A DNA stretch of 55,495 bases from Clostridia bacterium DTU025 (GTDB taxonomy: Bacteria > Bacillota > DTU025). Of this stretch, positions 1 through 55,495 are shown piece by piece. Where the stretch lies: the NCBI GenBank assembly GCA_001513145.1, contig LFSP01000023.1:1-55495 (forward strand), given 5' to 3'. The notes under the pieces are model-generated. The model ran no database searches. It worked only from the letters and a program-made list of their open reading frames with translations, and had not been told where the DNA came from. Made by a program: the position numbers and the translations under genes. Within the stretch, counting starts at the first letter, position 1; each line of letters begins with the position of its first letter.

Positions 1-97
1 CGCCCCGCCCTGCTCGCGGGCGGCAAGTAGTATCTTAACACCCGCCCTTCGACGTGTCAACAACATCTTCTGGGCTTTTTTCGCGCAGTCTCCGCCA

Positions 98-835
98 TCA
101 GGGAGACGCGTTCTGAAGCAGGCCCCTGACAGGCTCGGTGCTGCTCACGTAGAAGTTGGGCACGTCCCCGAGGATTATCGCTTCCGCTATGGGCATGCTG
201 GTGTTGATGGTGACGTTGGAGCTGACCAACGGCACGAGGATCTTCATGTTGGCGCGCAGCTCCAGGTACACCCTGTGCCTCAGCTGGTTGATGCCGGCCA
301 CTTCGAAGCTGTCCGTGACCCTGGTGCTCACGACGCCTATGGGTATCACCGACACGTTGATCCACGGCCCCACCCCGGCAAGCAGGGCGCTACCGAACAC
401 CTGCCCCAGGGGCAGTCCCACCCTGACCTTCTGTATCTGCTTGAGCACTTCCTGGACCTTGCTGGTGGTCCCTGCGGCGATCCTGTTTATCTCTCCCGTA
501 TTTGGCTGCACCGCGACGATGTTGCCCTGACCGTCCGTCTTCCAGTGCATGAGATCCTCATACCTTATGTCAAGGGCGGCGGTTTCCGCTAGGGCGTTAT
601 TCACCGCCTGCGTGCCAACCTCGGTGGCCTTCGCCTCCGCCAGCTCCTTGAGGGTGGGCTTGAGCCTGATCTCAACGAAGGTGAATCCCACAAGGCCCAC
701 AATCAGGAAGGCGACGAACACCTGCACCATGATCCGCCGCTGGCTCCTCCGCCCGGGGCCGGACCGCCTGCGGTGGCGAACCGGCTCGGCGACTTCAGAC
801 GCGTTCCCGTCCGGCTCCGGCGCCGCGCCGGACAT
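98..835 (-). CDS. yunB: YunB-family sporulation protein
   Basis: A 245-residue protein with one N-terminal membrane segment (about residues 35-55, around VAFLIVGLVGFTFVEIRLKP) and a conserved extracytoplasmic domain. Segments such as AEAKATEVGTQAVNNAL and the C-terminal half, rich in VSVIPIGVV-type strands, match the YunB family, which is made in the mother cell during sporulation; its exact job is not settled. The frame stays open upstream to 1090, but that part is Arg/Pro/Gly-rich and runs into a perfect hairpin. I therefore take the ATG at 835, which gives the usual family length. It is the last gene after tyrS and fba on this strand. The family call is firm; the start is less so. Confidence 0.8.
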   Translation of the reverse strand: MSGAAPEPDGNASEVAEPVRHRRRSGPGRRSQRRIMVQVFVAFLIVGLVGFTFVEIRLKPTLKELAEAKATEVGTQAVNNALAETAALDIRYEDLMHWKTDGQGNIVAVQPNTGEINRIAAGTTSKVQEVLKQIQKVRVGLPLGQVFGSALLAGVGPWINVSVIPIGVVSTRVTDSFEVAGINQLRHRVYLELRANMKILVPLVSSNVTINTSMPIAEAIILGDVPNFYVSSTEPVRGLLQNASP

Positions 836-1086
836 GGCCTCATCGGGCCGCTGATTTCCCGCCTGGCGGGGCACGTCTTCAGCCGGCGCCCCATGAGGCG
901 CAGCAGGGCGCCCTGGCCGCCTCACACGCTGTCGGATCCCGAACCCCCCGGCCCGTGCGGCCATGGCGCGGCCGCGGCGTCCACCGCCGGGCGGATGGGG
1001 CCTGCCCCACCGCAGAAACCTGCCCGACAGCCTGATAAGCCAGCCCGGGGCCGAGAACCCCATGGGAAACCTGATGCACAAGCACA

Positions 1087-1119
1087 CCACCCCTTCCTAT
1101 GCGTATGCGGAAGGGGTGG
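1087..1119 (-). terminator. Hairpin downstream of the aldolase gene
   Basis: An 11-bp perfect inverted repeat (CCACCCCTTCC at 1087-1097 and GGAAGGGGTGG at 1109-1119) with an 11-base loop lies 76 bp past the aldolase stop. The T-tract after it is poor on both strands, so factor-independent termination is uncertain. It could be a weak terminator or an mRNA 3' end stabiliser. One arm contains a Shine-Dalgarno-like AGGAAGGGG, which makes the longest reading frame of yunB look better than it probably is. Confidence 0.5.
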
Positions 1120-1194
1120 TCCGTTCTTACGATATCTTGCTCTTCATCTTCACCCAGAGCTCGATCTTCCGGCGAGACGCGCCGGCGTCGTTGG

Positions 1195-2130
1195 CTACAT
1201 CATGTCGGCGGCCATGCCCGCGCTACCGAACAGCTGCATCTTCCCGGTCGCCACCTTCTTGATGGCCGCGATGGCCGGCCTCATCAGGTCCCTGGGATCC
1301 AGCAGCTCCGGCTTGGTTGCCAGGGTCTCCCTGATGGATGCGACGAAGGCCAGGCGCATGTCGGTGTCGATGTTGATCTTGTTGATACCCCTTCGTATCA
1401 CTTCCACTATGGCCTGGTCAGGTATGCCCTTCGACCCTGCCCAGCGAGCACCGTAGCGTTCTCCGATCTGCACCACCTCGGTGGACACCCCCGACGCACC
1501 ATGGAGCACCAGCGGTATCCTAACCTGCTCCTTTATCTTCTCCACCAGGTCCACGGCAAGCACCGGTTCGCCCTTGAACTTCCGTGGCCCGTGGGATGTG
1601 CCTATGGCCACGGCCAGCGCGTCACACCCGGTCTGCTCCACGAAGGCCCTGGCCTCGTCGGGGTCGGTGAGGGCTGCCTCCCTCTCAGAGACGGCCACGA
1701 TGTCCTCTATGCCCGCCAGCCGCCCCAGCTCCGCTTCCACGCTGACGCCGGCGGCGTGGGCCACCTCCACCACCTTCTTCGTGATCGCCACGTTCTCGTC
1801 GAAGGGCAGGTGCGAGCCGTCAATCATGACGGAAGTGAACCCGTGCCTGATGCATTGAACGATGGTATCAAAGGATCTGCCGTGGTCAAGGTGAAGGACC
1901 ACCGGCACGTCAGTGTCCTCCGCCAGAGATCGGACCATGGCGACCATCTGGCGCACGCCGGCGTAGGACACGGCGCCCTCGGACGCCTGGATGATCACCG
2001 GCGAGTTCGCCTCTTGAGCTGCGCCCATCACTGCCTTCGCAAACTCCAGGTTGTTGACGTTGAAAGCGCCCACCGCGTATCCGCGGGCGCTGGCGTCGTC
2101 CAATATGCGCTTGGACGTCACTAGGGCCAT
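1195..2130 (-). CDS. fba: Class II fructose-bisphosphate aldolase
   Basis: Cytosolic, zinc-dependent aldolase that reversibly cleaves fructose-1,6-bisphosphate to dihydroxyacetone phosphate and glyceraldehyde-3-phosphate in glycolysis and gluconeogenesis. At 311 residues it has the normal class II length. Visible motifs are HLDHG, with the likely catalytic Asp82 and zinc ligand His83, VEAELG around 131-136, GTSHG with His180, and VLHGASG with His210. The C-terminus GSAGMAADMM resembles the usual GSAG ending. The ATG at 2130 has a GGGAGGT ribosome binding site 7 bases upstream. It follows tyrS by 43 bp and is probably co-transcribed with it. Related KbaY/GatY tagatose-bisphosphate aldolases share these motifs, so the exact substrate is inferred. 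Confidence 0.93.
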   Translation of the reverse strand: MALVTSKRILDDASARGYAVGAFNVNNLEFAKAVMGAAQEANSPVIIQASEGAVSYAGVRQMVAMVRSLAEDTDVPVVLHLDHGRSFDTIVQCIRHGFTSVMIDGSHLPFDENVAITKKVVEVAHAAGVSVEAELGRLAGIEDIVAVSEREAALTDPDEARAFVEQTGCDALAVAIGTSHGPRKFKGEPVLAVDLVEKIKEQVRIPLVLHGASGVSTEVVQIGERYGARWAGSKGIPDQAIVEVIRRGINKINIDTDMRLAFVASIRETLATKPELLDPRDLMRPAIAAIKKVATGKMQLFGSAGMAADMM

Positions 2131-2173
2131 CGTGCCTACCTCCCTGCGTATGGCCTACCGTAACAGGCGGCGT

Positions 2174-3394
2174 CTACTCCACCGCCACCTTGGCAAAGCG
2201 CCGCTTGCCCACCTTCAGAATCATGCCGCTGCGCACCTCAACCAAGTCGTTGGAGCTCTCCACCTTGACGTCGTCGATGCGCACTCCTCCCTGATCCACC
2301 AGGCGCCTGGCCTCGCTGTTGCTGGAGGCGAGGGCACCAAGCATCATGAGCCTCACTATGCCGATGCGCCCATCCGAGAGCTCACTGGCGGGCACCGTGA
2401 GCAGGGGCACGTCGTCAGGCACCTGTCTGCGGCTGAACACGCGCTCGAACTCGACCTGGGCGGCGTCGGCCTGTTCCTCGCCGTGGTACTCGGCCACGAA
2501 CTGCCAGGCCAGCCTCTTCTTGGCCGCCATCGGGTGCAGCTGGCCTGAGGCCAGCCCGCGCTCGATGGCCACCTTCTCCTGGTGGGGAAGCCTCGTCGCA
2601 CAGTTGATGTACGGCACGATGAGGTCGTCAGGTATGGACATGGTCTTGCCGAATATCTCGCCTGGCGGCTCGTTGATGCCGATGTAGTTGCCCAGGCTCT
2701 TGCTCATCTTCTGCACGCCGTCCAAGCCGGGCAGAATCGGTGTGAGGACCACGCACTGGCTCTCCTGGCCGAACTCGCGCTGCAGGGCCCGGCCCATCAG
2801 GTTATTGAACTTCTGGTCAGTGCCGCCCAGCTCCACGTCGGCGTCGAGCGCCACTGAATCGTATGCCTGCATCAGGGGGTAGAAGAACTCGTGTATGAAG
2901 ATGGGGCGTCCTTCCCGGTACCTGTTGGCGAAATCGTCACGCTCCAGCATTCGGGCCACGGTCACCTTCGACGCCAGCTTTACCACGCCCTCGAAGGTGA
3001 GCGGAGCCAGCCATGTGGAGTTGAAGGTGATAGTGGTGCGCTCAGGATCGAGGATCTTGAAGACCTGCCGCTGGTAGGTGACGGCGTTCTCGCGGATCTC
3101 CTCCTCACTGAGCTGGCGTCGGGTCTCGGACCGTCCGGTGGGATCTCCGATCCTGCCGGTAAAGTCTCCAATGACGATGATGCCTTGGTGGCCCAAGTCC
3201 TGGAACTGCCGCATCTTGTGGAGCACCACCGTGTGGCCTATGTGTATGTCAGGTGCCGACGGATCGAGGCCAAGCTTTACCTTGAGGGGCTTTCCGGTAC
3301 GCTGCGAACGCTCGAACTTGGCCAGCAGGTCTTCCTCGGATATTATCTCAGCAGCTCCCAGCTTGATGCGTTCAAGCTGCTCGCGTGGGTCCAT
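2174..3394 (-). CDS. tyrS: Tyrosyl-tRNA synthetase (TyrZ-like type)
   Basis: Charges tRNA-Tyr with tyrosine. It is 406 residues long, with the class I signatures HIGH at 51-54 (PDIHIGHTVVL) and KMSKS at 229-233, and a C-terminal S4 RNA-binding domain from about residue 340. The sequence LGLDPSAPDIHIGHTV is typical of the type related to Bacillus subtilis TyrZ rather than TyrS. The ATG at 3394 has an AAGGGGG ribosome binding site 9 bases upstream. The frame runs further upstream to 3613 but without protein-like sequence. I looked for a T-box in the roughly 190-bp divergent gap upstream and saw no GGTACC-type antiterminator core, so this copy does not appear T-box controlled. Confidence 0.95.
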   Translation of the reverse strand: MDPREQLERIKLGAAEIISEEDLLAKFERSQRTGKPLKVKLGLDPSAPDIHIGHTVVLHKMRQFQDLGHQGIIVIGDFTGRIGDPTGRSETRRQLSEEEIRENAVTYQRQVFKILDPERTTITFNSTWLAPLTFEGVVKLASKVTVARMLERDDFANRYREGRPIFIHEFFYPLMQAYDSVALDADVELGGTDQKFNNLMGRALQREFGQESQCVVLTPILPGLDGVQKMSKSLGNYIGINEPPGEIFGKTMSIPDDLIVPYINCATRLPHQEKVAIERGLASGQLHPMAAKKRLAWQFVAEYHGEEQADAAQVEFERVFSRRQVPDDVPLLTVPASELSDGRIGIVRLMMLGALASSNSEARRLVDQGGVRIDDVKVESSNDLVEVRSGMILKVGKRRFAKVAVE

Positions 3395-3518
3395 GGTGTA
3401 GTGCCCCCTTGCATCTTCGTTATTACAGGTAGAGTCTATCACAGGCCCTCGAAAGGCGGCAACCGCGTTCCAGTCCTGTGCATGCCATGAATGAGTATCC
3501 AGCCGCTGCATACTGCGG

Positions 3519-3546
3519 TTGCCCGACCGTGAGCACGTGTTATAAT
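3519..3546 (+). promoter_or_regulatory. Vegetative promoter with extended -10 for the class A PBP gene
   Basis: TTGCCC at 3519-3524, a 16-base spacer and a perfect TATAAT at 3541-3546, preceded by TG plus one base (extended -10 form TGnTATAAT). Transcription would start near 3553 and give a leader of about 30 bases. The AAGGAGG at 3564-3570 lies 13 bases from the ATG at 3584, a slightly long spacing. Confidence 0.75.
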
Positions 3547-3583
3547 GTAGTGAATTCATCGGCAAGGAGGCCCTGCAATTGGC

Positions 3584-5746
3584 ATGCTGTCTGATAGCAG
3601 AGGTTCCGTTCACATATTCGGTGTAATCGTACTTGTCGGCATTCTCATCGCAGTGGGTGCCGTCACCGGCATCATGGTAGGGTACCTCCGCAACGCCCCC
3701 AACATCGACGACGTGGACGTGGAGTCGCGAAGATCGCTACCGACCATAGTCTACGACGCCAACGGAGAGGTCATCACCAAGCTGATGGTGGAGAACCGGA
3801 TCTGGGTGAAGCTGAGGGACATCCCCGAGCAGCTGGTTCAGGCGGTGCTCGCGGTGGAGGATCACAGGTTCTACGAGCACCACGGCATAAGCATTCGCCG
3901 CATTCTAAGCGCCCTCTGGCAGGACATCAAGAGCATGTCACCTGAGCAGGGTGGCAGCACCATCACCACCCAGCTGGCGAGGAACGTATTTCTCAGCCAC
4001 GAGAAGACCATCGACCGCAAGATCTGGGAGGTGCTGTACGCGTTCCAACTGGAGCGCAAGTACACCAAAGACGAGATCCTCGAGTTCTACCTGAACTGGA
4101 TCTGGATGGGCCACGGCGCCTACGGCGTCGCCGCGGCGGCTAACATCTACTTCGGCAAGGAGCTGTCGCAGTGTACCCTCGGAGAGCTTGCCCTCATCGC
4201 AGGAGTCGCGAAGGGCGCGGGCGTGTACTCGCCATACGTGAACATGGAGGCTTCACTGAGCCGGCGCCGCGTGGTGCTGCAGCGCATGGTTGACGTGGGA
4301 TACATCGACCAGGACACCGCGAACAAGGCGGCACAGGAACCTGTGAATCTGGTGGGCCTCAACAGGGAAAAGGACAACACCGCGCGCTACGTCAGCTTCA
4401 TGGTCAGGGACTACCTCTTGAAACGCTACGGTGCTGACGCGGTGTACAGGGGCGGCCTCACCGTGAAGACCACGATCGACCTGAACCTGCAGCGCGCCGC
4501 CGAGAAGGCCATCGCTGAACTCCTGCCCACCGGGCGCACGGAGGATCGCAACGGCGTGACCATGGAGTACCCGCAGGCGGCGCTGGTGTCGATCAGCGCC
4601 CAGACCGGCCAGATCAAGGCGCTTGTGGGCGGTCGCGGCAACGACGAGTTCAACAGGGCCATAATGGCGGAGAGGTCTCCTGGCTCCGCCATCAAGCCTT
4701 TCGTGTACGTGGCTGCCATTGAGAAGGGCTTCACCCCGGCCACCATCGTGGTCGATGAGCCTCTCCACTACATCCAGGGAGACGGCTCCGAATGGAGCCC
4801 GTCCAACTTCAACAGGACGTTCCTTGGTCCTTTGAGGCTCAGAGAGGCGCTGGAGAGGTCCACCAACACCATCGCCGTGAAGTTGACAGATCAGGTGACC
4901 CCTGAGGCGGTGATATCGTACGCCAAGAAGATGGGCATCACCTCGCTGGTGGAGTCGGGCTCGCGCAACGACAGAGGGCTCGCGCTGGCCCTAGGCGGCC
5001 TGACCAGAGGCGTCACGCCGCTTCAGATGGTGGAGGCATACAGCCCCCTGGCCAACGCCGGTGTTCGGGTCACGCCGTACTTCATCATAGAAGTGCGCGA
5101 CGCCAACGGGATGGTACTTGAGTCCCACTCGCCTAAGAGGCAACTGGTGCTGGATGACAAGACGGCGTACATCATCACAGACATGCTCAAAGGCGTGATC
5201 AAGGCGCCACACGGCACAGGGCGGTCGGCCGACATTGGTCGTCCGGCAGCGGGCAAGACGGGAACGGCCGACAGCAACACCGACGCGTGGTTCGTCGGGT
5301 ACACGCCTGACATGATCACCGCGGTCTGGATCGGCGAGGATACCCAGAGGGAGATGCGCTACGCCAACCTCGGCGTGGTAGGGAGCGGCAGGGCTGCTCA
5401 GATCTGGGCAGCGTACATGAAGCAGGCACTGGCGGACCTGCCTCCGCGGGATTTCCCTATGCCCGGCGGCATCGTGACTGGCGTCAAGATATGCAAGCAG
5501 TCAGGCGAACTCGCCGATACCCACTGCCCTGCCGGCGACGTGATAGAGGAGATCTTCATTGCGGGCACGCAGCCCACCGCCAAGTGCAGCGTGCATGCGC
5601 CGAAGGTCCCCTCGTTCCTGGAGAACCTGCTCAACTTCAACTTCGGCTTCCCAGAGGGAGACCAGCAGGAGGAGGCCGGTGAGGAGCAGCAGCAGAGCTA
5701 CCAGCAGGACCAGCAGCAGGATCAGCGCCAGAACCAACAGCAATAG
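3584..5746 (+). CDS. ponA: Class A penicillin-binding protein (PBP1A-like)
   Basis: Bifunctional peptidoglycan synthase: it polymerises lipid II glycan strands and crosslinks peptide stems outside the membrane. The 720 residues comprise one membrane segment (about 9-34), a GT51 glycosyltransferase domain with the catalytic-Glu motif EDHRFYEHHG (92-101) and GGSTITTQLARN, then a transpeptidase domain. The transpeptidase motifs are complete: SAIK (catalytic Ser368), STN at 426-428 and KTG at 558-560. The last 40 or so residues form a Glu/Gln-rich, low-complexity tail. It has its own promoter and is divergent from tyrS. The ponA symbol is by class, not by proven orthology. Confidence 0.95.
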   Translation: MLSDSRGSVHIFGVIVLVGILIAVGAVTGIMVGYLRNAPNIDDVDVESRRSLPTIVYDANGEVITKLMVENRIWVKLRDIPEQLVQAVLAVEDHRFYEHHGISIRRILSALWQDIKSMSPEQGGSTITTQLARNVFLSHEKTIDRKIWEVLYAFQLERKYTKDEILEFYLNWIWMGHGAYGVAAAANIYFGKELSQCTLGELALIAGVAKGAGVYSPYVNMEASLSRRRVVLQRMVDVGYIDQDTANKAAQEPVNLVGLNREKDNTARYVSFMVRDYLLKRYGADAVYRGGLTVKTTIDLNLQRAAEKAIAELLPTGRTEDRNGVTMEYPQAALVSISAQTGQIKALVGGRGNDEFNRAIMAERSPGSAIKPFVYVAAIEKGFTPATIVVDEPLHYIQGDGSEWSPSNFNRTFLGPLRLREALERSTNTIAVKLTDQVTPEAVISYAKKMGITSLVESGSRNDRGLALALGGLTRGVTPLQMVEAYSPLANAGVRVTPYFIIEVRDANGMVLESHSPKRQLVLDDKTAYIITDMLKGVIKAPHGTGRSADIGRPAAGKTGTADSNTDAWFVGYTPDMITAVWIGEDTQREMRYANLGVVGSGRAAQIWAAYMKQALADLPPRDFPMPGGIVTGVKICKQSGELADTHCPAGDVIEEIFIAGTQPTAKCSVHAPKVPSFLENLLNFNFGFPEGDQQEEAGEEQQQSYQQDQQQDQRQNQQQ

Positions 5747-5789
5747 GCGCGTGACCGCAAGACAGACACGGGCATGATGAACGCCCGTC

Positions 5790-6077
5790 GTAAGCGTCGA
5801 ACCAGCACGAGAGAGCCCCTGCCCGCGTTGGCCGCTCAGGCCGACCCATGGACGGGTCGCTTTCTCTGAGCTTCGACCGCCGGTAGGTCGTTTACACGCG
5901 AGCCCCGCGCGGAAGGCAGAGCGCTTCGTGGCGCTTCGCGACCTCGGCGAGGGCCCAATACTTGTAGCTGAGGTAAGGTAGGGCCGGCGCTGAGGTGCCG
6001 GCTTCCTTCTTCGATCCAAGGCAAGGGCAGAAGCTAGGGCGACCCACGGGTCGCCGCGACCGCTCTCTGACGCTTAC
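5790..6077. other. Large structured inverted-repeat region between convergent genes
   Basis: The 389 bp from 5747 to 6135 hold no convincing gene but are dense in paired segments. GTAAGCGTC (5790-5798) pairs perfectly with GACGCTTAC (6069-6077), and AGAGAGC (5810-5816) pairs with the adjacent GCTCTCT (6062-6068), closing a domain of about 288 bases. Hairpins inside are GACCC/GGGTC (5843-5858), GCCGGC/GCCGGC (5983-6002) and an 8-bp GGCGACCC/GGGTCGCC with a 2-base loop (6038-6055). A 6-bp hairpin (5768-5788) sits just before the domain. I checked by eye for RNase P, tmRNA, SRP RNA and group II intron domain V signatures and saw none. No clear promoter is visible on either strand. It could be a non-coding RNA, a remnant of a mobile element or a bidirectional termination region. 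Confidence 0.45.
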
Positions 6078-6135
6078 CCTCCGTCCTGACCGGCGCCCGG
6101 GCGGGATTTCAATGCTTCTCGCTTCCGGCTTCGCG

Positions 6136-8658
6136 CTACCTCTGGAAGTGGACTACGGTGACGCCGTCGCCGCCCTCCCCTGCCTCGCCGAACCTCATCG
6201 ACGCTACCCGGGGGTCAGAGCTGACCTTCGCCCTCACCGCCTCACGGAGGGCTCCAGTGCCCTTGCCATGGATGATCCTGGCCGTAGGCAGCGCGCCCAG
6301 CACGGCGTTGTCGATGTACTTGTCCACGGCCTCCAGCGCCTCGTCGACTCGCATGCCCCTGAGGTCAAGCTCTGGGCTGATGTTGCTTGCCGCAAGAAGC
6401 TCGACGCCTGCGCGCCTGGCGCGCGCGGCCCCTGATGCACTGGCATCTCCCGGAAGCGTCCTCGCTCCGCCGCCGGCGCCCTTGGCAGCCACTGCCCTTG
6501 CCGCCGCCCCGGCCCCAGCCGCGGCTTCCCTGACGCGCACCGGCCTCAGCCCTGAACGCTTAACGTTGATCCTCATCGATCCGACGCCCACAACGTACTC
6601 ATCCCCCGACAGCGCCTCCAGCACCGTTCCGCGCTGGCCTAGGCTCAGCAGCTCAACTTCCTGCCCCACCTTGAGCTTTGCGCTTCCGCCTTCGTTGGGC
6701 AGGTCCTCATCCTCGAAGCCTTCCGCATCCTCCGCAATGCCCCCATCGAGCGCGGCCAGCTGGCGCACAGCACGCCTCAGGTCCTCGAGCCCGCGCCTTG
6801 CGGCACGTGCGTCCTCAAGGAGAGCCTCAGCGTCAACGCCGCCTGTCCCGCCGGTCCCGCCTGCACTTACCTGCGCGAGGGCTTCTCGCAGCTGCGAGAG
6901 TAGCCGGTCGGCGTCGCGCCTGGCCTCCTTGAGTATGAGTTCGGCCTCATCCCGGGCCCTCTTGACCGCGGCCGCTCGTTCCGCATGGGCCGCCCGAACG
7001 AGTCCCTCGTACTTCTGCACCAGCTCCTGGTAACGTCTGCGCAGGCCCTCTGCATCTGCCCTGGCCGCGGCGGCCCGCTCGTGGTCCTCCCGGAGGGTGG
7101 TTATCATCTCCTCCATGCGCTGTCCGCCGGAGCTCACCAGGGACCGGGCGCGCTCAAGGATCTGATCAGGAAGCCCCAACCTCTGGGCGATTGCGAAGGC
7201 GTTGCTTGAGCCGGGGATCCCGATGGACAACCTGTACGTAGGCCGCAGCGTCTCCACGTCGAACTCCACCGAGGCGTTGCGCAGTCCGGGGGTGGTGTGG
7301 GCGAAGGCCTTCAGCTCGCTGTAGTGCGTCGTCGCCACGGTGCGGGCGCCCATGGAGTGAAGCTCCTCGAGGATCGCCATGGCGAGGGCCGCGCCCTCCT
7401 GCGGGTCGGTGCCGGCGCCCAGCTCGTCCAGGAGCACCAGCGACTTCGCGTCGGCTCGGTCCAGGATGCCCACGATGTGAGTCATGTGCGACGAGAACGT
7501 CGACAGGCTCTGTTCGATGCTCTGCTCGTCACCGATGTCGGCGAACACCTGCTGGAACACTGCGATCTCGCTCCCGGGTTCCGCAGGCACGTGCAAACCC
7601 GCCTGGGCCATGAGCGTGAGCAGCCCGACGGTCTTCAACGTCACGGTCTTGCCGCCGGTGTTGGGCCCGGTAATCACCAGTGTCGTGAATCCCTTTCCCA
7701 GATACGGGTCGATGGGGACGGCGTCGGACCCCAGGAGCGGGTGCCTCGCGCCGAACAGCGCGATCCTTCCCTCGACGTTCAGCTCGGGGCACACGGCGTC
7801 CATCTGGTAGGAGAGCCGACCCCTGGCCATGGTGTAGTCGATGGCCGCGATGGCCTCCAGCGTCCTCCTTATCTTGGGAGACTGCTCCGCAACTGCGCTG
7901 GAAAGCTCCGAGAGGATCCGCTCAACCTCGGCTTCCTCCGCGGCCACGGCCTGCCTCAGCTGGTTGTTCAGCTCCACCACGGCCATCGGCTCTATGAACA
8001 CGGTGGCCCCTGACGAAGACTGGTCATGCACTATCCCAGGAGCTTGTCCGCGCATCTCCGCCTTCACGGGCACCACGAAGCGCCCGTTCCTCAAGCTGAC
8101 CACCGGGTCCTGAAGCACCTTGGACCATTGCGCGGACTTGACTATGGAGTCCAGAGTGTCGCGGATCCTGTTGTTGATGGAACGGATCTTCGTCCTGATG
8201 CTTCTCAGGACGGGACTTGCGGAGTCCATCACCTCCGCCGACTCGGAGATGGCCGACGCGATGGCATCCTCCAGCCTGGAGAGGGGCTCGATCCCGGCGG
8301 CCATGTCAACAAGTATGGGGAAACCGTCCCCGAGCGACAGCGCGGCCTTCTTCAGCCTACGAGACGACTCCAGCGTGTAGAGCACGTCCAGCAGCTGTTC
8401 CGGGCGCAGCACCCCGCCGCGCTCCGCCCTATCGACGGCGTCGCGGATGTCGTGGATCCCCCCGAGCGGCACCTGTTTGCCCAGGTCGAAGAGGCGCCTC
8501 GCCTCGCTGGTCCCCGACTGCAGCTCCCGTATGAGGGCGATCTCTACCAGCGGCGTCGCGGCGGCGCACTTCTCCTTGCCCAGCTCGGTGGCGGCGCACG
8601 ACACCAGCATCTGTCCTACCTTGTGAAACTCCAGCACCCTCAGGGACCTATCGTCCAT
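6136..8658 (-). CDS. mutS2: Endonuclease MutS2
   Basis: An 840-residue MutS homologue with the MutS2 architecture: no mismatch-recognition domain, a core/lever region, an ATPase with Walker A GPNTGGKT (about 331-338) and Walker B LVLLDELGAGTDP, a long coiled-coil-prone stretch, and a C-terminal Smr nuclease domain from about 765 (LDLRGMRVDEAL, then IIHGKGTGALR). Known roles in the family are suppression of recombination and, in Bacillus, rescue of collided ribosomes. The linker before Smr is Ala/Gly-rich. The ATG at 8658 has GGAGG 9 bases upstream. Its start lies just past the stop of the U32-like gene, so the two form an operon from the promoter at 11120. Confidence 0.96.
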   Translation of the reverse strand: MDDRSLRVLEFHKVGQMLVSCAATELGKEKCAAATPLVEIALIRELQSGTSEARRLFDLGKQVPLGGIHDIRDAVDRAERGGVLRPEQLLDVLYTLESSRRLKKAALSLGDGFPILVDMAAGIEPLSRLEDAIASAISESAEVMDSASPVLRSIRTKIRSINNRIRDTLDSIVKSAQWSKVLQDPVVSLRNGRFVVPVKAEMRGQAPGIVHDQSSSGATVFIEPMAVVELNNQLRQAVAAEEAEVERILSELSSAVAEQSPKIRRTLEAIAAIDYTMARGRLSYQMDAVCPELNVEGRIALFGARHPLLGSDAVPIDPYLGKGFTTLVITGPNTGGKTVTLKTVGLLTLMAQAGLHVPAEPGSEIAVFQQVFADIGDEQSIEQSLSTFSSHMTHIVGILDRADAKSLVLLDELGAGTDPQEGAALAMAILEELHSMGARTVATTHYSELKAFAHTTPGLRNASVEFDVETLRPTYRLSIGIPGSSNAFAIAQRLGLPDQILERARSLVSSGGQRMEEMITTLREDHERAAAARADAEGLRRRYQELVQKYEGLVRAAHAERAAAVKRARDEAELILKEARRDADRLLSQLREALAQVSAGGTGGTGGVDAEALLEDARAARRGLEDLRRAVRQLAALDGGIAEDAEGFEDEDLPNEGGSAKLKVGQEVELLSLGQRGTVLEALSGDEYVVGVGSMRINVKRSGLRPVRVREAAAGAGAAARAVAAKGAGGGARTLPGDASASGAARARRAGVELLAASNISPELDLRGMRVDEALEAVDKYIDNAVLGALPTARIIHGKGTGALREAVRAKVSSDPRVASMRFGEAGEGGDGVTVVHFQR

Positions 8659-8661
8659 AAC

Positions 8662-11076
8662 CTACGCCTCCAAACCTGTGTACCTGGCGCATGCGCGCAC
8701 CGCGCCCTCGCGGGTGTACGCCCTCAAGTCCAGCCAGACCCAATCATACCCCATACAGGCCAGCTGCTCAATGTGCCCACGGATCAGAGGCACCTCAGGG
8801 CCGTAAAGGTGCATCCGGCACCATCTGTCGGTGGCAAGCCTCAGCTCCGTGCCGTCCCCGGTCGAACGCATGAGCCACGTGTCGGCGCGACCGCGGCACG
8901 GCGCGCTGCAGCCGCCCCTACCGCCTTGTTCGCCCAGCTCCGCCCCGAGCACGCAGAGCCGAGAGGCGCCCAGGTATGGGCGCCCTCCCACCACCGCGCC
9001 TCGCAGCACATTCGGGCCACGGATAGCCTCGTCCTGAGGCACCCCAGGCACCTGGCCGAGGCCGCAATACGGCACCACGAACCCGGCGGCACCGGCATCG
9101 ACGGCCCATCGCATCGCCTCCGGGCTGGCTACGGAGCAGCCCGGGCCAAGCACGACGGCGTCCGGAGCCGCGTCAAGGCTTGCCGCCAGGAGGGCGACAT
9201 CTTCCACCACGATGAGGTCTGCGCCGGCATCGCTGGCTCTCATCATCTGGGAGACCGCATGGTCCAGGTCGTCGTCGGACATCGCCACGTCGGAACAGTA
9301 TGCGCACACGAGACCGGCGCCCTTGGCTTCGGCGAAATAGTCCATCATCGCAGAGTAGCTCGAATCGGGGTTCAGGCACACGCCGTCGGCGCCTGCGTCG
9401 GCGATGGCCAGCGGGTCGATGTCGCCGCGCACCATCACCATCACCCTGACTCTGGACGGCTGAGCCGCCAGTAGGGGGCCAGTCTCAACGCCATCAAGAC
9501 GGACCGACGGAGATGGCGCTGCCTCCCCGGAAAGCGCCGACGCCTGCCCAAGTGTGGGCGATAAGTACTCTCTAACGAGCTTTGCCAGGGCATTTCTCCT
9601 CACGGCGTTCACTTCTGACGGCGGCAGATACAGCCCGGGCTCTACATGACACACCACCCGGCCAGGCCTTAGCGGGCGGCCGCCGAACCTCGCGAGCTCC
9701 CTTGCCAGCCACTGCTCGCTGATGCCCGAGCCATCCGCCGGCACGGCCTGTACCCGGCCCCGCTCTTCGACCTCCACGGTCCGGATGCCCGCGCCACCGT
9801 CCGCCGTTTGGGGTCCGGCAGACCTGCACCGGCCCCGTGCTCGAAGCCTGACAACGAGCGGAGCCCCCACAGCGAGGTGCGCGTCCACGTCCACTTCGAC
9901 GCAGGCGGGGACAGTGTCTGCAGAAGGCTCGCTCCCTGGCGCCCAGACCCTGTACACCGTATCCCCAGGCATCACCCTTCCGCCGACGTTCGCCCACACC
10001 CGGGATCCCGCAGGCCATGACCGGCCGGCGGGCTTGTCCACTAGGTTCAGCCTCACAGCGTCTGCCCCGCCCCCGGCCGTCCTTGCCTCTAGCCGGTCGG
10101 AAACCCGAACCTCTAGTGAGAGCCTGATCAGGGCACGGCTGTCGGCACGTCGCACCGACTCCACTTTGCCCACCGCCACACCTTCGCCGCCGGGGTGGCC
10201 TCTGTTGACGAGATGGCGAATAGAACCCGCCATGTAGAACCCAGGGCCCAGCCCCGTGTTGAACGTGGAGCTGAGGCTGCGGAACTGCTGGGCCAGGCCT
10301 GGCCGGTGGCCCCGCTTGCCCATCAGCCAATCCACCTCGGCGCGGTATACCCTGCATACGGCCGCAACCCAGGCGGGCCCCATGCCAGCGGCGTTGATCA
10401 CCAAGACTTCTACCCCAGCGAACCGTAGCTGCCTCAGCGGCTTGATGGCGGCCAAAGTCTTGAGGTTCAGGAGGTACGCGTCGGCCAGCTCTGACCGTGG
10501 CGTTTCGGCGCCGTCTTCCGGCGCATGCAGCTGCCAGCGCTTGGACTGGAGCCCCAGTCTCCAGGATGGACCGAACTCGCCGCACGCGGGCCCGCCGTAC
10601 GTCAGGTCCAGTCTCCCATGGACATAGGCCCAGAGTTTGAGGCTAGAACCTTCCGCCGCCCTGGCGATTTGGCCCACGGCCAGCTGAGGGCTGACGAAGG
10701 CGCCTGAAAGCCCTGCGCGCTCGTAAAGCTCCCGCCGCCTGCCGCTGGAAAGCGCCAGGTCGCCGCCGGCCACCACCGCAAAGGACGGCATCGCGGCCCG
10801 GGCCAGGGCGAGCATCCCCAGGTCTTTCACGAGAAGGCCCTCCGCGCCGGCTGCAGCGCATTCGGCCATAGCCCTGGCGACAGCGTCGGAAGGGTGGGCA
10901 TTGGGACATCGATGCCCCAGGTCAACCCATACCGAGGCGCCGCACAGATGGAGATCCTCTATGAGCCTTGCGCCGTCTGCGAGCTTGAGCGGATCGACGC
11001 TGATGCACACGCCGTCAGCGCCTGCACCCACCGCGGCCAGCGCCTCGGCGCGCGTCAGAACCTGTGCCACCAGCAA
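8662..11076 (-). CDS. Tandem U32 peptidase-like protein
   Basis: An 804-residue protein of the U32 peptidase/collagenase-like superfamily. It opens with a TIM-barrel-type repeat (TRAEALAAVGAGADGVCISV) and has a second barrel-like half (DIDPLAIADAGADGVCLNPD). The second half keeps the family signature as GGCSAPCRGRADTW. The matching place in the first half reads YGGPACGEFGPSW and has lost the paired cysteines, so that half may be structural only. U32 proteins include RNA-modifying (RlhA, TrhP) and ubiquinone-pathway (UbiU/V) members, so peptidase activity should not be assumed. I prefer the TTG at 11076, which has GGGGGAGG 8 bases upstream, over an upstream TTG at 11115 that lies inside the promoter region. 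It is followed immediately by mutS2. Confidence 0.8.
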   Translation of the reverse strand: MLVAQVLTRAEALAAVGAGADGVCISVDPLKLADGARLIEDLHLCGASVWVDLGHRCPNAHPSDAVARAMAECAAAGAEGLLVKDLGMLALARAAMPSFAVVAGGDLALSSGRRRELYERAGLSGAFVSPQLAVGQIARAAEGSSLKLWAYVHGRLDLTYGGPACGEFGPSWRLGLQSKRWQLHAPEDGAETPRSELADAYLLNLKTLAAIKPLRQLRFAGVEVLVINAAGMGPAWVAAVCRVYRAEVDWLMGKRGHRPGLAQQFRSLSSTFNTGLGPGFYMAGSIRHLVNRGHPGGEGVAVGKVESVRRADSRALIRLSLEVRVSDRLEARTAGGGADAVRLNLVDKPAGRSWPAGSRVWANVGGRVMPGDTVYRVWAPGSEPSADTVPACVEVDVDAHLAVGAPLVVRLRARGRCRSAGPQTADGGAGIRTVEVEERGRVQAVPADGSGISEQWLARELARFGGRPLRPGRVVCHVEPGLYLPPSEVNAVRRNALAKLVREYLSPTLGQASALSGEAAPSPSVRLDGVETGPLLAAQPSRVRVMVMVRGDIDPLAIADAGADGVCLNPDSSYSAMMDYFAEAKGAGLVCAYCSDVAMSDDDLDHAVSQMMRASDAGADLIVVEDVALLAASLDAAPDAVVLGPGCSVASPEAMRWAVDAGAAGFVVPYCGLGQVPGVPQDEAIRGPNVLRGAVVGGRPYLGASRLCVLGAELGEQGGRGGCSAPCRGRADTWLMRSTGDGTELRLATDRWCRMHLYGPEVPLIRGHIEQLACMGYDWVWLDLRAYTREGAVRACARYTGLEA

Positions 11077-11119
11077 TTGAGCAGCCTCCCCCAGGCGCGG
11101 ACCATACACGCCCAAGGCG

Positions 11120-11128
11120 ATTATACCA
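11120..11128 (-). promoter_or_regulatory. Extended -10 promoter for the U32-like gene and mutS2
   Basis: Read on the minus strand the sequence is TGGTATAAT, a perfect extended -10 element. No good -35 is visible, as expected for this promoter class. It overlaps the stop codon of the upstream gene and lies about 45 bases before the proposed TTG start at 11076. Confidence 0.55.
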
Positions 11129-11684
11129 GATCCCTGGTGTATGCCGAGGCAGCGCTGCGGATCGACTCATCGTGGGCGTTGCGTGCGAGCCACTCCACGT
11201 ATCCCGGGTCGATCTGCCAGATGTCGTCCAGGGACTTGCCGGCGTACTTGCCGAACTTGATGCTGGGCACCGCTCTGGCAGGCGCGGCTGGGCCGAACTC
11301 AACAGCGGGTTCCTCTACGGTGTCGTCGGTGTCGGCGTCGCCTCCCAACTCCTCCAGGGCCACCATCTCTATGCCCACGGCATCCCTCATTGCACGGGCT
11401 TTGGCGCGGGTGGCCGCCATCCTGAGAAGGTGCGGCTGTATGGTGCGGGAGACGCTGGCAGGAGAGGCGTCTCCCACGTCGCTGAAGACGCCATCGTCGG
11501 TTTCGACTTCCGCCTCGCACACCGCGTAGTATCCATTGTCTTTGTGGGGAAGCTGCACGATCCTGGTGGCTATGCGCTTTAGGCCACGCTCTTTGGCTAG
11601 CTGCAACACGCCTCCGTAGAGAATGAAGTCGCGTCCGTTGAGGTTGCGTACGAACTTATCCCTGAATTCCCGGCTCAGCTCCAT
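11121..11684 (-). CDS. RAD52-like DNA repair protein with ExoX-type C-terminal module
   Basis: A 187-residue protein. The N-terminal 130 residues (NLNGRDFILYGGVLQLAKERG, YYAVCEAEVETDDGVFSDVG, RMAATRAKARAMRDAVGIEM) match a conserved Firmicutes family often annotated as RAD52/22-like or single-strand-annealing-like. After an acidic linker, the last 45 residues (KFGKYAGKSLDDIWQIDPGYVEWLAR) look like the small module at the C-terminus of exodeoxyribonuclease X. No nuclease catalytic residues are visible, so the role (single-strand DNA binding or annealing) is an inference. The ATG at 11684 has AAGGAG 8 bases upstream and is preferred to the GTG at 11693. It lies 18 bp behind the DUF421 gene and is probably co-transcribed with it. 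Confidence 0.7.
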   Translation of the reverse strand: MELSREFRDKFVRNLNGRDFILYGGVLQLAKERGLKRIATRIVQLPHKDNGYYAVCEAEVETDDGVFSDVGDASPASVSRTIQPHLLRMAATRAKARAMRDAVGIEMVALEELGGDADTDDTVEEPAVEFGPAAPARAVPSIKFGKYAGKSLDDIWQIDPGYVEWLARNAHDESIRSAASAYTRDLV

Positions 11685-11702
11685 GCCGACCACTCCTTGA
11701 CA

Positions 11703-12407
11703 TCAGTCGTTTCGGGACAGCTCATCCAGGGACACCTCGTTCTTCATGGCCACGTACACGTCGCCCATGCTGTCGATGCTGGCGAAGAAGACTTCTTTCA
11801 CCTCTTGCACGCCTTTGGCCTGAAGCATGTCGCTGAGGTCCTTTACGGTGAGACCCAGCATCTTGAGGTAGCGGTACTGCACCACGCCGTCGGCGACCAG
11901 AGGCAACGCGGGCCCCTCGTACGGCGTCGGGAGGCCGAGGTCGCGCGGGGTAACGGGCCTGGCCTGGCTCTTGGGAAGCACGCTGAGGCTGCCCGACGGC
12001 TCCAACACGGCGAACTCCACGTCAGCTACGTTGAAGTAGCCCTCCCCGCGCAGCTGCGTCATGACATCGTTGATGTTGTACCTCAGCCGCTTCATGTTGG
12101 AGCTTATGATCTTGCCATTCTCGATGATGACTGTGGGCTCTCCGATGATCACGCGGCGGACGCCCTGGTACTTGAGACATGCGGCGGCCATGACCACATG
12201 GAGCAGGGCCAACACCACTATGGGGGCGATTCCGTGGGTCAGCGGTATATCCTGCTGCTGAAGCGGCAATGCGCCGAGCTCCGCTATGGTTATGGCCACC
12301 ACGAGATCGAAGGGTGACAGGTTTCCGATCTCGCGCTTGCCCATCAGACGCATGCTGGCCAGCACGAACGCGTAGACCACCAGCGCCCTTGCCACGATGT
12401 GAAGCAT
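11703..12407 (-). CDS. DUF421 (YetF-family) membrane protein
   Basis: A 234-residue protein with three hydrophobic segments in the first 85 residues and a soluble C-terminal part. Family marks are GKREIGNLSPFDLVVAITIA, a GEPTVIIENGKI strand and RLRYNINDVMTQLRGEG. YetF-type proteins are widespread in spore formers; the biochemical function is not known and some members affect spore proteins or germination. The ATG at 12407 has GGGAGG 7 bases upstream; the upstream extension is not protein-like. A promoter nested in an inverted repeat lies just upstream at 12428-12465. Confidence 0.88.
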   Translation of the reverse strand: MLHIVARALVVYAFVLASMRLMGKREIGNLSPFDLVVAITIAELGALPLQQQDIPLTHGIAPIVVLALLHVVMAAACLKYQGVRRVIIGEPTVIIENGKIISSNMKRLRYNINDVMTQLRGEGYFNVADVEFAVLEPSGSLSVLPKSQARPVTPRDLGLPTPYEGPALPLVADGVVQYRYLKMLGLTVKDLSDMLQAKGVQEVKEVFFASIDSMGDVYVAMKNEVSLDELSRND

Positions 12408-12427
12408 GGTGCCCTCCCATACATGAA

Positions 12428-12465
12428 CTAGCGCGTGAGCACACACTATTATGCCCACGCGCTAG
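12428..12465 (-). promoter_or_regulatory. Inverted repeat flanking a -10 element before the DUF421 gene
   Basis: CTAGCGCGTG (12428-12437) and CACGCGCTAG (12456-12465) form a perfect 10-bp dyad with an 18-base centre. On the minus strand the centre carries CATAAT, with CTGACC 17 bases further upstream, so a plausible promoter has its -10 inside the dyad. This could be an operator or a 5' hairpin in the leader. The arrangement is read directly; a regulatory role is inferred. Confidence 0.45.
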
Positions 12466-12579
12466 ACTATGGTCAGGGGGGATGACGGCTCGATGCTAGC
12501 CTCAGCTCGCAGGTGGCGAGCGCCGGGCAGCGGTTGCGCCGACTCTCACCGCGTCCGGTCCGTTCCCCGTCCGGCCAAG

Positions 12580-14301
12580 CTATTCTCTATTTCTGAGCCA
12601 GCTCAGCAGCTCATCCAGGGGCCTGGCATTCAGCACGTTGCGCGGCCCAAGCCAAGCCCGTCGTGCGGTCCAGATGCCGAACTTGATGTTTTCCAGTTCC
12701 TCAGCTGCATGGGAGTCGGTGTTGATGGCCACCATCACCCCAGCCTCCATCGCTGCCCTGGCGTTCACGTCGGAAAGATCCATCCTCTCAGGGTAGGAGT
12801 TGATCTCCAGCGCAGTGTTGGTGGCCTTCGCCTCCCTGATCACGGCCTCTATGTCAACGGCATACCCAGGCCGCCTGCCCAGAAGGCGCCCGGTGGGATG
12901 GGCGACGATGTCGACGTTGGGGTTGCGCATGGCCTTGATAATCCTGGAGGTGATGGTCTCCTTATCCTGCTTGAAACCACTGTGTATCGACGCGATCACG
13001 ATGTCCGCCCTTTCCAGAAGGCTGTCATCGAAGTCAAGCGAGCCGTCTCTCAGGATGTCAACTTCGGATCCGGCGAGTATGTGGATGCCCGGCACTTCCC
13101 TGCGGGCACGCTGGATCTCCTCCAGCTGCTGCAGGAACCGCTCCTCGGACAGCCCCCTGGCGATGGCGAGGGACCGGGAGTGGTCGGTGATGGCGATGTA
13201 CTCGTAGCCCATGTCGCGGGCGGCCCGCGCCATCTGGGCTATGCTGAGCGTCCCGTCGCTCCAGTTGCTGTGCATGTGCAGGTCGCCCCTGATGTGGCTT
13301 GCCTCGATGAGCATTGGCAGCTCATGGGCCAGGGCGGCGTCTATCTCTCCCCGGTTCTCGCGGAGCTCCGGGGGGACGTAGTCCATGCCCAGTAGTGCGT
13401 AGAGGTCCTCCTCTGAGTGAACCGGGAGCACGGCGCCGTCGGAGTCGCGGGTGACCCCGTACTCGCTGATCTTCAGCCCCATCCTGCCGGCGATGCCCCT
13501 GAGCGCCACGTGATGCTCCTTCGAGCCGGTCACGTGATGCAACGCAGTAGCGAACTGTCCTGGCTCCACCACCCAGATGTCGCACTGCACCCCGTCGCGC
13601 GTCAGCGCACTGGCCCTCACCGAACCCCTTGACAGTACCTCCTGAAACTCATCCAAACCGACGAAGGCGTCCAGTAGGCGCTTAGGATCGGTGGAGGCCG
13701 CCACGATGTCGATGTCTCCAATGGTCTCGCACCTGCGCCGGACGCTACCGCCTGGCGAGACCGCCGTCACCCCATCAACCCGTCGAAGCTCCTGGACGAT
13801 GCGCTCCACTGCCGGGAGAACCGTGTACAGCGGCCTCCTTGCCTGTGCCGACGCGTGCATGGTCAGAGCTCTGATGATGTTCTCCTCCGTTCGTTCGCCG
13901 AAGCCCGGCACTTTGCGAATCAGCCCGGAGCGGGCGGCCGCCAGCAGGCTGGCAGGGTCCTCCACTCCCAACGCGTTGTAGAGCTTCCACGCGGTTTTCG
14001 CACCTATGCCAGGCACCTGAGTGAGCCCGATGATGGCCGGAGGCACCTCGTCGCGCAGCCGCTCGAGGTACTCCATGCGTCCGGTGGCGGCGTACTCCAG
14101 AGCCTTCGCCTTCAGGGCTTCCCCCAGACCCGGAACGGACCTGTTGGCCTCTATGGCCTCGTTCACCGGCTCGTCCAGGGCAAGCACGGCCTCGGCACCG
14201 CGCCGGTAAGCCCGAATCTTGAAGGGATTCTCGCCGAGGAGCTCGAGAAGATCGGCGATCTCGCTAAAGCATTCCGCCACCGTCCTGTTGAGGTTGGCCA
14301 T
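12580..14301 (-). CDS. polX: Family X DNA polymerase/3'-5' exonuclease PolX
   Basis: A 573-residue bacterial PolX for gap-filling and base-excision repair. Helix-hairpin-helix motifs lie near VPGLGEAL (56-63) and VPGIGAKTAW (96-105). The polymerase active site is GGSVRRRCETIGDIDIV with Asp197 and Asp199, and Asp241 in VQCDIW. The C-terminal PHP domain begins DLHMHSNWSDGT (340-351), the metal-binding nuclease motif. The length is normal. The ATG at 14301 has GGAGG 8 bases upstream and overlaps the last 38 bases of cvpA, which indicates translational coupling. Confidence 0.95.
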   Translation of the reverse strand: MANLNRTVAECFSEIADLLELLGENPFKIRAYRRGAEAVLALDEPVNEAIEANRSVPGLGEALKAKALEYAATGRMEYLERLRDEVPPAIIGLTQVPGIGAKTAWKLYNALGVEDPASLLAAARSGLIRKVPGFGERTEENIIRALTMHASAQARRPLYTVLPAVERIVQELRRVDGVTAVSPGGSVRRRCETIGDIDIVAASTDPKRLLDAFVGLDEFQEVLSRGSVRASALTRDGVQCDIWVVEPGQFATALHHVTGSKEHHVALRGIAGRMGLKISEYGVTRDSDGAVLPVHSEEDLYALLGMDYVPPELRENRGEIDAALAHELPMLIEASHIRGDLHMHSNWSDGTLSIAQMARAARDMGYEYIAITDHSRSLAIARGLSEERFLQQLEEIQRARREVPGIHILAGSEVDILRDGSLDFDDSLLERADIVIASIHSGFKQDKETITSRIIKAMRNPNVDIVAHPTGRLLGRRPGYAVDIEAVIREAKATNTALEINSYPERMDLSDVNARAAMEAGVMVAINTDSHAAEELENIKFGIWTARRAWLGPRNVLNARPLDELLSWLRNRE

Positions 14302-14842
14302 CTTCGACGCCTCCTATGCCAGGTATGCCCAGGTGGTCGGGGATGTAATCCTTGACCTCGTTCCACAGGATGCCGGCCACCGGCTTCAGCGACTGCGCCA
14401 GGGACGACCTGGCTATCGCTGAATCTACGGCGGGCAGCTGCAGCGCAGACAGCAGGCTCAGCGCCACGCTGATAAGGATCATTCCCCTCACGACTCTGAA
14501 CAGAGCGCCCAGGAGGTTGTTAAGCACTGACACTCCAGGCACTCTCGCTATGAGGCCGACGCCATAGCTGAGCAGCTCCGTCAGGGCCAAAGTGCCCAAG
14601 AGCACTATGACGAACCCTAACACCGACGCCACCTGCGCCGACACCCTGGGAAAAGCCATTCGAACCAACGCGTCGGCGGCGTCGGGCCCGAAGCGTATCG
14701 CAGCCAGCACAGCCACTATGATCCCAACGAGGTCGAAAACCTGCCTGATGAGGCCGCGCCTGAAGCCCAACACCAAGTCGGCCACAAGTATCACCAGGAT
14801 CGCCGCGCTGAGCCAGTCAATATTGGCCAACAAATCAGCCAT
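14264..14842 (-). CDS. cvpA: CvpA-family membrane protein
   Basis: A 192-residue protein with four predicted membrane helices (about 13-33, 36-52, 72-96 and 112-135) and the CvpA pattern DLVLGFRRGLIRQVFDLVGII. CvpA was first linked to colicin V production in E. coli, but in Firmicutes it is a conserved membrane protein commonly next to zapA and mutS2, as here. The ATG at 14842 is preceded by GGGAAGGGG. It starts 13 bp after zapA and overlaps polX. Confidence 0.85.
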   Translation of the reverse strand: MADLLANIDWLSAAILVILVADLVLGFRRGLIRQVFDLVGIIVAVLAAIRFGPDAADALVRMAFPRVSAQVASVLGFVIVLLGTLALTELLSYGVGLIARVPGVSVLNNLLGALFRVVRGMILISVALSLLSALQLPAVDSAIARSSLAQSLKPVAGILWNEVKDYIPDHLGIPGIGGVEDGQPQQDGGGML

Positions 14843-14855
14843 CCCCTTCCCGAAA

Positions 14856-15107
14856 TCACATGCTCTCTATCACCGATATGAGCTTGCTCTGCCTCTCGAC
14901 AGCCCTCTGGCGCTCGTGCGCGAAGTTCAGAGCAGCCAGCACGGCGGCCTGCCGCGGCGACAGTCTCGGGTCGGCCTCCACAGCCCGCCGCATGCACTCG
15001 TCAACCTTGGCAGCCAGGGCCAGCACGTACTCAGTCGGAGCCTTTGCGCGGATCACGTAGTCCTCCCCCATGATCCTGCACGTGACCTTTGCAGCAACTT
15101 CAGCCAC
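14856..15107 (-). CDS. zapA: Cell division protein ZapA
   Basis: An 83-residue ZapA family member: an N-terminal beta-rich head (VTCRIMGEDYVIRAKAPTEYV), then a helical region (RQAAVLAALNFAHERQRAVERQSK) expected to form the antiparallel coiled coil that bundles FtsZ filaments at the division site. It starts at the GTG at 15107, with AAGGGG 7 bases upstream. It is the first gene of the zapA-cvpA-polX cluster, behind the hairpin that follows pheT. Confidence 0.88.
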   Translation of the reverse strand: MAEVAAKVTCRIMGEDYVIRAKAPTEYVLALAAKVDECMRRAVEADPRLSPRQAAVLAALNFAHERQRAVERQSKLISVIESM

Positions 15108-15152
15108 ATGACCACCCCTTGTCCATCACATAGCCGCCGGCGGAAATGAAAC

Positions 15153-15205
15153 GAGGGCGCCTGGCGGCGTGGTACGATCGTAGTACCATACGCCACCACG
15201 CGCCC
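15153..15205 (-). terminator. Long hairpin between pheT and zapA
   Basis: An inverted repeat of about 20 bp with a few mismatches (AGGGCGC near 15154 with GCGCCCT ending near 15205, continued by GGCGT/ACGCC and GGTAC/GTACC). On the minus strand it is followed by CGTTTCATTTCC, a loose T-rich tail. It probably ends most transcription from the T-box operon after pheT. I see no clear promoter between it and zapA, so some read-through is likely. Confidence 0.55.
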
Positions 15206-15286
15206 TGTTCCTTCTTCTCCGGATTTGTGCAGGTAGGCCCCGGGATTGCCTTGACTTGCCCGGCGGATTTCTGGGTACCGCCGATC

Positions 15287-17719
15287 CTAGCGCAGCGCTG
15301 CGCCGAACTGATCCACCAACGCCTGCCTCACCCGCGCGTGCACCTGGTTAACCTCGTCGTCGGTGAGGGTGCGTTCCATCGACCTGTACGTCACCGTGTA
15401 CGCCAGGCTGCGGTTGCCCTCTCCAACCTGAGGGCCCGTGTACACGTCGAACAGCCTCACCGATTCCACTAGATCGCCGCCGGCCTGCACAATCGCCTGC
15501 TTCACGCCTTCCGCCGGCACGTGAATGGGCAGTACCACAGCCACATCGCGATCCACCCCCGGAAAGCGTGGCAGCGGCGAGTACGCGCTGTGGAATGTGG
15601 CAAGTTCCATCAACGGCTCCAGCTCTAGTTCGAACAGCACCGTGCCCTCCGGCACATCGTAAGCCGCCGCCACATCGGGATGCAGCTGACCGACGACGCC
15701 CACGGCCCTGCCGCCCGCCACCACGCTGGCCGCCCTTCCGGGGTGGTAAGGCAGGCGGTCCATCCTCGCGTACTCCACGTGGTCGATCCCGAGATCCTCC
15801 ATGATTGCCTGCACCACACCCTTGGCGTCGTAGAAGTCGAAGGGCCTCTCTGGAGCGAACCACTGCGCAGCCTCCCGCGGCCCGGCCATGGCACCGATGA
15901 GCATCCTGGTCTCCACGGCAGGGCAAGCGCCCGTGGGCACCTGCTGCCCCGCCGCAAGCTCCGGCCCCGCCGCGTATACCCTGCCGATCTCGAACAGGAA
16001 CGTGCCGCGGGCTGACCTTCTGGTGTTCACCCTGACGCTCGCCAGTATAGACGGGATCATCGTGGTGCGCATCAGCGCCTGGTCCTCCACCATGGGGTTC
16101 AGGAGCCGGATGGCCTCCCTGCGCCCTTCGTCCACCGCCGACCCCAGCCGATCGAAGTCAGCATCTGACATGAACGGGAACGTCAGGGCCTCGAAGCCCC
16201 CTGACGCCGTCAGTACGTGACGCAGCCTCTCGGCGAACCGGTACTCGCGGCTGTAACCGCCGGCGTGGGCGCCACCGGGCAGCGTCGGCTCGACGACGTT
16301 GTAGCCCCAGATCCTGACGACCTCCTCCGCCAGGTCTATCTCCTCCGTCACGTCCCTCCGGAAGCTCGGCACTTCCACCTGGATCTCGTCTGCGGCGGAG
16401 ATGACGCCGAAGCCCAGAGGCACCAGACACGCCCGCACATCTTCAGCGGTTATCCCCGCGCCCAGACTACGGTCGATGCGGGCAGCGGTGGTCCGTATCA
16501 CCGTCGGCCGCTCCGGCGACGGATAGTTGTCGACGATGCCAGCGAATGCCTTCCCGGCGCCCATCACCTCAAACAGATGGGCAACCCTGTTCAGCGCGGG
16601 CACTGTCGTGGCTGGGTCAAGTCCCTTCTCGAACCTGGACGAGGCCTCCGTTCTGAGCTTCAGGTCGCGGGACGTGCGCCACACGCTCTGCCTGTTGAAG
16701 GTGGCCGACTCCAGGAGCACCGTGGTGGTGGAGTCGGTTATCTCGCTCTCCTCGCCGCCCATCACGCCCGCCACCGCAATCGGCTTCTCGCTATCAGCGA
16801 TGACGAGCATCCCCGGCTGCAGCGGGCGCTCCACACGATCCAGAGTCACCAGGCTCTCGCCGCTTCTGGCCCGCCTGACCACGATGCGGCCTCCGCCTAC
16901 AGCATCGAAGTCGAAGGCGTGTAGCGGCTGGTTCAGCTCCAGCATCACGTAGTTGGTGACGTCCACGATGGCATTGATGGGCCTAACGCCGGCCGCGCTC
17001 AGCCTAGCCTGCATCACTATGGGAGACTGTCCCACACCCGTCAGGCGGAACAGCCTGGCGCTATAGCGGGGGCACAGGTCGGGATCATCGATGTCGATGC
17101 TTACCCTGCCCTCGATGGCGTCGGCCAGCTCGGTAAAGGACACCTCCGGCGTGCGCAGCGTCTTTCCGGTGATGGCCGCCACTTCCCGCGCTATGCCCAC
17201 CACGCACAGGCAGTCGGGCCGGTTCGGGGTTATCTCAAACTCCAGGACTGTGTCGGCGAGAGTGTAGTGAGCCACTACGTCGTCGCCGGGCGCGATACCG
17301 CCATCCAGGTGAAGGATGCCGTCGGCCTGTGCGGAGACGCCAAGTTCCCGCGCCGAACACAGCATGCCTTCTGAGACAACGCCGCCGAACTCCATCTGGC
17401 CTATCTCAGTTCCGTCCGCGATTCTGCCGCCGGGAAGCACCACAGGCACCAGATCGCCTGCAGCCAGGTTGCTGGCGGCGGTGACCACCTGACGTACAGG
17501 CATGCCCTGCCCCAGGGCCACTTTGGCGATCTGTAGCGAGGCCGACTGCGGATGCCGCTTCAGCTCCAGCACCTTACACGCCACGATGTCGCGGAGGGAT
17601 GAGCCCACAGGGATCACCGCCTCCACCTTGGTCCCGGTCATAGTGAGCCTCTCGGCCAGGGTCTCCACGTCCAGATCTATGTCAACGTAATCCTTGAGCC
17701 ACGATACAGGAACGCGCAT
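15287..17719 (-). CDS. pheT: Phenylalanyl-tRNA synthetase beta subunit
   Basis: The 810-residue beta chain of the (alpha-beta)2 PheRS. It has a tRNA-binding OB-fold (VACKVLELKRHPQSASLQIAK, about 45-150), a B3/B4 editing region, a B5 domain (IRTTAARIDRSLGAGITAEDV), the catalytic-like core, and a C-terminal ferredoxin-fold anticodon-binding domain (FPGVDRDVAVVLP to the end). The length is normal. The ATG at 17719 has a GGGGGTGG site. It begins 13 bp after pheS and ends the T-box-controlled tlyA-pheS-pheT unit. Confidence 0.97.
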   Translation of the reverse strand: MRVPVSWLKDYVDIDLDVETLAERLTMTGTKVEAVIPVGSSLRDIVACKVLELKRHPQSASLQIAKVALGQGMPVRQVVTAASNLAAGDLVPVVLPGGRIADGTEIGQMEFGGVVSEGMLCSARELGVSAQADGILHLDGGIAPGDDVVAHYTLADTVLEFEITPNRPDCLCVVGIAREVAAITGKTLRTPEVSFTELADAIEGRVSIDIDDPDLCPRYSARLFRLTGVGQSPIVMQARLSAAGVRPINAIVDVTNYVMLELNQPLHAFDFDAVGGGRIVVRRARSGESLVTLDRVERPLQPGMLVIADSEKPIAVAGVMGGEESEITDSTTTVLLESATFNRQSVWRTSRDLKLRTEASSRFEKGLDPATTVPALNRVAHLFEVMGAGKAFAGIVDNYPSPERPTVIRTTAARIDRSLGAGITAEDVRACLVPLGFGVISAADEIQVEVPSFRRDVTEEIDLAEEVVRIWGYNVVEPTLPGGAHAGGYSREYRFAERLRHVLTASGGFEALTFPFMSDADFDRLGSAVDEGRREAIRLLNPMVEDQALMRTTMIPSILASVRVNTRRSARGTFLFEIGRVYAAGPELAAGQQVPTGACPAVETRMLIGAMAGPREAAQWFAPERPFDFYDAKGVVQAIMEDLGIDHVEYARMDRLPYHPGRAASVVAGGRAVGVVGQLHPDVAAAYDVPEGTVLFELELEPLMELATFHSAYSPLPRFPGVDRDVAVVLPIHVPAEGVKQAIVQAGGDLVESVRLFDVYTGPQVGEGNRSLAYTVTYRSMERTLTDDEVNQVHARVRQALVDQFGAALR

Positions 17720-17732
17720 TGCCCACCACCCC

Positions 17733-18755
17733 CTACCTGAACTGCGACAGGAACCTGAGGTCGTTCTCGAACAACAGCCTCATGTCGTCGATACCGTACT
17801 TCAACATCACGATGCGCTCCAGGCCCATGCCGAACGCGAACCCCGTGAGCGCCTCCGGGTCATAGCCCACAGCCCTTAGTACGTTGGGATGCACCATGCC
17901 CGACCCCAGTATCTCGATCCAGCCCTCGCCCTTGCACACGCGGCATCCGGCGCCGCCGCACAGCCCGCACGACACGTCCATCTCCGCAGAAGGCTCTGTG
18001 AACGGGAAGTAGTGCGGCCTGAACCTGACCTTGCGGTCAGCGCCGTAGAACTGGTGTGCAAAGGCCGTCAGTACCCCTTTCAGGTCCGCAAAGGTGACGC
18101 CCTCGTCCACCAGCAGCCCCTCTATCTGATGGAAGACCGGCGAGTGAGTGGCGTCGATCTGGTCGCGCCGGTACACCTTGCCAGGCACCACCACCTTCAC
18201 CGGAGGCTTGCTCCGCTCCATCTCACGCACCTGCATGGGAGACGTCTGCGTTCTCAAGAGCACCGAGTCGCTGATGTAGAACGTGTCTTGAACGTCGCGG
18301 GCAGGGTGGTAAGCCGGGGTGTTCAGCGCCGTGAAGTTGTAGAACTCCGTCTCCACCTCGGGGCCCTCGATAACCTTGAATCCCATGTTCACGAAGATCT
18401 CGCACACCTCGCGTATGCCGATGGTGAGCGGGTGCGCCGACCCCAGCACGGGTGCCCTCCCCGGCATCGTGACGTCTATTGTCTCACGCCGGAGCCTCTC
18501 CTGCTTTTCCCGAGCAAGCAGCGCCGCCTGCCTGGCCTCCAGCTCGGCCTGAACCCTATCGCGAGCGCGGTTCAGCGCCTCGCCGAAAGCCGGGCGCAGC
18601 TCAGGGGCGAGCTGCCCCATCTGCCGGAGCAGTGCCGTGAGCTCCCCTTTCCGGCCCAGGAACCGCACGCGCACGTCTTCAAGAGCGTCGGTGGTCTCGG
18701 CCTGAGCGACGGCGTCCAGCGCCGTGCCGAGGATGGCCTCCAACCTCTCCTTCAC
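17733..18755 (-). CDS. pheS: Phenylalanyl-tRNA synthetase alpha subunit
   Basis: The 340-residue catalytic alpha chain of PheRS. It has an N-terminal coiled coil (about 1-90) and then the class II core, with GPEVETEFYNFTALN, HPARDVQDTFY, the motif 2 region VYRRDQIDATHSPVFHQIEG, and motif 3 GFAFGMGLERIVMLKYGI. A CGLCGGAGCRVCKGEGW insertion gives four cysteines in two pairs, common in this branch. It starts with GTG at 18755 inside a GTGA overlap with the tlyA stop, which implies coupling to tlyA. Confidence 0.97.
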   Translation of the reverse strand: MKERLEAILGTALDAVAQAETTDALEDVRVRFLGRKGELTALLRQMGQLAPELRPAFGEALNRARDRVQAELEARQAALLAREKQERLRRETIDVTMPGRAPVLGSAHPLTIGIREVCEIFVNMGFKVIEGPEVETEFYNFTALNTPAYHPARDVQDTFYISDSVLLRTQTSPMQVREMERSKPPVKVVVPGKVYRRDQIDATHSPVFHQIEGLLVDEGVTFADLKGVLTAFAHQFYGADRKVRFRPHYFPFTEPSAEMDVSCGLCGGAGCRVCKGEGWIEILGSGMVHPNVLRAVGYDPEALTGFAFGMGLERIVMLKYGIDDMRLLFENDLRFLSQFR

Positions 18756-19636
18756 AATAGATCACTCCTTCTATCGTCGCCTTTGAGCACTGCTTCTCCC
18801 TCATCCAGCGCCTCGGCGATCATGTCGTCGATGGGGAAACCGAATCCCGGTTCCCGCTCCGGGTCCTGCTCCGACCCTGCCTGCATCCGCTCCTGAAGCG
18901 GCCGAAACAACACCAAGAACTCCAGCGTGCCCGAGGAGCCCAGCACCGGCGATGCCATGGCCGCCGAAGGGCGCATCCCCGCCTCTGTGCCGGCACGGCA
19001 CGCTCTCCTGAGCGCCGCCTCATACTGCTCCCGCGACAGGTCCGGCCCGGAGGCCGGCACCTCGAACAGTGGCTTTACCAGCGCCACTATCTCCCGGTCA
19101 GGATCGTCCTGGACCAGGAGGCTAGCCACCACGGGAACCGCCACCGATAGAGACAGGTAGGAAAGGTCCATCACGCCCAGGCTCGGCGGCGGATCCAGGC
19201 TCTCAGGCCTCACGTCGCTGATGTTGGTCCTCTCCATGTTCCGAACCCTGGGATCCTGCCGGAGGCTGCCCGCCAGCTGGCCGTACCCCACGTCCACCGC
19301 GTACACCAGAGCGCAGCCGCGCTTGAGCAGGCAGTCCGTGAACCCTCCTGTGCTGGCACCTGCGTCCAGCGCCACCCTGCCCTCAGTGCGTATTCCCCAC
19401 CGGTCCAACGCAGCCTGCAGCTTCAGGCCTCCGCGCCCCACGTACGGAATGTCGCGGCCTTTGATCCGAATGCCCGCATCGGTGAGCACCGGCGTTCCTG
19501 GCTTGTCGACGCGAACCTCATTCACCAGCACCTGCCCTGCCATGATCAGGGCCTGTGCCTCCTTCATGTGGGAGCAGTATCCCCTGGCTACCAGCAGCTG
19601 GTCAAGGCGGGCGCGGCGTGCCGACGCTCCCTTCAC
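18752..19636 (-). CDS. tlyA: TlyA-family rRNA 2'-O-methyltransferase
   Basis: A 294-residue protein with an N-terminal S4 RNA-binding domain (RLDQLLVARGYCSHMKEAQAL) and an FtsJ-like Rossmann methyltransferase domain (ALDAGASTGGFTDCLL, VYAVDVGYGQLAGSLR, VMDLSYLSL). The family methylates 16S and/or 23S rRNA riboses; older annotations call it hemolysin. The GTG at 19636 fits best: an AAGGGAT site lies about 9 bases upstream, just beyond the T-box terminator, and the S4 domain begins at once. The last 35 or so residues are an acidic extension of low conservation. It is the first gene after the Phe T-box and overlaps pheS by 4 bases. Confidence 0.9.
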   Translation of the reverse strand: MKGASARRARLDQLLVARGYCSHMKEAQALIMAGQVLVNEVRVDKPGTPVLTDAGIRIKGRDIPYVGRGGLKLQAALDRWGIRTEGRVALDAGASTGGFTDCLLKRGCALVYAVDVGYGQLAGSLRQDPRVRNMERTNISDVRPESLDPPPSLGVMDLSYLSLSVAVPVVASLLVQDDPDREIVALVKPLFEVPASGPDLSREQYEAALRRACRAGTEAGMRPSAAMASPVLGSSGTLEFLVLFRPLQERMQAGSEQDPEREPGFGFPIDDMIAEALDEGEAVLKGDDRRSDLL

Positions 19637-19654
19637 CGCATTCACATCCCTTAC

Positions 19655-19922
19655 AAAAAAGCCCACGACGTACGTATGGGACGCAAGTCGTGGACTTCCG
19701 TGGTACCACCCATCTTTGCCTGTGGGCCTCTCGGTTCGGCACGCATGATGCCTCACCTCTGTAACGGGAGGACCCGGCTCAGCCTACAGGCGGAAACCCG
19801 CGTTCAGCCGGCAGCTCAGGAGCGAATTCCGAGCCTCACCTGGGGGCGCTTTCAGTCACGGCGCACCCTCCCTGCGCGCAGGTGCATGCGGCTCCACGGT
19901 CTCCCTCATCGCCTGTGGCACG
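19655..19922 (-). promoter_or_regulatory. T-box riboswitch, Phe (UUC) specifier, tlyA-pheST leader
   Basis: A complete T-box leader on the minus strand. Stem I begins near 19922 with the GATGAGG motif. The specifier TTC (complement of 19824-19826) sits in GGAATTCGCTCCTGAGC, the usual context, and reads Phe. The antiterminator core GGGTGGTACCACGG is at 19711-19698; ATGGG pairs with CCCAT and AAGTC with GACTT around the TGGTACC bulge. The competing terminator CCACGAC/GTCGTGG ends in a run of six T (19660-19655). Uncharged tRNA-Phe should stabilise the antiterminator and switch on tlyA, pheS and pheT. No separate promoter is visible between it and the upstream tRNA-Pro gene. Confidence 0.93.
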
Positions 19923-19943
19923 TTTCCGGTTTTGAAAAACTCT

Positions 19944-20020
19944 TGGTCGGGGCGACAGGATTTGAACCTGCGACATCATGGTCCCAAACCATGCGCTCTA
20001 CCAAGCTGAGCTACGCCCCG
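19944..20020 (-). tRNA. tRNA-Pro (anticodon TGG)
   Basis: A 77-base cloverleaf on the minus strand. The acceptor stem CGGGGCG pairs with CGCCCCG. The anticodon stem-loop is CATGG-TTTGGGA-CCATG, giving anticodon TGG. The T-loop GTTCAAATC is present, the discriminator is A, and the CCA end is encoded (TGG at 19944-19946 on the plus strand). It lies 33 bp after rdgB and about 20 bp before Stem I of the Phe T-box. Confidence 0.97.
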
Positions 20021-20053
20021 ATATCATCAGTCTACCACGGAGCAGGCGCTGGG

Positions 20054-20683
20054 TCAACGAGGGCAAGCCTTCGAGCAGGCGCCTCCGAGCAGCTCACGCA
20101 CGTGGGGCACTATGGCCCTGACGGCGATGGCCCTGTGGGACAACACGTTCTTCTCCTCCGCCGGAAGCTGCGCCAGGGTACATCCGCGGTGGGGCAGGAA
20201 GAACACGGGATCGTACCCAAACCCCCCGTCGCCCATGGGCTCCCGTGCGATCATGCCGTGCAGCTCGCCTAGGGCCGTCCGCATCTCGCCGCTGGGCATC
20301 GCCAGCGCCGCAACGCACACGAACTTCGCGCTCCGCTGGGAATCCGGAACGTTCCGCATGGCCTCCAGGAGCAGCCGGTACCTTCCCTCATCGTCCAGAT
20401 CGGGGCCGCCGTACCTGGCCGACATGACGCCCGGCGCCCCTCCCAGAGCGTCCACGCACAACCCCGAGTCGTCCGCCAGGGCCGGCAGGCCTGTGAACCT
20501 GGCGGCGTTCACCGCCTTCAGCACAGCGTTCTCGCGGAACGTGGCCCCAGACTCCTCCGTGTCCGGCGCCCCAGGCCAGTCTGCCAGGCTCAGCAGTCGT
20601 AGGCCCTCCATGTCCAATATCGCCGCGATCTCCGCAAGCTTCCCTCGATTCCTTGTCGCCACCACCAGCTTATCCGCGGTCAT
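20054..20683 (-). CDS. rdgB: XTP/dITP pyrophosphatase (RdgB/HAM1 family)
   Basis: A 209-residue house-cleaning enzyme that hydrolyses non-canonical purine triphosphates (dITP, XTP) to monophosphates and keeps them out of DNA and RNA. Motifs are VVATRNRGKLAEI (substrate-binding lysine), FRENAVLKA, PALADDSGLCVDAL (metal and base-pocket acids) and GDGGFGYDPVF. The ATG at 20683 overlaps the rph stop by one base (TGATG), so translation is probably coupled. The rph-rdgB order is common in Firmicutes. Confidence 0.95.
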   Translation of the reverse strand: MTADKLVVATRNRGKLAEIAAILDMEGLRLLSLADWPGAPDTEESGATFRENAVLKAVNAARFTGLPALADDSGLCVDALGGAPGVMSARYGGPDLDDEGRYRLLLEAMRNVPDSQRSAKFVCVAALAMPSGEMRTALGELHGMIAREPMGDGGFGYDPVFFLPHRGCTLAQLPAEEKNVLSHRAIAVRAIVPHVRELLGGACSKACPR

Positions 20684-21420
20684 CACGTCCCCAGGGCGAT
20701 CCTGCCGGCAACGTCGCCCAGCGCCTCCCTCTGCGCCCGGCACAGCTGCCTGATGCCTCCCGCCGCCACATCCAGCAACCTGTCAAGGTCCTCCCGGCTG
20801 AAGGGCGCGCCCTCCGCCGTGCCCTGCACCTCCACGAGCCCGCCCAACGAGGTCATCACCACGTTCATATCCACCTCTGCCTGCGAGTCCTCGGCATAGC
20901 ACAGGTCCAGCATCAGCTGTCCACCCACCAGGCCCACGCTGATAGCCGCCAGGTAGTCGCGGACCGGCAGCACCTTCCCTGCGTATCGCTCCATCGAGGC
21001 CAGCAGGTCCACCATGGCCACGAAGGCGCCGGTTATCGAGGCGGTTCGGGTGCCGCCATCGGCCTGGATCACGTCGCAGTCAACCCACACAGTGCACTCT
21101 CCCAGCTCCTCCTGGTTCACCACGGCACGAAGGGAGCGGCCTATGAGACGCTGTATCTCCTGTGTACGGCCGCTTATTCTGCCCGCGCGTTCCCTTGGAG
21201 TCCTATCAAGCGTGGCCATGGGCAGCATCGAGTACTCCGCGCTCACCCAGCCCTTGCCCGTTCCCTTCACGTGCATGGGCGGCCTCTCGTCAAAGGACGC
21301 GGCGCACAACACCTTCGTGTCGCCCATCTCCACAAGCACGGAACCTGGAGCGTGCTTTATGTAATGTCTCGTTATCCTGACGGGCCTGAGCTCATCAAAG
21401 GCCCTGCCGTCGATTCTCAT
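20683..21420 (-). CDS. rph: Ribonuclease PH
   Basis: A 245-residue phosphate-dependent 3'-5' exoribonuclease that trims tRNA 3' ends. It has the full family pattern: [16 protein letters not shown] at the start, [23 protein letters not shown] with the phosphate-site region [17 protein letters not shown], and [19 protein letters not shown]. The ATG at 21420 follows a strong GGAGGGAGG. The frame extends 83 codons further upstream but only as antisense-like composition over the neighbouring gene. Its start overlaps the stop of the metallo-beta-lactamase-fold gene (ATGA). Confidence 0.96.
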
Positions 21421-22253
21421 GATTGCCTCCCTCCGGCCCCGTGCGTGCACGGAGCCTGCAGATGATACGTGCAACCGATGGCCGAAGCCCAGGCTCTCTT
21501 GCCGAAGGCCTCCGACGCCGCCGTGGCGACCGACGCGACGTCGGCGTCCGGCGCGAAGTGAGTGAGGATCAACCTCTCCACCTGCGCCTCGCGGGCCACC
21601 TGCCCTATGTGCTCCGGCCACACGTGCCCCGCCGCGATCCCAGTCTGGTCCGTAGCGGCCACGGCACACTCGCTCAACAGCACGCGGCTACGCCGGGCCA
21701 GCCGCACCAGCGCGTCGCACGGCCCCGTGTCGGACGTGTACCCCAGCAGCCAGCGCTGCGAGCCCCCCGCCTTCGCGCCGCGCGTCTTGGGCTGCAGGCT
21801 CACCCCGTACGACTGCACTGCGTGGCTCATAGCCTCAAAATGCAGGCTCAAGTCCTGCAGTTCCACAGTCTTCCCGTCTTCCACGGGAACAACATCGAAA
21901 AGGTCGACATAGCCATCGCCGATGTACGTCGCGACGAAATCGTCCAAACCGTCCACAGGCAAGAGCAGCGTCATGGGCCCATGCAGCGCTCCCTGGTTCT
22001 TCGCCTTCCTCAGGGCGTACCTCAGGGTGAGGATGTCGGAGAAATGGTCGGGATGGTAGTGCGAGATCACGAGCGCCTGCGCCGCACCGATGTCGCCAGC
22101 CAGCTGCAGGCGGGCAAGGGTTCCCGGGCCCAAGTCCATCACCAGCCTGGTGCCTCCGCACTCCACGAGGTATCCTGAGCACGCCCCTGCGGGGCCGGGG
22201 AACGGTCCCTGGTTTCCGAGGATCGTCAAGCTGAGGCAGGACAGCACGGGCAT
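21417..22253 (-). CDS. Metallo-beta-lactamase-fold hydrolase (RNase Z-like)
   Basis: A 278-residue MBL-fold protein of the short RNase Z/phosphodiesterase-like group. It has [14 protein letters not shown] (the HxHxDH metal motif), a distal LLSECA aspartate/glutamate region, [10 protein letters not shown], and [10 protein letters not shown] near the C-terminus. The opening [25 protein letters not shown] is typical. Substrate unknown; cyclic nucleotides or RNA are possible. Between murI and rph it could be co-expressed with RNA maturation genes. The start is ATG 22253 or GTG 22247; GGAGGG lies directly before the ATG, which is too close for normal use and favours the GTG or a leaderless start. 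Confidence 0.82.
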
Positions 22254-22259
22254 CCCTCC

Positions 22260-22265
22260 AGTATA
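22260..22265 (-). promoter_or_regulatory. -10 element six bases from the MBL-fold gene ATG
   Basis: On the minus strand TATACT is followed by GGAGGG and then ATG at 22253. Transcription starting about 7 bases after the -10 would begin at or beside the ATG. No convincing -35 is seen. The same layout occurs before murI. Confidence 0.35.
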
Positions 22266-22293
22266 CAAGCTAAATCCGCCCAATCCGACGCGA

Positions 22294-23130
22294 TCACACA
22301 GGCTCCGCCGGCTCCACCTCAGGGATATCCCAGCCCAGAAGCTCAGCCGCAATGGCCCTGAACTGGGCTGGATCGCCGCTGCACACGAACTCCACCGCTC
22401 CGGCACCGCCGCAACGGCCCGGAGCACCCTTCCCGGCCGACGGCGCGACCTCCGCCTCGTCGACGGCCCTCGTAACCTCTCTAGCCACCTCCCTGGCCAC
22501 CTCGCGGGCGGGATCCACCAGTGCCACTCCCAGCCCCACTTCCTCGCGGACGGCCGTGTGCAGGAAGGGATAGTGGGTGCAGCCGTACAGGATCGAATCC
22601 ACCTCGGCCTCCATCAGGGGGCCCAGGTACTCCCTGAGAGCCCTGCGCACGCGCGCCCCGTCTAACTCGCCGCGCTCCACCAGCGGGACCAGTTCGGGAC
22701 ACGCCTGCTGCACCACCACGGCGCCGGGCCGGCGCCCCGCGATGGCCTCGGTGTACGCCCGGCTTCGCACGGTGTTCACGGTGGCCATCACGCCGATCCT
22801 GCCCGATGCCGAGGCCCGCGCCACCGCGGAGGCGCCGCAGTCTATCATTCCCACGAAGGGCACGCTCAAGCGCTGCCTCAGGGCCTGCAGCGCCAGCGCA
22901 GACGAGGTGTTGCACGCCACGGCCACGATGGCTGCGCCACGTTCCATAAGATACTGGGAGATGCCTGTCGCGAAGCGGACGATCTCGTCAGGCGCCCTGT
23001 CGCCGTAAGGCAGATGTGCGGTGTCAGCGTAGTAGATTATGTCATGGGCTGGCAGGGCCTCCCTTATGGCTTTGAGCACCGTGAGCCCGCCTACCCCGGA
23101 ATCGAAAACGCCAATGCTGGTTGAGTCCAT
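22294..23130 (-). CDS. murI: Glutamate racemase
   Basis: A 278-residue cofactor-independent racemase supplying D-glutamate for peptidoglycan. It has IGVFDSGVGGLTV (catalytic Asp), YYADTAHLPYGDR, AVACNTSSALAL (first catalytic Cys) and YGCTHYPFL (second catalytic Cys). Residues around 218-228 hold a short tandem repeat (AREV three times). An Ala/Gly-rich segment before the C-terminus makes it slightly longer than most. The ATG at 23130 is preceded by AAGGGC with no proper spacing and by TATACT six bases upstream. First gene of the murI-MBL-rph-rdgB cluster. Confidence 0.95.
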   Translation of the reverse strand: MDSTSIGVFDSGVGGLTVLKAIREALPAHDIIYYADTAHLPYGDRAPDEIVRFATGISQYLMERGAAIVAVACNTSSALALQALRQRLSVPFVGMIDCGASAVARASASGRIGVMATVNTVRSRAYTEAIAGRRPGAVVVQQACPELVPLVERGELDGARVRRALREYLGPLMEAEVDSILYGCTHYPFLHTAVREEVGLGVALVDPAREVAREVAREVTRAVDEAEVAPSAGKGAPGRCGGAGAVEFVCSGDPAQFRAIAAELLGWDIPEVEPAEPV

Positions 23131-23136
23131 GCCCTT

Positions 23137-23142
23137 AGTATA
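23137..23142 (-). promoter_or_regulatory. -10 element six bases from the murI ATG
   Basis: TATACT on the minus strand, then AAGGGC, then ATG at 23130. As for the MBL-fold gene, this spacing would place the transcript start at the initiation codon. The -35 region is weak, so the call is tentative. Confidence 0.35.
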
Positions 23143-23219
23143 CTCTGACGGACGCCGTAATTGTAGTGTCGGTCCGCGCAGTGTCGATCATAGGCCGGAC
23201 AAGGCTTGGCACCAGGCCT

Positions 23220-25796
23220 CTAGTCCGAAGCCGGCTCGCGCTCAGGCTCACGTTCAGGCCTAGGCTCGGGACCTGGCTCGTTCGTCAGCTCACCGTCGGG
23301 CCCACCGTACTGCGTGCTGGCGGGTGGTTCTTCCTCAGCCTCCCCGACGGCCTCCACGTCTCCTTCGTCGGTACCCCCCGCCGTCGCCTCCGTCGCGCCC
23401 TCGTCCCGATGCGGGACGTCGGTCCCCGGCGGGTCGCTCTCCGGCGTGTCGCCTCCCGGCGCTGTGACCTGAGAGGAACCCTCCTCGGTCACGCTCTCCT
23501 CGAGCCTCTCGGGCAGGGGCCCTTCCAGCCCCTCCGGCACGTCCACCGATTCCTCCGGCAAGCTCTCGCCCGAAGCGGCCTCGCCGCCGGCTGCCGCCGT
23601 GTCCTCTTCCGGCACGCCGTCCTCCGTGGGCCCATCGACAGGCTCTTCCTCGGGCCCCACCGCGGTTCCCTCCTGACCCTCGCCGCCAACGCTACCCGTG
23701 TCGCTCGCGTCGCTCCCATCACCCGCATCAACCGCGTCAACCGCATCGGCGGCGTCGCCCGCGACCTCCGCGCCACTCCCGTAATCCACCACAGAGGGCG
23801 TCCACGTCTCGTCCACCGGCTCGCCGCGCAGCCTCGCCAGCCAGCGCTGGTAAATCTCTGACCGGAAGTACGCCTCGATGCCGTTGAAGATCCCCTCGGC
23901 CGCCTTCTCGCGGAACGACGTGTCCTGCAGCCTCGAGAACTCATAATCGTTAGACAGGAACGCCACTTCCACCAGCACTGCTGGGATGTTGGTGTGCCTC
24001 AGCACGTAGAGGTTCCGCGACTTCACCTTCCTATCAAGCAGGTTGATCGACCGCAGCAGGTACGTGTGCACCAAGACGCCCAGTTCTTGGCTGTATGGCG
24101 CTAGATTATAGTAGAACGTCTCGGTGCCACCCGGGAATATGTCGAACACCGAGTTGCAGTGTATCGACACGAACGCGTCAGCGCCCGACGAGTTCGCCTT
24201 CTCCACGCGCTCCTCGAGCTCCATGCTGATGTCGTCATCCCTGGTCATGACCACCTCAGCCCCGGCCTCCACCAGCAGGTTCCGAAGCCGGATCGCTATG
24301 TCGAGGTTGATGTCCTTCTCGTACACCCTTCCCCGCACCGCGCCCGGGTCAGCGCCGCCGTGCCCGGGGTCTATGATCACGCGCCTTCTCCACAACGGGG
24401 AGACGGCTACCCTTATCCTCAGCCTGCACGGGTCGGGGCGCTCCAGCTCGTGTGCGAAGTCGCCCGGAAGGTCCACCACGGCCCTGGCCGTATCCGGGCT
24501 GAACTGGGCCATCCGCAGACCGATCCCCGTGCTGGTCTCCCCGCTCACCTGTGGGCCCAAGCTTCCGCCGCCTGCGGCCGCCTGGCTCGAAGTCACCGCC
24601 GTCGGCACCCACACGCCGGGGAGGTCGATGGCGATCCTGTGCGGCGCCTTCAGCCGCATCACGTTCACGTCCACCGACCCCGACGTCACCAGCTCCACCA
24701 CAGTGGCCCCAGGCTCATCCCAGATCAGCGCCTCCACTATCTCAACGGCGAAGTCAATCCGCCAACTGGTGCCGTCGTCGCCGGCTCGCCTTATCAGGGG
24801 CCGCAGCGCCTCGCTGGTGACCGCCACGATCCTCACGGTATCGTCATACGCCTGCTCTGCCCGCACCTCCTGGATGCTCTCGCCGCCCAGCTCCGAATGC
24901 TCAAACTCCGCCGGCAGGCTCGTGCCGGGAAGGCTGATCACAGTCACCCCAGGGGCAGACTCCTCCGACAGCACGGGCCTCACAGGCGAAGACGTCCTCA
25001 CCACAAGGCCCGGCATGGCCGACGAATCGTCCAGGCTGACCTCGCTCAACATGGAGTTGAACATCAGTTGGATGCTGGAAAGATCCTCCCCCACCTTGCT
25101 GACTCTGTATCCCACGGGCCGATCCAGGTCGGCCACTACCCTCACCACTCCGGGCCTGTTCATTCCCGCCCTAACCTGGGCAACCCCACCGGCTCCCACA
25201 GACACCGGCACGAACTCGTCCAGGATAACCGCGTCGAAGATGTCCACTACCACCCTGTCAGGCGCGGTCAACGCGAACGCGGTGTAGCTGAGCTCCCTTT
25301 CGCCCGTTATCGCCACCCGGGGCCTTCCATCCTCCACCGCGACATCCACCGACACGACGGCTCGCTTCACGTACACCCTGAGGGTGGAACCACTGGCGTC
25401 AAGCGCCCAGGCCAGGCCGAGGTGGCCGAGATCCTCAACGGCCAGCGCCAGCCTTCCATCGTAAGACATGACGCCCCCCGACAGCTGCTGGCTCGCGCCG
25501 TTCACCGTCACCCTGCCAGACGACGTCGCGAAGATCGCCACCGTGCGGTGGGCGGTGAACACCGCCTCCTTGGTGGCGTCAATCCATTGCACCACGCCTC
25601 CCAGTGCCTCCGCCAGAGGGCGCAGCGGCACAGCCAGGCCGCCATCCTCTCGCCTGATGGCCGTCTCCTGAAGCTGCACGGATGCGCCGTCCCTCTCCAC
25701 CACCACAGAAGGCAGCGCCGCCGCGTCCTGCGCCATGGCTACGCCGGACACGGCCAGGCACGCAAGGGCCACTGCCATTACCACGCGTAAGCGCAA
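23220..25796 (-). CDS. Secreted N-acetylmuramoyl-L-alanine amidase with AMIN domains and acidic tail
   Basis: An 858-residue exported cell-wall hydrolase. It has a signal peptide (1-22, ending AMA-QD), a copper-amine-oxidase-N-like beta domain (about 25-135), two AMIN-type domains (RVVVDIFDAVILDEFVPVSV and RIAIDLPGVWVPTA) that bind peptidoglycan, then an Amidase_3 catalytic domain (about 470-655). Zinc-site motifs are IIDPGHGGADPG, YEKDINLD, VSIHCNS and VLVEVAFLSNDYE. The last 200 or so residues are an unusually acidic Glu/Asp/Pro/Gly/Ser tail ending PEREPEREPASD. It starts at the TTG at 25796 with GGGGGAG 7 bases upstream. The gene stands alone, divergent from the GreA-fusion gene. It could act in vegetative or spore cortex remodelling. 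Confidence 0.92.
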   Translation of the reverse strand: MRLRVVMAVALACLAVSGVAMAQDAAALPSVVVERDGASVQLQETAIRREDGGLAVPLRPLAEALGGVVQWIDATKEAVFTAHRTVAIFATSSGRVTVNGASQQLSGGVMSYDGRLALAVEDLGHLGLAWALDASGSTLRVYVKRAVVSVDVAVEDGRPRVAITGERELSYTAFALTAPDRVVVDIFDAVILDEFVPVSVGAGGVAQVRAGMNRPGVVRVVADLDRPVGYRVSKVGEDLSSIQLMFNSMLSEVSLDDSSAMPGLVVRTSSPVRPVLSEESAPGVTVISLPGTSLPAEFEHSELGGESIQEVRAEQAYDDTVRIVAVTSEALRPLIRRAGDDGTSWRIDFAVEIVEALIWDEPGATVVELVTSGSVDVNVMRLKAPHRIAIDLPGVWVPTAVTSSQAAAGGGSLGPQVSGETSTGIGLRMAQFSPDTARAVVDLPGDFAHELERPDPCRLRIRVAVSPLWRRRVIIDPGHGGADPGAVRGRVYEKDINLDIAIRLRNLLVEAGAEVVMTRDDDISMELEERVEKANSSGADAFVSIHCNSVFDIFPGGTETFYYNLAPYSQELGVLVHTYLLRSINLLDRKVKSRNLYVLRHTNIPAVLVEVAFLSNDYEFSRLQDTSFREKAAEGIFNGIEAYFRSEIYQRWLARLRGEPVDETWTPSVVDYGSGAEVAGDAADAVDAVDAGDGSDASDTGSVGGEGQEGTAVGPEEEPVDGPTEDGVPEEDTAAAGGEAASGESLPEESVDVPEGLEGPLPERLEESVTEEGSSQVTAPGGDTPESDPPGTDVPHRDEGATEATAGGTDEGDVEAVGEAEEEPPASTQYGGPDGELTNEPGPEPRPEREPEREPASD

Positions 25797-25922
25797 CAGG
25801 ATCTCCCCCGTTCAAATCGACGACATTCGTATGTTTTCGACTTGACGGGGCGTTCTCCTTCGCATCCAGCTAGCCGACTATTTCCATACTGGGTGGGCAT
25901 CATACAACTGGGAGGGATACAG

Positions 25923-26942
25923 ATGCGAGTAGGATACTCTGGCAGGCCCCCGTCGCCTCCGTCCCTGAGAGGGCGCTGGTCGCCCTCGGACCGATTCCGA
26001 CGCTACTCCGCAGCGGTGGCTGACGCAGGTCTCGACTGCGTGGAGATTCCGGCAAATCTGCTATTGGGCAAGGGAGACTGGCGAAACCAGCTCCTGGCCG
26101 AGTGCACCAACATGCAGTCGCCAAGGGCCGGCTTCCCCGACGTTCAAGTGATGATGCGACTTGGAGACCAGCACTTGGCCGAGCCCGCGAACGCCGCGTA
26201 CGCCAGACAGCTGGCCGCTCTCTACGGAGGCTACCTGGTAACCATGGCCTATCGTCGCTCCAGGGGCGCGCAGCTCGATTCACTGGCGGGCGTCTCAGAC
26301 GAAGGGGGTGCCCCCTTCGGGATCATAGCGGATTGGCATAACCCGCTGGCCGCCGCGGCGTGCATGGAGGCCGCCCGCCGGCGCCCGGGGTGGATGGTGC
26401 TGCCCTCCATCACCCTGGGGCGAGAACAAGGACAGGCTCTCGCCGCCACAGCCCGGCGGGCGCTGGCTACGTGCGTCGAAGCCAACGGTTCGCCCAGCGC
26501 GTGCCTGTACGTCGCCGGCCGCTTCGAGTACGGCAGGTCCACTCCACACAGCGCCGACGTGTACACACTGGTGAAGGCGGCACTCGCCTTCGAACACTCG
26601 CACTCAGCATCGATCTCGCTGGTGTTCACCGGCGTCTCCGCGGCCGCGATGGCGGCGGAGGCGGCCGGAATGCGGGCGGCCCTGACAGGCGACGCGCTGC
26701 GCCTGGACGGGCGAAGGAGGGTTCCCCAAATAGGAAGCAGGGTCAGGATCCGCGACGTGGAGCTCGGCGCCGACCTGGAGTACTTCATAGTCCCGCCGGA
26801 ACACGCGTCGGCGCCTCACGGGATGCTGTCGTCGGAGTCCCCGGTGGCCAAGGCGATCTTGGGCAAGCCCTGCGGCGCCTGCGTGGAGGTGTCAGCTCCG
26901 GGAGGGACAATCATCTACGAGCTCCTGGACGTCATCAACTGA
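25923..26942 (+). CDS. TIM-barrel-like domain fused to a GreA/GreB C-terminal domain
   Basis: A 339-residue two-part protein. Residues 1 to about 260 look like an alpha/beta barrel of the sugar-phosphate isomerase/AP-endonuclease kind, with regular strands such as GLDCVEIPANLLL, YLVTMAYRR, FGIIADWHNP, WMVLPSITLG and SISLVFTGV; I cannot assign catalytic residues. Residues 267-339 match the GreA/GreB C-terminal FKBP-like domain very well (IGSRVRIRD, EYFIVPPEHA, SSESPVAKAILGK, PGGTIIYELLDV). The Gre N-terminal coiled coil with its acidic tip is absent, so transcript cleavage is not expected. The ATG at 25923 has GGGAGG 8 bases upstream. The XRE gene follows 119 bp downstream on the same strand. 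The C-terminal call is firm; the function is unknown. Confidence 0.8.
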   Translation: MRVGYSGRPPSPPSLRGRWSPSDRFRRYSAAVADAGLDCVEIPANLLLGKGDWRNQLLAECTNMQSPRAGFPDVQVMMRLGDQHLAEPANAAYARQLAALYGGYLVTMAYRRSRGAQLDSLAGVSDEGGAPFGIIADWHNPLAAAACMEAARRRPGWMVLPSITLGREQGQALAATARRALATCVEANGSPSACLYVAGRFEYGRSTPHSADVYTLVKAALAFEHSHSASISLVFTGVSAAAMAAEAAGMRAALTGDALRLDGRRRVPQIGSRVRIRDVELGADLEYFIVPPEHASAPHGMLSSESPVAKAILGKPCGACVEVSAPGGTIIYELLDVIN

Positions 26943-27061
26943 CGGTTTCTGTCCAAGGCTTGTTAGTTTTACTGACAGGACACTTCTGAGCCGGAATCCT
27001 TGCTGTGAGTCGCTTCAAACCTGCGTCGCTTGCCGTTACGATGGTAATCGGAGGTGAGCGC

Positions 27062-27418
27062 TTGCAGTACAGAGATCTTCTCAGCAGGATCGGCCAGAGG
27101 ATACGCGAGACGCGCGAATGGAAGGGGCTGAGTCAGACCCAGCTATCCGAAGCTTCCGATATCACCGACAGCTTCCTCAGCCAGATCGAGAGGGGCAGGA
27201 AGGCGCCTTCAATGGACAAGTACTGCCGCATCTCTGCCGCGTTGCACGTGGATCCTTCGCTATTGATGGCGCCGGGGGATGATGAGAGAGCCAAGGCCCT
27301 CCGGGAGCTGATGGTGACGCTGAGCGACTGCCCGTTGGACCTCATCTATACGGCAACGGAGATCAGCAAGCAGCTGGTTTCCTACGACAAGACAATTCGT
27401 AAGGGCCCTGAGGACTAG
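27062..27418 (+). CDS. XRE-family helix-turn-helix regulator
   Basis: A 118-residue protein with an N-terminal HTH_3 domain (RIGQRIRETREWKGLSQTQLSEASDITDSFLSQIERG, split here as residues 8-44) of the SinR/Xre type, then a helical C-terminal part (LRELMVTLSDCPLDLIYTA) that may mediate dimerisation. The TTG at 27062 with GGAGGT 6 bases upstream is a better start than the in-frame GTG at 27005. It sits 119 bp behind the GreA-fusion gene. The stop codons of this gene and of glgM share a CTAG palindrome on opposite strands. Confidence 0.85.
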   Translation: MQYRDLLSRIGQRIRETREWKGLSQTQLSEASDITDSFLSQIERGRKAPSMDKYCRISAALHVDPSLLMAPGDDERAKALRELMVTLSDCPLDLIYTATEISKQLVSYDKTIRKGPED

Positions 27419-28584
27419 CTGGCCGCGATCTCCTCGTAGAGCCGTTTCGTCTGTTTCGCAATGGCTTGCCAGGAGAAACGCTCTTCCACGCGCGCTCGGC
27501 CAGCTTCGCCCATCCTGCGCGCGACATCAGGTGACTCGAGGATCCCGGTGACGGCTCGCGCCAGGTCCACCGGGTTCCCGGGCTCCACAAGGATACCGGT
27601 TATCCCGTCCTCCACAACTTCAGGGATGCCTCCCACGGCGGTGGCCACCACCGCGGTCTCGCACGCCATCGCCTCCAGGTTGATGATGCCGAACGGCTCG
27701 TACACCGACGGACATACGAATACCGAGGCGTGGCTGTAAAGCTGCACCAGCTCGCTCTTGGGGAGCATCCTATCTATCCAGACCACGTTACGCATCCGTG
27801 AAACCTTCTGAACCACCTCTTCCTGCAGCTCGGGGGTGTCGGGACTGCTGGCGCAGAGCACCAACGTCACGCCTTCGGGAAAGGACTCAGCCGCCTCCAA
27901 GAGGTACGTGATGCCTTTCTGCCGGGATACCCTTCCCACAAACAGGACGTACGGTTGCCTGATTCCGCGCGCGTCCAGAGCCTTCCGATCCTCCACCCTG
28001 CGATATGCCGCAAGATCGATACCGTTGTGGATGACCACCACCCGCGCGGGGTCGACGTTGTAGTGCGAGATAATGTCGTCGCGCATCGCCTGTGACACCG
28101 CTATGACCGCATCTGAGCTCTCCACCCCCGCCCGCTCCATCCAGGAGCTCACCTCGTAGCCCCGCCCCAGTTGCTCCCGCTTCCATGGACGTAGAGGCTC
28201 CAGCGAGTGTATGGTGGTGATCAGCTTCACGCCGTACATCATCTTCGCCAGGTGACCCGCGAAAAACGTGTACCAGGTGTGGCAGTGCACCACCTCGGTC
28301 CCGATGGGGTCCCGCACCATGGCAAGGTTGACGGACAGGGGGTCCAGCACCTTTCTGAGCCTCGCGTCCGAGCCTCTGGCCAGTTCCGGCCACGGGTCGT
28401 AGCCGACGACAGCCGGGCCGCTCTCGGAGGCTGCGTGGTGCGATCCGAAGCGCCGCACCTCAACCGGCATGAGCCGGGCCAGTGCGTGAGAGAGGTAGTC
28501 CACATGCACGCCTGCGCCTCCGTACACGTCAGGCGGGTACTCCCTGGTCATGATGGTCACGCTGATATCGCCCTTGGCCGTCAA
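27415..28584 (-). CDS. glgM: GT4 glycosyltransferase, GlgM/glycogen-synthase type
   Basis: A 389-residue retaining GT4 glycosyltransferase: MTREYPPDVYGGAGVHVDYL at the start, VVHCHTWYTFFAGHLAKMMYG, VIHNGIDLAAYRRV, LFVGRVSRQKGITYLLEAA, and the nucleotide-sugar site PSVYEPFGIINLEAMACETAVVA (shown by E-P-F-G-I and the following glutamate). This is the actinobacterial/archaeal GlgA-like branch that includes GlgM, which makes maltose-1-phosphate from ADP-glucose and glucose-1-phosphate. The partner gene upstream is a maltokinase, which supports GlgM. It starts at the TTG at 28584 in a TTGA overlap with the maltokinase stop, with GGAGGTGA upstream. A plain alpha-glucan synthase role is the alternative. 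Confidence 0.8.
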   Translation of the reverse strand: MTAKGDISVTIMTREYPPDVYGGAGVHVDYLSHALARLMPVEVRRFGSHHAASESGPAVVGYDPWPELARGSDARLRKVLDPLSVNLAMVRDPIGTEVVHCHTWYTFFAGHLAKMMYGVKLITTIHSLEPLRPWKREQLGRGYEVSSWMERAGVESSDAVIAVSQAMRDDIISHYNVDPARVVVIHNGIDLAAYRRVEDRKALDARGIRQPYVLFVGRVSRQKGITYLLEAAESFPEGVTLVLCASSPDTPELQEEVVQKVSRMRNVVWIDRMLPKSELVQLYSHASVFVCPSVYEPFGIINLEAMACETAVVATAVGGIPEVVEDGITGILVEPGNPVDLARAVTGILESPDVARRMGEAGRARVEERFSWQAIAKQTKRLYEEIAAS

Positions 28585-30104
28585 CGTCCGTCACCTCCGA
28601 GCAGCTCGCCGAGGGCCCTGAGGCCGGCCAGCGGTATCTCCACCCAGTCGGGCCGGTTGTTCAGCTCGTACACCAGCTCGTACATGGCCTTCTCGGCGGC
28701 AAAGTGTAGCAGCACCGCCCGCCTCTGAGGCTCCGGCGGCAGCAGGTCGGGGCCGGCCTCGTCGAGTACCCTCAGGTAGCCCTGGAAAAGGCTTTCCCAC
28801 GCGTCAGCCTCCCATGCGGCGAGCCGCGCGAGCCTCGCCGGGTCAGCCGCTGCGCCGTTGGCGGCCTCACGCAGCCTGCGCTCTGCAGCGCCCCTGGCAT
28901 ACGACAGGCTCCTCATCATGCCGGCCACGTCCCTGAGAGGGCTGGTGGGCCGGCGCCTGCCGTTTAGGGGCGTGCAGGGTTCCCCCTCGAAATCGATTAC
29001 GACGTAGCTTCCATCCGCCCTCACCAGCACTTGCCCCAGGTGCATGTCGCCGTGGCACCTTATGGCGAAACCCATCTCCGCGCCGCCGCCCAGGTACGGC
29101 ACGAGAGGCGACGTCCTCAGCGCCTCAGGTAGCGGCACGGACCGGATCGGCTTCCCTGACTTCACCGGCTGCTCCATGCGGTCTAGCACCGCCTGCGCCG
29201 CCTCCGCCGTGCGGCGGTACGCTTCCACCCAGTCCACAAGGTCGCCGTCGGTGACCTTACGCCGACCGAACCCCGGGAGCCTTGCCGCCGCCAAGGCCAG
29301 GTGCAGCCTGGCCAGCGTCACGCCTAGCTCATCCATGGCCTTCAGGGACGCCACCGTCACAGGGTTCGGGGAACCGGAAGCGATGGCGGCAAGGTCGCGC
29401 TGGACAAGCTCCCACGCGTCTCCCATGGCCTCCACCTCCGCCGTGGCCAGGGCAACCGACTCCTCGGTGCCGTCTGGGCATTCGTACGTGACATGCCCGA
29501 CGTAGGGCGCCGTGTTCTCAAAGCCCGGTTGCGTAGCAAGGGCGGCACACACCTCTACCTCTGGATTGATCCCTCCAGAGAAGCCCCGGTAGGTCTTCAA
29601 CACGACACCGCGCCGCGCCAGCACCACCGTGTTCGAGTAGGCCTCTGACGGGCGCACTCGCCATCCCACAGCCGAACCCTTGGACCTGAAGCGGAGTACG
29701 CCGCGTCGAGACGGAACGTTCGCCTGGTCCTCCATGAGGCGTAGCACGGAGTGAACGTAATGGTCGCTGGACGCGGCGTCGAACGCCGCGAAGCCGTCCC
29801 CCTCGCCCAGAACCCTTCCGGTCTCCGAGATATCGCCTGCGGCGACGGGGCTTCTCGTCGCGCCCTCCCAGTCTCCAGGGAAAGCGATCACTGGCAGGAA
29901 GTAGCCCTGCCCCTGCTCGGTGCGGACGACGGCCATCAACAGCGTCACCGATTCGTCTTGGCAGGGAAGCTCCGCCCAGTCCATTATCTCGGCCTCAAGC
30001 CGGCGGCCGGCCACCACGGCCAGCTTCTGTCGGAACCAGCGTTTCGTGCTGAGCCCCGACAGGTCCAGCGCGGCCAGGATCCGCTCTGCAGGAATCCGAC
30101 TCAT
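28581..30104 (-). CDS. mak: Maltokinase-like protein (Mak/Pep2 family)
   Basis: A 507-residue aminoglycoside-phosphotransferase-fold kinase. Marks are VVLKTYRGFSGGINPEVEV (nucleotide-binding part), IRCHGDMHLGQVLVRADG (catalytic loop), VIDFEGEPCTPLNGRRR (metal-binding DFEGEP) and SPLRDVAGMMRSLSYA, the signature stretch of Pep2/Mak. These enzymes phosphorylate maltose to maltose-1-phosphate for GlgE. The N-terminal 170 residues form the cap region seen in the family. The ATG at 30104 has GGGGGGAGG 6 bases upstream. Translationally coupled to glgM. No treS, glgE or glgB is in this window. Confidence 0.82.
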   Translation of the reverse strand: MSRIPAERILAALDLSGLSTKRWFRQKLAVVAGRRLEAEIMDWAELPCQDESVTLLMAVVRTEQGQGYFLPVIAFPGDWEGATRSPVAAGDISETGRVLGEGDGFAAFDAASSDHYVHSVLRLMEDQANVPSRRGVLRFRSKGSAVGWRVRPSEAYSNTVVLARRGVVLKTYRGFSGGINPEVEVCAALATQPGFENTAPYVGHVTYECPDGTEESVALATAEVEAMGDAWELVQRDLAAIASGSPNPVTVASLKAMDELGVTLARLHLALAAARLPGFGRRKVTDGDLVDWVEAYRRTAEAAQAVLDRMEQPVKSGKPIRSVPLPEALRTSPLVPYLGGGAEMGFAIRCHGDMHLGQVLVRADGSYVVIDFEGEPCTPLNGRRRPTSPLRDVAGMMRSLSYARGAAERRLREAANGAAADPARLARLAAWEADAWESLFQGYLRVLDEAGPDLLPPEPQRRAVLLHFAAEKAMYELVYELNNRPDWVEIPLAGLRALGELLGGDGR

Positions 30105-30127
30105 CAGCGCCTCCCCCCTGGTATAAT

Positions 30128-30162
30128 GGCCCGGACGCGCCCGCTCGGGGCGCATCCGGGCC
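30128..30162 (-). terminator. Strong hairpin after the kor-aminotransferase operon
   Basis: GGCCCGGA (30128-30135) pairs with TCCGGGCC (30155-30162), and GCGCCC (30137-30142) with GGGCGC (30148-30153), leaving a 5-base loop and one mismatch: 14 paired bases. On the minus strand ATTATACC follows, a short A/T stretch rather than a clean T-run. It sits between the aminotransferase stop and the maltokinase start, so it should separate the two units. Confidence 0.6.
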
Positions 30163-30182
30163 AGCCGGTTCCCGGTGGTATG

Positions 30183-31364
30183 CTACATCGCCTCTCGGAT
30201 CACGTCTCCCAATCTGGCCAGGCCCTCATCCAGCATCTCGAAGTCGGCGTTGCTGAAGTTGATCCTCATGGTGTTCTTCCCGGTGTCGTCGAAGTAGAAC
30301 GGGGTGCCGGGTATGAACGCCACTTTGTGCTCTGCGGCTGTCGCCATCAGCTTGCCGGTGTCGATGTGCTCGGGCAAAGTGACCCATACGAACAGGCCGC
30401 CATCGGGATGGGTCCAGTGGACTCCCTCTGGGAAGTACTTCTCCATGGCCCGTAGCGCGGCGTCGCGCTTGGCTTTGTAGGTCTCCCTGACGGTGGCCAG
30501 GTGAGGCTCGAGCATTCCTCTGGTACAGAACTCGTAGATCATCCGCTGCGACAGGTTGGAGGTATGGAAGTCCGCGGTCTGCTTAGCCTGAGTGAGCAGG
30601 TCCTTTATCTGTGGCGCGGCCACGGCATATCCCACCCTCAAACCCGGCGACACTATCTTGGAGAAGCTGTTAACGTGGATCACGACTCCAGCCGTATCGT
30701 AGCTGGCAATCGAGGGTATCGGGTCGCCATCGTACCTTAGGAGCGCGTATGGGTCGTCCTCCACAACGATGACACCGTACTTCCCTGCGATCTCCGCGAT
30801 GGCCTTGCGCCGCTCCGCCGGGATCGTCACCCCAGTGGGGTTCTGGAAGGTGGGCACCACGTACAGCATCTTGGGTTTGTACTTTAGTATAGCTTCCTCC
30901 AGCGACTCGGGGATTATTCCCTGCTCATCGGAGGCCACGGGACGGAATCCGACTTCGTACGCCTTGAAGATGGTGATGGCCGCAAGATACGTCGGCCTCT
31001 CCAACAGCACGTTGTCGCCTGGATTGAGGAAGACCTTTGCCGACAGGTCGATTCCCTGCTGTCCTCCTGACAGCACCAGAACGTTATCGCGCGTTGCCTG
31101 GATACCACGGTCCGCCACCCACTGAGCGATCCATTCCCTCAGAGGGCCATATCCATCGATGGTCGAGTACTGGAGCACCTGCCGTCCTGCCGTCGCAAGG
31201 ATCTCGTCGGCAAGAACCTGCAGCTGTTCCACCGGCAGCGCGTACGGCGACGGTACGCCTCCGGCAAAGGAGATGATGTCTGCCTTGTCTAGTACCGTGA
31301 ACATGTTGGTAACCACGTCGCCGCCTAGGTCTCGCATCCTGTTGGCGATAGCGGCTCTCTGCAC
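30183..31364 (-). CDS. PLP-dependent aminotransferase (class I/II, LysN/aromatic type)
   Basis: A 393-residue fold-type I aminotransferase: FAGGVPSPYALPVEQL, SGGQQGIDLSAKVFLNPGD, the VVPTFQNPTGVTIP aspartate-aminotransferase region, VVEDDPYALLRYDG, and the PLP lysine in HVNSFSKIVSPGLRVGY. This type (2-aminoadipate, aromatic and branched-chain aminotransferases) uses 2-oxoglutarate as acceptor. It lies 33 bp after korC in the same operon, so it may produce the 2-oxoacid that the Kor-type enzyme oxidises or use its product; which amino acid is not decidable from sequence alone. GTG start at 31364 with GGGGTGG upstream. Confidence 0.88.
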   Translation of the reverse strand: MQRAAIANRMRDLGGDVVTNMFTVLDKADIISFAGGVPSPYALPVEQLQVLADEILATAGRQVLQYSTIDGYGPLREWIAQWVADRGIQATRDNVLVLSGGQQGIDLSAKVFLNPGDNVLLERPTYLAAITIFKAYEVGFRPVASDEQGIIPESLEEAILKYKPKMLYVVPTFQNPTGVTIPAERRKAIAEIAGKYGVIVVEDDPYALLRYDGDPIPSIASYDTAGVVIHVNSFSKIVSPGLRVGYAVAAPQIKDLLTQAKQTADFHTSNLSQRMIYEFCTRGMLEPHLATVRETYKAKRDAALRAMEKYFPEGVHWTHPDGGLFVWVTLPEHIDTGKLMATAAEHKVAFIPGTPFYFDDTGKNTMRINFSNADFEMLDEGLARLGDVIREAM

Positions 31365-31396
31365 TGAGCTACCACCCCACTCTGTCGGTGTTCGGA

Positions 31397-31933
31397 TTAC
31401 ATGGCTGCCTTAGCCGCCTCGATTCCGGCGCGCAACGCCTTGAGGTTCAGCTCCTCGGTGCCTTTGGGCACGCGGCTCAGCACCGCCTTCTCCAGGGCCT
31501 CAGGCGAGACTATACCCGCTATCGTGTTGACGACTCCCAGCGCCACGATGTTGGCTGTGATGGCCCTGCCTGTTGCCTGCTTGGCCACGTCCGTAATGGG
31601 CACGCTGTAGAGCTGGCCCGGGGCTGGAGGCACGTCCTTTACAAGGCCTGAGTCGACTATCAAGGTGCCACCCTGCTGGACGGTGCAGGCGTACCTCTGG
31701 CACGCCACGTCCGACATGACGAGCACAACGTCGGGCGAGGTCACCTTCGGATAGTCAATGGCCTCGGAACTGATGACCACCTCGGACTTGGATGCTCCCC
31801 CTCGAGCTTCTGGGCCGTAGCTCTGCGTCTGAACCACCTGGTGGCCGTCGTACATCCCTGCCTCAGCAAGGATTATGCCCGCCAGGATCAGGCCCTGGCC
31901 GCCGAAGCCCGAAAGCCTTATCTCGCGCCTCAC
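31397..31933 (-). CDS. korC: 2-oxoacid:ferredoxin oxidoreductase gamma subunit
   Basis: The 178-residue gamma chain of the four-part 2-oxoacid:ferredoxin oxidoreductase. IRLSGFGGQGLILAGIILAEA at the start and QSYGPEARGGASKSEVVISS are the standard motifs. Found with separate alpha, beta and delta subunits, it completes a KorABCD-type complex in the cytosol. GTG start at 31933 overlapping the beta-subunit stop (GTGA). Confidence 0.93.
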   Translation of the reverse strand: MRREIRLSGFGGQGLILAGIILAEAGMYDGHQVVQTQSYGPEARGGASKSEVVISSEAIDYPKVTSPDVVLVMSDVACQRYACTVQQGGTLIVDSGLVKDVPPAPGQLYSVPITDVAKQATGRAITANIVALGVVNTIAGIVSPEALEKAVLSRVPKGTEELNLKALRAGIEAAKAAM

Positions 31934-32757
31934 TTGCCAGCCACCTCCTCCTGTGCACGCCTGATGAGGTCATCGTAGAGTTCACAGTATTCCGGATCTT
32001 CCGCTTTATGCAGCTCGCCTGTGATGATCTTGCCCCTCAGCTCCTCAGGGGAGAGCTTAGCTGCCGCCTGCATCGTAACGGTATTCTTCCTCAGCATATC
32101 AAGCATCTCCACGGGCCCGCCGAGCTTGTTCCTACGGCCGTAGTACGTCGGGCACATGCACTGGGCTTCCACGAAGGCGAACCCCTTGGTGGTGATGGCG
32201 CGCTCGATGTAGGTCGAAAGCTGCCTGGGCTGCGCCACCGTGGCCCTGGCCACGTAGTTCGCCCCAGCCGCCTGCACCAGCTTGCATATGTCGAAGTCCC
32301 TCTCGATGTTGCCGTACGGAGCCGTGGTGGCGGTCTTGCCCGACGGCGTCATCGGGGAGTACTGTCCACTGGTCATACCGTAAATGGCGTTGTTGAACAT
32401 GACCACCGTCAGGCCTATGTTGCGCCTTGCGGCGTGGATCAGGTGGTTGCCGCCGATGGCGGCGCCGTCGCCGTCTCCCGTGACCACTATCACGGTGAGT
32501 TCAGGCTTAGCCAGCTTGATACCGGTGGCGAAGGCAATGGCTCTTCCGTGGGTGGTGTGCAGCGTGTTGAAGTCGACGTAGCCGGGCAACCTCGATGCAC
32601 AGCCGATTCCCGAGACAACGCAGACCTTGTCCTTGTCCAGATCAAGCTTGGCTATGGCCCTGAGCATGGCATTCAACGTAATTCCGTGCCCGCATCCTGG
32701 GCACCAGATGTGCGGCATGAACTGCGGGCGTAGGTAATCCTGAACCGTCTTTGCCAC
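31930..32757 (-). CDS. korB: 2-oxoacid:ferredoxin oxidoreductase beta subunit
   Basis: The 275-residue thiamine-pyrophosphate-binding beta chain. IWCPGCGHGITLNAM and VVSGIGCASRLPGY carry cluster and cofactor cysteines. VVTGDGDGAAIGGNHLIHAARRN is the TPP/Mg site. TLHTTHGRAIAFATGIKLA with GMTSGQYSPMTPSG is typical of 2-oxoglutarate-type (Kor) rather than pyruvate-type enzymes. GTG start at 32757 with GGAGGAGG upstream. The complex decarboxylates a 2-oxoacid to acyl-CoA with reduction of ferredoxin and can run in reverse for CO2 fixation in some anaerobes. Confidence 0.94.
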   Translation of the reverse strand: MAKTVQDYLRPQFMPHIWCPGCGHGITLNAMLRAIAKLDLDKDKVCVVSGIGCASRLPGYVDFNTLHTTHGRAIAFATGIKLAKPELTVIVVTGDGDGAAIGGNHLIHAARRNIGLTVVMFNNAIYGMTSGQYSPMTPSGKTATTAPYGNIERDFDICKLVQAAGANYVARATVAQPRQLSTYIERAITTKGFAFVEAQCMCPTYYGRRNKLGGPVEMLDMLRKNTVTMQAAAKLSPEELRGKIITGELHKAEDPEYCELYDDLIRRAQEEVAGK

Positions 32758-32760
32758 CGC

Positions 32761-33903
32761 CTACACCTCCTCCAGCAGTGCGAAGATCTCATCGGGAGCG
32801 ATGGGCTCGCCGTCCACTCTGGAGTAGCCCACGACCTCGCACTTGCCTGCGGCAGCCCGCTGGACTTCCTCCACGAGCTGGCCCATGTTCATCTCAGGTA
32901 CGATTATCTTGCGCACACGACCGGCGATGTCGGCCACCTGCTCCATCGGGAACGGCCAGATGGTCAGCGGCTGGAAGAAACCTGCCTTGATCCCCTTCTC
33001 CCTCGCCATCTGCACCGCGCGCCGCGCCGACCGCGCCACGATGCCGCACGCCACGACGGCGACGGTGGCATCGTCCATGTAGCGATGGGAAGTGAAAGTG
33101 ATGTCCTTCCTTCTCTTTTCGACTTTCGCCATGAGCCGGCGGATCAGGAAGTCCACCTTCGCAGGCATGCTGGTGGGGAATCCCGTCACGTCGTGATACA
33201 GCCCCGTGGTATGCCACCGGTAGCCCGTGCCGAAATCCGCCATGGGAGGCACTCCGTCAGGTTCCGCGTCGTACGGCAGATAATCCTCTGGCTTGACCGT
33301 GGGGCGAGGCCTGTTCACAACCTCTATATCGTCGGCGCACGGCACGATCACCGGCTCGCGCATGTGCCCGACTACCTCGTCCATCAACAGGATCACGGGT
33401 GTCCGAAGCATCTCGGAGATGTTGACCGCCTTCACCGTCAGTTCGAAAGCCTCGCTAACGCTCGACGGGTACAGCGCCACCACCGGATGGTCACCGTGTG
33501 TGCCCCACCTGGCCTGCATCAGATCGCCCTGCCCCGGAGACGTGGGCAGACCGGTGCTGGGGCCGGTGCGCTGAACGTTCACGACCACGCAAGGCGCCTC
33601 AATGAACGCGGCGAACCCGAGGTTCTCCTGCTTGAGGGAGAATCCCGGCCCCGAAGTGGCGGTCATAGCCTTCGCTCCCGTGAGGGAGGCTCCGACGACC
33701 GCAGCCATGCTGCCTATCTCGTCTTCCATCTGGATGAACTTGCCCCCGACCTGGGGCAGACGCTGGGCGAGAACCTCTGCGACCTCGCTGGACGGCGTGA
33801 TGGGATACCCTGCGAAGAATCTGACCCCTGCAAGGATGGCTGCCTCACAACAGGACTCATTCCCTTGCAGCAACCTCGCCCGAGTGTCGCACTTAATTGC
33901 CAC
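32761..33903 (-). CDS. korA: 2-oxoacid:ferredoxin oxidoreductase alpha subunit
   Basis: The 380-residue alpha chain (pyrimidine-binding and core domains): GVRFFAGYPITPSSEVAEVL, IQMEDEIGSMAAVVGASLTGAKAMTATSGPGFSLK, and VNVQRTGPSTGLPTSPGQGDL. Length and motifs fit KorA. The GTG at 33903 is preferred because AAAGGAGG lies about 10 bases upstream; an earlier GTG at 33912 abuts the ribosome binding site. Its 5' end overlaps the ferredoxin subunit gene by 11 bases. Confidence 0.94.
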   Translation of the reverse strand: MAIKCDTRARLLQGNESCCEAAILAGVRFFAGYPITPSSEVAEVLAQRLPQVGGKFIQMEDEIGSMAAVVGASLTGAKAMTATSGPGFSLKQENLGFAAFIEAPCVVVNVQRTGPSTGLPTSPGQGDLMQARWGTHGDHPVVALYPSSVSEAFELTVKAVNISEMLRTPVILLMDEVVGHMREPVIVPCADDIEVVNRPRPTVKPEDYLPYDAEPDGVPPMADFGTGYRWHTTGLYHDVTGFPTSMPAKVDFLIRRLMAKVEKRRKDITFTSHRYMDDATVAVVACGIVARSARRAVQMAREKGIKAGFFQPLTIWPFPMEQVADIAGRVRKIIVPEMNMGQLVEEVQRAAAGKCEVVGYSRVDGEPIAPDEIFALLEEV

Positions 33904-34147
33904 CTGAACCACCCTCCTTTGCGGCACCGGCCGCCTTGGCCCTGGTGGCCACCGTGATGGCCAGGTCGGGACACATCATCTCGCACATCTCGCACTGGAT
34001 GCAGTCCTGCGGCCGCGCCGGCGTAGCCTTGCCGTCATGCCCGAACTCGAGCACGTTCTTGGGGCACACGGAGATGCAAATGCCACAGCTCTTGCACCAC
34101 GCGGACCTGACGGTCACTGGGCCCCCGGAGCTTCCTGCCAGAGTCAT
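33893..34147 (-). CDS. korD: 2-oxoacid:ferredoxin oxidoreductase delta (2[4Fe-4S]) subunit
   Basis: An 84-residue ferredoxin-type subunit with two 4Fe-4S motifs, WCKSCGICISVCPKNVL and DCIQCEMCEMMCPDLAI, that hand electrons from the TPP centre to external ferredoxin. The ATG at 34147 has GGAGGGTGA 8 bases upstream. It is the first gene of korD-A-B-C-aminotransferase, behind a roughly 145-base leader with dyads. Confidence 0.93.
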   Translation of the reverse strand: MTLAGSSGGPVTVRSAWCKSCGICISVCPKNVLEFGHDGKATPARPQDCIQCEMCEMMCPDLAITVATRAKAAGAAKEGGSGGN

Positions 34148-34183
34148 GAACTCACCCTCCACACAATTGATCTTGGAACTTGC

Positions 34184-34257
34184 TGAAGTCTACTTCACGA
34201 CATGGGGGCAGATATCCTTCTGTGGCCCCCGATATCAAAGCGAGCAAGCCCGCTCGC
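34184..34257 (-). promoter_or_regulatory. Dyad and hairpins in the kor operon leader
   Basis: Three paired elements lie between the kor promoter and korD: TGAAGT-CT-ACTTCA (34184-34197), GGGGGC/GCCCCC (34204-34209 with 34225-34230), and GCGAGC/GCTCGC (34240-34245 with 34252-34257), the last followed on the minus strand by TTTG. They may form a protein operator and an attenuator-like pair. No known riboswitch consensus was recognised. Confidence 0.35.
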
Positions 34258-34298
34258 CTGATGTCCCAGAGGCTGTGACATGTTTCACTGCCACCACC

Positions 34299-34327
34299 AT
34301 CATACTTGACCAAAATCTGCTATGCAA
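34299..34327 (-). promoter_or_regulatory. Candidate promoter of the kor operon
   Basis: On the minus strand TTGCAT (34327-34322), a 17-base spacer, then TATGAT (34304-34299). The transcript would start near 34292, giving a leader of about 145 bases before korD. Confidence 0.45.
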
Positions 34328-34386
34328 CATTGCATCCAACGGTGCCACCGGCTCCAAGGGATCCCTGCGCGGCCCCTGCGGCTTCC

Positions 34387-36390
34387 TCACTGGTCAGGCT
34401 CGAGTTCGCACTGGCAGTCGTACAGCGCCGCCTGCATGCCGATGTCGCTGATATAGCTGCCGGTGAGGTAGTTCACCCCTCCGCCGCGATGGACGGGGCG
34501 ACCGTTGGTGCAGGCCACGGTATCGCGGCGCAGCCCCTCATCGTAGACGCATCGGAATCTGGCGCTTCCCCTGCGCGACACCAGGCGCACTGTGGCGCCG
34601 TCGGCGATTCCCCTGCTCGTGGCAACGTCGGGATGCACCCGCAGTGGGGGCAGCCCTGTGTCGTCCCAGTAGTCGTTCACCTCGTCGAACTGCGAGTGAA
34701 GCCTGTGCCTGGGCTGGGCGGATATCAGTGTGAGCGGGTAGTCGCCGCACACCACTTCCGCCGGGCGGATGTAGCCCGGCAGCGGGTCGGCGCCCCACGA
34801 CTGGGCCGAGCTTGACCAAAGCTCGATCTTGCCAGTGGGCGTGGGAAAGGCTCCGTCGGCCCACGGAACCATCGGGGCCTTTGGGTCCCTCATCCAGCCA
34901 CGCTCTGCCAGGGCGCCCAGCATTACGCCGTGCTTGGCCATGGGCTTGAGGGCGTACTCGATCCACTGCCGTGGGGTTCGGGAGAACTCTTCGCCAAACC
35001 CCAGCCGCTGGGCCAGAGCCGACCAGATCTCTAGATCGCTTCGGGCGAGCCCCGGCGGCTCCACTGCTGCCGGGGAGTAGCTGACGAAATTGTGCCAATA
35101 CGACATCAACACGTCGTCTTCCTCGAGCGGGCCTGCGCAGGGCAGAAAGACGTGGGCAGCGCGGGCCGTGTCGGTCATGAACATGTCTGCCACAACCACC
35201 AGCTTCATGCGGGACAAAGCCTTCTGAAGCGATGCGGTGTTGGGCGACTGGCACATGGGGTTAGACCGCGTGATGAAACAGACCTCGATGGGCGGCTCAT
35301 CCGCCTCAAGCAGGGCTTTGCCCAGCGCGCCCCTGGGCAGGCGCCTGTGCGCGGAGGCGCGTTCTCTGGCCTCCAGCGGTTTGTTCCGCCTGGTGTTCCG
35401 GTGTGCGTAGCCGGTTCCGCCCCCGCTCACCCCCACGTTCCCCGTGATGACGGTGAGCGCGTCTATGGCCCTGACGGCCCCTCCGCCGCCTGCGTGGCGC
35501 TGAAGGCCGAAGCCCACCCAGATGCTGGCCGGGCGGGTGCGCGCGTACTCCATGGCGAGACCGCGGATCACGTCGGCCGGCACGTCGCACTCTGAGGCCG
35601 CCCGCTCACAGGTCCACGTGAGCGCCCTCTGGCTGAACTCCTCGTACCCGTGAACGTGCGCCGCGATGTAATCCTCGTCTGCCAGCCCTTCCCGGATGAT
35701 GGCTCCGGCCATCGCCAGCGCCAGGGCACCGTCGCTGCCTGGTCTGGGCTGTATCACCTGGTGGGCCACGGCGGCGGACTCCGTGCGTACCGGGTCGATC
35801 AACGCCACGCGGGCGCCTCGAGCCTTGGCCTCCTTCAGCAGGGGGAGCATGTGGATGCTGGTTACTGCGGGGTTCTTGCCCCACAGGATGATGAACCGCG
35901 AGTTCGGGATGTCGAGGGGGTCGGGGGAGGTGTACCTGCCGTAGTGGGCTGTCAGGGCGGCGATGCCTGCGGATGAGCACAGGCTGCCGGCAGGCAGCGT
36001 GGCACCGCCGTACATGTTCCAGAACCTCTCGTCCAACGACTTCAGCATTCCCATGGAGCCGGCATCAGAGTTGTAGTACACGCCGAGGCTGCCAAGCCTC
36101 TCCCTGGTGTCGGCGAGCTGCGCCGCCACCAGGTCCAGCGCCTCGTCCCACGTACACTGGCGCCACTGCCCCGCCTCATCCCGCACCAACGGCGTGGTGA
36201 CCCTCTGAGGCGAGGAGGCCCTCTCAGCCAGACGCTGCCCTTTGGAGCAAAGAAACCCGCGGGTAATGGGATGGTCCGGGTCGCCCTCGAGCTTGACAAT
36301 GCGTCCGCTCTCCACCGTGGCGATCATGGCACAGGTATCGAAGCAGTCCAGAGGACACGCCACCCTCACGCGCCGGGCGCCGGGGCCCAT
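34387..36390 (-). CDS. Molybdopterin (bis-MGD) oxidoreductase, catalytic subunit
   Basis: A 667-residue DMSO-reductase-superfamily protein. An N-terminal 4Fe-4S motif (ACPLDCFDTCAM, then FLCSKG) is followed by the Mo/W-bisMGD domains: ILWGKNPAVTSIHMLPLL, SNPMCQSPNTASLQKAL, VVVADMFMTDTARAAHVFLPC and a C-terminal dinucleotide-binding region starting YPLTLISAQPRHRLHSQF. A Cys in AGSLCSSAG is a possible metal ligand. No partner Fe-S or membrane subunit, Tat signal or maturation gene lies nearby, so it is probably a soluble cytosolic enzyme of unknown substrate. The ATG at 36390 has GGAGGAGG about 9 bases upstream and overlaps the end of the phosphatase gene. Confidence 0.88.
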   Translation of the reverse strand: MGPGARRVRVACPLDCFDTCAMIATVESGRIVKLEGDPDHPITRGFLCSKGQRLAERASSPQRVTTPLVRDEAGQWRQCTWDEALDLVAAQLADTRERLGSLGVYYNSDAGSMGMLKSLDERFWNMYGGATLPAGSLCSSAGIAALTAHYGRYTSPDPLDIPNSRFIILWGKNPAVTSIHMLPLLKEAKARGARVALIDPVRTESAAVAHQVIQPRPGSDGALALAMAGAIIREGLADEDYIAAHVHGYEEFSQRALTWTCERAASECDVPADVIRGLAMEYARTRPASIWVGFGLQRHAGGGGAVRAIDALTVITGNVGVSGGGTGYAHRNTRRNKPLEARERASAHRRLPRGALGKALLEADEPPIEVCFITRSNPMCQSPNTASLQKALSRMKLVVVADMFMTDTARAAHVFLPCAGPLEEDDVLMSYWHNFVSYSPAAVEPPGLARSDLEIWSALAQRLGFGEEFSRTPRQWIEYALKPMAKHGVMLGALAERGWMRDPKAPMVPWADGAFPTPTGKIELWSSSAQSWGADPLPGYIRPAEVVCGDYPLTLISAQPRHRLHSQFDEVNDYWDDTGLPPLRVHPDVATSRGIADGATVRLVSRRGSARFRCVYDEGLRRDTVACTNGRPVHRGGGVNYLTGSYISDIGMQAALYDCQCELEPDQ

Positions 36391-37034
36391 TCCGCCATCG
36401 CCTCCTCCAGGAAGTGCGTATCGTTGATGAAATCCACCACCGCCACGCCGCCATCGATGCTGAGTGAGCTCACGGACGCGTTGCCCAGCGCGATCCGCCG
36501 GCACCGCCCCACTTCAACGCGGAGCGCCCGGCACAGCATGCATTTGAGCACCACGGCGTGGGCGACCACAAGCACCGTGGCGCCATCCGCAAGGCCCGCC
36601 TCGGCTTCGTCAAGAAAACTGGAGGCGCGCCTGTACACGTCCGCGAGACTCTCTCCTCCAGGGTAGCGCGTGTACACCGCATCGGCCTGCAGAGCGGCGA
36701 AGAAATCCGGAGCGGTTTCCCTGGCCTCGGGCCACGTCAGCCCCGCGAAACCCCCGACGTCGATCTCCACCAGCCGATCGTCGGTGACCACCTCCATGCC
36801 GAAGGCGTCCGCCACAGCCCGGGCCGTGTCCATCGCCCTGCGCTGCGGGCTCGACACTATCCGGCGCAGCATGCCGCCGGCCATCAGCCGGCGGCTGTTC
36901 TGATGAAGGTATTCGGCCAGACGAAGCGCCTGCCGGCGCCCGACGTCGGAAAGGGGCACGTCGAGCCTTCCCTGCAGCCTCTTTTCAACATTGAAGACAG
37001 TCTCGCCGTGTCTGGCCAAGAGCAGCTTTCCCAC
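36366..37034 (-). CDS. Histidine phosphatase (phosphoglycerate-mutase-like)
   Basis: A 222-residue member of the histidine phosphatase superfamily. LLARHGETVFNVEKRLQGRLDVPLS has the catalytic RHGET, and the second histidine is in VLVVAHAVVLKCML. Members include cofactor-dependent phosphoglycerate mutases, CobC and broad phosphatases; the short length favours the GpmB/PhoE-like phosphatase group. GTG start at 37034. It lies 17 bp behind the M16 peptidase gene and overlaps the oxidoreductase gene by 25 bp. Confidence 0.85.
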   Translation of the reverse strand: MGKLLLARHGETVFNVEKRLQGRLDVPLSDVGRRQALRLAEYLHQNSRRLMAGGMLRRIVSSPQRRAMDTARAVADAFGMEVVTDDRLVEIDVGGFAGLTWPEARETAPDFFAALQADAVYTRYPGGESLADVYRRASSFLDEAEAGLADGATVLVVAHAVVLKCMLCRALRVEVGRCRRIALGNASVSSLSIDGGVAVVDFINDTHFLEEAMAEWAPAPGA

Positions 37035-37051
37035 GCCTTCCGTTCAACCCC

Positions 37052-38338
37052 TCACGCTGGAAGCACCATCGAAACAGACTTGTTTTCCTCTATGAGAAGG
37101 TTCTCCGCCATGGCCATCACTTCCTCCCTGGTGACAGCTGCGGCCATCTCCAGCCTGCGGAAGAGGTTCATCCCTAGAAAATGGTAGTCAAGGTACTGAT
37201 AGGCTATGGCCTCCAACGAGTTGAACTCCTTCAGCCAGGTGCCCATCAGGAACCTCCTGGTGCGCTCCAGCGCCTCTGCATCCGGCCCCTTCGTGCGGAA
37301 CCGCTCGAACCCCCAGGTGAGCCCGTCCACGAAGGCCTGAGGGTCAGGCGTCCGCCCGTCGAACATGACGAAGGCGTAGTCCCGATCGAAGGAGTAATCC
37401 CAGCTGAACGAGTTGTCGATGATCCCCTCCGCATACAGCTGCGAGAACAACTGGGAGCTGCGGCCCACCAGCATCGAGAGGAGAACTTCCGCGGTGACCA
37501 CCTTGCGGGCCAGCCTCTCACCGTCGTAGCCCACGTCGGGATCCTTGTATCCCATGCAGACCAGCGGCCTTGACACCATCATCTTCCTGGAATGCTGCCT
37601 TCTGGCCACCGTCACCGGCTCGTCGGGCCTGACGCGCTCAACAACGGGGGCGTGGCCATGCCGGAAGCGCTCCATCTCTTGCTCCACCAGGTCCACCACC
37701 TGCTGCATCGAGATGTCTCCGATGGCGAACAGCGTCATGTTGGACGGGTGATAAAAGGTATTGTAGCACTTGCGCAGCGTCTCAACGTCGATGGACCTCA
37801 CCGATTCCACGGTGCCGGCCACGTCTTCCCTCGCAGGGTGGAAGTGGAATAGCGACCTTATCAGCTCCGACACCACCTGCCACCCCGGCTGGTCCTGGTT
37901 CATCCTGATCTCCTGCTCGATGATGCCCTTCTCCCTCTCCACTCCCTCATAGGTGAAGCGTGGAGAGAACACGAAGTCCACCAGCGTCTTGAGGGACGTC
38001 TCGAAGCCGTCGGTGCACGAGAACAGGTACGCGGTGGTGGTGTAGTTGGTAAACGCGTTGGAGTAAGCCCCCTGCCGAGCGAACACGTCGTCGATGGATC
38101 CGTCTTCCGCCTCAAATAGCTTGTGCTCCAGGAAATGTGCGATGCCTGCCGGCGTCATTGCCTCCTCTCCGTTCACCCTGAACCTGGTGTCGTTCGAACC
38201 GTACCTGGTGGCCAGCAGCGCGTACTTCTTGGCGAACCCCGGCTTCGGATACACGCAGACTTCCAGGCCGCATCCGAGCCTGTGGCACGCCACCACCTCC
38301 TCCAGAAGCTCCGACCTGGTCAACGTCTCAACCCTCAC
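37052..38338 (-). CDS. M16-family zinc peptidase (YmfH-like)
   Basis: A 428-residue insulinase-type protein with an intact inverted zinc motif, HFLEHKLFE (HxxEH), near residue 70 and a downstream acidic ligand region EREKGIIEQEIRM. The C-terminal M16 domain follows (NMTLFAIGDISMQQVVDLVEQEM). It corresponds to the active member of the YmfF/YmfH pair of Firmicutes. The GTG at 38338 with AAGGAGGGG upstream is the best start and overlaps the previous gene by 11 bp. Confidence 0.88.
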   Translation of the reverse strand: MRVETLTRSELLEEVVACHRLGCGLEVCVYPKPGFAKKYALLATRYGSNDTRFRVNGEEAMTPAGIAHFLEHKLFEAEDGSIDDVFARQGAYSNAFTNYTTTAYLFSCTDGFETSLKTLVDFVFSPRFTYEGVEREKGIIEQEIRMNQDQPGWQVVSELIRSLFHFHPAREDVAGTVESVRSIDVETLRKCYNTFYHPSNMTLFAIGDISMQQVVDLVEQEMERFRHGHAPVVERVRPDEPVTVARRQHSRKMMVSRPLVCMGYKDPDVGYDGERLARKVVTAEVLLSMLVGRSSQLFSQLYAEGIIDNSFSWDYSFDRDYAFVMFDGRTPDPQAFVDGLTWGFERFRTKGPDAEALERTRRFLMGTWLKEFNSLEAIAYQYLDYHFLGMNLFRRLEMAAAVTREEVMAMAENLLIEENKSVSMVLPA

Positions 38339-39638
38339 TTGCCGGCCCCTCCTTGTGCGTAAGGAAATACACGGTGTCAAGCCGCGCCCTGCTGGCAGCG
38401 TGCACGATACCGTCCAGTGTCACCTTCGCCACCGCGTTCTTCAGATCTTCCACGCCCAGGTCCACCTCGTTCACCTTGGCCTCCAAGGCGAAATCCACCA
38501 GGCTGCCAGGGTGGTCCGACATGAGAGCGAAGTCCCGCGCCATGCCGCGAAGGGTGTTGTCAAGCTCCTCGGCGCTGACCTGGCCCGCTTTCACCGCTCT
38601 CAGCTGACCCTCCACGAGTTCGACGCACTTTTCCCTTGCCCCGAAGTCCACGCCTGCCGATACCAACATCAGTCCTCTGGTCGGGTCCAACGCGGACCAG
38701 ACAGAGTAGGCCAGCGCCTCCCGCTCGCGTACCACCTGAAACAGCTTGGAATGGGAATACCTGCCGAACACCCCGTCCGTCACCACCATGGCCGGCCAGT
38801 CAGCATCACCCAGCCTAAGGCCTGTGCGATAGCCCATCACCAGATGGCCCTGGCTGACGTCCATGGTTTCTACAACGGTGTTCACTTTTTCCCCATCCCT
38901 GGCCTGGCTGGTCCCTGCGGCGCCGGCCGCCGGCGGCAGCTTCGCGACGGCGCGGTTCAGGGAGAAGACCTCGCCGACGTCGTTTACGACACTCTCCTCA
39001 TCGCAGTTGCCCACGACGAAGATGTCGATGGGCGCGGCACCGAAAAGCTCCTGATGCCAGGAGCTGAGCTCGGCCGGGGATATGCCTTCTATGTCCTCCA
39101 CTCTCCCGTACTTGAACAACGCCGCGTCGTCGCCGGGGAACATCACCTCCATGCACCGCCGCATGGCCCACGCCTGCTTGTCGTCGATGAGGCTCTCTAT
39201 CAGCCGCCTAAGGTTCTCCTTCTCCTGGGCCACGTAGTCATGGCGCAGAGCGCCGTCGGCGCCTCTCGCCGGACGCAACATGACGTCGCGTAGCAGCTCC
39301 ACCGCGGCCCGAAACAGCTGGGAGCCGGCGCCCACATACCGCGCCTCAGCCACTTCCACGTGGAATGCCAGAAGGTGCCTGGTGCCCTTCTTCGACACCC
39401 CCACATCCAGAGTGGCACCATAGAGCTCCTCCAGCCGGCGCTCAAGGTCCATCGTCTCGGGAATCCGCTCAGTGCCCCGCCGGAGCACCCGCGGCAGCAG
39501 GGCGTTCTTGGTCACCGTCTCGCTGCTGATGTGCGCATGAACCACCGCCGTGGCCCCGACGGTCTTGAACTTGCGGTCTACCAGTATATGAAGGTCGATG
39601 CCATCTGAAAGGTGCATGGTGCGAAACCCGCTTGGCAA
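38328..39638 (-). CDS. M16-family non-catalytic partner (YmfF-like)
   Basis: A 436-residue M16-like protein in which the HxxEH zinc motif is not present, while the fold-typical pieces remain (MDLERRLEELYGATLDVGVSKKG, DIFVVGNCDEESVV, FGRYSHSKLFQVVREREALAYSVWS). Inactive M16 partners commonly form a clamp with an active one, here the next gene. I place the start at the TTG at 39638, six bases after GGGGGG; the open frame continues to 40283 only across the promoter region and an antisense stretch. First gene of a four-gene unit. Confidence 0.82.
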   Translation of the reverse strand: MPSGFRTMHLSDGIDLHILVDRKFKTVGATAVVHAHISSETVTKNALLPRVLRRGTERIPETMDLERRLEELYGATLDVGVSKKGTRHLLAFHVEVAEARYVGAGSQLFRAAVELLRDVMLRPARGADGALRHDYVAQEKENLRRLIESLIDDKQAWAMRRCMEVMFPGDDAALFKYGRVEDIEGISPAELSSWHQELFGAAPIDIFVVGNCDEESVVNDVGEVFSLNRAVAKLPPAAGAAGTSQARDGEKVNTVVETMDVSQGHLVMGYRTGLRLGDADWPAMVVTDGVFGRYSHSKLFQVVREREALAYSVWSALDPTRGLMLVSAGVDFGAREKCVELVEGQLRAVKAGQVSAEELDNTLRGMARDFALMSDHPGSLVDFALEAKVNEVDLGVEDLKNAVAKVTLDGIVHAASRARLDTVYFLTHKEGPASEG

Positions 39639-39786
39639 GACTAACCCCCCATTGTCCGCTCCGTGCAGTTGTTGATATGTCTGGAACTGAGTCGCCACAT
39701 ACGTAGTATGGCCGATAAGCCTCGACGGTTCAATGCCCGGCGCCTCCGCCGCGCAGAAAGAGGTATCGCAGGATGCCGGGCTGTTG

Positions 39787-39792
39787 TATAAT
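39787..39792 (+). promoter_or_regulatory. -10 element upstream of ddh
   Basis: A perfect TATAAT lies about 20 bases before the ddh ATG, with GGGAGGT AATAAA ATG following. No good -35 is seen. In the same divergent gap a 13-base palindrome CATAC-GTA-GTATG (39698-39710) could be an operator for either direction. Confidence 0.4.
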
Positions 39793-39812
39793 TCTGCTCG
39801 GGAGGTAATAAA

Positions 39813-40721
39813 ATGCAGAAAGTCAGAGTAGCAGTTGTTGGTTGGGGCAATGTTGGTCGAGGGGCGGCGGAAGCCGTGATGCTTTCCCCCGACTTCGAGC
39901 TGTGCGCCGTTGTCCGGCGAAACGCGCAGCCGGGCCAGGTGGTGCACGTCAACGGGGCTGACATTCCCGCAGTAAGGAGCATCGCGGACGCAGACGGAGC
40001 AGTGGCAGCGCTGGTGTGCCTTCCCACACGGTTGACTACGGCGGCAGAGGTGGAGATGCTGAAAGCGGGCATCAGCACCGTCGACAGCTTCGACATCCAC
40101 GGGGACGCCCTGTTGGAGCACAGGAGGATGCTGGGCGATGCGGCCCGCCGGGGCGGCGCCGTGGCGGTGGTGGCCGCCGGATGGGATCCCGGCGTAGACT
40201 CCATCATCAGGTGCCTCATGGAGGCGATGGCGCCGAAGGGCGTAACGTACACCGATTTCGGGCCTGGAATGAGCATGGGCCACTCCGTGGCCGCAAGATC
40301 GGTGCCGGGCGTGGCCGACGCACGGTCATTCACGCTGCCCGTGGGCTTCGGGGTTCACAGGCGCCAGGTATACGTCCAGCTTGACGGGACGCGGCCTTTC
40401 GAAGAAGTGGAGGCCGACATTAAGGCGGATCCGTACTTCGCCCACGACGACACCAGGGTGATGCAGGTGGAATCGGCTGCGGACTACCATGATACCGGCC
40501 ACGGGGTCAGCCTGAAACGCTACGGCGCCGCAGGCACCACCGGAAACCAGCAGATGGAGTGGAGGATACGGGTGATCAACCCCGCCGCCACCGGGCAGTG
40601 CATGCTGTCGGCGCTCAGAGCTGGCCTTAAGATGGCGCCTGGAGCCTACACCATGGCGGAGCTTCCAGTCATCAGCATGCTTCCGGGCGGCCTAGAGGAG
40701 ATCGTGAAGGGGATCGTGTGA
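39813..40721 (+). CDS. ddh: Meso-diaminopimelate D-dehydrogenase
   Basis: A 302-residue NADPH-dependent enzyme that aminates tetrahydrodipicolinate directly to meso-diaminopimelate, a one-step route to lysine and peptidoglycan crosslinking precursor. Features are a Rossmann start VRVAVVGWGNVGRGAAEAV, DSFDIHGDALLEHRRML, VVAAGWDPGVDSIIRCL, DFGPGMSMGHSVAARSVPGV and the substrate-site loop HDTGHGVSLKRYGAAG. The length is normal. The ATG at 39813 has GGGAGGT 6 bases upstream. A single gene with its own promoter, convergent with the diguanylate cyclase gene. Confidence 0.95.
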   Translation: MQKVRVAVVGWGNVGRGAAEAVMLSPDFELCAVVRRNAQPGQVVHVNGADIPAVRSIADADGAVAALVCLPTRLTTAAEVEMLKAGISTVDSFDIHGDALLEHRRMLGDAARRGGAVAVVAAGWDPGVDSIIRCLMEAMAPKGVTYTDFGPGMSMGHSVAARSVPGVADARSFTLPVGFGVHRRQVYVQLDGTRPFEEVEADIKADPYFAHDDTRVMQVESAADYHDTGHGVSLKRYGAAGTTGNQQMEWRIRVINPAATGQCMLSALRAGLKMAPGAYTMAELPVISMLPGGLEEIVKGIV

Positions 40722-40747
40722 TAGGGCCATGCTGCCTCACTTCGGCG

Positions 40748-42847
40748 CTACCAGGCCTTGCTGACGCGGTTCTTGCCGGCCCTCTTAGACCTGTACATAG
40801 CCTGGTCCACCGCTTTCAGCATGCTGTCCACATCGGTGCCTGACTCAGGGAAGGAGGCCACTCCGATGGACACCGTGGCCGCTACCTCGTGCCCGTCGAT
40901 GCAGAACCGGCTCTCCTCAACTGCGGTCCTGAGCCGCTCGGCCAGCACCATGGCGGCTTCCCCGCTGGTGTTCGGCAGGATGATCATGAACTCGTCTCCG
41001 GCGTACCTGGCGACGTAGTCCGTCCTGCGGGTCACGGAGGTCATCACCTGGGTCAGGCACTGCATGTGCTTGTCGCCGGCGGCATGGCCGTAGGTGTCGT
41101 TGATGGTCTTCATGCTGTCGGAGTCCACCATTATGAGGGAGAGCGGCGTCGAGTATCTGCGGGCGCGCTCGATCTCCCTGGTGAGCACGTCCATGAAGTA
41201 CCTGTAGTTGCCCAAGCCGGTGAGGGCGTCGGTGATGGACTGCTCCCGAACGGACTCGTAGAGCCTGGCGTTCTCCAGGGCTATGGCGGCGCTGCTGGCA
41301 ACCGTCATCAACAGCTCAAGCTCCTCCTCGTCGTACGCGTACAGGGTATAGCTCTGGGCGGAGATGGCTCCCACCACACGGTTCCCCACGCGCATGGGCA
41401 CTATCATGATGGATCTCGTGGTCTCCGAGTCATCGGCGCCGGCAAGGGTGCCGAAGCCCTCTGAGTCCTCGGGCTTCTCCACGTTCGCCAGAAGCGGTCG
41501 GCCGGATCTCATGACCTTCGCCGTGGGTGTGTCGCCCAGCTTCACATGGACCGACGGGCTCCTGACGCCCCTGTCCATCAGGAAGCAGATCTCAGCCTCG
41601 CCCTCGACATCGCTGGGCACCGCCACGAAGAAGGCATCCAGCGGCAGCACCTGACATACCGAGCGGTATATCTGCTCGAAAAGCTCGTACGGCTCCAGCA
41701 CTGAAGTGAGGCTCATCGAGATCTGGTTGAGGCTGGACAGGTAGTCGGCGTTGCGCCTGGCCTCCTCGAGCAGGTTAGCGTTGACCACCACCACCGACAG
41801 CTGCTTCGCAAGGGACTCGATGAACTCCACTTCTTCCTGGTGGAAAGACCGATGCTTGCCTCTGTCCCCAAAGCCGATAGTGCCTACCAGCTCCGTTCCG
41901 GCAAATAGAGGCGCGGCGATTACGTTCGTCAGCTGCTCGTCCTTCATCTCCGGCATCGGATGCTGGTAATCCTGGTAATCAGATATGCGAACGGTCTGCC
42001 CCAACTCCAGACACAGCCCCATCGCGCCCTCGCGTTCGCCCACCACACGTCCTACCATGGCGGGGCTGGCGTTTCGCACCGCGCGGATCACGAACTTTCC
42101 CCTTCGGTCGCGCAGCGCAACCATGCCGATGTCAGCCTCAAGCACCTGGAGCCCGTTGTCAAGGATCAGCTCCAGGGTCTCCGACAGACCTAGGCCGGCA
42201 TCCACGCCCCTGGAGATCCTGAGCATCGCCTCGTCCCATCGCTCCCGCATCCGCAGCTTTGCCCGGGCCGCAGAGGCGGCGGCGTCGGACTCCAGAAGCC
42301 GTCTGGATAACGCGCAGGTAACGAGGCCCGCGACAAGCAGCACCCCTGCCCTGAACGCGGTGAGCCACACGGTGCTGCCTCCGTCAGGCGCATGCCATGG
42401 TGCCGACGCGATGGTGTACGCCCCCGCCGCCATCAACGTGGCCCAACACCTCCTGGCGCCGTCTGCCGAGATGGGCTGCGCCACCAGCGACACGAAGTAG
42501 AGCACGTACGCCTCGCTGGCGGCTCCGCCTGTGACGCGCACCGCCACGCTGATGAGCGCAGTGGTCATCAGGTCAGCGAGGATCCCCGCCAGCCTGCTGC
42601 AGGAAGACTTGTAGGCCAGGGTCGCAGCGACGGCTCCAGGCAGCAGTATCGCTGGGATCAGCTCCACCGCCGACACGCGGCCGTCCGAGATCGCCCACAG
42701 CGCGCCGGAACCGCATGCGGCGGCAGCCAGGAGCCCCGCCTGGAACAGCAGCAGTCTGGGAGAGCTACCGAACCGCCTCACGGAACTGCACGAAGCCACC
42801 GCCCCCACCACCTCGCTAACTCGATCGCGTATCACCCTGCGCTTCAC
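40748..42847 (-). CDS. Membrane diguanylate cyclase with two GAF domains
   Basis: A 699-residue signalling protein that should make cyclic di-GMP from two GTP. The N-terminal 200 residues contain several hydrophobic segments, followed by two GAF-type sensor domains (about 225-375 and 390-535) and a C-terminal GGDEF domain. The active-site motif is AGDEF (616-620), a common active variant, and RRTD at 607-610 matches the RxxD inhibitory I-site at the right distance. GTG start at 42847, overlapping the end of the antiporter gene by 32 bases. Last gene of the PII-like/antiporter/cyclase operon, convergent with ddh. Confidence 0.88.
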   Translation of the reverse strand: MKRRVIRDRVSEVVGAVASCSSVRRFGSSPRLLLFQAGLLAAAACGSGALWAISDGRVSAVELIPAILLPGAVAATLAYKSSCSRLAGILADLMTTALISVAVRVTGGAASEAYVLYFVSLVAQPISADGARRCWATLMAAGAYTIASAPWHAPDGGSTVWLTAFRAGVLLVAGLVTCALSRRLLESDAAASAARAKLRMRERWDEAMLRISRGVDAGLGLSETLELILDNGLQVLEADIGMVALRDRRGKFVIRAVRNASPAMVGRVVGEREGAMGLCLELGQTVRISDYQDYQHPMPEMKDEQLTNVIAAPLFAGTELVGTIGFGDRGKHRSFHQEEVEFIESLAKQLSVVVVNANLLEEARRNADYLSSLNQISMSLTSVLEPYELFEQIYRSVCQVLPLDAFFVAVPSDVEGEAEICFLMDRGVRSPSVHVKLGDTPTAKVMRSGRPLLANVEKPEDSEGFGTLAGADDSETTRSIMIVPMRVGNRVVGAISAQSYTLYAYDEEELELLMTVASSAAIALENARLYESVREQSITDALTGLGNYRYFMDVLTREIERARRYSTPLSLIMVDSDSMKTINDTYGHAAGDKHMQCLTQVMTSVTRRTDYVARYAGDEFMIILPNTSGEAAMVLAERLRTAVEESRFCIDGHEVAATVSIGVASFPESGTDVDSMLKAVDQAMYRSKRAGKNRVSKAW

Positions 42848-44000
42848 CGGCTTTCGTCAAGCACGTTTCCACGATCCTCAGCCCCACGGCCTCGAAGGCC
42901 AACACGCCGGGAACCACCACAGCCGCCATCAGCCCGGCCTGTTCCGGCAACGCACCGCTGGCGGCAAGGACCAGGCCAGTCGCCAGGCCGGCGTGGGGCG
43001 TGAGGCACAGCCCCAGGAACCTTCGCACGGAGGCCTCCGCCTGCACGAACCTTCCGGCAAGGCCGGCCCCTGAAACCTTGCCCACAACACGCATGGCCAC
43101 GTAAGCTGCCAGCAGAACGCCGGCGCCCAGCACCTGCCCTGTCTGCACGGTCACGCCAGCCAGTGCCAGCACCAGGACGTACAGGGGAGCCGAAAACCTG
43201 TCGATGGCAGCAAACAGCCTGCGGGAGCCCATCACCAGGTTAGTTACCACTGCGCCAAAGACCAGGCAGGCTATGACTGGCGACGTATGCATCCTATCTG
43301 ACAGGCCGGATGCGAGCAACACGGCGCCCACCAGCACCACAGTGAGCTCGTCGCCGCCTCTTACCTGCCTTATGAAGTACGCAAGGGCGATCCCGGCCAC
43401 CGAGCCCACCAGTAGGGAACCGAAGACCTCCCATAGCACTATACCTGCCATGCCCAGGAGCGACTGCGACACGGCCCACTGGGCAAGGGCCCGGGCCACT
43501 GCAAGCACCACGGAAAACAGCAGCAGGCAAAGCGCGTCGTTGATGGCAACCACAGAGAGCAGAGCGTTGGTGAGCTGCCCACCGGCACGGAGGCGCCGGG
43601 TGACCAGTACCGTCGACGCAGGCGAGGTGGTGGCCGCTATGGCCCCCAGCGCCAGCCCCAACTCTATTCGGAAGCCGAGAGCCACGGTCACAGCTGATAT
43701 CAGGATCACACAGGCTAGAGCCTGCCCGAAAGCCATGCCCATGGCTCCGCGTGGGAAGCCTCTGAGCCTGGACGCCTCAAGCTCGCCCCCGACCACGAAC
43801 GCGATCAGCCCTAGGCCGATGTCGGCGGCAAGCGCCATCCCCGCCGGGGTGACGGCCTCCCTGAGTCCGGGCAGCAACTGACCCACGGCCATGCCTGCCA
43901 GTATGTATCCAGCAGCTGAGGAGAAGCCCAGGGCCGCCACAACGCCGCCCACGACGGCGCTGGCAAGCATCACAAGGCCAACGGCGAGCACACTAATCAT
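42816..44000 (-). CDS. CPA2-type cation:proton antiporter
   Basis: A 394-residue polytopic protein with about 12 membrane helices and the Na+/H+ exchanger pattern: GYILAGMAVGQLLPG, FVVGGELEASRLRGF, AIAATTSPASTVLVTRRL and AINDALCLLLFSVVL (conserved acidic residue in a membrane helix), HTSPVIACLVFGAVVTNL. No C-terminal TrkA-N domain is attached. It follows the PII-like gene by 22 bp, a pairing that suggests nucleotide control of ion exchange. Ion selectivity cannot be told from sequence. Confidence 0.87.
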   Translation of the reverse strand: MISVLAVGLVMLASAVVGGVVAALGFSSAAGYILAGMAVGQLLPGLREAVTPAGMALAADIGLGLIAFVVGGELEASRLRGFPRGAMGMAFGQALACVILISAVTVALGFRIELGLALGAIAATTSPASTVLVTRRLRAGGQLTNALLSVVAINDALCLLLFSVVLAVARALAQWAVSQSLLGMAGIVLWEVFGSLLVGSVAGIALAYFIRQVRGGDELTVVLVGAVLLASGLSDRMHTSPVIACLVFGAVVTNLVMGSRRLFAAIDRFSAPLYVLVLALAGVTVQTGQVLGAGVLLAAYVAMRVVGKVSGAGLAGRFVQAEASVRRFLGLCLTPHAGLATGLVLAASGALPEQAGLMAAVVVPGVLAFEAVGLRIVETCLTKAGEAQGDTRSS

Positions 44001-44022
44001 GGCGCAACATCTCCGCCCCCGG

Positions 44023-44373
44023 CTAGGTTGACTGCTTGGGCAAGCCTACAACACGGCCGACGGGCACGGTAAACACCAGACCGGTGCCCGGTCTGCTCAA
44101 GTCTCCAACTACCTGCTGCACAGCATTGATGGCCTTGTCGACCTCGTCATCATCGAGCAGCGCGAAGATCGTGCGATTGTGCGGACGGCTTTCGTTGAGG
44201 TGATGCCGAAGAGCCGCGAAAATCGGAATCGATGCCACGTCTGAAGCTGAGAGAGCCCTTCCCATCCCCATGCTCTCAACGCAGGTAGCACCGCTTATTC
44301 CCGCTCTATAGAAGGATGCGAATAGATCGTCTAGAAGATTGGTGTCGTTCAGGACTACGAACAACAGCTGCAA
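44023..44373 (-). CDS. PII-like signalling protein (GlnB/CutA fold)
   Basis: A 116-residue protein with the ferredoxin-like pattern of PII-type regulators: a first strand LQLLFVVLND, a helix LLDDLFASFYRAGISGATCVES, a loop region, a NRTIFALLDDDEVDKAINAVQQVVG strand-helix and an end strand TGLVFTVPVGRVVGL. The T-loop differs from GlnB and there is no uridylylated-tyrosine motif, so it belongs to the wider PII-like group often next to transporters. The TTG at 44373 (8 bases after GGGAGG) is preferred to the GTG at 44382 that abuts the site. The ligand, likely a nucleotide, is unknown. Confidence 0.72.
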   Translation of the reverse strand: MQLLFVVLNDTNLLDDLFASFYRAGISGATCVESMGMGRALSASDVASIPIFAALRHHLNESRPHNRTIFALLDDDEVDKAINAVQQVVGDLSRPGTGLVFTVPVGRVVGLPKQST

Positions 44374-44429
44374 CCCCGTCACCTCCCGGGCGGAGACGGA
44401 CGATGGACACCTATCGTGCGGTTATCGCT

Positions 44430-44435
44430 ATTATA
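44430..44435 (-). promoter_or_regulatory. -10 element for the PII-like/antiporter/cyclase operon
   Basis: A perfect TATAAT on the minus strand about 50 bases upstream of the PII-like gene, in the short gap shared with the divergent cyclase-family gene. The -35 is not evident. Confidence 0.4.
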
Positions 44436-44470
44436 CACCACTCGCCGGCAAGAGGAGTTGTAAACCAGCC

Positions 44471-45040
44471 ATGTTTCGTCTAATCGACATCACTTTTCCG
44501 ATTTGTCCCCGAATGCAGGTATGGCCAGGCGATCCCGAAATCCGGTTTCACCCAGGCGCCGTGGTCCGAGTGGAACTCGGGGCGCACACGGGCACTCACG
44601 TTGACGCGCCCAGACACTACGTGGAGGATGGAGCCACCGTGGACCAGCTGGATCTTGCCGACCTCTGCGGGCCCTGCAGGGTGCTGGACGTTGCCGGCAT
44701 GGATCGGGTGCAGTTGCGCGAGGCATTCGAGGAGTGCCGCCGAGACGGCGTAGGTCGGGTGTTGCTGAAAGCCGAAGGCGGCGCCACGTTGGACCTGGAG
44801 GGCGCACACGCGGCCAAGCGCGCCGGCCTCCGCCTGGTCGGAACGGAATCGATGTCAATTGAGGAAGCTTCCGGTGACGGATCCGTTCACAGGACGCTGC
44901 TGGAAGCCGGCATTCTCATCTTGGAGAGGCTTCGGCTCGACTTCGCTGCCCCAGGCGATTACATGCTGTGGGCGCTACCTATTCCTCTCGCAGGGCTCGA
45001 CGGAGCCCCTTGCAGAGTCGTCCTCCAATGCATTCGATAA
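44471..45040 (+). CDS. Cyclase family protein (kynurenine-formamidase-like)
   Basis: A 189-residue metal-dependent hydrolase of the cyclase family. FRLIDITFPICPRMQVWPGDP opens it, and AHTGTHVDAPRHYVEDGATV carries the HxGTHxDxPxH metal-binding motif. LRLVGTESMSIEE matches the second conserved region. Members include kynurenine formamidase KynB and isatin hydrolase; with no kyn genes nearby the substrate is open. The ATG at 44471 has a GAGGAG site rather far upstream. Confidence 0.85.
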   Translation: MFRLIDITFPICPRMQVWPGDPEIRFHPGAVVRVELGAHTGTHVDAPRHYVEDGATVDQLDLADLCGPCRVLDVAGMDRVQLREAFEECRRDGVGRVLLKAEGGATLDLEGAHAAKRAGLRLVGTESMSIEEASGDGSVHRTLLEAGILILERLRLDFAAPGDYMLWALPIPLAGLDGAPCRVVLQCIR

Positions 45041-45098
45041 CCATGGCAGCAGACGTCCTTCCTTGGAGCGTTAGGCCTTGTAGTGCAGGAACGCACCA

Positions 45099-45127
45099 GT
45101 ATGCAGCTGCTTTGCGCGGCCACACTA
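45099..45127 (+). promoter_or_regulatory. Candidate sigma-G (forespore) promoter of the SASP gene
   Basis: GTATG (45099-45103), a 17-base spacer, then CACACTA (45121-45127). This fits the forespore consensus GnATR and CATnnTA with one mismatch. It would give a leader of about 35 bases before the SASP ATG, and SASP genes are normally sigma-G dependent. Confidence 0.55.
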
Positions 45128-45169
45128 CAGGTGCTGCCGAATCACCTATGCGAAGGGAGGATGATTTGC

Positions 45170-45499
45170 ATGGCACGAAGGAGCAGCAACAAGAACCGGA
45201 TCCTCAATCCTCAGGCACGTCAAGCGCTTGATCAGATGAAATACGAGATCGCCAGCCAGGTAGGCATCGACTACAACTCCTACGGCGGCTACCTTGGCGA
45301 TATCCCCGCTCGTGAGGCGGGCAGGATCGGCGGCCAGATGGTGAAGCAGATGATCGCCGCCGCCGAGCAGAGCCTGATCAGCCAGACGGTGGCAGGCGCG
45401 CAGGCCAGCTTCAACCAGGCTCTGAGACCCGGGAACTTCGCGCAGGACGTAACGTCAGGCTTCTCAACAACGACCAATCCCAACCTGACCAAGTCGTAA
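45170..45499 (+). CDS. Alpha/beta-type small acid-soluble spore protein with extended C-terminus
   Basis: A 109-residue DNA-binding spore protein that would saturate and protect the chromosome in dormant spores. The core ALDQMKYEIASQVGIDY includes the GPR protease cleavage region, and YLGDIPAREAGRIGGQMVKQMIAAAEQSL is the second conserved helix block. About 40 extra residues follow (ISQTVAGAQASFNQALRPGN to the end), beyond the usual 60-75-residue length. The ATG at 45170 has GGGAGG 9 bases upstream. Flanked by a sigma-G-like promoter and a strong terminator, so monocistronic. Confidence 0.93.
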   Translation: MARRSSNKNRILNPQARQALDQMKYEIASQVGIDYNSYGGYLGDIPAREAGRIGGQMVKQMIAAAEQSLISQTVAGAQASFNQALRPGNFAQDVTSGFSTTTNPNLTKS

Positions 45500-45516
45500 C
45501 GGGTTACTCGGCAGTA

Positions 45517-45555
45517 CGGCGCCCATCCCGGCGGCTTTCGCCGGAACGGGCGCCG
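45517..45555 (+). terminator. Terminator after the SASP gene
   Basis: CGGCGCCC (45517-45524) pairs with GGGCGCCG (45548-45555), and inside it CCGGCG (45528-45533) pairs with CGCCGG (45539-45544) around a GCTTT loop. ATTCCCGTTTG follows. It lies between convergent genes and may serve both. Confidence 0.7.
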
Positions 45556-45575
45556 ATTCCCGTTTGCGGTGCCCG

Positions 45576-46358
45576 TCACTGGCGCGGATAGCTCATCCAG
45601 TACATGCCGGCCACCAGAAGGCCGCCCCCCACCATGTTGCCCAAGGTCACCGGCACCAAGTTCCGCGCCACGCCGGCCGCCAGTTGGGCGAAGGGCACAC
45701 CGGCTATGAGATGGCCGGCGGGCACGTAGAACATGTTGGCCACGCAGTGCTCCCCGCCGATGGTAACGAAGGTGGCAACTGCCATGGCGGCGGGGAGCAT
45801 CCGGCCGGTCACGTCGTCGGCGGCGTACGACATCCACACCGACAGGGCCACCAGCCAGTTGCACAGCACGCCCCTGGTGAAGCCTGCCCACCACCCCATC
45901 GCGCACTTCGCCGCGGCAGTCGCGGCCATGGCCTCCCCCACTGCGCCACCGGCCTGCTGCCACAGGCCGCTCTGCCAGTAGAGCCACGCGGCGAATCCCG
46001 CCCCTACCAGATTCGACGCGAACACCAACGCCCAGTTTCGCAGGGTTTTCGACATGCTGATCCTGCGGTCAAGGAGCGCCACCACCAGAAGCATGTTGCC
46101 CGTGAACAGCTCGGCGCCGGCGATGAGCACCATCACGATGCCAACGGTGAACACAGCCGACGAGATCAGTTTCACCATACCGGGCCCTGCCCAATCGCCG
46201 AGGGTGGCCGAAACCGAAGAGGCCACCATCGCCGCCATAGCGATGTACGCTCCGGCGAGCATGCCCAGGGTAAACGTGCGCCGGATAGGCATCTCGGCCT
46301 TCACAACCCCCTGATCGGATGCAAACTGCCTGATCTCCTGCGGAGTCCTGTAAGCCAC
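45576..46358 (-). CDS. Formate/nitrite transporter family channel (FocA/NirC-like)
   Basis: A 260-residue membrane protein with six hydrophobic segments, the FNT fold. Family marks are FTLGMLAGAYIAMAAMV, GAELFTGNMLLVVALL, and IGGEHCVANMFYVPAG with the conserved central histidine of the pore. Members move formate, nitrite, lactate or hydrosulfide. Start GTG at 46358 with GGAGG 9 bases upstream; the open frame further upstream is not conserved. The gene stands alone, convergent with the SASP gene; specificity unknown. Confidence 0.88.
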   Translation of the reverse strand: MAYRTPQEIRQFASDQGVVKAEMPIRRTFTLGMLAGAYIAMAAMVASSVSATLGDWAGPGMVKLISSAVFTVGIVMVLIAGAELFTGNMLLVVALLDRRISMSKTLRNWALVFASNLVGAGFAAWLYWQSGLWQQAGGAVGEAMAATAAAKCAMGWWAGFTRGVLCNWLVALSVWMSYAADDVTGRMLPAAMAVATFVTIGGEHCVANMFYVPAGHLIAGVPFAQLAAGVARNLVPVTLGNMVGGGLLVAGMYWMSYPRQ

Positions 46359-46512
46359 CTGATCCAACCTCCACAAAGTGCTGAATCTGCCCGCATTTCC
46401 ATCTTTGCGCCTGCTCAGTGCGCTTCCTCCACTTACCACAGGGAATCCCACATATGCGCGTCGAATCTAGAACACCCAGACCCAGTAAAGTATCAGAAAG
46501 GAGTTGCAGCTA

Positions 46513-47328
46513 TTGAGTTCCAGAATCAGCAGCAAGGTCCGTCGCGCTTTGGCGGCAACTGTGGGTGCACTGTTCATCATCGCTCTAGCTGCCACCACCG
46601 TCTCAGCAGCGACCTACACGGTCCGCTACGGCGACAGCCTGTACCTCATCGCGAAGAAGTACGGAGTCACCGTGTCAGCGATCAAGGCGGCTAACGGCCT
46701 TCAGAGCGACGTGATCTACCCCGGGCAGGTGCTGAGCATACCCTCGTCCGGAGGATCGTCCACGCGGTACACCGTGCGCAGCGGCGATACTCTGTACCTG
46801 ATCGCCCAGAGGTACGGAACCACCGTCAGCGCCATAATGAGCGCCAACGGGCTCTGGTCCAGCACCATCTACCCGGGCCAATCCCTCATCATCCCTGGCC
46901 AAGCAGGCGGTAACGGTAGTAATTCGCCGTCGCCCAACTATCCGCCTGCCGGTGGCTACACGGAATCCGACATTTACCTGCTGGCGAAGCTCGTCACCGC
47001 GGAGTCTGCCGGCGAACCATACACGGGCCAGGTGGCAGTGGCAGCCTCCGTGTTGAACAGGGTCAAAGACCCGTCATATCCCAATACCGTGCATGGGGTG
47101 ATCTACCAGGTCATAGATGGCAAGTACTATCAGTACAGCCCGGTCCTGGACGGCAGGATAAACAACATGCCGACCTCCACCGCCCTCCAAGCCGTGAGGG
47201 AGGCCATGGGCGGTTGGGATCCCTCGTTGGGCGCCCTGGGCTTCTACAACCCCAGCAAGACCTCGAACTACTGGGTCAAGTCGCGGCCGGTTACCACCAT
47301 CATCGGCAATCACGTCTTCTTCAGGTGA
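46513..47328 (+). CDS. LysM-containing cell wall hydrolase (SleB/CwlJ-like)
   Basis: A 271-residue exported protein. It has a signal peptide (1-31, ending VSA-ATY), two LysM peptidoglycan-binding repeats (YTVRYGDSLYLIAKKYGV and YTVRSGDTLYLIAQRYGT), a short linker, and a C-terminal Hydrolase_2 domain (about 150-271) with LLAKLVTAESAGEPYTGQVAVAASVLNRV and LGFYNPSKTSNYW. This is the SleB/CwlJ fold of spore cortex-lytic enzymes, whose catalytic Glu is in the AES motif. Start at the TTG at 46513, 9 bases after AAAGGAG. A role in germination or cortex maturation is likely but not proven by sequence. Confidence 0.9.
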   Translation: MSSRISSKVRRALAATVGALFIIALAATTVSAATYTVRYGDSLYLIAKKYGVTVSAIKAANGLQSDVIYPGQVLSIPSSGGSSTRYTVRSGDTLYLIAQRYGTTVSAIMSANGLWSSTIYPGQSLIIPGQAGGNGSNSPSPNYPPAGGYTESDIYLLAKLVTAESAGEPYTGQVAVAASVLNRVKDPSYPNTVHGVIYQVIDGKYYQYSPVLDGRINNMPTSTALQAVREAMGGWDPSLGALGFYNPSKTSNYWVKSRPVTTIIGNHVFFR

Positions 47329-47351
47329 GACTGCAGACCTCACACGCAGTC

Positions 47352-47379
47352 GCAGCCCGGCCTCTTGGGGCCGGGCTGC
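47352..47379 (+). terminator. Terminator after the LysM hydrolase gene
   Basis: An 11-bp perfect stem GCAGCCCGGCC/GGCCGGGCTGC with a 6-base loop, followed by CTTTACT. It is a clean G+C-rich hairpin 24 bp after the stop codon. Confidence 0.8.
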
Positions 47380-47380
47380 C

Positions 47381-47409
47381 TTTACTCTAGCGACAAATCG
47401 TAGTAGAAT
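47381..47409 (+). promoter_or_regulatory. Candidate promoter of the FmdB-family gene
   Basis: TTTACT at 47381-47386, a 17-base spacer and TAGAAT at 47404-47409. The -35 is formed by the T-stretch at the end of the preceding terminator. Confidence 0.5.
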
Positions 47410-47459
47410 TATGAATTGTTGAATAGACGCTGATTACAGGTCCGATGGAGGGACGTTCC

Positions 47460-47681
47460 ATGCCGATCTTCGAATACAAGTGCGAGAAGTGCGGGAAGTT
47501 TGAGTTCCTGCACGGCCCCAGGGAGGCCGCTCTGACCACGTGTCTCACGTGCGGATCCCCTGTGCAGAAGCTGATCAGCTCCAGGATGGGCATAGTGTTC
47601 CACGGATCGGGCTTTTACGTCACCGACAACCGGCCGGCATCGTACAAGTCCGATGCCAAAGCCGATTCAGCTTCGGCCTGA
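47460..47681 (+). CDS. FmdB-family zinc ribbon protein
   Basis: A 73-residue protein opening MPIFEYKCEKCGKFEFL and continuing TTCLTCGSPVQKLISSRMGIVFHGSGFYVTD. The two CxxC pairs form a zinc ribbon. FmdB proteins were named for a putative regulator of formamidase/amidase genes; most have no proven role. The ATG at 47460 has GGAGGG 8 bases upstream. It has its own promoter and stands alone between the LysM hydrolase and the propeller-like gene. Confidence 0.88.
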   Translation: MPIFEYKCEKCGKFEFLHGPREAALTTCLTCGSPVQKLISSRMGIVFHGSGFYVTDNRPASYKSDAKADSASA

Positions 47682-47730
47682 GCGCAGGGGCAGATCATGC
47701 GCCGGGAGCCACGCCGCTCCCGGCGTCTCG

Positions 47731-48867
47731 CTATCTAGACGGACCCCAATCCGGAAGAACGGAGTCGCCCCTGCCGGTTATCCTGTGAACGCCTCCCAGG
47801 AGCTCCACGATGTGCACGGCGTACGCTCCGCCGCCCGCCACCCTGGCAGACAAGGCCACAGCGTCGGATGAGTGGCTCCAGCTGAGCCCGGCGTAGCGCG
47901 GGTCGCTCACCAGCGTTACTGAGTCCACAGGACGTATCTCAGGGCCTGCCGCATCCACCTGGTAGAAGGTGACCGTCACAGCGCTCTCCATGCCCATCTG
48001 TGTCCCTGACTGAGCCGCCAGCATCGTGCAGTCAGGCGACCACTTGATGGACCACGGCCACAGGTCGGAGCCTACATCCACGCCTGCCCGGTCGCCGGTG
48101 AACCAGTCATGCACCTCAAGTCTAAGCTGGCCGTTTACTGTGGCCACGCACGCGTAAACGCTACCCATCGTGGCCCCGTGAACCGCCCACACCTGATCTT
48201 GCGGGCGCAACACCGCTTCCAGCTGGACGCTGGTGCCGTCCCCAAGGTCCACCAACACCGCCCGGCCGTCGCGTATCACGGCTATGGATCGGCCGCGTCC
48301 CATCCAGCTGGGACAGGCCCCCTCGATCCTGGCCACAAGCTCTCCTGAGGCCGACAGCACCTCCGTGACGCCGTCAGAGTCCCACGCCAGGAGTTCGCCT
48401 GTGGGAGACCACTTCGGCGACACGAAGCCAGAAGGAGAGCGCCCGATGGGAACCGGGCTCCCACCGTCAGTGCTCAGCACCGCCACTCGGCCGTCAGGGC
48501 CCTGGTAAGCCACGCGGTCCCCGTCCGGAGAGAGCACCGGCACTGAGCTCCAGGCGCATGCCCCTGCCTCGAGGACACGCACCTCTCCGGAGCATACATC
48601 GATGGCAACCAGGCAGGGGCCGGCTTGTCTGTTGGACACCGCTACGACGGTGCCCCGATGCCTGTGGGGAGACGGCACCGCCACAGCCTGCCCCGTCTGC
48701 AGGCTGTCACGCCTGCCTACCCCGGGGTTCAGTTCCTCAAGTAACCCCACGGGAACGCCGCGCGCGCCCGCTATCCTCAGAAGATCCTCGCCGGCCTCGG
48801 CCACGTACACGCCTTCCTGCCCTCGAGAGTAGCCCGTCATGAACATCACCCGCTTCGCAAGCTGCAC
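47731..48867 (-). CDS. LysM-like plus TolB/WD40-like beta-propeller protein
   Basis: A 378-residue protein of unclear function. Residues about 17-65 resemble a LysM module (GVYVAEAGEDLLRIAGARGV, then LEELNPGVGRRDSLQTGQAVAVP). The rest has repeated beta strands of TolB/PD40 type: VPVLSPDGDRVAYQGPDGRVAVL, SPKWSPTGELLAWDSDG, SIKWSPDCTMLAAQSG, LSWSHSSDAVALSAR. No signal peptide is obvious. Starts at GTG 48867, ATG 48846 or ATG 48840 are all possible; none has a good ribosome binding site. It is convergent with fmdB and downstream of the opp terminator. Confidence 0.65.
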   Translation of the reverse strand: MQLAKRVMFMTGYSRGQEGVYVAEAGEDLLRIAGARGVPVGLLEELNPGVGRRDSLQTGQAVAVPSPHRHRGTVVAVSNRQAGPCLVAIDVCSGEVRVLEAGACAWSSVPVLSPDGDRVAYQGPDGRVAVLSTDGGSPVPIGRSPSGFVSPKWSPTGELLAWDSDGVTEVLSASGELVARIEGACPSWMGRGRSIAVIRDGRAVLVDLGDGTSVQLEAVLRPQDQVWAVHGATMGSVYACVATVNGQLRLEVHDWFTGDRAGVDVGSDLWPWSIKWSPDCTMLAAQSGTQMGMESAVTVTFYQVDAAGPEIRPVDSVTLVSDPRYAGLSWSHSSDAVALSARVAGGGAYAVHIVELLGGVHRITGRGDSVLPDWGPSR

Positions 48868-48884
48868 TGCCTACCCATGATATA

Positions 48885-48915
48885 TGCCCCAGGCACCTCG
48901 ATGGTGCCTGGGGCA
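48885..48915 (-). terminator. Terminator of the opp operon
   Basis: A perfect 13-bp stem TGCCCCAGGCACC/GGTGCCTGGGGCA with a 5-base loop, 58 bp after the oppF stop. TATATCATGG follows on the minus strand; the T-run is weak but the stem is very stable. Confidence 0.72.
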
Positions 48916-48973
48916 CAGCACTTGCCCGCAGTGCAATTGAAATAGCCTGTGTCCAGTGTACTCCTCGCGGGCC

Positions 48974-50014
48974 TCAGCTCTTCCCGAACTGCCCCACCAG
49001 GTGGCACGCAGCCTGGTGCGTGCCCTCGAAGGTGCGGAACTCGGGCTCTTCGGCCTTGCAGCGGTCAATGGCGTACGGACACCTGGGATGCAGCCTGCAT
49101 CCAGACGGAGGGTTCACCGGGCTCGGTATCTCGCCCTTCAGGATGTCCGCAAAACCCCGGTGCCTGGGATCGGGCACGAACACGGCGCCGATCAACGCCT
49201 GGGTGTAGGGATGCAGCGGGTTGCCGATGACCTCATCGGCAGTGCCCAGCTCCACCATCTTACCCAGGTACATCACGGCGATCCTGTCGCATACGTGCCT
49301 GGCTGTGGCCAAGTCGTGGGTGATGTAGATGAAGGTGACGCCCCTCGACCTTGACAGCTCCAGCATGAGGTTGAGGACCTCTCCCCTGATGGACACGTCC
49401 AGCATGGACACTGGCTCGTCCGCCACGATGAAATCGGGATCCACCGAGAGCGCCCGGGCCACGGCGACGCGCTGACGCTGGCCGCCTGACAGCTCGTGCG
49501 GGTACCTGGTCATGTACTCCTCGGGAGGCAGCATCTCCACGTCAGCCAGCACCCTTGCCACGATGTCACGAGCCTCGTGAACGCTGCGCACGATCCCCTG
49601 TATCCTCAGGGGCTCGGAGATTATCGTCTGCACGTCCATCCGAGGGTTCATGGACTCGTAAGGATCCTGGAAGATCACCTGCATCTTCTTACGGAGCTTC
49701 TTCATCTCAGGCGGAGACAGGCTCATGATGTCGGTTCCCTCAAGGATGGCACTGCCGCTGGTGGCGTCGGTGAGCCTCAGGATGGTCCTGGCCAGCGTGG
49801 TCTTGCCGCAGCCGGACTCGCCAACAACCCCGAAGATCTCTCCCTTGTAGACGTCAAAGGAGACGTTGTCCACCGCCTTGAGCACCGGCGGCACCTTGGT
49901 GCGCAGAGCCTGGATGAGCCCCAGGCGCACCGGGAAGTGCTTCACCAGGTTCCTGACCTGCAGTATCACGTCGCCCTTCTTGAGCTCTGTATGCGCCGCC
50001 GTCATCGCTGCCAT
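48974..50014 (-). CDS. oppF: Oligopeptide ABC transporter ATP-binding protein OppF-like
   Basis: The 346-residue second ATPase of the peptide importer. Walker A GESGCGKTTLARTIL, Q-loop VIFQDPYESMNPRM, signature PHELSGGQRQRVAVARAL, Walker B PDFIVADEPVSMLDVS and switch His in YITHDLATA. The C-terminal oligopeptide-transporter extension has GCRLHPRCPYAIDRC, a cysteine motif that binds Fe-S in some members. It overlaps oppD by 13 bp and ends the operon. Confidence 0.95.
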   Translation of the reverse strand: MAAMTAAHTELKKGDVILQVRNLVKHFPVRLGLIQALRTKVPPVLKAVDNVSFDVYKGEIFGVVGESGCGKTTLARTILRLTDATSGSAILEGTDIMSLSPPEMKKLRKKMQVIFQDPYESMNPRMDVQTIISEPLRIQGIVRSVHEARDIVARVLADVEMLPPEEYMTRYPHELSGGQRQRVAVARALSVDPDFIVADEPVSMLDVSIRGEVLNLMLELSRSRGVTFIYITHDLATARHVCDRIAVMYLGKMVELGTADEVIGNPLHPYTQALIGAVFVPDPRHRGFADILKGEIPSPVNPPSGCRLHPRCPYAIDRCKAEEPEFRTFEGTHQAACHLVGQFGKS

Positions 50015-50994
50015 ACGTCTCCCCCCTGCTGCACGATCTCAGCCTTGTGGCAGGCCACCATGTGCTTGTTGCCGCCGATCTCTCTCACCGGAGGCTCCAC
50101 CTGCCTGCACTCGTCGTCGGCCAACGGACATCTAGGGTGGAACCTGCAGCCTGGCGGAGGCGCCAAGAGGTTTGGCGGGAACCCAGGCAGGCTCCTCACG
50201 GTGGTACGTTCAGCCTTGATGTTGGGGAAGGAACGCACCAGCCCCATGGCGTACGGGTGCGCCGGATTGACGTATACATCCATCACGGAGCCGTACTCCA
50301 CTACCTTGCCTGCATACATGATCACCACGGAATCGCAGGTCTGTGCGATGACCGACAGGTCGTGGGTGATCAGCATCATCGATAGGTTCAGCCGCTGCCT
50401 GAGCTCGGTGATGGCCTTAAGGATCTGGGCCTGAACCATCACGTCCAGCGCGGTGGTGGGCTCATCGGCGATGATCAGGTCCGGATGGCATGCCAGGGCC
50501 ATCGCGATCACCGCGCGCTGCTTCATGCCGCCGCTGAACTCGTGTGGGTACTCGCTGAACCTCTTGGGGTTTATCCCAACCAGCGCAAAGAGATCGTGGG
50601 TGCGCTTGATAGCCTCCTCCCTGGAGACGTCCTCGTGGTGGAGGATGGCCTCAACTATCTGCTCGCCCACACGGTGGACGGGGTTGAGGGCGTTCATCGC
50701 GCCCTGGAATATCATGGAGATACGTTTCCATCGTATGTCCTTCCTGAACTGCTCCTCCGCCATGGTGAGCAGCTCCTTGCCGTCCATCACCACACTGCCA
50801 CCATGATACTCGCCGTTGGAGGGCAGCAGGCGCAGTAAGGCCGAAGCCATGCTGGTCTTGCCGCAACCGGACTCACCGGCTATCCCCAGGGCCTTGCCTT
50901 TCTCGATCTCGAAGCTCACGGAGTCGACGGCACGAACATGGCCCCTGGCGGTGCGGTAGTACATCTTGAGGTCTCTAACTTCTAACAGGGCCAT
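50002..50994 (-). CDS. oppD: Oligopeptide ABC transporter ATP-binding protein OppD-like
   Basis: The 330-residue first ATPase of the importer. Walker A GESGCGKTSMASALL, Q-loop MIFQGAMNALNPVHRV, signature PHEFSGGMKQRAVIAMAL, Walker B PDLIIADEPTTALDVM, and the C-terminal cysteine motif GCRFHPRCPLADDEC. The ATG at 50994 follows the oppC stop by a single base. With OppF it forms the heterodimeric motor. Confidence 0.95.
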   Translation of the reverse strand: MALLEVRDLKMYYRTARGHVRAVDSVSFEIEKGKALGIAGESGCGKTSMASALLRLLPSNGEYHGGSVVMDGKELLTMAEEQFRKDIRWKRISMIFQGAMNALNPVHRVGEQIVEAILHHEDVSREEAIKRTHDLFALVGINPKRFSEYPHEFSGGMKQRAVIAMALACHPDLIIADEPTTALDVMVQAQILKAITELRQRLNLSMMLITHDLSVIAQTCDSVVIMYAGKVVEYGSVMDVYVNPAHPYAMGLVRSFPNIKAERTTVRSLPGFPPNLLAPPPGCRFHPRCPLADDECRQVEPPVREIGGNKHMVACHKAEIVQQGGDVWQR

Positions 50995-50995
50995 G

Positions 50996-52561
50996 TCACG
51001 ATCTCTCCCTATACCGTGGATTGAGGATCTCGTTCACGGAGTTTCCGATGAACACGAACGCCACAGCAAGTCCTGTAAGGACTATGCCCGGAGGCAGCAT
51101 CCACCACCACGCCATCTTGGTGAACGCGCCGAACTGTCGAGCGTTCTGCAGCATCCTGCCCCATGTGGGGACCCTTGGATCGCCCAGGCCCAGGAAGCTC
51201 AGCGAGGCCTCCGTCAGGATGGCGCTGGGTATCCTGAGCACCAGGTTGGCGAAGATCAGGGGCATCGTGTTAGGCAGGATGTGCGATATCATGATGTACG
51301 CGCTGGAAGCTCCTGCAGCCTTCGCAGCTTCCACGAAGGTGCGCTCCTTCAGCGAGAGGGTCTGCGCACGCACCATCCTGGCGATGCCCATCCAAGAGAA
51401 CAGGGCCAGCAGGATCACCACGTTGGCCACGCTCTTTCCGAACAGTGCGCCCAACACTATCAGGACGGGCATGACGGGTACCGCCAGCAGCACATCGACG
51501 ACCCTCATCAGGACCTCGTCGACCACACCACCCAGGTAGCCGGCGATCAAGCCCACGGATGTTCCGATGAACACCGCAATGAACGCGGCCGACAGGCCTA
51601 TGGCCAGCGCCACCCGGGTGCCGTACACCAGCTGCGCCCAGAGGTCAGACCCCATGTGGTCGGTGCCGAGGATGCCATGGACCATACCAAGCACTCCGAA
51701 GTCCACGGGGCGAATCCTGACCTGCACTGGCCCGCTGGGCGATTCGCTGTCCACCCTGAGCCTCACCGTGTAGTTTCCGCGCTCCGCGAAAACCACTGCG
51801 GTGGGCTCATCAAAGAAGGACAGGCCCAGACGCATCTTGAGGTCGTAGTCCCTGGCGTCGATTATCGCCGACCCCGTCCGGAGGCTTCCTCTCACCGTGG
51901 TGTTCCACAGGTTGAAGGTCTTGCCGCTGGGATTCACCAGCTCGAAGGCGAGCTTGGTGGAGGCATCGCCAGGAGCCTCCACGGAGTATTCGAACCCTGC
52001 GGAGAAGGTCTGGGGTCTGCCGTAATCGTAAGCGAAGCTGAACTCGAACAGGGCATCGCTGTCTTCAGGTTCAGCCTGCTGAGCGGATGCGGACGTTCCG
52101 AACGGGTTCCAGGCGAAGCTGCTCACGAACCCGAAGGGCGTACCGGACTGCTGGGTCTCTCCCTCCGCAGGCTCCGTTGCAGGCAGCTGTATATCCAAGC
52201 CCTCTCCTCGCTGATGCTGCCAGGGGCCTACCTTGACGCCTTCTGCCGTCTCCGCATCCCAGTCAGACAGCCCGAGAACCCACCGCATGGTGGGAGGCAG
52301 ATCTCGGTACTTCGGGTTGATCTTCCCGAGCCAGGCAGGCGCGGCTATGTTGTCGGCCAGGTACAGGTCGTCCATGGGATCGTACTTCGTCAGCAACGGC
52401 GCGAACACCGCTACGAGAACGTACACGGCCACGATGGCGAGGCCAACCATCCCCTGGGGCTTGCGCCGGTACTGCTCCCAGAAGGTTAGGGGGCGCGGTG
52501 CTGCAACGGCTGCCGCCTTGGCTACTTCGGCTTTCTGCGCTGCTCTCTCGTTGTTCCTCAT
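50996..52561 (-). CDS. oppC: Peptide ABC transporter permease OppC-like with a large extracytoplasmic insertion
   Basis: A 521-residue permease, where family members are normally about 280-320. The first helix (about 38-56) is standard. The usual LGTDxxGxDxxxxxxYGxR motif (LGTDHMGSDLWAQLVYGTR) does not appear until residue 298. The roughly 240 residues between are beta-rich and soluble-looking (FSAGFEYSVEAPGDASTKLA, GNYTVRLRVDSESPSGPVQ) and should lie outside the membrane. The remaining five helices and the EAA loop (FVEAAKAAGASSAYIMISHILPN, within 405-435) are normal. The ATG at 52561 overlaps the oppB stop (ATGA). The insertion may bind the substrate-binding protein or cell wall. Confidence 0.9.
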   Translation of the reverse strand: MRNNERAAQKAEVAKAAAVAAPRPLTFWEQYRRKPQGMVGLAIVAVYVLVAVFAPLLTKYDPMDDLYLADNIAAPAWLGKINPKYRDLPPTMRWVLGLSDWDAETAEGVKVGPWQHQRGEGLDIQLPATEPAEGETQQSGTPFGFVSSFAWNPFGTSASAQQAEPEDSDALFEFSFAYDYGRPQTFSAGFEYSVEAPGDASTKLAFELVNPSGKTFNLWNTTVRGSLRTGSAIIDARDYDLKMRLGLSFFDEPTAVVFAERGNYTVRLRVDSESPSGPVQVRIRPVDFGVLGMVHGILGTDHMGSDLWAQLVYGTRVALAIGLSAAFIAVFIGTSVGLIAGYLGGVVDEVLMRVVDVLLAVPVMPVLIVLGALFGKSVANVVILLALFSWMGIARMVRAQTLSLKERTFVEAAKAAGASSAYIMISHILPNTMPLIFANLVLRIPSAILTEASLSFLGLGDPRVPTWGRMLQNARQFGAFTKMAWWWMLPPGIVLTGLAVAFVFIGNSVNEILNPRYRERS

Positions 52562-53541
52562 TTGCCTGCACCTGCCCCGACGCGGATCCTGGGGTCAACC
52601 AGACCATAAGCTATGTCCGCCATGAGATTGGAGATGATCACTGCCAGTGCTATCAGGTAGAAAGCACCCTGGGCAGCCGGGTAGTCCATCTGAAGCGTGG
52701 CATCCAGCAGGTACCGGCCCACCCCATGCCACGAGAATATGCTCTCTGTGATCACCGCGCCGGACACGGCTCCAGGTAACGACATGAAGATGAGCGTCAC
52801 GATGGGTGGCAGCACGCTCCTGAGGGCGTGGTGATAGAGCACCTCCGACCTGGGAAGGCCCTTAGCTCGAGCGGTGACGATGTAATCCTGCCCCAAGGCT
52901 TCCAGCATCGTGTTGCGCGTGTATAGAGCCCAGGAACCGAAGCCGATCAGTATGTTGGAACCGGCGGGCAGGATCAGGTGCCACAGCCGGTCGAGGAATC
53001 GCGCCCAGCTCCCGTCAGGCGGCGGGGCGCTCATCGTCCCGTGGATCGGCATTATGGGCCAGTAGTAGCCGAAGGCCAGGAGCAGCAGCAGCTGAATGAA
53101 AAACGTTGGGACGGCGTAGGCAAAGAGCCCTGCGCCCACCACAAACTTCTCCGTGAACCGCCCGCGATTGGCGGCAGAAGCCACTCCCAGCGAGATTCCC
53201 AAAGCAGCTTGGCCCACGAAGGCGACGCTGAAGAGTACTATGGTGTTGGGCAGCCTCTCGCGCAGCTCAGACCAGACCAGCCGGCGAGTGCTGAACGACA
53301 GACCCAAGTCGAACTTGACCAGTGACTTGAGATAGTTGAGGTACTGCGTCAGCGGCGGTTGGTCCAATCCGAACTGCCGGCGCAGTTCCATCTTAGCTTG
53401 CGGCGTGAAGTTGGGATCCAGGATCATCTTCTCGGGATCGCCAGGCATCACGCGAAAAAGGATGTAGTTGAACGTCAGGATGACCCAGAGCACGATCACA
53501 GTGTAAATTAGACGCCTGATCAGATAGGAGCGGAAACCCAA
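52558..53541 (-). CDS. oppB: Peptide ABC transporter permease OppB-like
   Basis: A 327-residue permease with six membrane helices. It has YLIRRLIYTVIVLWVILTFN at the start, RVMPGDPEKMI, LGLSFSTRRLVWSELRERLP, and the EAA loop YIVTARAKGLPRSEVLYHHALRS (within 215-245), followed by VITESIFSWHGVGRYLLDA. Length and motifs are normal, in contrast to its partner OppC. Separated from the binding-protein gene by a gap with a strong hairpin. Confidence 0.95.
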   Translation of the reverse strand: MGFRSYLIRRLIYTVIVLWVILTFNYILFRVMPGDPEKMILDPNFTPQAKMELRRQFGLDQPPLTQYLNYLKSLVKFDLGLSFSTRRLVWSELRERLPNTIVLFSVAFVGQAALGISLGVASAANRGRFTEKFVVGAGLFAYAVPTFFIQLLLLLAFGYYWPIMPIHGTMSAPPPDGSWARFLDRLWHLILPAGSNILIGFGSWALYTRNTMLEALGQDYIVTARAKGLPRSEVLYHHALRSVLPPIVTLIFMSLPGAVSGAVITESIFSWHGVGRYLLDATLQMDYPAAQGAFYLIALAVIISNLMADIAYGLVDPRIRVGAGAGK

Positions 53542-53572
53542 GCCCTTCTCACCTCGTCTTGCCTTATCAGTC

Positions 53573-53611
53573 GAACCGCCGCCCGGAACCTGAGCCCCGG
53601 AGCGGCGGTTC
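53573..53611 (-). promoter_or_regulatory. Intercistronic hairpin between oppA and oppB
   Basis: GAACCGCCG (53573-53581) pairs with CGGCGGTTC (53603-53611), with an inner CCGG/CCGG, and no T-run follows. Such hairpins after binding-protein genes commonly protect the upstream mRNA and raise binding protein over permease. Confidence 0.55.
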
Positions 53612-53629
53612 GCACGGCCTTATTGACGC

Positions 53630-55345
53630 CTACAGCTCAGTTGGGTTCAGGCGCCAGTAGTTCGGGTTCTTCACGAGCCTGACGTACTCGCCGGGCACGT
53701 AATCCTTCAGGATGAAGGGACCGGTTCCAACTACCTGGTTGTAGCCCTTGATCGTCGGATGAGGCTCGTTCCAGGGTTCGAAGGTCCGGTAGTCTTCTAC
53801 CTTCTCCCAGATGTGCTTGGCCAGGAACGCCAGGCCAGCGTTGTAGATGTGCCAGTAGCTGACGTTGTCGAAGTACACCTTCACGGTGTACTGGTCTACC
53901 AGCTCCACTTTGACGATGTGCTCGGTGTTGGGCAGGTAGCGAGGCACCTGGTTGTTCTTCAGGAACTCGATGGTGAACTTGACGTCCTCGCCGCTGAACG
54001 GCATTCCGTCAGACCACTTCACTCCCTTACGGATGTACCAGGTGATCACGGTGCCCTGTTTGCCGGGCTCCACTTCCCAAACGCCCACATCCCACTTCTC
54101 AGCGAGCCATGGCATGTCCTCGAGCGTCTCGGGGTGGCTGATGATCAGGCCATCAGCGGTCTTGTTAAGAACCTCCCACTCGTAGGCGCTGGAAGCCACC
54201 GCGTAGTTGAGGTTCTTCGGCTCCTCGCTGAGGGCCCAGCGAATGGTGCCGCCCTCGATGGGCCTGCCGTTCCGGTCGACCCTGCGTATGTTCAGGAGGG
54301 TCCACGGGTTGTTGTAGCTGGCAGCACCGAAACCAGCCATGTCAACGTAGCCGGTCACCAGCGTCTTGTTGAACGCGTCGATATACGGCCTGGAATACAG
54401 CGGGATGTACGGCATCTCGCGGGCCAGGATGAGCTGGGCCGCATCAGCCGCCTCCTTGGCGGTGGCGAGGTCCGGAGCCGAATCGAGCAGGTCGAGGATC
54501 CTGTCGAGCTCGGGGTTGCGGATGCCCGGGTTGTTGTACCCAGCCTCGACGTCATTCCTGGAGTGGAAGAAGCTCACCAGGTGGGTCGGGTTCTTGCTCA
54601 GCGACCATGCCAGGCAGTACATGTCGAAGTCATGGTAATCGATCTTGTCCAGCATGGTGTTGAAGTCGGTGGGCTCATGAACCAGCGGGATTCCTACCTT
54701 CCTCGCGGACTCGGAGATGATCTTGCCGATCTCCGCGGAGGTGGCCGCAACCTCGTAGGTAGGCGTCATCAGCTTGATGTCAGGCAGCGGCTTGCCGGTG
54801 TTGGGGTCAATCCTCGTGCCGGTGGCCGGATCAAGCTTGTAGCCTGCGGCATCCAGGACTTCCGCCGCCTTCTCAAGGCTGTACTCATAGGTAGGCACGT
54901 CCGGATTGAAGAACGGAGAAACCTGAGGCACGAAGCTGCTCATGGGCATCATGTAGCCCTTGAACAGGGTGCGGATGATGTTGTCGCGGTCAACAGTGTG
55001 CGCGATGGCCTGGCGGAGCACCTGGCTGTCCAGGGGTGCCTTCCTCATGTTGAAGCACGTGTAGAACATGTGGAAGCCCAGAGTCCATCTCATGTCCGCG
55101 TACGGAAGGGTTCTGGCGTGGTCGATGTCGGCAGGCTGGGTCAGGCCTGACCAGACGATGCTCTCGCCACGCTCAAACGCGATACGACGAGCCTGCTGTT
55201 CCCTGATGATCGGCATGATGATCTCGTCCACGTGAGGGCCCCAGGCCTCGAACTGCACCTGGGCTGCTGCGGGCACGCCCATGAAGCCGATGGCCATCGC
55301 CACCGCCAGGACGAGGCCCAGCATCAAACGAACCTTCCTTGGCAT
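53630..55345 (-). CDS. oppA: Peptide-binding protein of SBP_bac_5 family, circularly permuted
   Basis: A 571-residue exported binding protein with its halves swapped. After a Sec signal peptide without a lipobox (about 1-28), it begins HVDEIIMPIIREQQARRIAF and LDSQVLRQAIAHTVDRDNII, segments that in DppA/OppA lie in the C-terminal half. At about residue 365 the canonical N-terminus appears (GGTIRWALSEEPKNLN), then IRKGVKWSDGMPFSGEDVKF, and the protein ends at VGTGPFILKDYVPGEYVRL and NPNYW plus seven residues. The canonical order is the reverse. The frame is uninterrupted. The ATG at 55345 has AAGGAGG 10 bases upstream. The frame stays open to the window edge, but that part is not protein-like. 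First gene of the opp operon. Confidence 0.9.
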   Translation of the reverse strand: MPRKVRLMLGLVLAVAMAIGFMGVPAAAQVQFEAWGPHVDEIIMPIIREQQARRIAFERGESIVWSGLTQPADIDHARTLPYADMRWTLGFHMFYTCFNMRKAPLDSQVLRQAIAHTVDRDNIIRTLFKGYMMPMSSFVPQVSPFFNPDVPTYEYSLEKAAEVLDAAGYKLDPATGTRIDPNTGKPLPDIKLMTPTYEVAATSAEIGKIISESARKVGIPLVHEPTDFNTMLDKIDYHDFDMYCLAWSLSKNPTHLVSFFHSRNDVEAGYNNPGIRNPELDRILDLLDSAPDLATAKEAADAAQLILAREMPYIPLYSRPYIDAFNKTLVTGYVDMAGFGAASYNNPWTLLNIRRVDRNGRPIEGGTIRWALSEEPKNLNYAVASSAYEWEVLNKTADGLIISHPETLEDMPWLAEKWDVGVWEVEPGKQGTVITWYIRKGVKWSDGMPFSGEDVKFTIEFLKNNQVPRYLPNTEHIVKVELVDQYTVKVYFDNVSYWHIYNAGLAFLAKHIWEKVEDYRTFEPWNEPHPTIKGYNQVVGTGPFILKDYVPGEYVRLVKNPNYWRLNPTEL

Positions 55346-55495
55346 AAAACGTCTACCTCCTTCTTCTCGGCATACTTGACTTCTGACACGCCTCGGCACG
55401 AATCGGATCGCCGCCAAACGGATCCAACCAGGCAAGCAACTCCCGTTTCGTGGAGCTGGCCAGCCCAAGCCCTGCACTGGTTGCACATTTAGCTC

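Follow-up and report, generated by a model that had tools for sequence, protein, structure and literature searches.

What does the C-terminal domain of a Gre factor do when the coiled coil in front of it has been replaced by a TIM barrel? This question is raised by one gene of the analysed stretch of 55,495 nucleotides, here called the window. The complete gene encodes 339 amino acids at 25923..26942 on the forward strand, as indicated by the open reading frame, Pfam and relatives. It runs from an ATG at 25923 to a stop codon ending at 26942, the coordinates first given for it. A ribosome-binding site, GGGAGGG, was read from the sequence at 25910..25916 (+), with the ATG 6 nt further on. A promoter scan found none, and two terminator-like sites were found against 1.0 expected.

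The initial annotation had placed a Gre C-terminal domain at the end of the protein, and Pfam agreed. The GreA/GreB C-terminal domain PF01272 was matched over residues 269-337 (26727..26933, +) with an E value of 1.7e-14 and 53.9 bits, well over the cut-off of 26.9. It was the sole Pfam family matched in the window protein. The assignment is also backed by residue conservation and a structural match, with Z scores of 11.6-12.2 for the Gre C-domains of the predicted models against Gfh1 and GreA. The residue pattern SESPVAKAILGK...APGG lined up with E. coli GreA (1grj). In the alignment, the codons for S303-S304-E305-S306-P307 (26829..26843, +) corresponded to E. coli GreA S121...S124-P125. The GreA_GreB_N coiled coil, PF03449, had no match in the window protein even at E 10. 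A barrel was predicted in its place in two AlphaFold models, so the proposed replacement of the coiled coil stood. The same genome encodes an ordinary GreA of 163 residues with both Gre domains on another contig.

The spread of the fusion, which the initial annotation had proposed to check, extended beyond the window. The barrel was carried by nine of the 12 searched genomes of the order, eight of family f1 and one of family f2; it was not found in the three f3 genomes G009-G011. These f3 genomes also had no nfo match, and they kept a Gre gene and mfd. Eight of the nine copies in the order were intact. The copy in G004 contains a run of N, was read as two pieces and was therefore omitted from the barrel alignments. 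A profile of this window group found nothing beyond the same nine in 398 genomes of the phylum. A diverged copy was present in another class, of which two genomes were searched. In G050 the Gre match lay in a 388-residue frame. The same barrel, with 57% identity, is encoded in G091, where the contig breaks off before a Gre domain could be seen. A profile of the G050/G091 pair revealed no third clear lineage in the 398 genomes. For its weak matches, a UvdE match lay at an overlapping place in four genomes (G017, G102, G135 and G190). The search of the 398 genomes with PF01272 covered best matches only and hence gives no count of long Gre fusions. A chance origin of the fusion is excluded, because nine genomes of the order keep it and another class has one further complete copy.

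The two groups are orthologous with moderate confidence. Proteins of both begin with M-[RK]-[VI]-G-[FY]-x-G-x-P. The full-length profile comparison was colinear over residues 1-378 versus 1-354 (probability 98.5%, E 1.8e-15), a value that includes the Gre domain common to every GreA. The comparison of the barrels in hhalign was weak, with a probability of 6.8% and E 0.005. A tree of the Gre domain placed the 10 fusions on one side and 23 GreA proteins on the other (support 87/72, 84% of 200 bootstrap trees), a split to be read with a long-branch warning. An earlier C-domain tree that included the E. coli fragment split the fusions, and its E. coli branch was very long. Both domains are under purifying selection. 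For the barrel, four pairs gave dN/dS ratios of 0.11-0.23; the Gre domain had ratios of 0.045 and 0.144 in two pairs. Two of the eight values, those of the C-domain for G003-G006 and G006-G007, were undefined since synonymous change was saturated. A separate Gre gene was present in all 11 barrel-bearing genomes (9/9 of the order, plus G050 and G091).

Conservation within the C-terminal domain bears on whether it still binds RNA polymerase. The reference for the comparison was an E. coli fragment together with 23 GreA proteins from the phylum. In E. coli numbering, G89, V92, Y105, V108, A113, S121, S124, P125, G132, V139, P144 and G146 were kept in 10/10 fusions, and so was the motif S-x-E-S-P. 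According to one study, the globular domain of GreA binds the beta-prime rim helices, and the substitution S121P in E. coli GreA weakens binding to RNA polymerase (PMC7527559). A review names the C-terminal domain as the binding part in Gre-family factors (PMC4598747). The PF01272 domain of the fusion is a putative dock for the beta-prime rim helices. Two positions conserved in 23/23 GreA proteins were mostly altered in the fusions, E112 (H/Q/M/E/N) and P115 (A/V/P). The docking surface may have changed, because both differ in most fusions.

Such altered positions would also fit a Gre fold reused away from polymerase, in a cytoplasmic sensor or regulator whose C-domain dimerises or binds a ligand and which may act with the regulator encoded downstream. 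A gene of the XRE helix-turn-helix type lies immediately 3' of the fusion at 27005..27418 on the same strand, and this arrangement recurs in several loci. An XRE homologue was detected in five of the six extended f1/f2 loci (L050-L055) and also in L036. It was absent in L050, however, and no XRE gene turned up beside the fusion copies of G050 and G091. A link between the XRE gene and the fusion would be conjectural. The S-x-E-S-P motif kept in every fusion speaks against reuse, as does the stronger constraint on the C-domain than on the barrel in the two pairs with dN/dS for both. We regard this reuse as unlikely.

On the other side of the gene, both fusion groups adjoin, divergently, a cluster with an N-acetylmuramoyl-L-alanine amidase. 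In the window, the divergent amidase gene (AMIN, Amidase_3) at 23220..25796 (-) marks this conserved neighbourhood. In G091 as in the window, this cluster includes RNase PH and RdgB; in the window, RNase PH was named from its translation and RdgB was supported by blastp. A gene of the size of glutamyl-tRNA synthetase and one more gene intervene in G050 and G091, with Pfam names available in G091 only. Two further genes intervene between fusion and cluster in G050. Elsewhere in the window, the open reading frame at 19568-20272 (+), whose translation contains GATGFEPATSWSQTMRSTKLSYAP, lies antisense over tRNA-Pro (19944-20020, -) and is spurious.

The barrel comprises residues 1-255 (25923..26687, +). 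Its assignment draws on AlphaFold models, fold searches, a sub-threshold PF01261 match in the G050 relative, hhalign of that relative and conservation. The two models, built from four orthologue sequences only, had a mean pLDDT of 69 for the window protein and 74 for the G006 protein. In both, strands and helices succeed one another as in a (beta-alpha)8 barrel, and the Gre domain comes after them. Helix alpha4 was missing from the first model, at a place where pLDDT was low. The top VIA-align match of both models was SacUVDE, with Z 15.7 at an rmsd of 3.8 (232 aligned) and Z 16.2 at an rmsd of 3.7 (235 aligned). Among other families, the leading matches had Z 12.8 and 13.8, a ranking that holds among the listed families only. 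Endonuclease IV reached Z 12.9 (rmsd 4.0, 230 aligned) with the second model and Z 11.5 (rmsd 4.0, 203 aligned) with the first, and sugar epimerases were also among the matches listed. The models thus suggest a fold of the xylose-isomerase-like or AP_endonuc_2 superfamily, to which endonuclease IV and UVDE-type barrels are assigned here. The AP-endonuclease-like barrel originally proposed was right at this superfamily level.

Sequence searches located the kinship in the relatives. Neither Pfam nor NCBIfam assigned the window barrel to a barrel family. The proposed search with PF01261 accordingly gave no match in the window protein, while the G050 orthologue matched AP_endonuc_2 with E 6.5e-5 and 23.2 bits, under the cut-off of 31.1. 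TIGR00587 (nfo) was absent among the matches of the window protein at E 10 and did not match the G050 barrel. UvdE (PF03851) had no Pfam match at E 10 in the window protein or the G050 orthologue. In hhalign, the G050/G091 barrels matched a set of 21 endonuclease-IV-like proteins from the phylum with a probability of 96% and E 1.4e-9, against 0.15% for the reversed control. The same pair gave 30% against 28 canonical Nfo proteins and 91% against 30 UVDE proteins, with reversed controls below 1%. Window-group barrels had no significant match in the same sets (0.5% endonuclease-IV-like, 0.2% canonical Nfo, 0.2% the 30 UVDE), nor did a pooled profile of both barrel groups. For the window protein itself, membership of the superfamily is therefore deduced from fold and orthology. 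Against PDB sequences, the G050 barrel and the barrel profiles gave weak matches to unrelated chains only.

The endonuclease-IV-like set used 21 of 22 proteins; L094 was omitted as it had the same 281-residue match as L093. The canonical Nfo set was L059-L086, all 28 used, with the fragment L087 and L088 omitted. The 22 proteins of the former type (L093-L114; G015, G061, G099 and others) are free-standing, of the type of P0004, and occurred in 22/149 genomes. P0004 itself was under the nfo cut-off. A protein of this type was present in none of the five fusion-bearing genomes listed (G000, G001, G002, G008 and G050). Two further loci, nfo-like G033:C1:3276875-3277339 and UvdE-like G049:C14:116673-116987, each contain an internal stop codon and are possible pseudogenes.

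The conservation of barrel active-site residues that the initial annotation had proposed to check was not found. Ligand columns were read from an alignment of the 21 endonuclease-IV-like proteins, the 28 Nfo proteins and the G050 and G091 barrels, in P0004 numbering. Eight columns, which we take to be the metal ligands of endonuclease IV, were fully conserved in the 21 proteins. The G050/G091 barrels kept two acids of these, E149 and E262 (E/D). They had T/S for H69, P/F for H109, N for D178, E for H181 and P for H232; the H216 column is unsure, as the alignment is gapped there. The eight barrels of the window group shared 37 invariant positions, which included seven Arg, one acid (E41) and neither His nor Asp. 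The set of His, Asp and Glu ligands of endonuclease IV was thus not found in the fusion barrels, and the metal ligands are not conserved in residues 1-255. Judged by these positions, the catalytic residues seem to be gone from the barrel, which would make it a pseudo-nuclease.

This loss weighs against an active enzyme tethered to polymerase, be it a DNA-repair nuclease or a sugar-phosphate isomerase, to which the nearest folds, UVDE and endonuclease IV, would otherwise point. Canonical nfo was present above the cut-off in 9/9 fusion-bearing genomes of the order, and mfd was matched in the same 9/9 (in G006 partially and below the cut-off), which also argues against such an enzyme. With the ligands mostly lost in G050/G091 and a single invariant acid in the window group, we consider catalysis very improbable. 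The idea that an enzymatic or sensing domain is brought to polymerase was hence upheld in one part, since the Gre C-domain keeps the polymerase-binding motif, and not in the part of an active enzyme. The fusion as a replacement for Mfd was ruled out separately, as mfd was matched in 61/61 genomes, 60 of them above the cut-off.

The invariant residues may instead mark a sensor of a small molecule, an anion or a nucleotide, through which the docking of the Gre C-domain to polymerase is switched. The seven Arg among the 37 invariant residues would suit such a ligand, as would an invariant S-G-R-P after strand 1 and R79, where strand 3 ends. The distribution of the conserved positions makes this doubtful. 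Invariant residues were not enriched on the catalytic face, with four observed in the beta-alpha loops against 6.6 expected. Seventeen of the 37 lie in helices, a placement equally in keeping with a protein interface.

We put a probability of roughly one half on the fusion being a Gre-family factor that docks on polymerase in addition to GreA and carries a catalytically dead barrel of the endonuclease IV/UVDE type instead of the coiled coil. It would compete with GreA and act as an anti-Gre factor or a regulator of pausing or backtracking. The Gre C-domain would bind the beta-prime rim helices where the secondary channel opens. This channel is too narrow for a TIM barrel, so the barrel would sit outside, at or beside the pore. 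Placed there, it would exclude GreA and perhaps also touch extruded RNA, DNA or a partner. Since GreA would be blocked at the rim, an anti-Gre factor or a pausing or backtracking regulator is the best reading, and a cleavage factor would not be expected. A variant in which the dead nuclease fold, tethered via the Gre dock, holds nucleic acid at the secondary channel seems rather improbable. It would recognise backtracked RNA or damaged DNA at a stalled polymerase and either couple arrest to repair or shield the RNA from cleavage by GreA.

Docking factors of the secondary channel are known as a C-domain with a coiled coil, and the acidic tip of the coiled coil of E. coli GreA is formed by D41 and E44. 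The fusion resembles GreA and GreB in its C-terminal domain, 69 residues by PF01272, with the polymerase-binding motif kept. It differs from them in the lack of the coiled coil PF03449 and hence of an acidic tip reaching the active centre. Further parallels are Gfh1, Rv3788 and Rnk, which are Gre-like and bind polymerase without stimulating cleavage (PMC4598747). There, the coiled coil of Rnk is described as too short for the active centre, and Rnk still binds polymerase and displaces or competes with Gre factors (PMC4598747). These proteins have the Gre C-domain in common with the fusion, and Gfh1 and the Rnk structure 3bmb were among its best structural matches; competition with GreA is a likely further common trait. 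They keep the coiled coil, short in Rnk, whereas the fusion does not, and the text consulted describes no TIM barrel in any of them (PMC4598747).

Endonuclease IV (Nfo) and the free-standing P0004-type proteins share the barrel fold, and sequence kinship connects them to the G050/G091 barrels. The fusion differs from them in metal ligands that are mostly lost and in the attached Gre C-domain. UVDE was the best structural match of the fusion barrel (Z 15.7-16.2). It differs in turn, since the fusion has neither a Pfam UvdE match at E 10 nor conserved ligands. Six listed genomes from the order of the window showed no UvdE gene. NCBIfam holds longer GreA-containing proteins by name, PRK14720 and PRK06330. 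The open-licence literature searched contained no description of an architecture that joins Gre to an AP endonuclease, a TIM barrel or endonuclease IV, in agreement with the initial view that the layout was undescribed. A literature search for named Gre residues likewise gave no result. The fusion points to an undescribed kind of polymerase-binding factor. If this is true, the Gre C-domain would be a portable polymerase-binding module, and the fusion would provide a natural test of what rim-helix occupancy does when no probe enters the channel. A further, testable idea is a connection between the folds of repair nucleases and the stalled polymerase.

Follow-up and report, generated by a model that had tools for sequence, protein, structure and literature searches.

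Introduction

Family-5 substrate-binding proteins (SBPs) rank with the most common prokaryotic transport proteins, and their annotation, alignment and classification presume one order of sequence blocks. The described members of this SBP_bac_5 or Cluster C group (DppA, OppA, AppA and NikA) have both blocks and the OppB, OppC, OppD and OppF partners in common with the proteins reported here, which we call type A; however, the block order of type A is swapped relative to theirs. The Opp, Dpp and Nik importers (Opp4B/Opp4C/OppD/OppF-like) also share the subunit set, the gene order and the permease and ATPase families with the importer described here, which differs from them by a 521-aa OppC carrying an ectodomain without a Pfam family.

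A naturally permuted ABC SBP has been described in T. pallidum. This protein, TpMglB-2 (Tp0684), was designated 'Type Ic / Cluster Bc' and was shown to bind its ligand, glucose; both treponemes and Gram-positive bacteria have homologues of it (PMC4990184). It belongs to a different SBP class (Cluster B, sugar), hence its permutation is separate from that of type A, and an enlarged permease like the type A OppC is not known to have been reported for it (PMC4990184). In the literature searched (open-access papers only), TpMglB-2 was the only natural SBP permutation and no permuted family-5 (Cluster C) SBP was found.

Results

Order of blocks in the SBP gene

The window, that is, the whole stretch of 55,495 nucleotides that was analysed, covers only part of a contig of 106,385 bases from Clostridia bacterium DTU025. 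On its minus strand, an open reading frame starting with ATG (53630..55345) encodes a 571-aa protein, identified as a type A circularly permuted SBP_bac_5 SBP by profiles and by collinear full-length homologues. Since the contig continues past the window, the gene is complete and internal, and the possibility that it was cut at the window edge was ruled out. The original prediction had held that the two SBP_bac_5 halves are swapped and that the cut lies immediately after NPNYW. PF00496 matched the protein with 228.7 bits (gathering score 32.4) in two stretches of swapped order, model positions 146-353 (window 54584-55237) followed by 4-143 (53651-54112). A profile constructed from 34 canonical SBPs gave the same order, positions 235-520 preceding 45-235, and placed the cut at canonical-profile position ~234, just after NPNYW, so that both points were borne out. 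Pfam recognised only SBP_bac_5, and NCBIfam and PDB searches only family-5 SBPs; no MglB-type homology was found.

The canonical-second block (profile 235-520) came first, at residues ~37-337 (54335..55237, minus strand; Pfam and canonical profile). Profile and alignment placed after it a new junction or linker that connects the former C terminus with the former N terminus (residues ~345-364; 54254..54313, minus strand) and then the canonical-first block (profile 45-235; 53642..54253, minus strand), with the chain ending just past NPNYW. The first block started with GPHVDEI and the last stopped at NPNYW plus a few residues, indicating that the ring was opened at a single point and that ~15-20 linker residues closed it. 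The canonical collinear order of the halves was absent in the window protein and in its type A relatives.

A good ribosome binding site and a signal peptide had also been predicted, and both were recovered. The Shine-Dalgarno sequence AAGGAGG (55356..55362, minus strand) ended 10 nt upstream of the ATG at 55345. The signal peptide spanned about residues 1-27 (55265..55345, minus strand) and was of the AxA type without a lipobox, as judged by the sequence, a lipobox scan and a predicted helix at residues 3-23; its cleavage site is inferred.

The operon

Downstream of the SBP gene, Pfam and NCBIfam assigned four further genes on the minus strand: an OppB-like permease of 327 aa (52558..53541), an enlarged OppC-like permease of 521 aa (50996..52561), an OppD-like ATPase of 330 aa (50002..50994) and an OppF-like ATPase of 346 aa (48974..50014). 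The partners were thus intact, as originally predicted, and an SBP with two permeases and two ATPases met the criterion for an Opp/Dpp-type operon; no component of the operon reached its NCBIfam cut-off. Type A genes elsewhere also led SBP-OppB-OppC-OppD-OppF sets, with the order rearranged in some archaea.

Several neighbouring features were observed. Just past the operon, window 47731-48867 (minus strand) encodes a 378-aa protein without a Pfam match, which by eye resembled LysM or beta-propeller proteins. In three relatives a canonical-order sister SBP operon adjoined the type A operon (L143:1192-7231, L144:5865-12035, L178:14467-19499). In a Thermoprotei archaeon (L046:6670-8940), OppB and OppC were fused in one 757-aa frame, whose OppC part carried the ectodomain.

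Distribution of type A

A search for homologues with the same order, suggested together with the original prediction, found it in many independent assemblies. Full-length collinear homologues shared 59-83% identity with the 571-aa protein in near relatives (60-83% within its family and order), 37-40% in metagenome-assembled genomes of Synergistaceae and 34-35% in a Thermoprotei archaeon; the mean column identity of the type A alignment across phyla was 55%. When an alignment of 18 type A proteins was used as the query, a full-length match was obtained in 22 of the 300 genomes sampled from the own phylum, and the scores dropped from 680 bits to 209 bits, where canonical proteins began. Type A was present in ~107 of 188 genomes of the phylum of a Synergistaceae genome, G302 (counted as genomes with E below 1e-100; a few are fragments), and in 15 of 200 genomes of the phylum of an archaeal genome, G301 (Thermoprotei). 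The new C terminus of the archaeal proteins bore a transmembrane anchor in 15 of 18 rows (13 of the 16 short-form or confidently ordered rows and both others), which indicates that the new terminus is in use. As judged from sequence, the permuted type A form is old and widespread in bacteria and archaea.

The source genome is a draft of 52 contigs, and an assembly artefact or a chimera of two canonical SBP genes could in principle produce such a gene. However, the order, the cut and the operon recurred in independent assemblies across several phyla, and the contig reached far past the gene; the same-order homologues ruled out misassembly, and we consider the artefact explanation to be practically eliminated. 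Contamination behind the archaeal copy was rejected as well, as the L046 contig carries an archaeal marker, which we take to be a geranylgeranylglyceryl phosphate synthase from a reading of its sequence, and type A occurred in further archaeal genomes.

Two type A genes stood in tandem at three loci of one genus (L144:1572-5432, L175:3883-8149, L176:8445-12110), and at L136:7844-8464 (genome G001) a type A fragment, probably a decayed duplicate, lay directly upstream of a full copy. The full-length tandem copies and the decayed one indicate that duplications occur here, and nothing more. The original prediction had proposed that the permutation arose by tandem duplication and trimming; this remains plausible but unproven, since no double-length intermediate was present among the SBP frames of the loci examined.

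A second cut site

The own genome encodes a second permutant with a different cut, a 527-aa protein at G000:C33:40287-41870 (L135:10282-11868). The cut, which we call type B, was at canonical-profile position ~375, past the EAGF/Y helix; the Pfam order was 292-364 followed by 1-282, and the gene was accompanied by its own OppB, OppC and OppD. Seven further proteins from other families of the own phylum had the type B cut. These permutants (L137, L138, L139, L140, L158, L159 and L160) came from four other families, and some had a lipobox; OppC was of ordinary length at these loci where it could be seen.

For SBP trees, canonical order was first restored by rotating the sequences. The short type A proteins formed one clade (100/98, and 100/99 with more archaea). 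The type B protein of the own genome fell outside the clade of the remaining type B proteins, and type B as one clade was rejected (AU p=0.0003), indicating at least two type B origins. Permutation thus took place three times or more, at two sites, with one type B origin in the own genome. In a larger tree, bacterial type A proteins grouped together (97/93) among archaeal lineages that were unresolved from bacterial ones; an archaeal origin of type A followed by transfer would fit this tree, although the root was not inferred.

The long form of type A

A long type A form of 700-950 aa had the same cut as the short form; its additional residues lay within the former N lobe and at the new C-terminal end. 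It was found in ~14 of 300 own-phylum genomes and also in archaea; the profile matches of its N lobe were weak (2-14 bits). Two long proteins (L172:5864-8326 and L173:10858-13404) showed an extra Ig-like-looking tail past NYW, and their old N lobe was interrupted by a large insertion. In the SBP tree the long form was not placed with the short form, which would suggest that the two arose by separate permutations at the same place. However, a single clade was not rejected (AU p=0.08), the OppC proteins of both forms grouped together (98/90) and they had an insert in common. Two separate permutations are therefore considered unlikely.

The OppC ectodomain

The OppC proteins of type A operons contained a beta-rich stretch of 100-245 aa between TM1 and TM2. 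In the window it is 232 aa long (51674..52369, minus strand) and co-occurs with type A SBPs. No Pfam family matched this insert. Its AF2 model (pLDDT 77.9) had a beta-sandwich-like fold, and Foldseek returned only weak matches to CBM, MAM and similar beta-sandwiches (query TM ~0.26-0.43); assigning a function from them was dropped, the matches being too weak.

An HMM of the insert (threshold E up to 0.001; fragments and neighbours from second operons taken out by hand) matched 59 of 62 type A operons versus none of ~55 canonical or type B operons. Two of the three negative operons, L208 and L209, had an enlarged but diverged OppC. The third and sole exception, L277:5289-9310, is an archaeal type A SBP beside an ordinary 315-aa OppC without the insert, which may be explained by early branching, by a loss or by exchange of the permease. 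In the 300 own-phylum genomes, the insert search returned the 22 genomes with short type A and two weak matches, both adjoining long type A genes. In the phylum of G302, type A was present in 95 of 96 insert-bearing genomes, the remaining one having an SBP fragment; 12 type A genomes gave no insert match at E 0.001. In archaea, each OppC that carried the insert and had an SBP in reach was accompanied by a type A-like SBP with the C block first; in L266 and L269 the C block, standing first in the chain, was the only one recognised. Weak archaeal matches had been considered as coming from canonical importers, but this was rejected because their neighbourhoods held type-A-order SBPs wherever an SBP was in reach. 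Matches beside apparently canonical or type B SBPs (L045 and L047) turned out to be type A genes broken off at contig ends.

In a tree of the membrane part of OppC without the insert, 32 of 34 type A permeases grouped together (98/90), and a single type A clade was not rejected (AU p=0.41). Taken together, the trees and gene neighbourhoods show joint inheritance of the permuted SBP and the OppC insert; physical interaction was not demonstrated, and the association may reflect one historical event. The ectodomain could be an accidental passenger unrelated to the permuted SBP, given that the OppC tree indicates one lineage with a single joint inheritance and that the L277 SBP stands beside an insert-free OppC. 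Against this, nearly all type A operons in three phyla have the ectodomain despite an identity of only ~20-35% between distant members, and such retention despite divergence suggests selection. We regard the passenger explanation as a serious possibility, a little short of evenly balanced. That the ectodomain contacts or guides the permuted SBP is an inference that we put forward tentatively.

Structure and function

An AF2 model computed from permuted sequences only was fairly confident, with a pLDDT of 80.6 and a pTM of 0.77. Foldseek aligned ~300 of its columns to AppA, NikA and DppA, as expected of an order-bound aligner, which matches one block at a time. The best solved relative was B. 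subtilis AppA (1xoc) by sequence and AppA, NikA or CcNikZ-II by fold. A PDB sequence search found no solved structure with the permuted order; the PDB matches printed in full consisted of two stretches in swapped order, and none of the best stretches listed crossed the junction. From the alignment limits in this search, the type A cut corresponds to about residue 206 of DppA, a position in domain I. The N and C termini of OppA and DppA are likewise both located in domain I, so that a short linker could feasibly close the chain. The reading as a clean permutation was thus supported by the profile order, the conservation over three phyla, the AF2 model and the trees.

It could still be argued that the protein is a degenerate or non-transport relative (a decoy, a sensor or a pseudogene product) that keeps both halves, and the lack of functional data and of a known ligand leaves room for this. 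However, the open frames, the 55% column identity over phyla, the signal peptide and the conserved position ahead of OppBCDF argue against it, and we consider it very improbable. Although data on expression, binding and structure are lacking, the gene very likely encodes an intact, functional and secreted permuted SBP that feeds an Opp/Dpp-type ABC importer. The own genome also encodes an Omp85 protein, so that an outer membrane is probable and an untethered periplasmic SBP would probably be sufficient.

Discussion

We propose that in type A the old termini were joined through a short linker and that the new N and C termini were created between NPNYW and the VDEI strand, an arrangement deduced from the sequence alone. 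The new termini would lie on the surface of lobe I, and the permuted chain is predicted to fold into the ordinary three-domain shape of DppA and OppA. The SBP would trap an oligopeptide-like ligand between its lobes, then hand it to OppBC, with OppDF supplying the power. An oligopeptide or a similar compound is the probable ligand, as inferred from family knowledge and from AppA being the best PDB sequence match, without binding data. The permutation probably arose through tandem duplication followed by trimming, with no intermediate seen, and was inherited in the type A lineage along with an ectodomain-bearing OppC.

The original prediction was right about the permutation; its age and spread, the second permutant with another cut and the extra domain of OppC had escaped it. 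It is conceivable, though we remain somewhat doubtful, that type A is a distinct importer class, occurring in many Synergistota, in Thermoproteota and in a diderm Bacillota group, in which a permuted Cluster C SBP docks via a dedicated OppC ectodomain and the shift of termini enables this docking as well as the C-terminal anchoring in archaea.

One old permuted lineage and at least two further events at a second site would mean that this fold tolerates repeated natural permutation. Type A is a caution against naive annotation by domain order, and permuted SBPs may serve as natural scaffolds for sensor design. The co-inherited permease ectodomain makes the docking of the SBP on OppBC testable.
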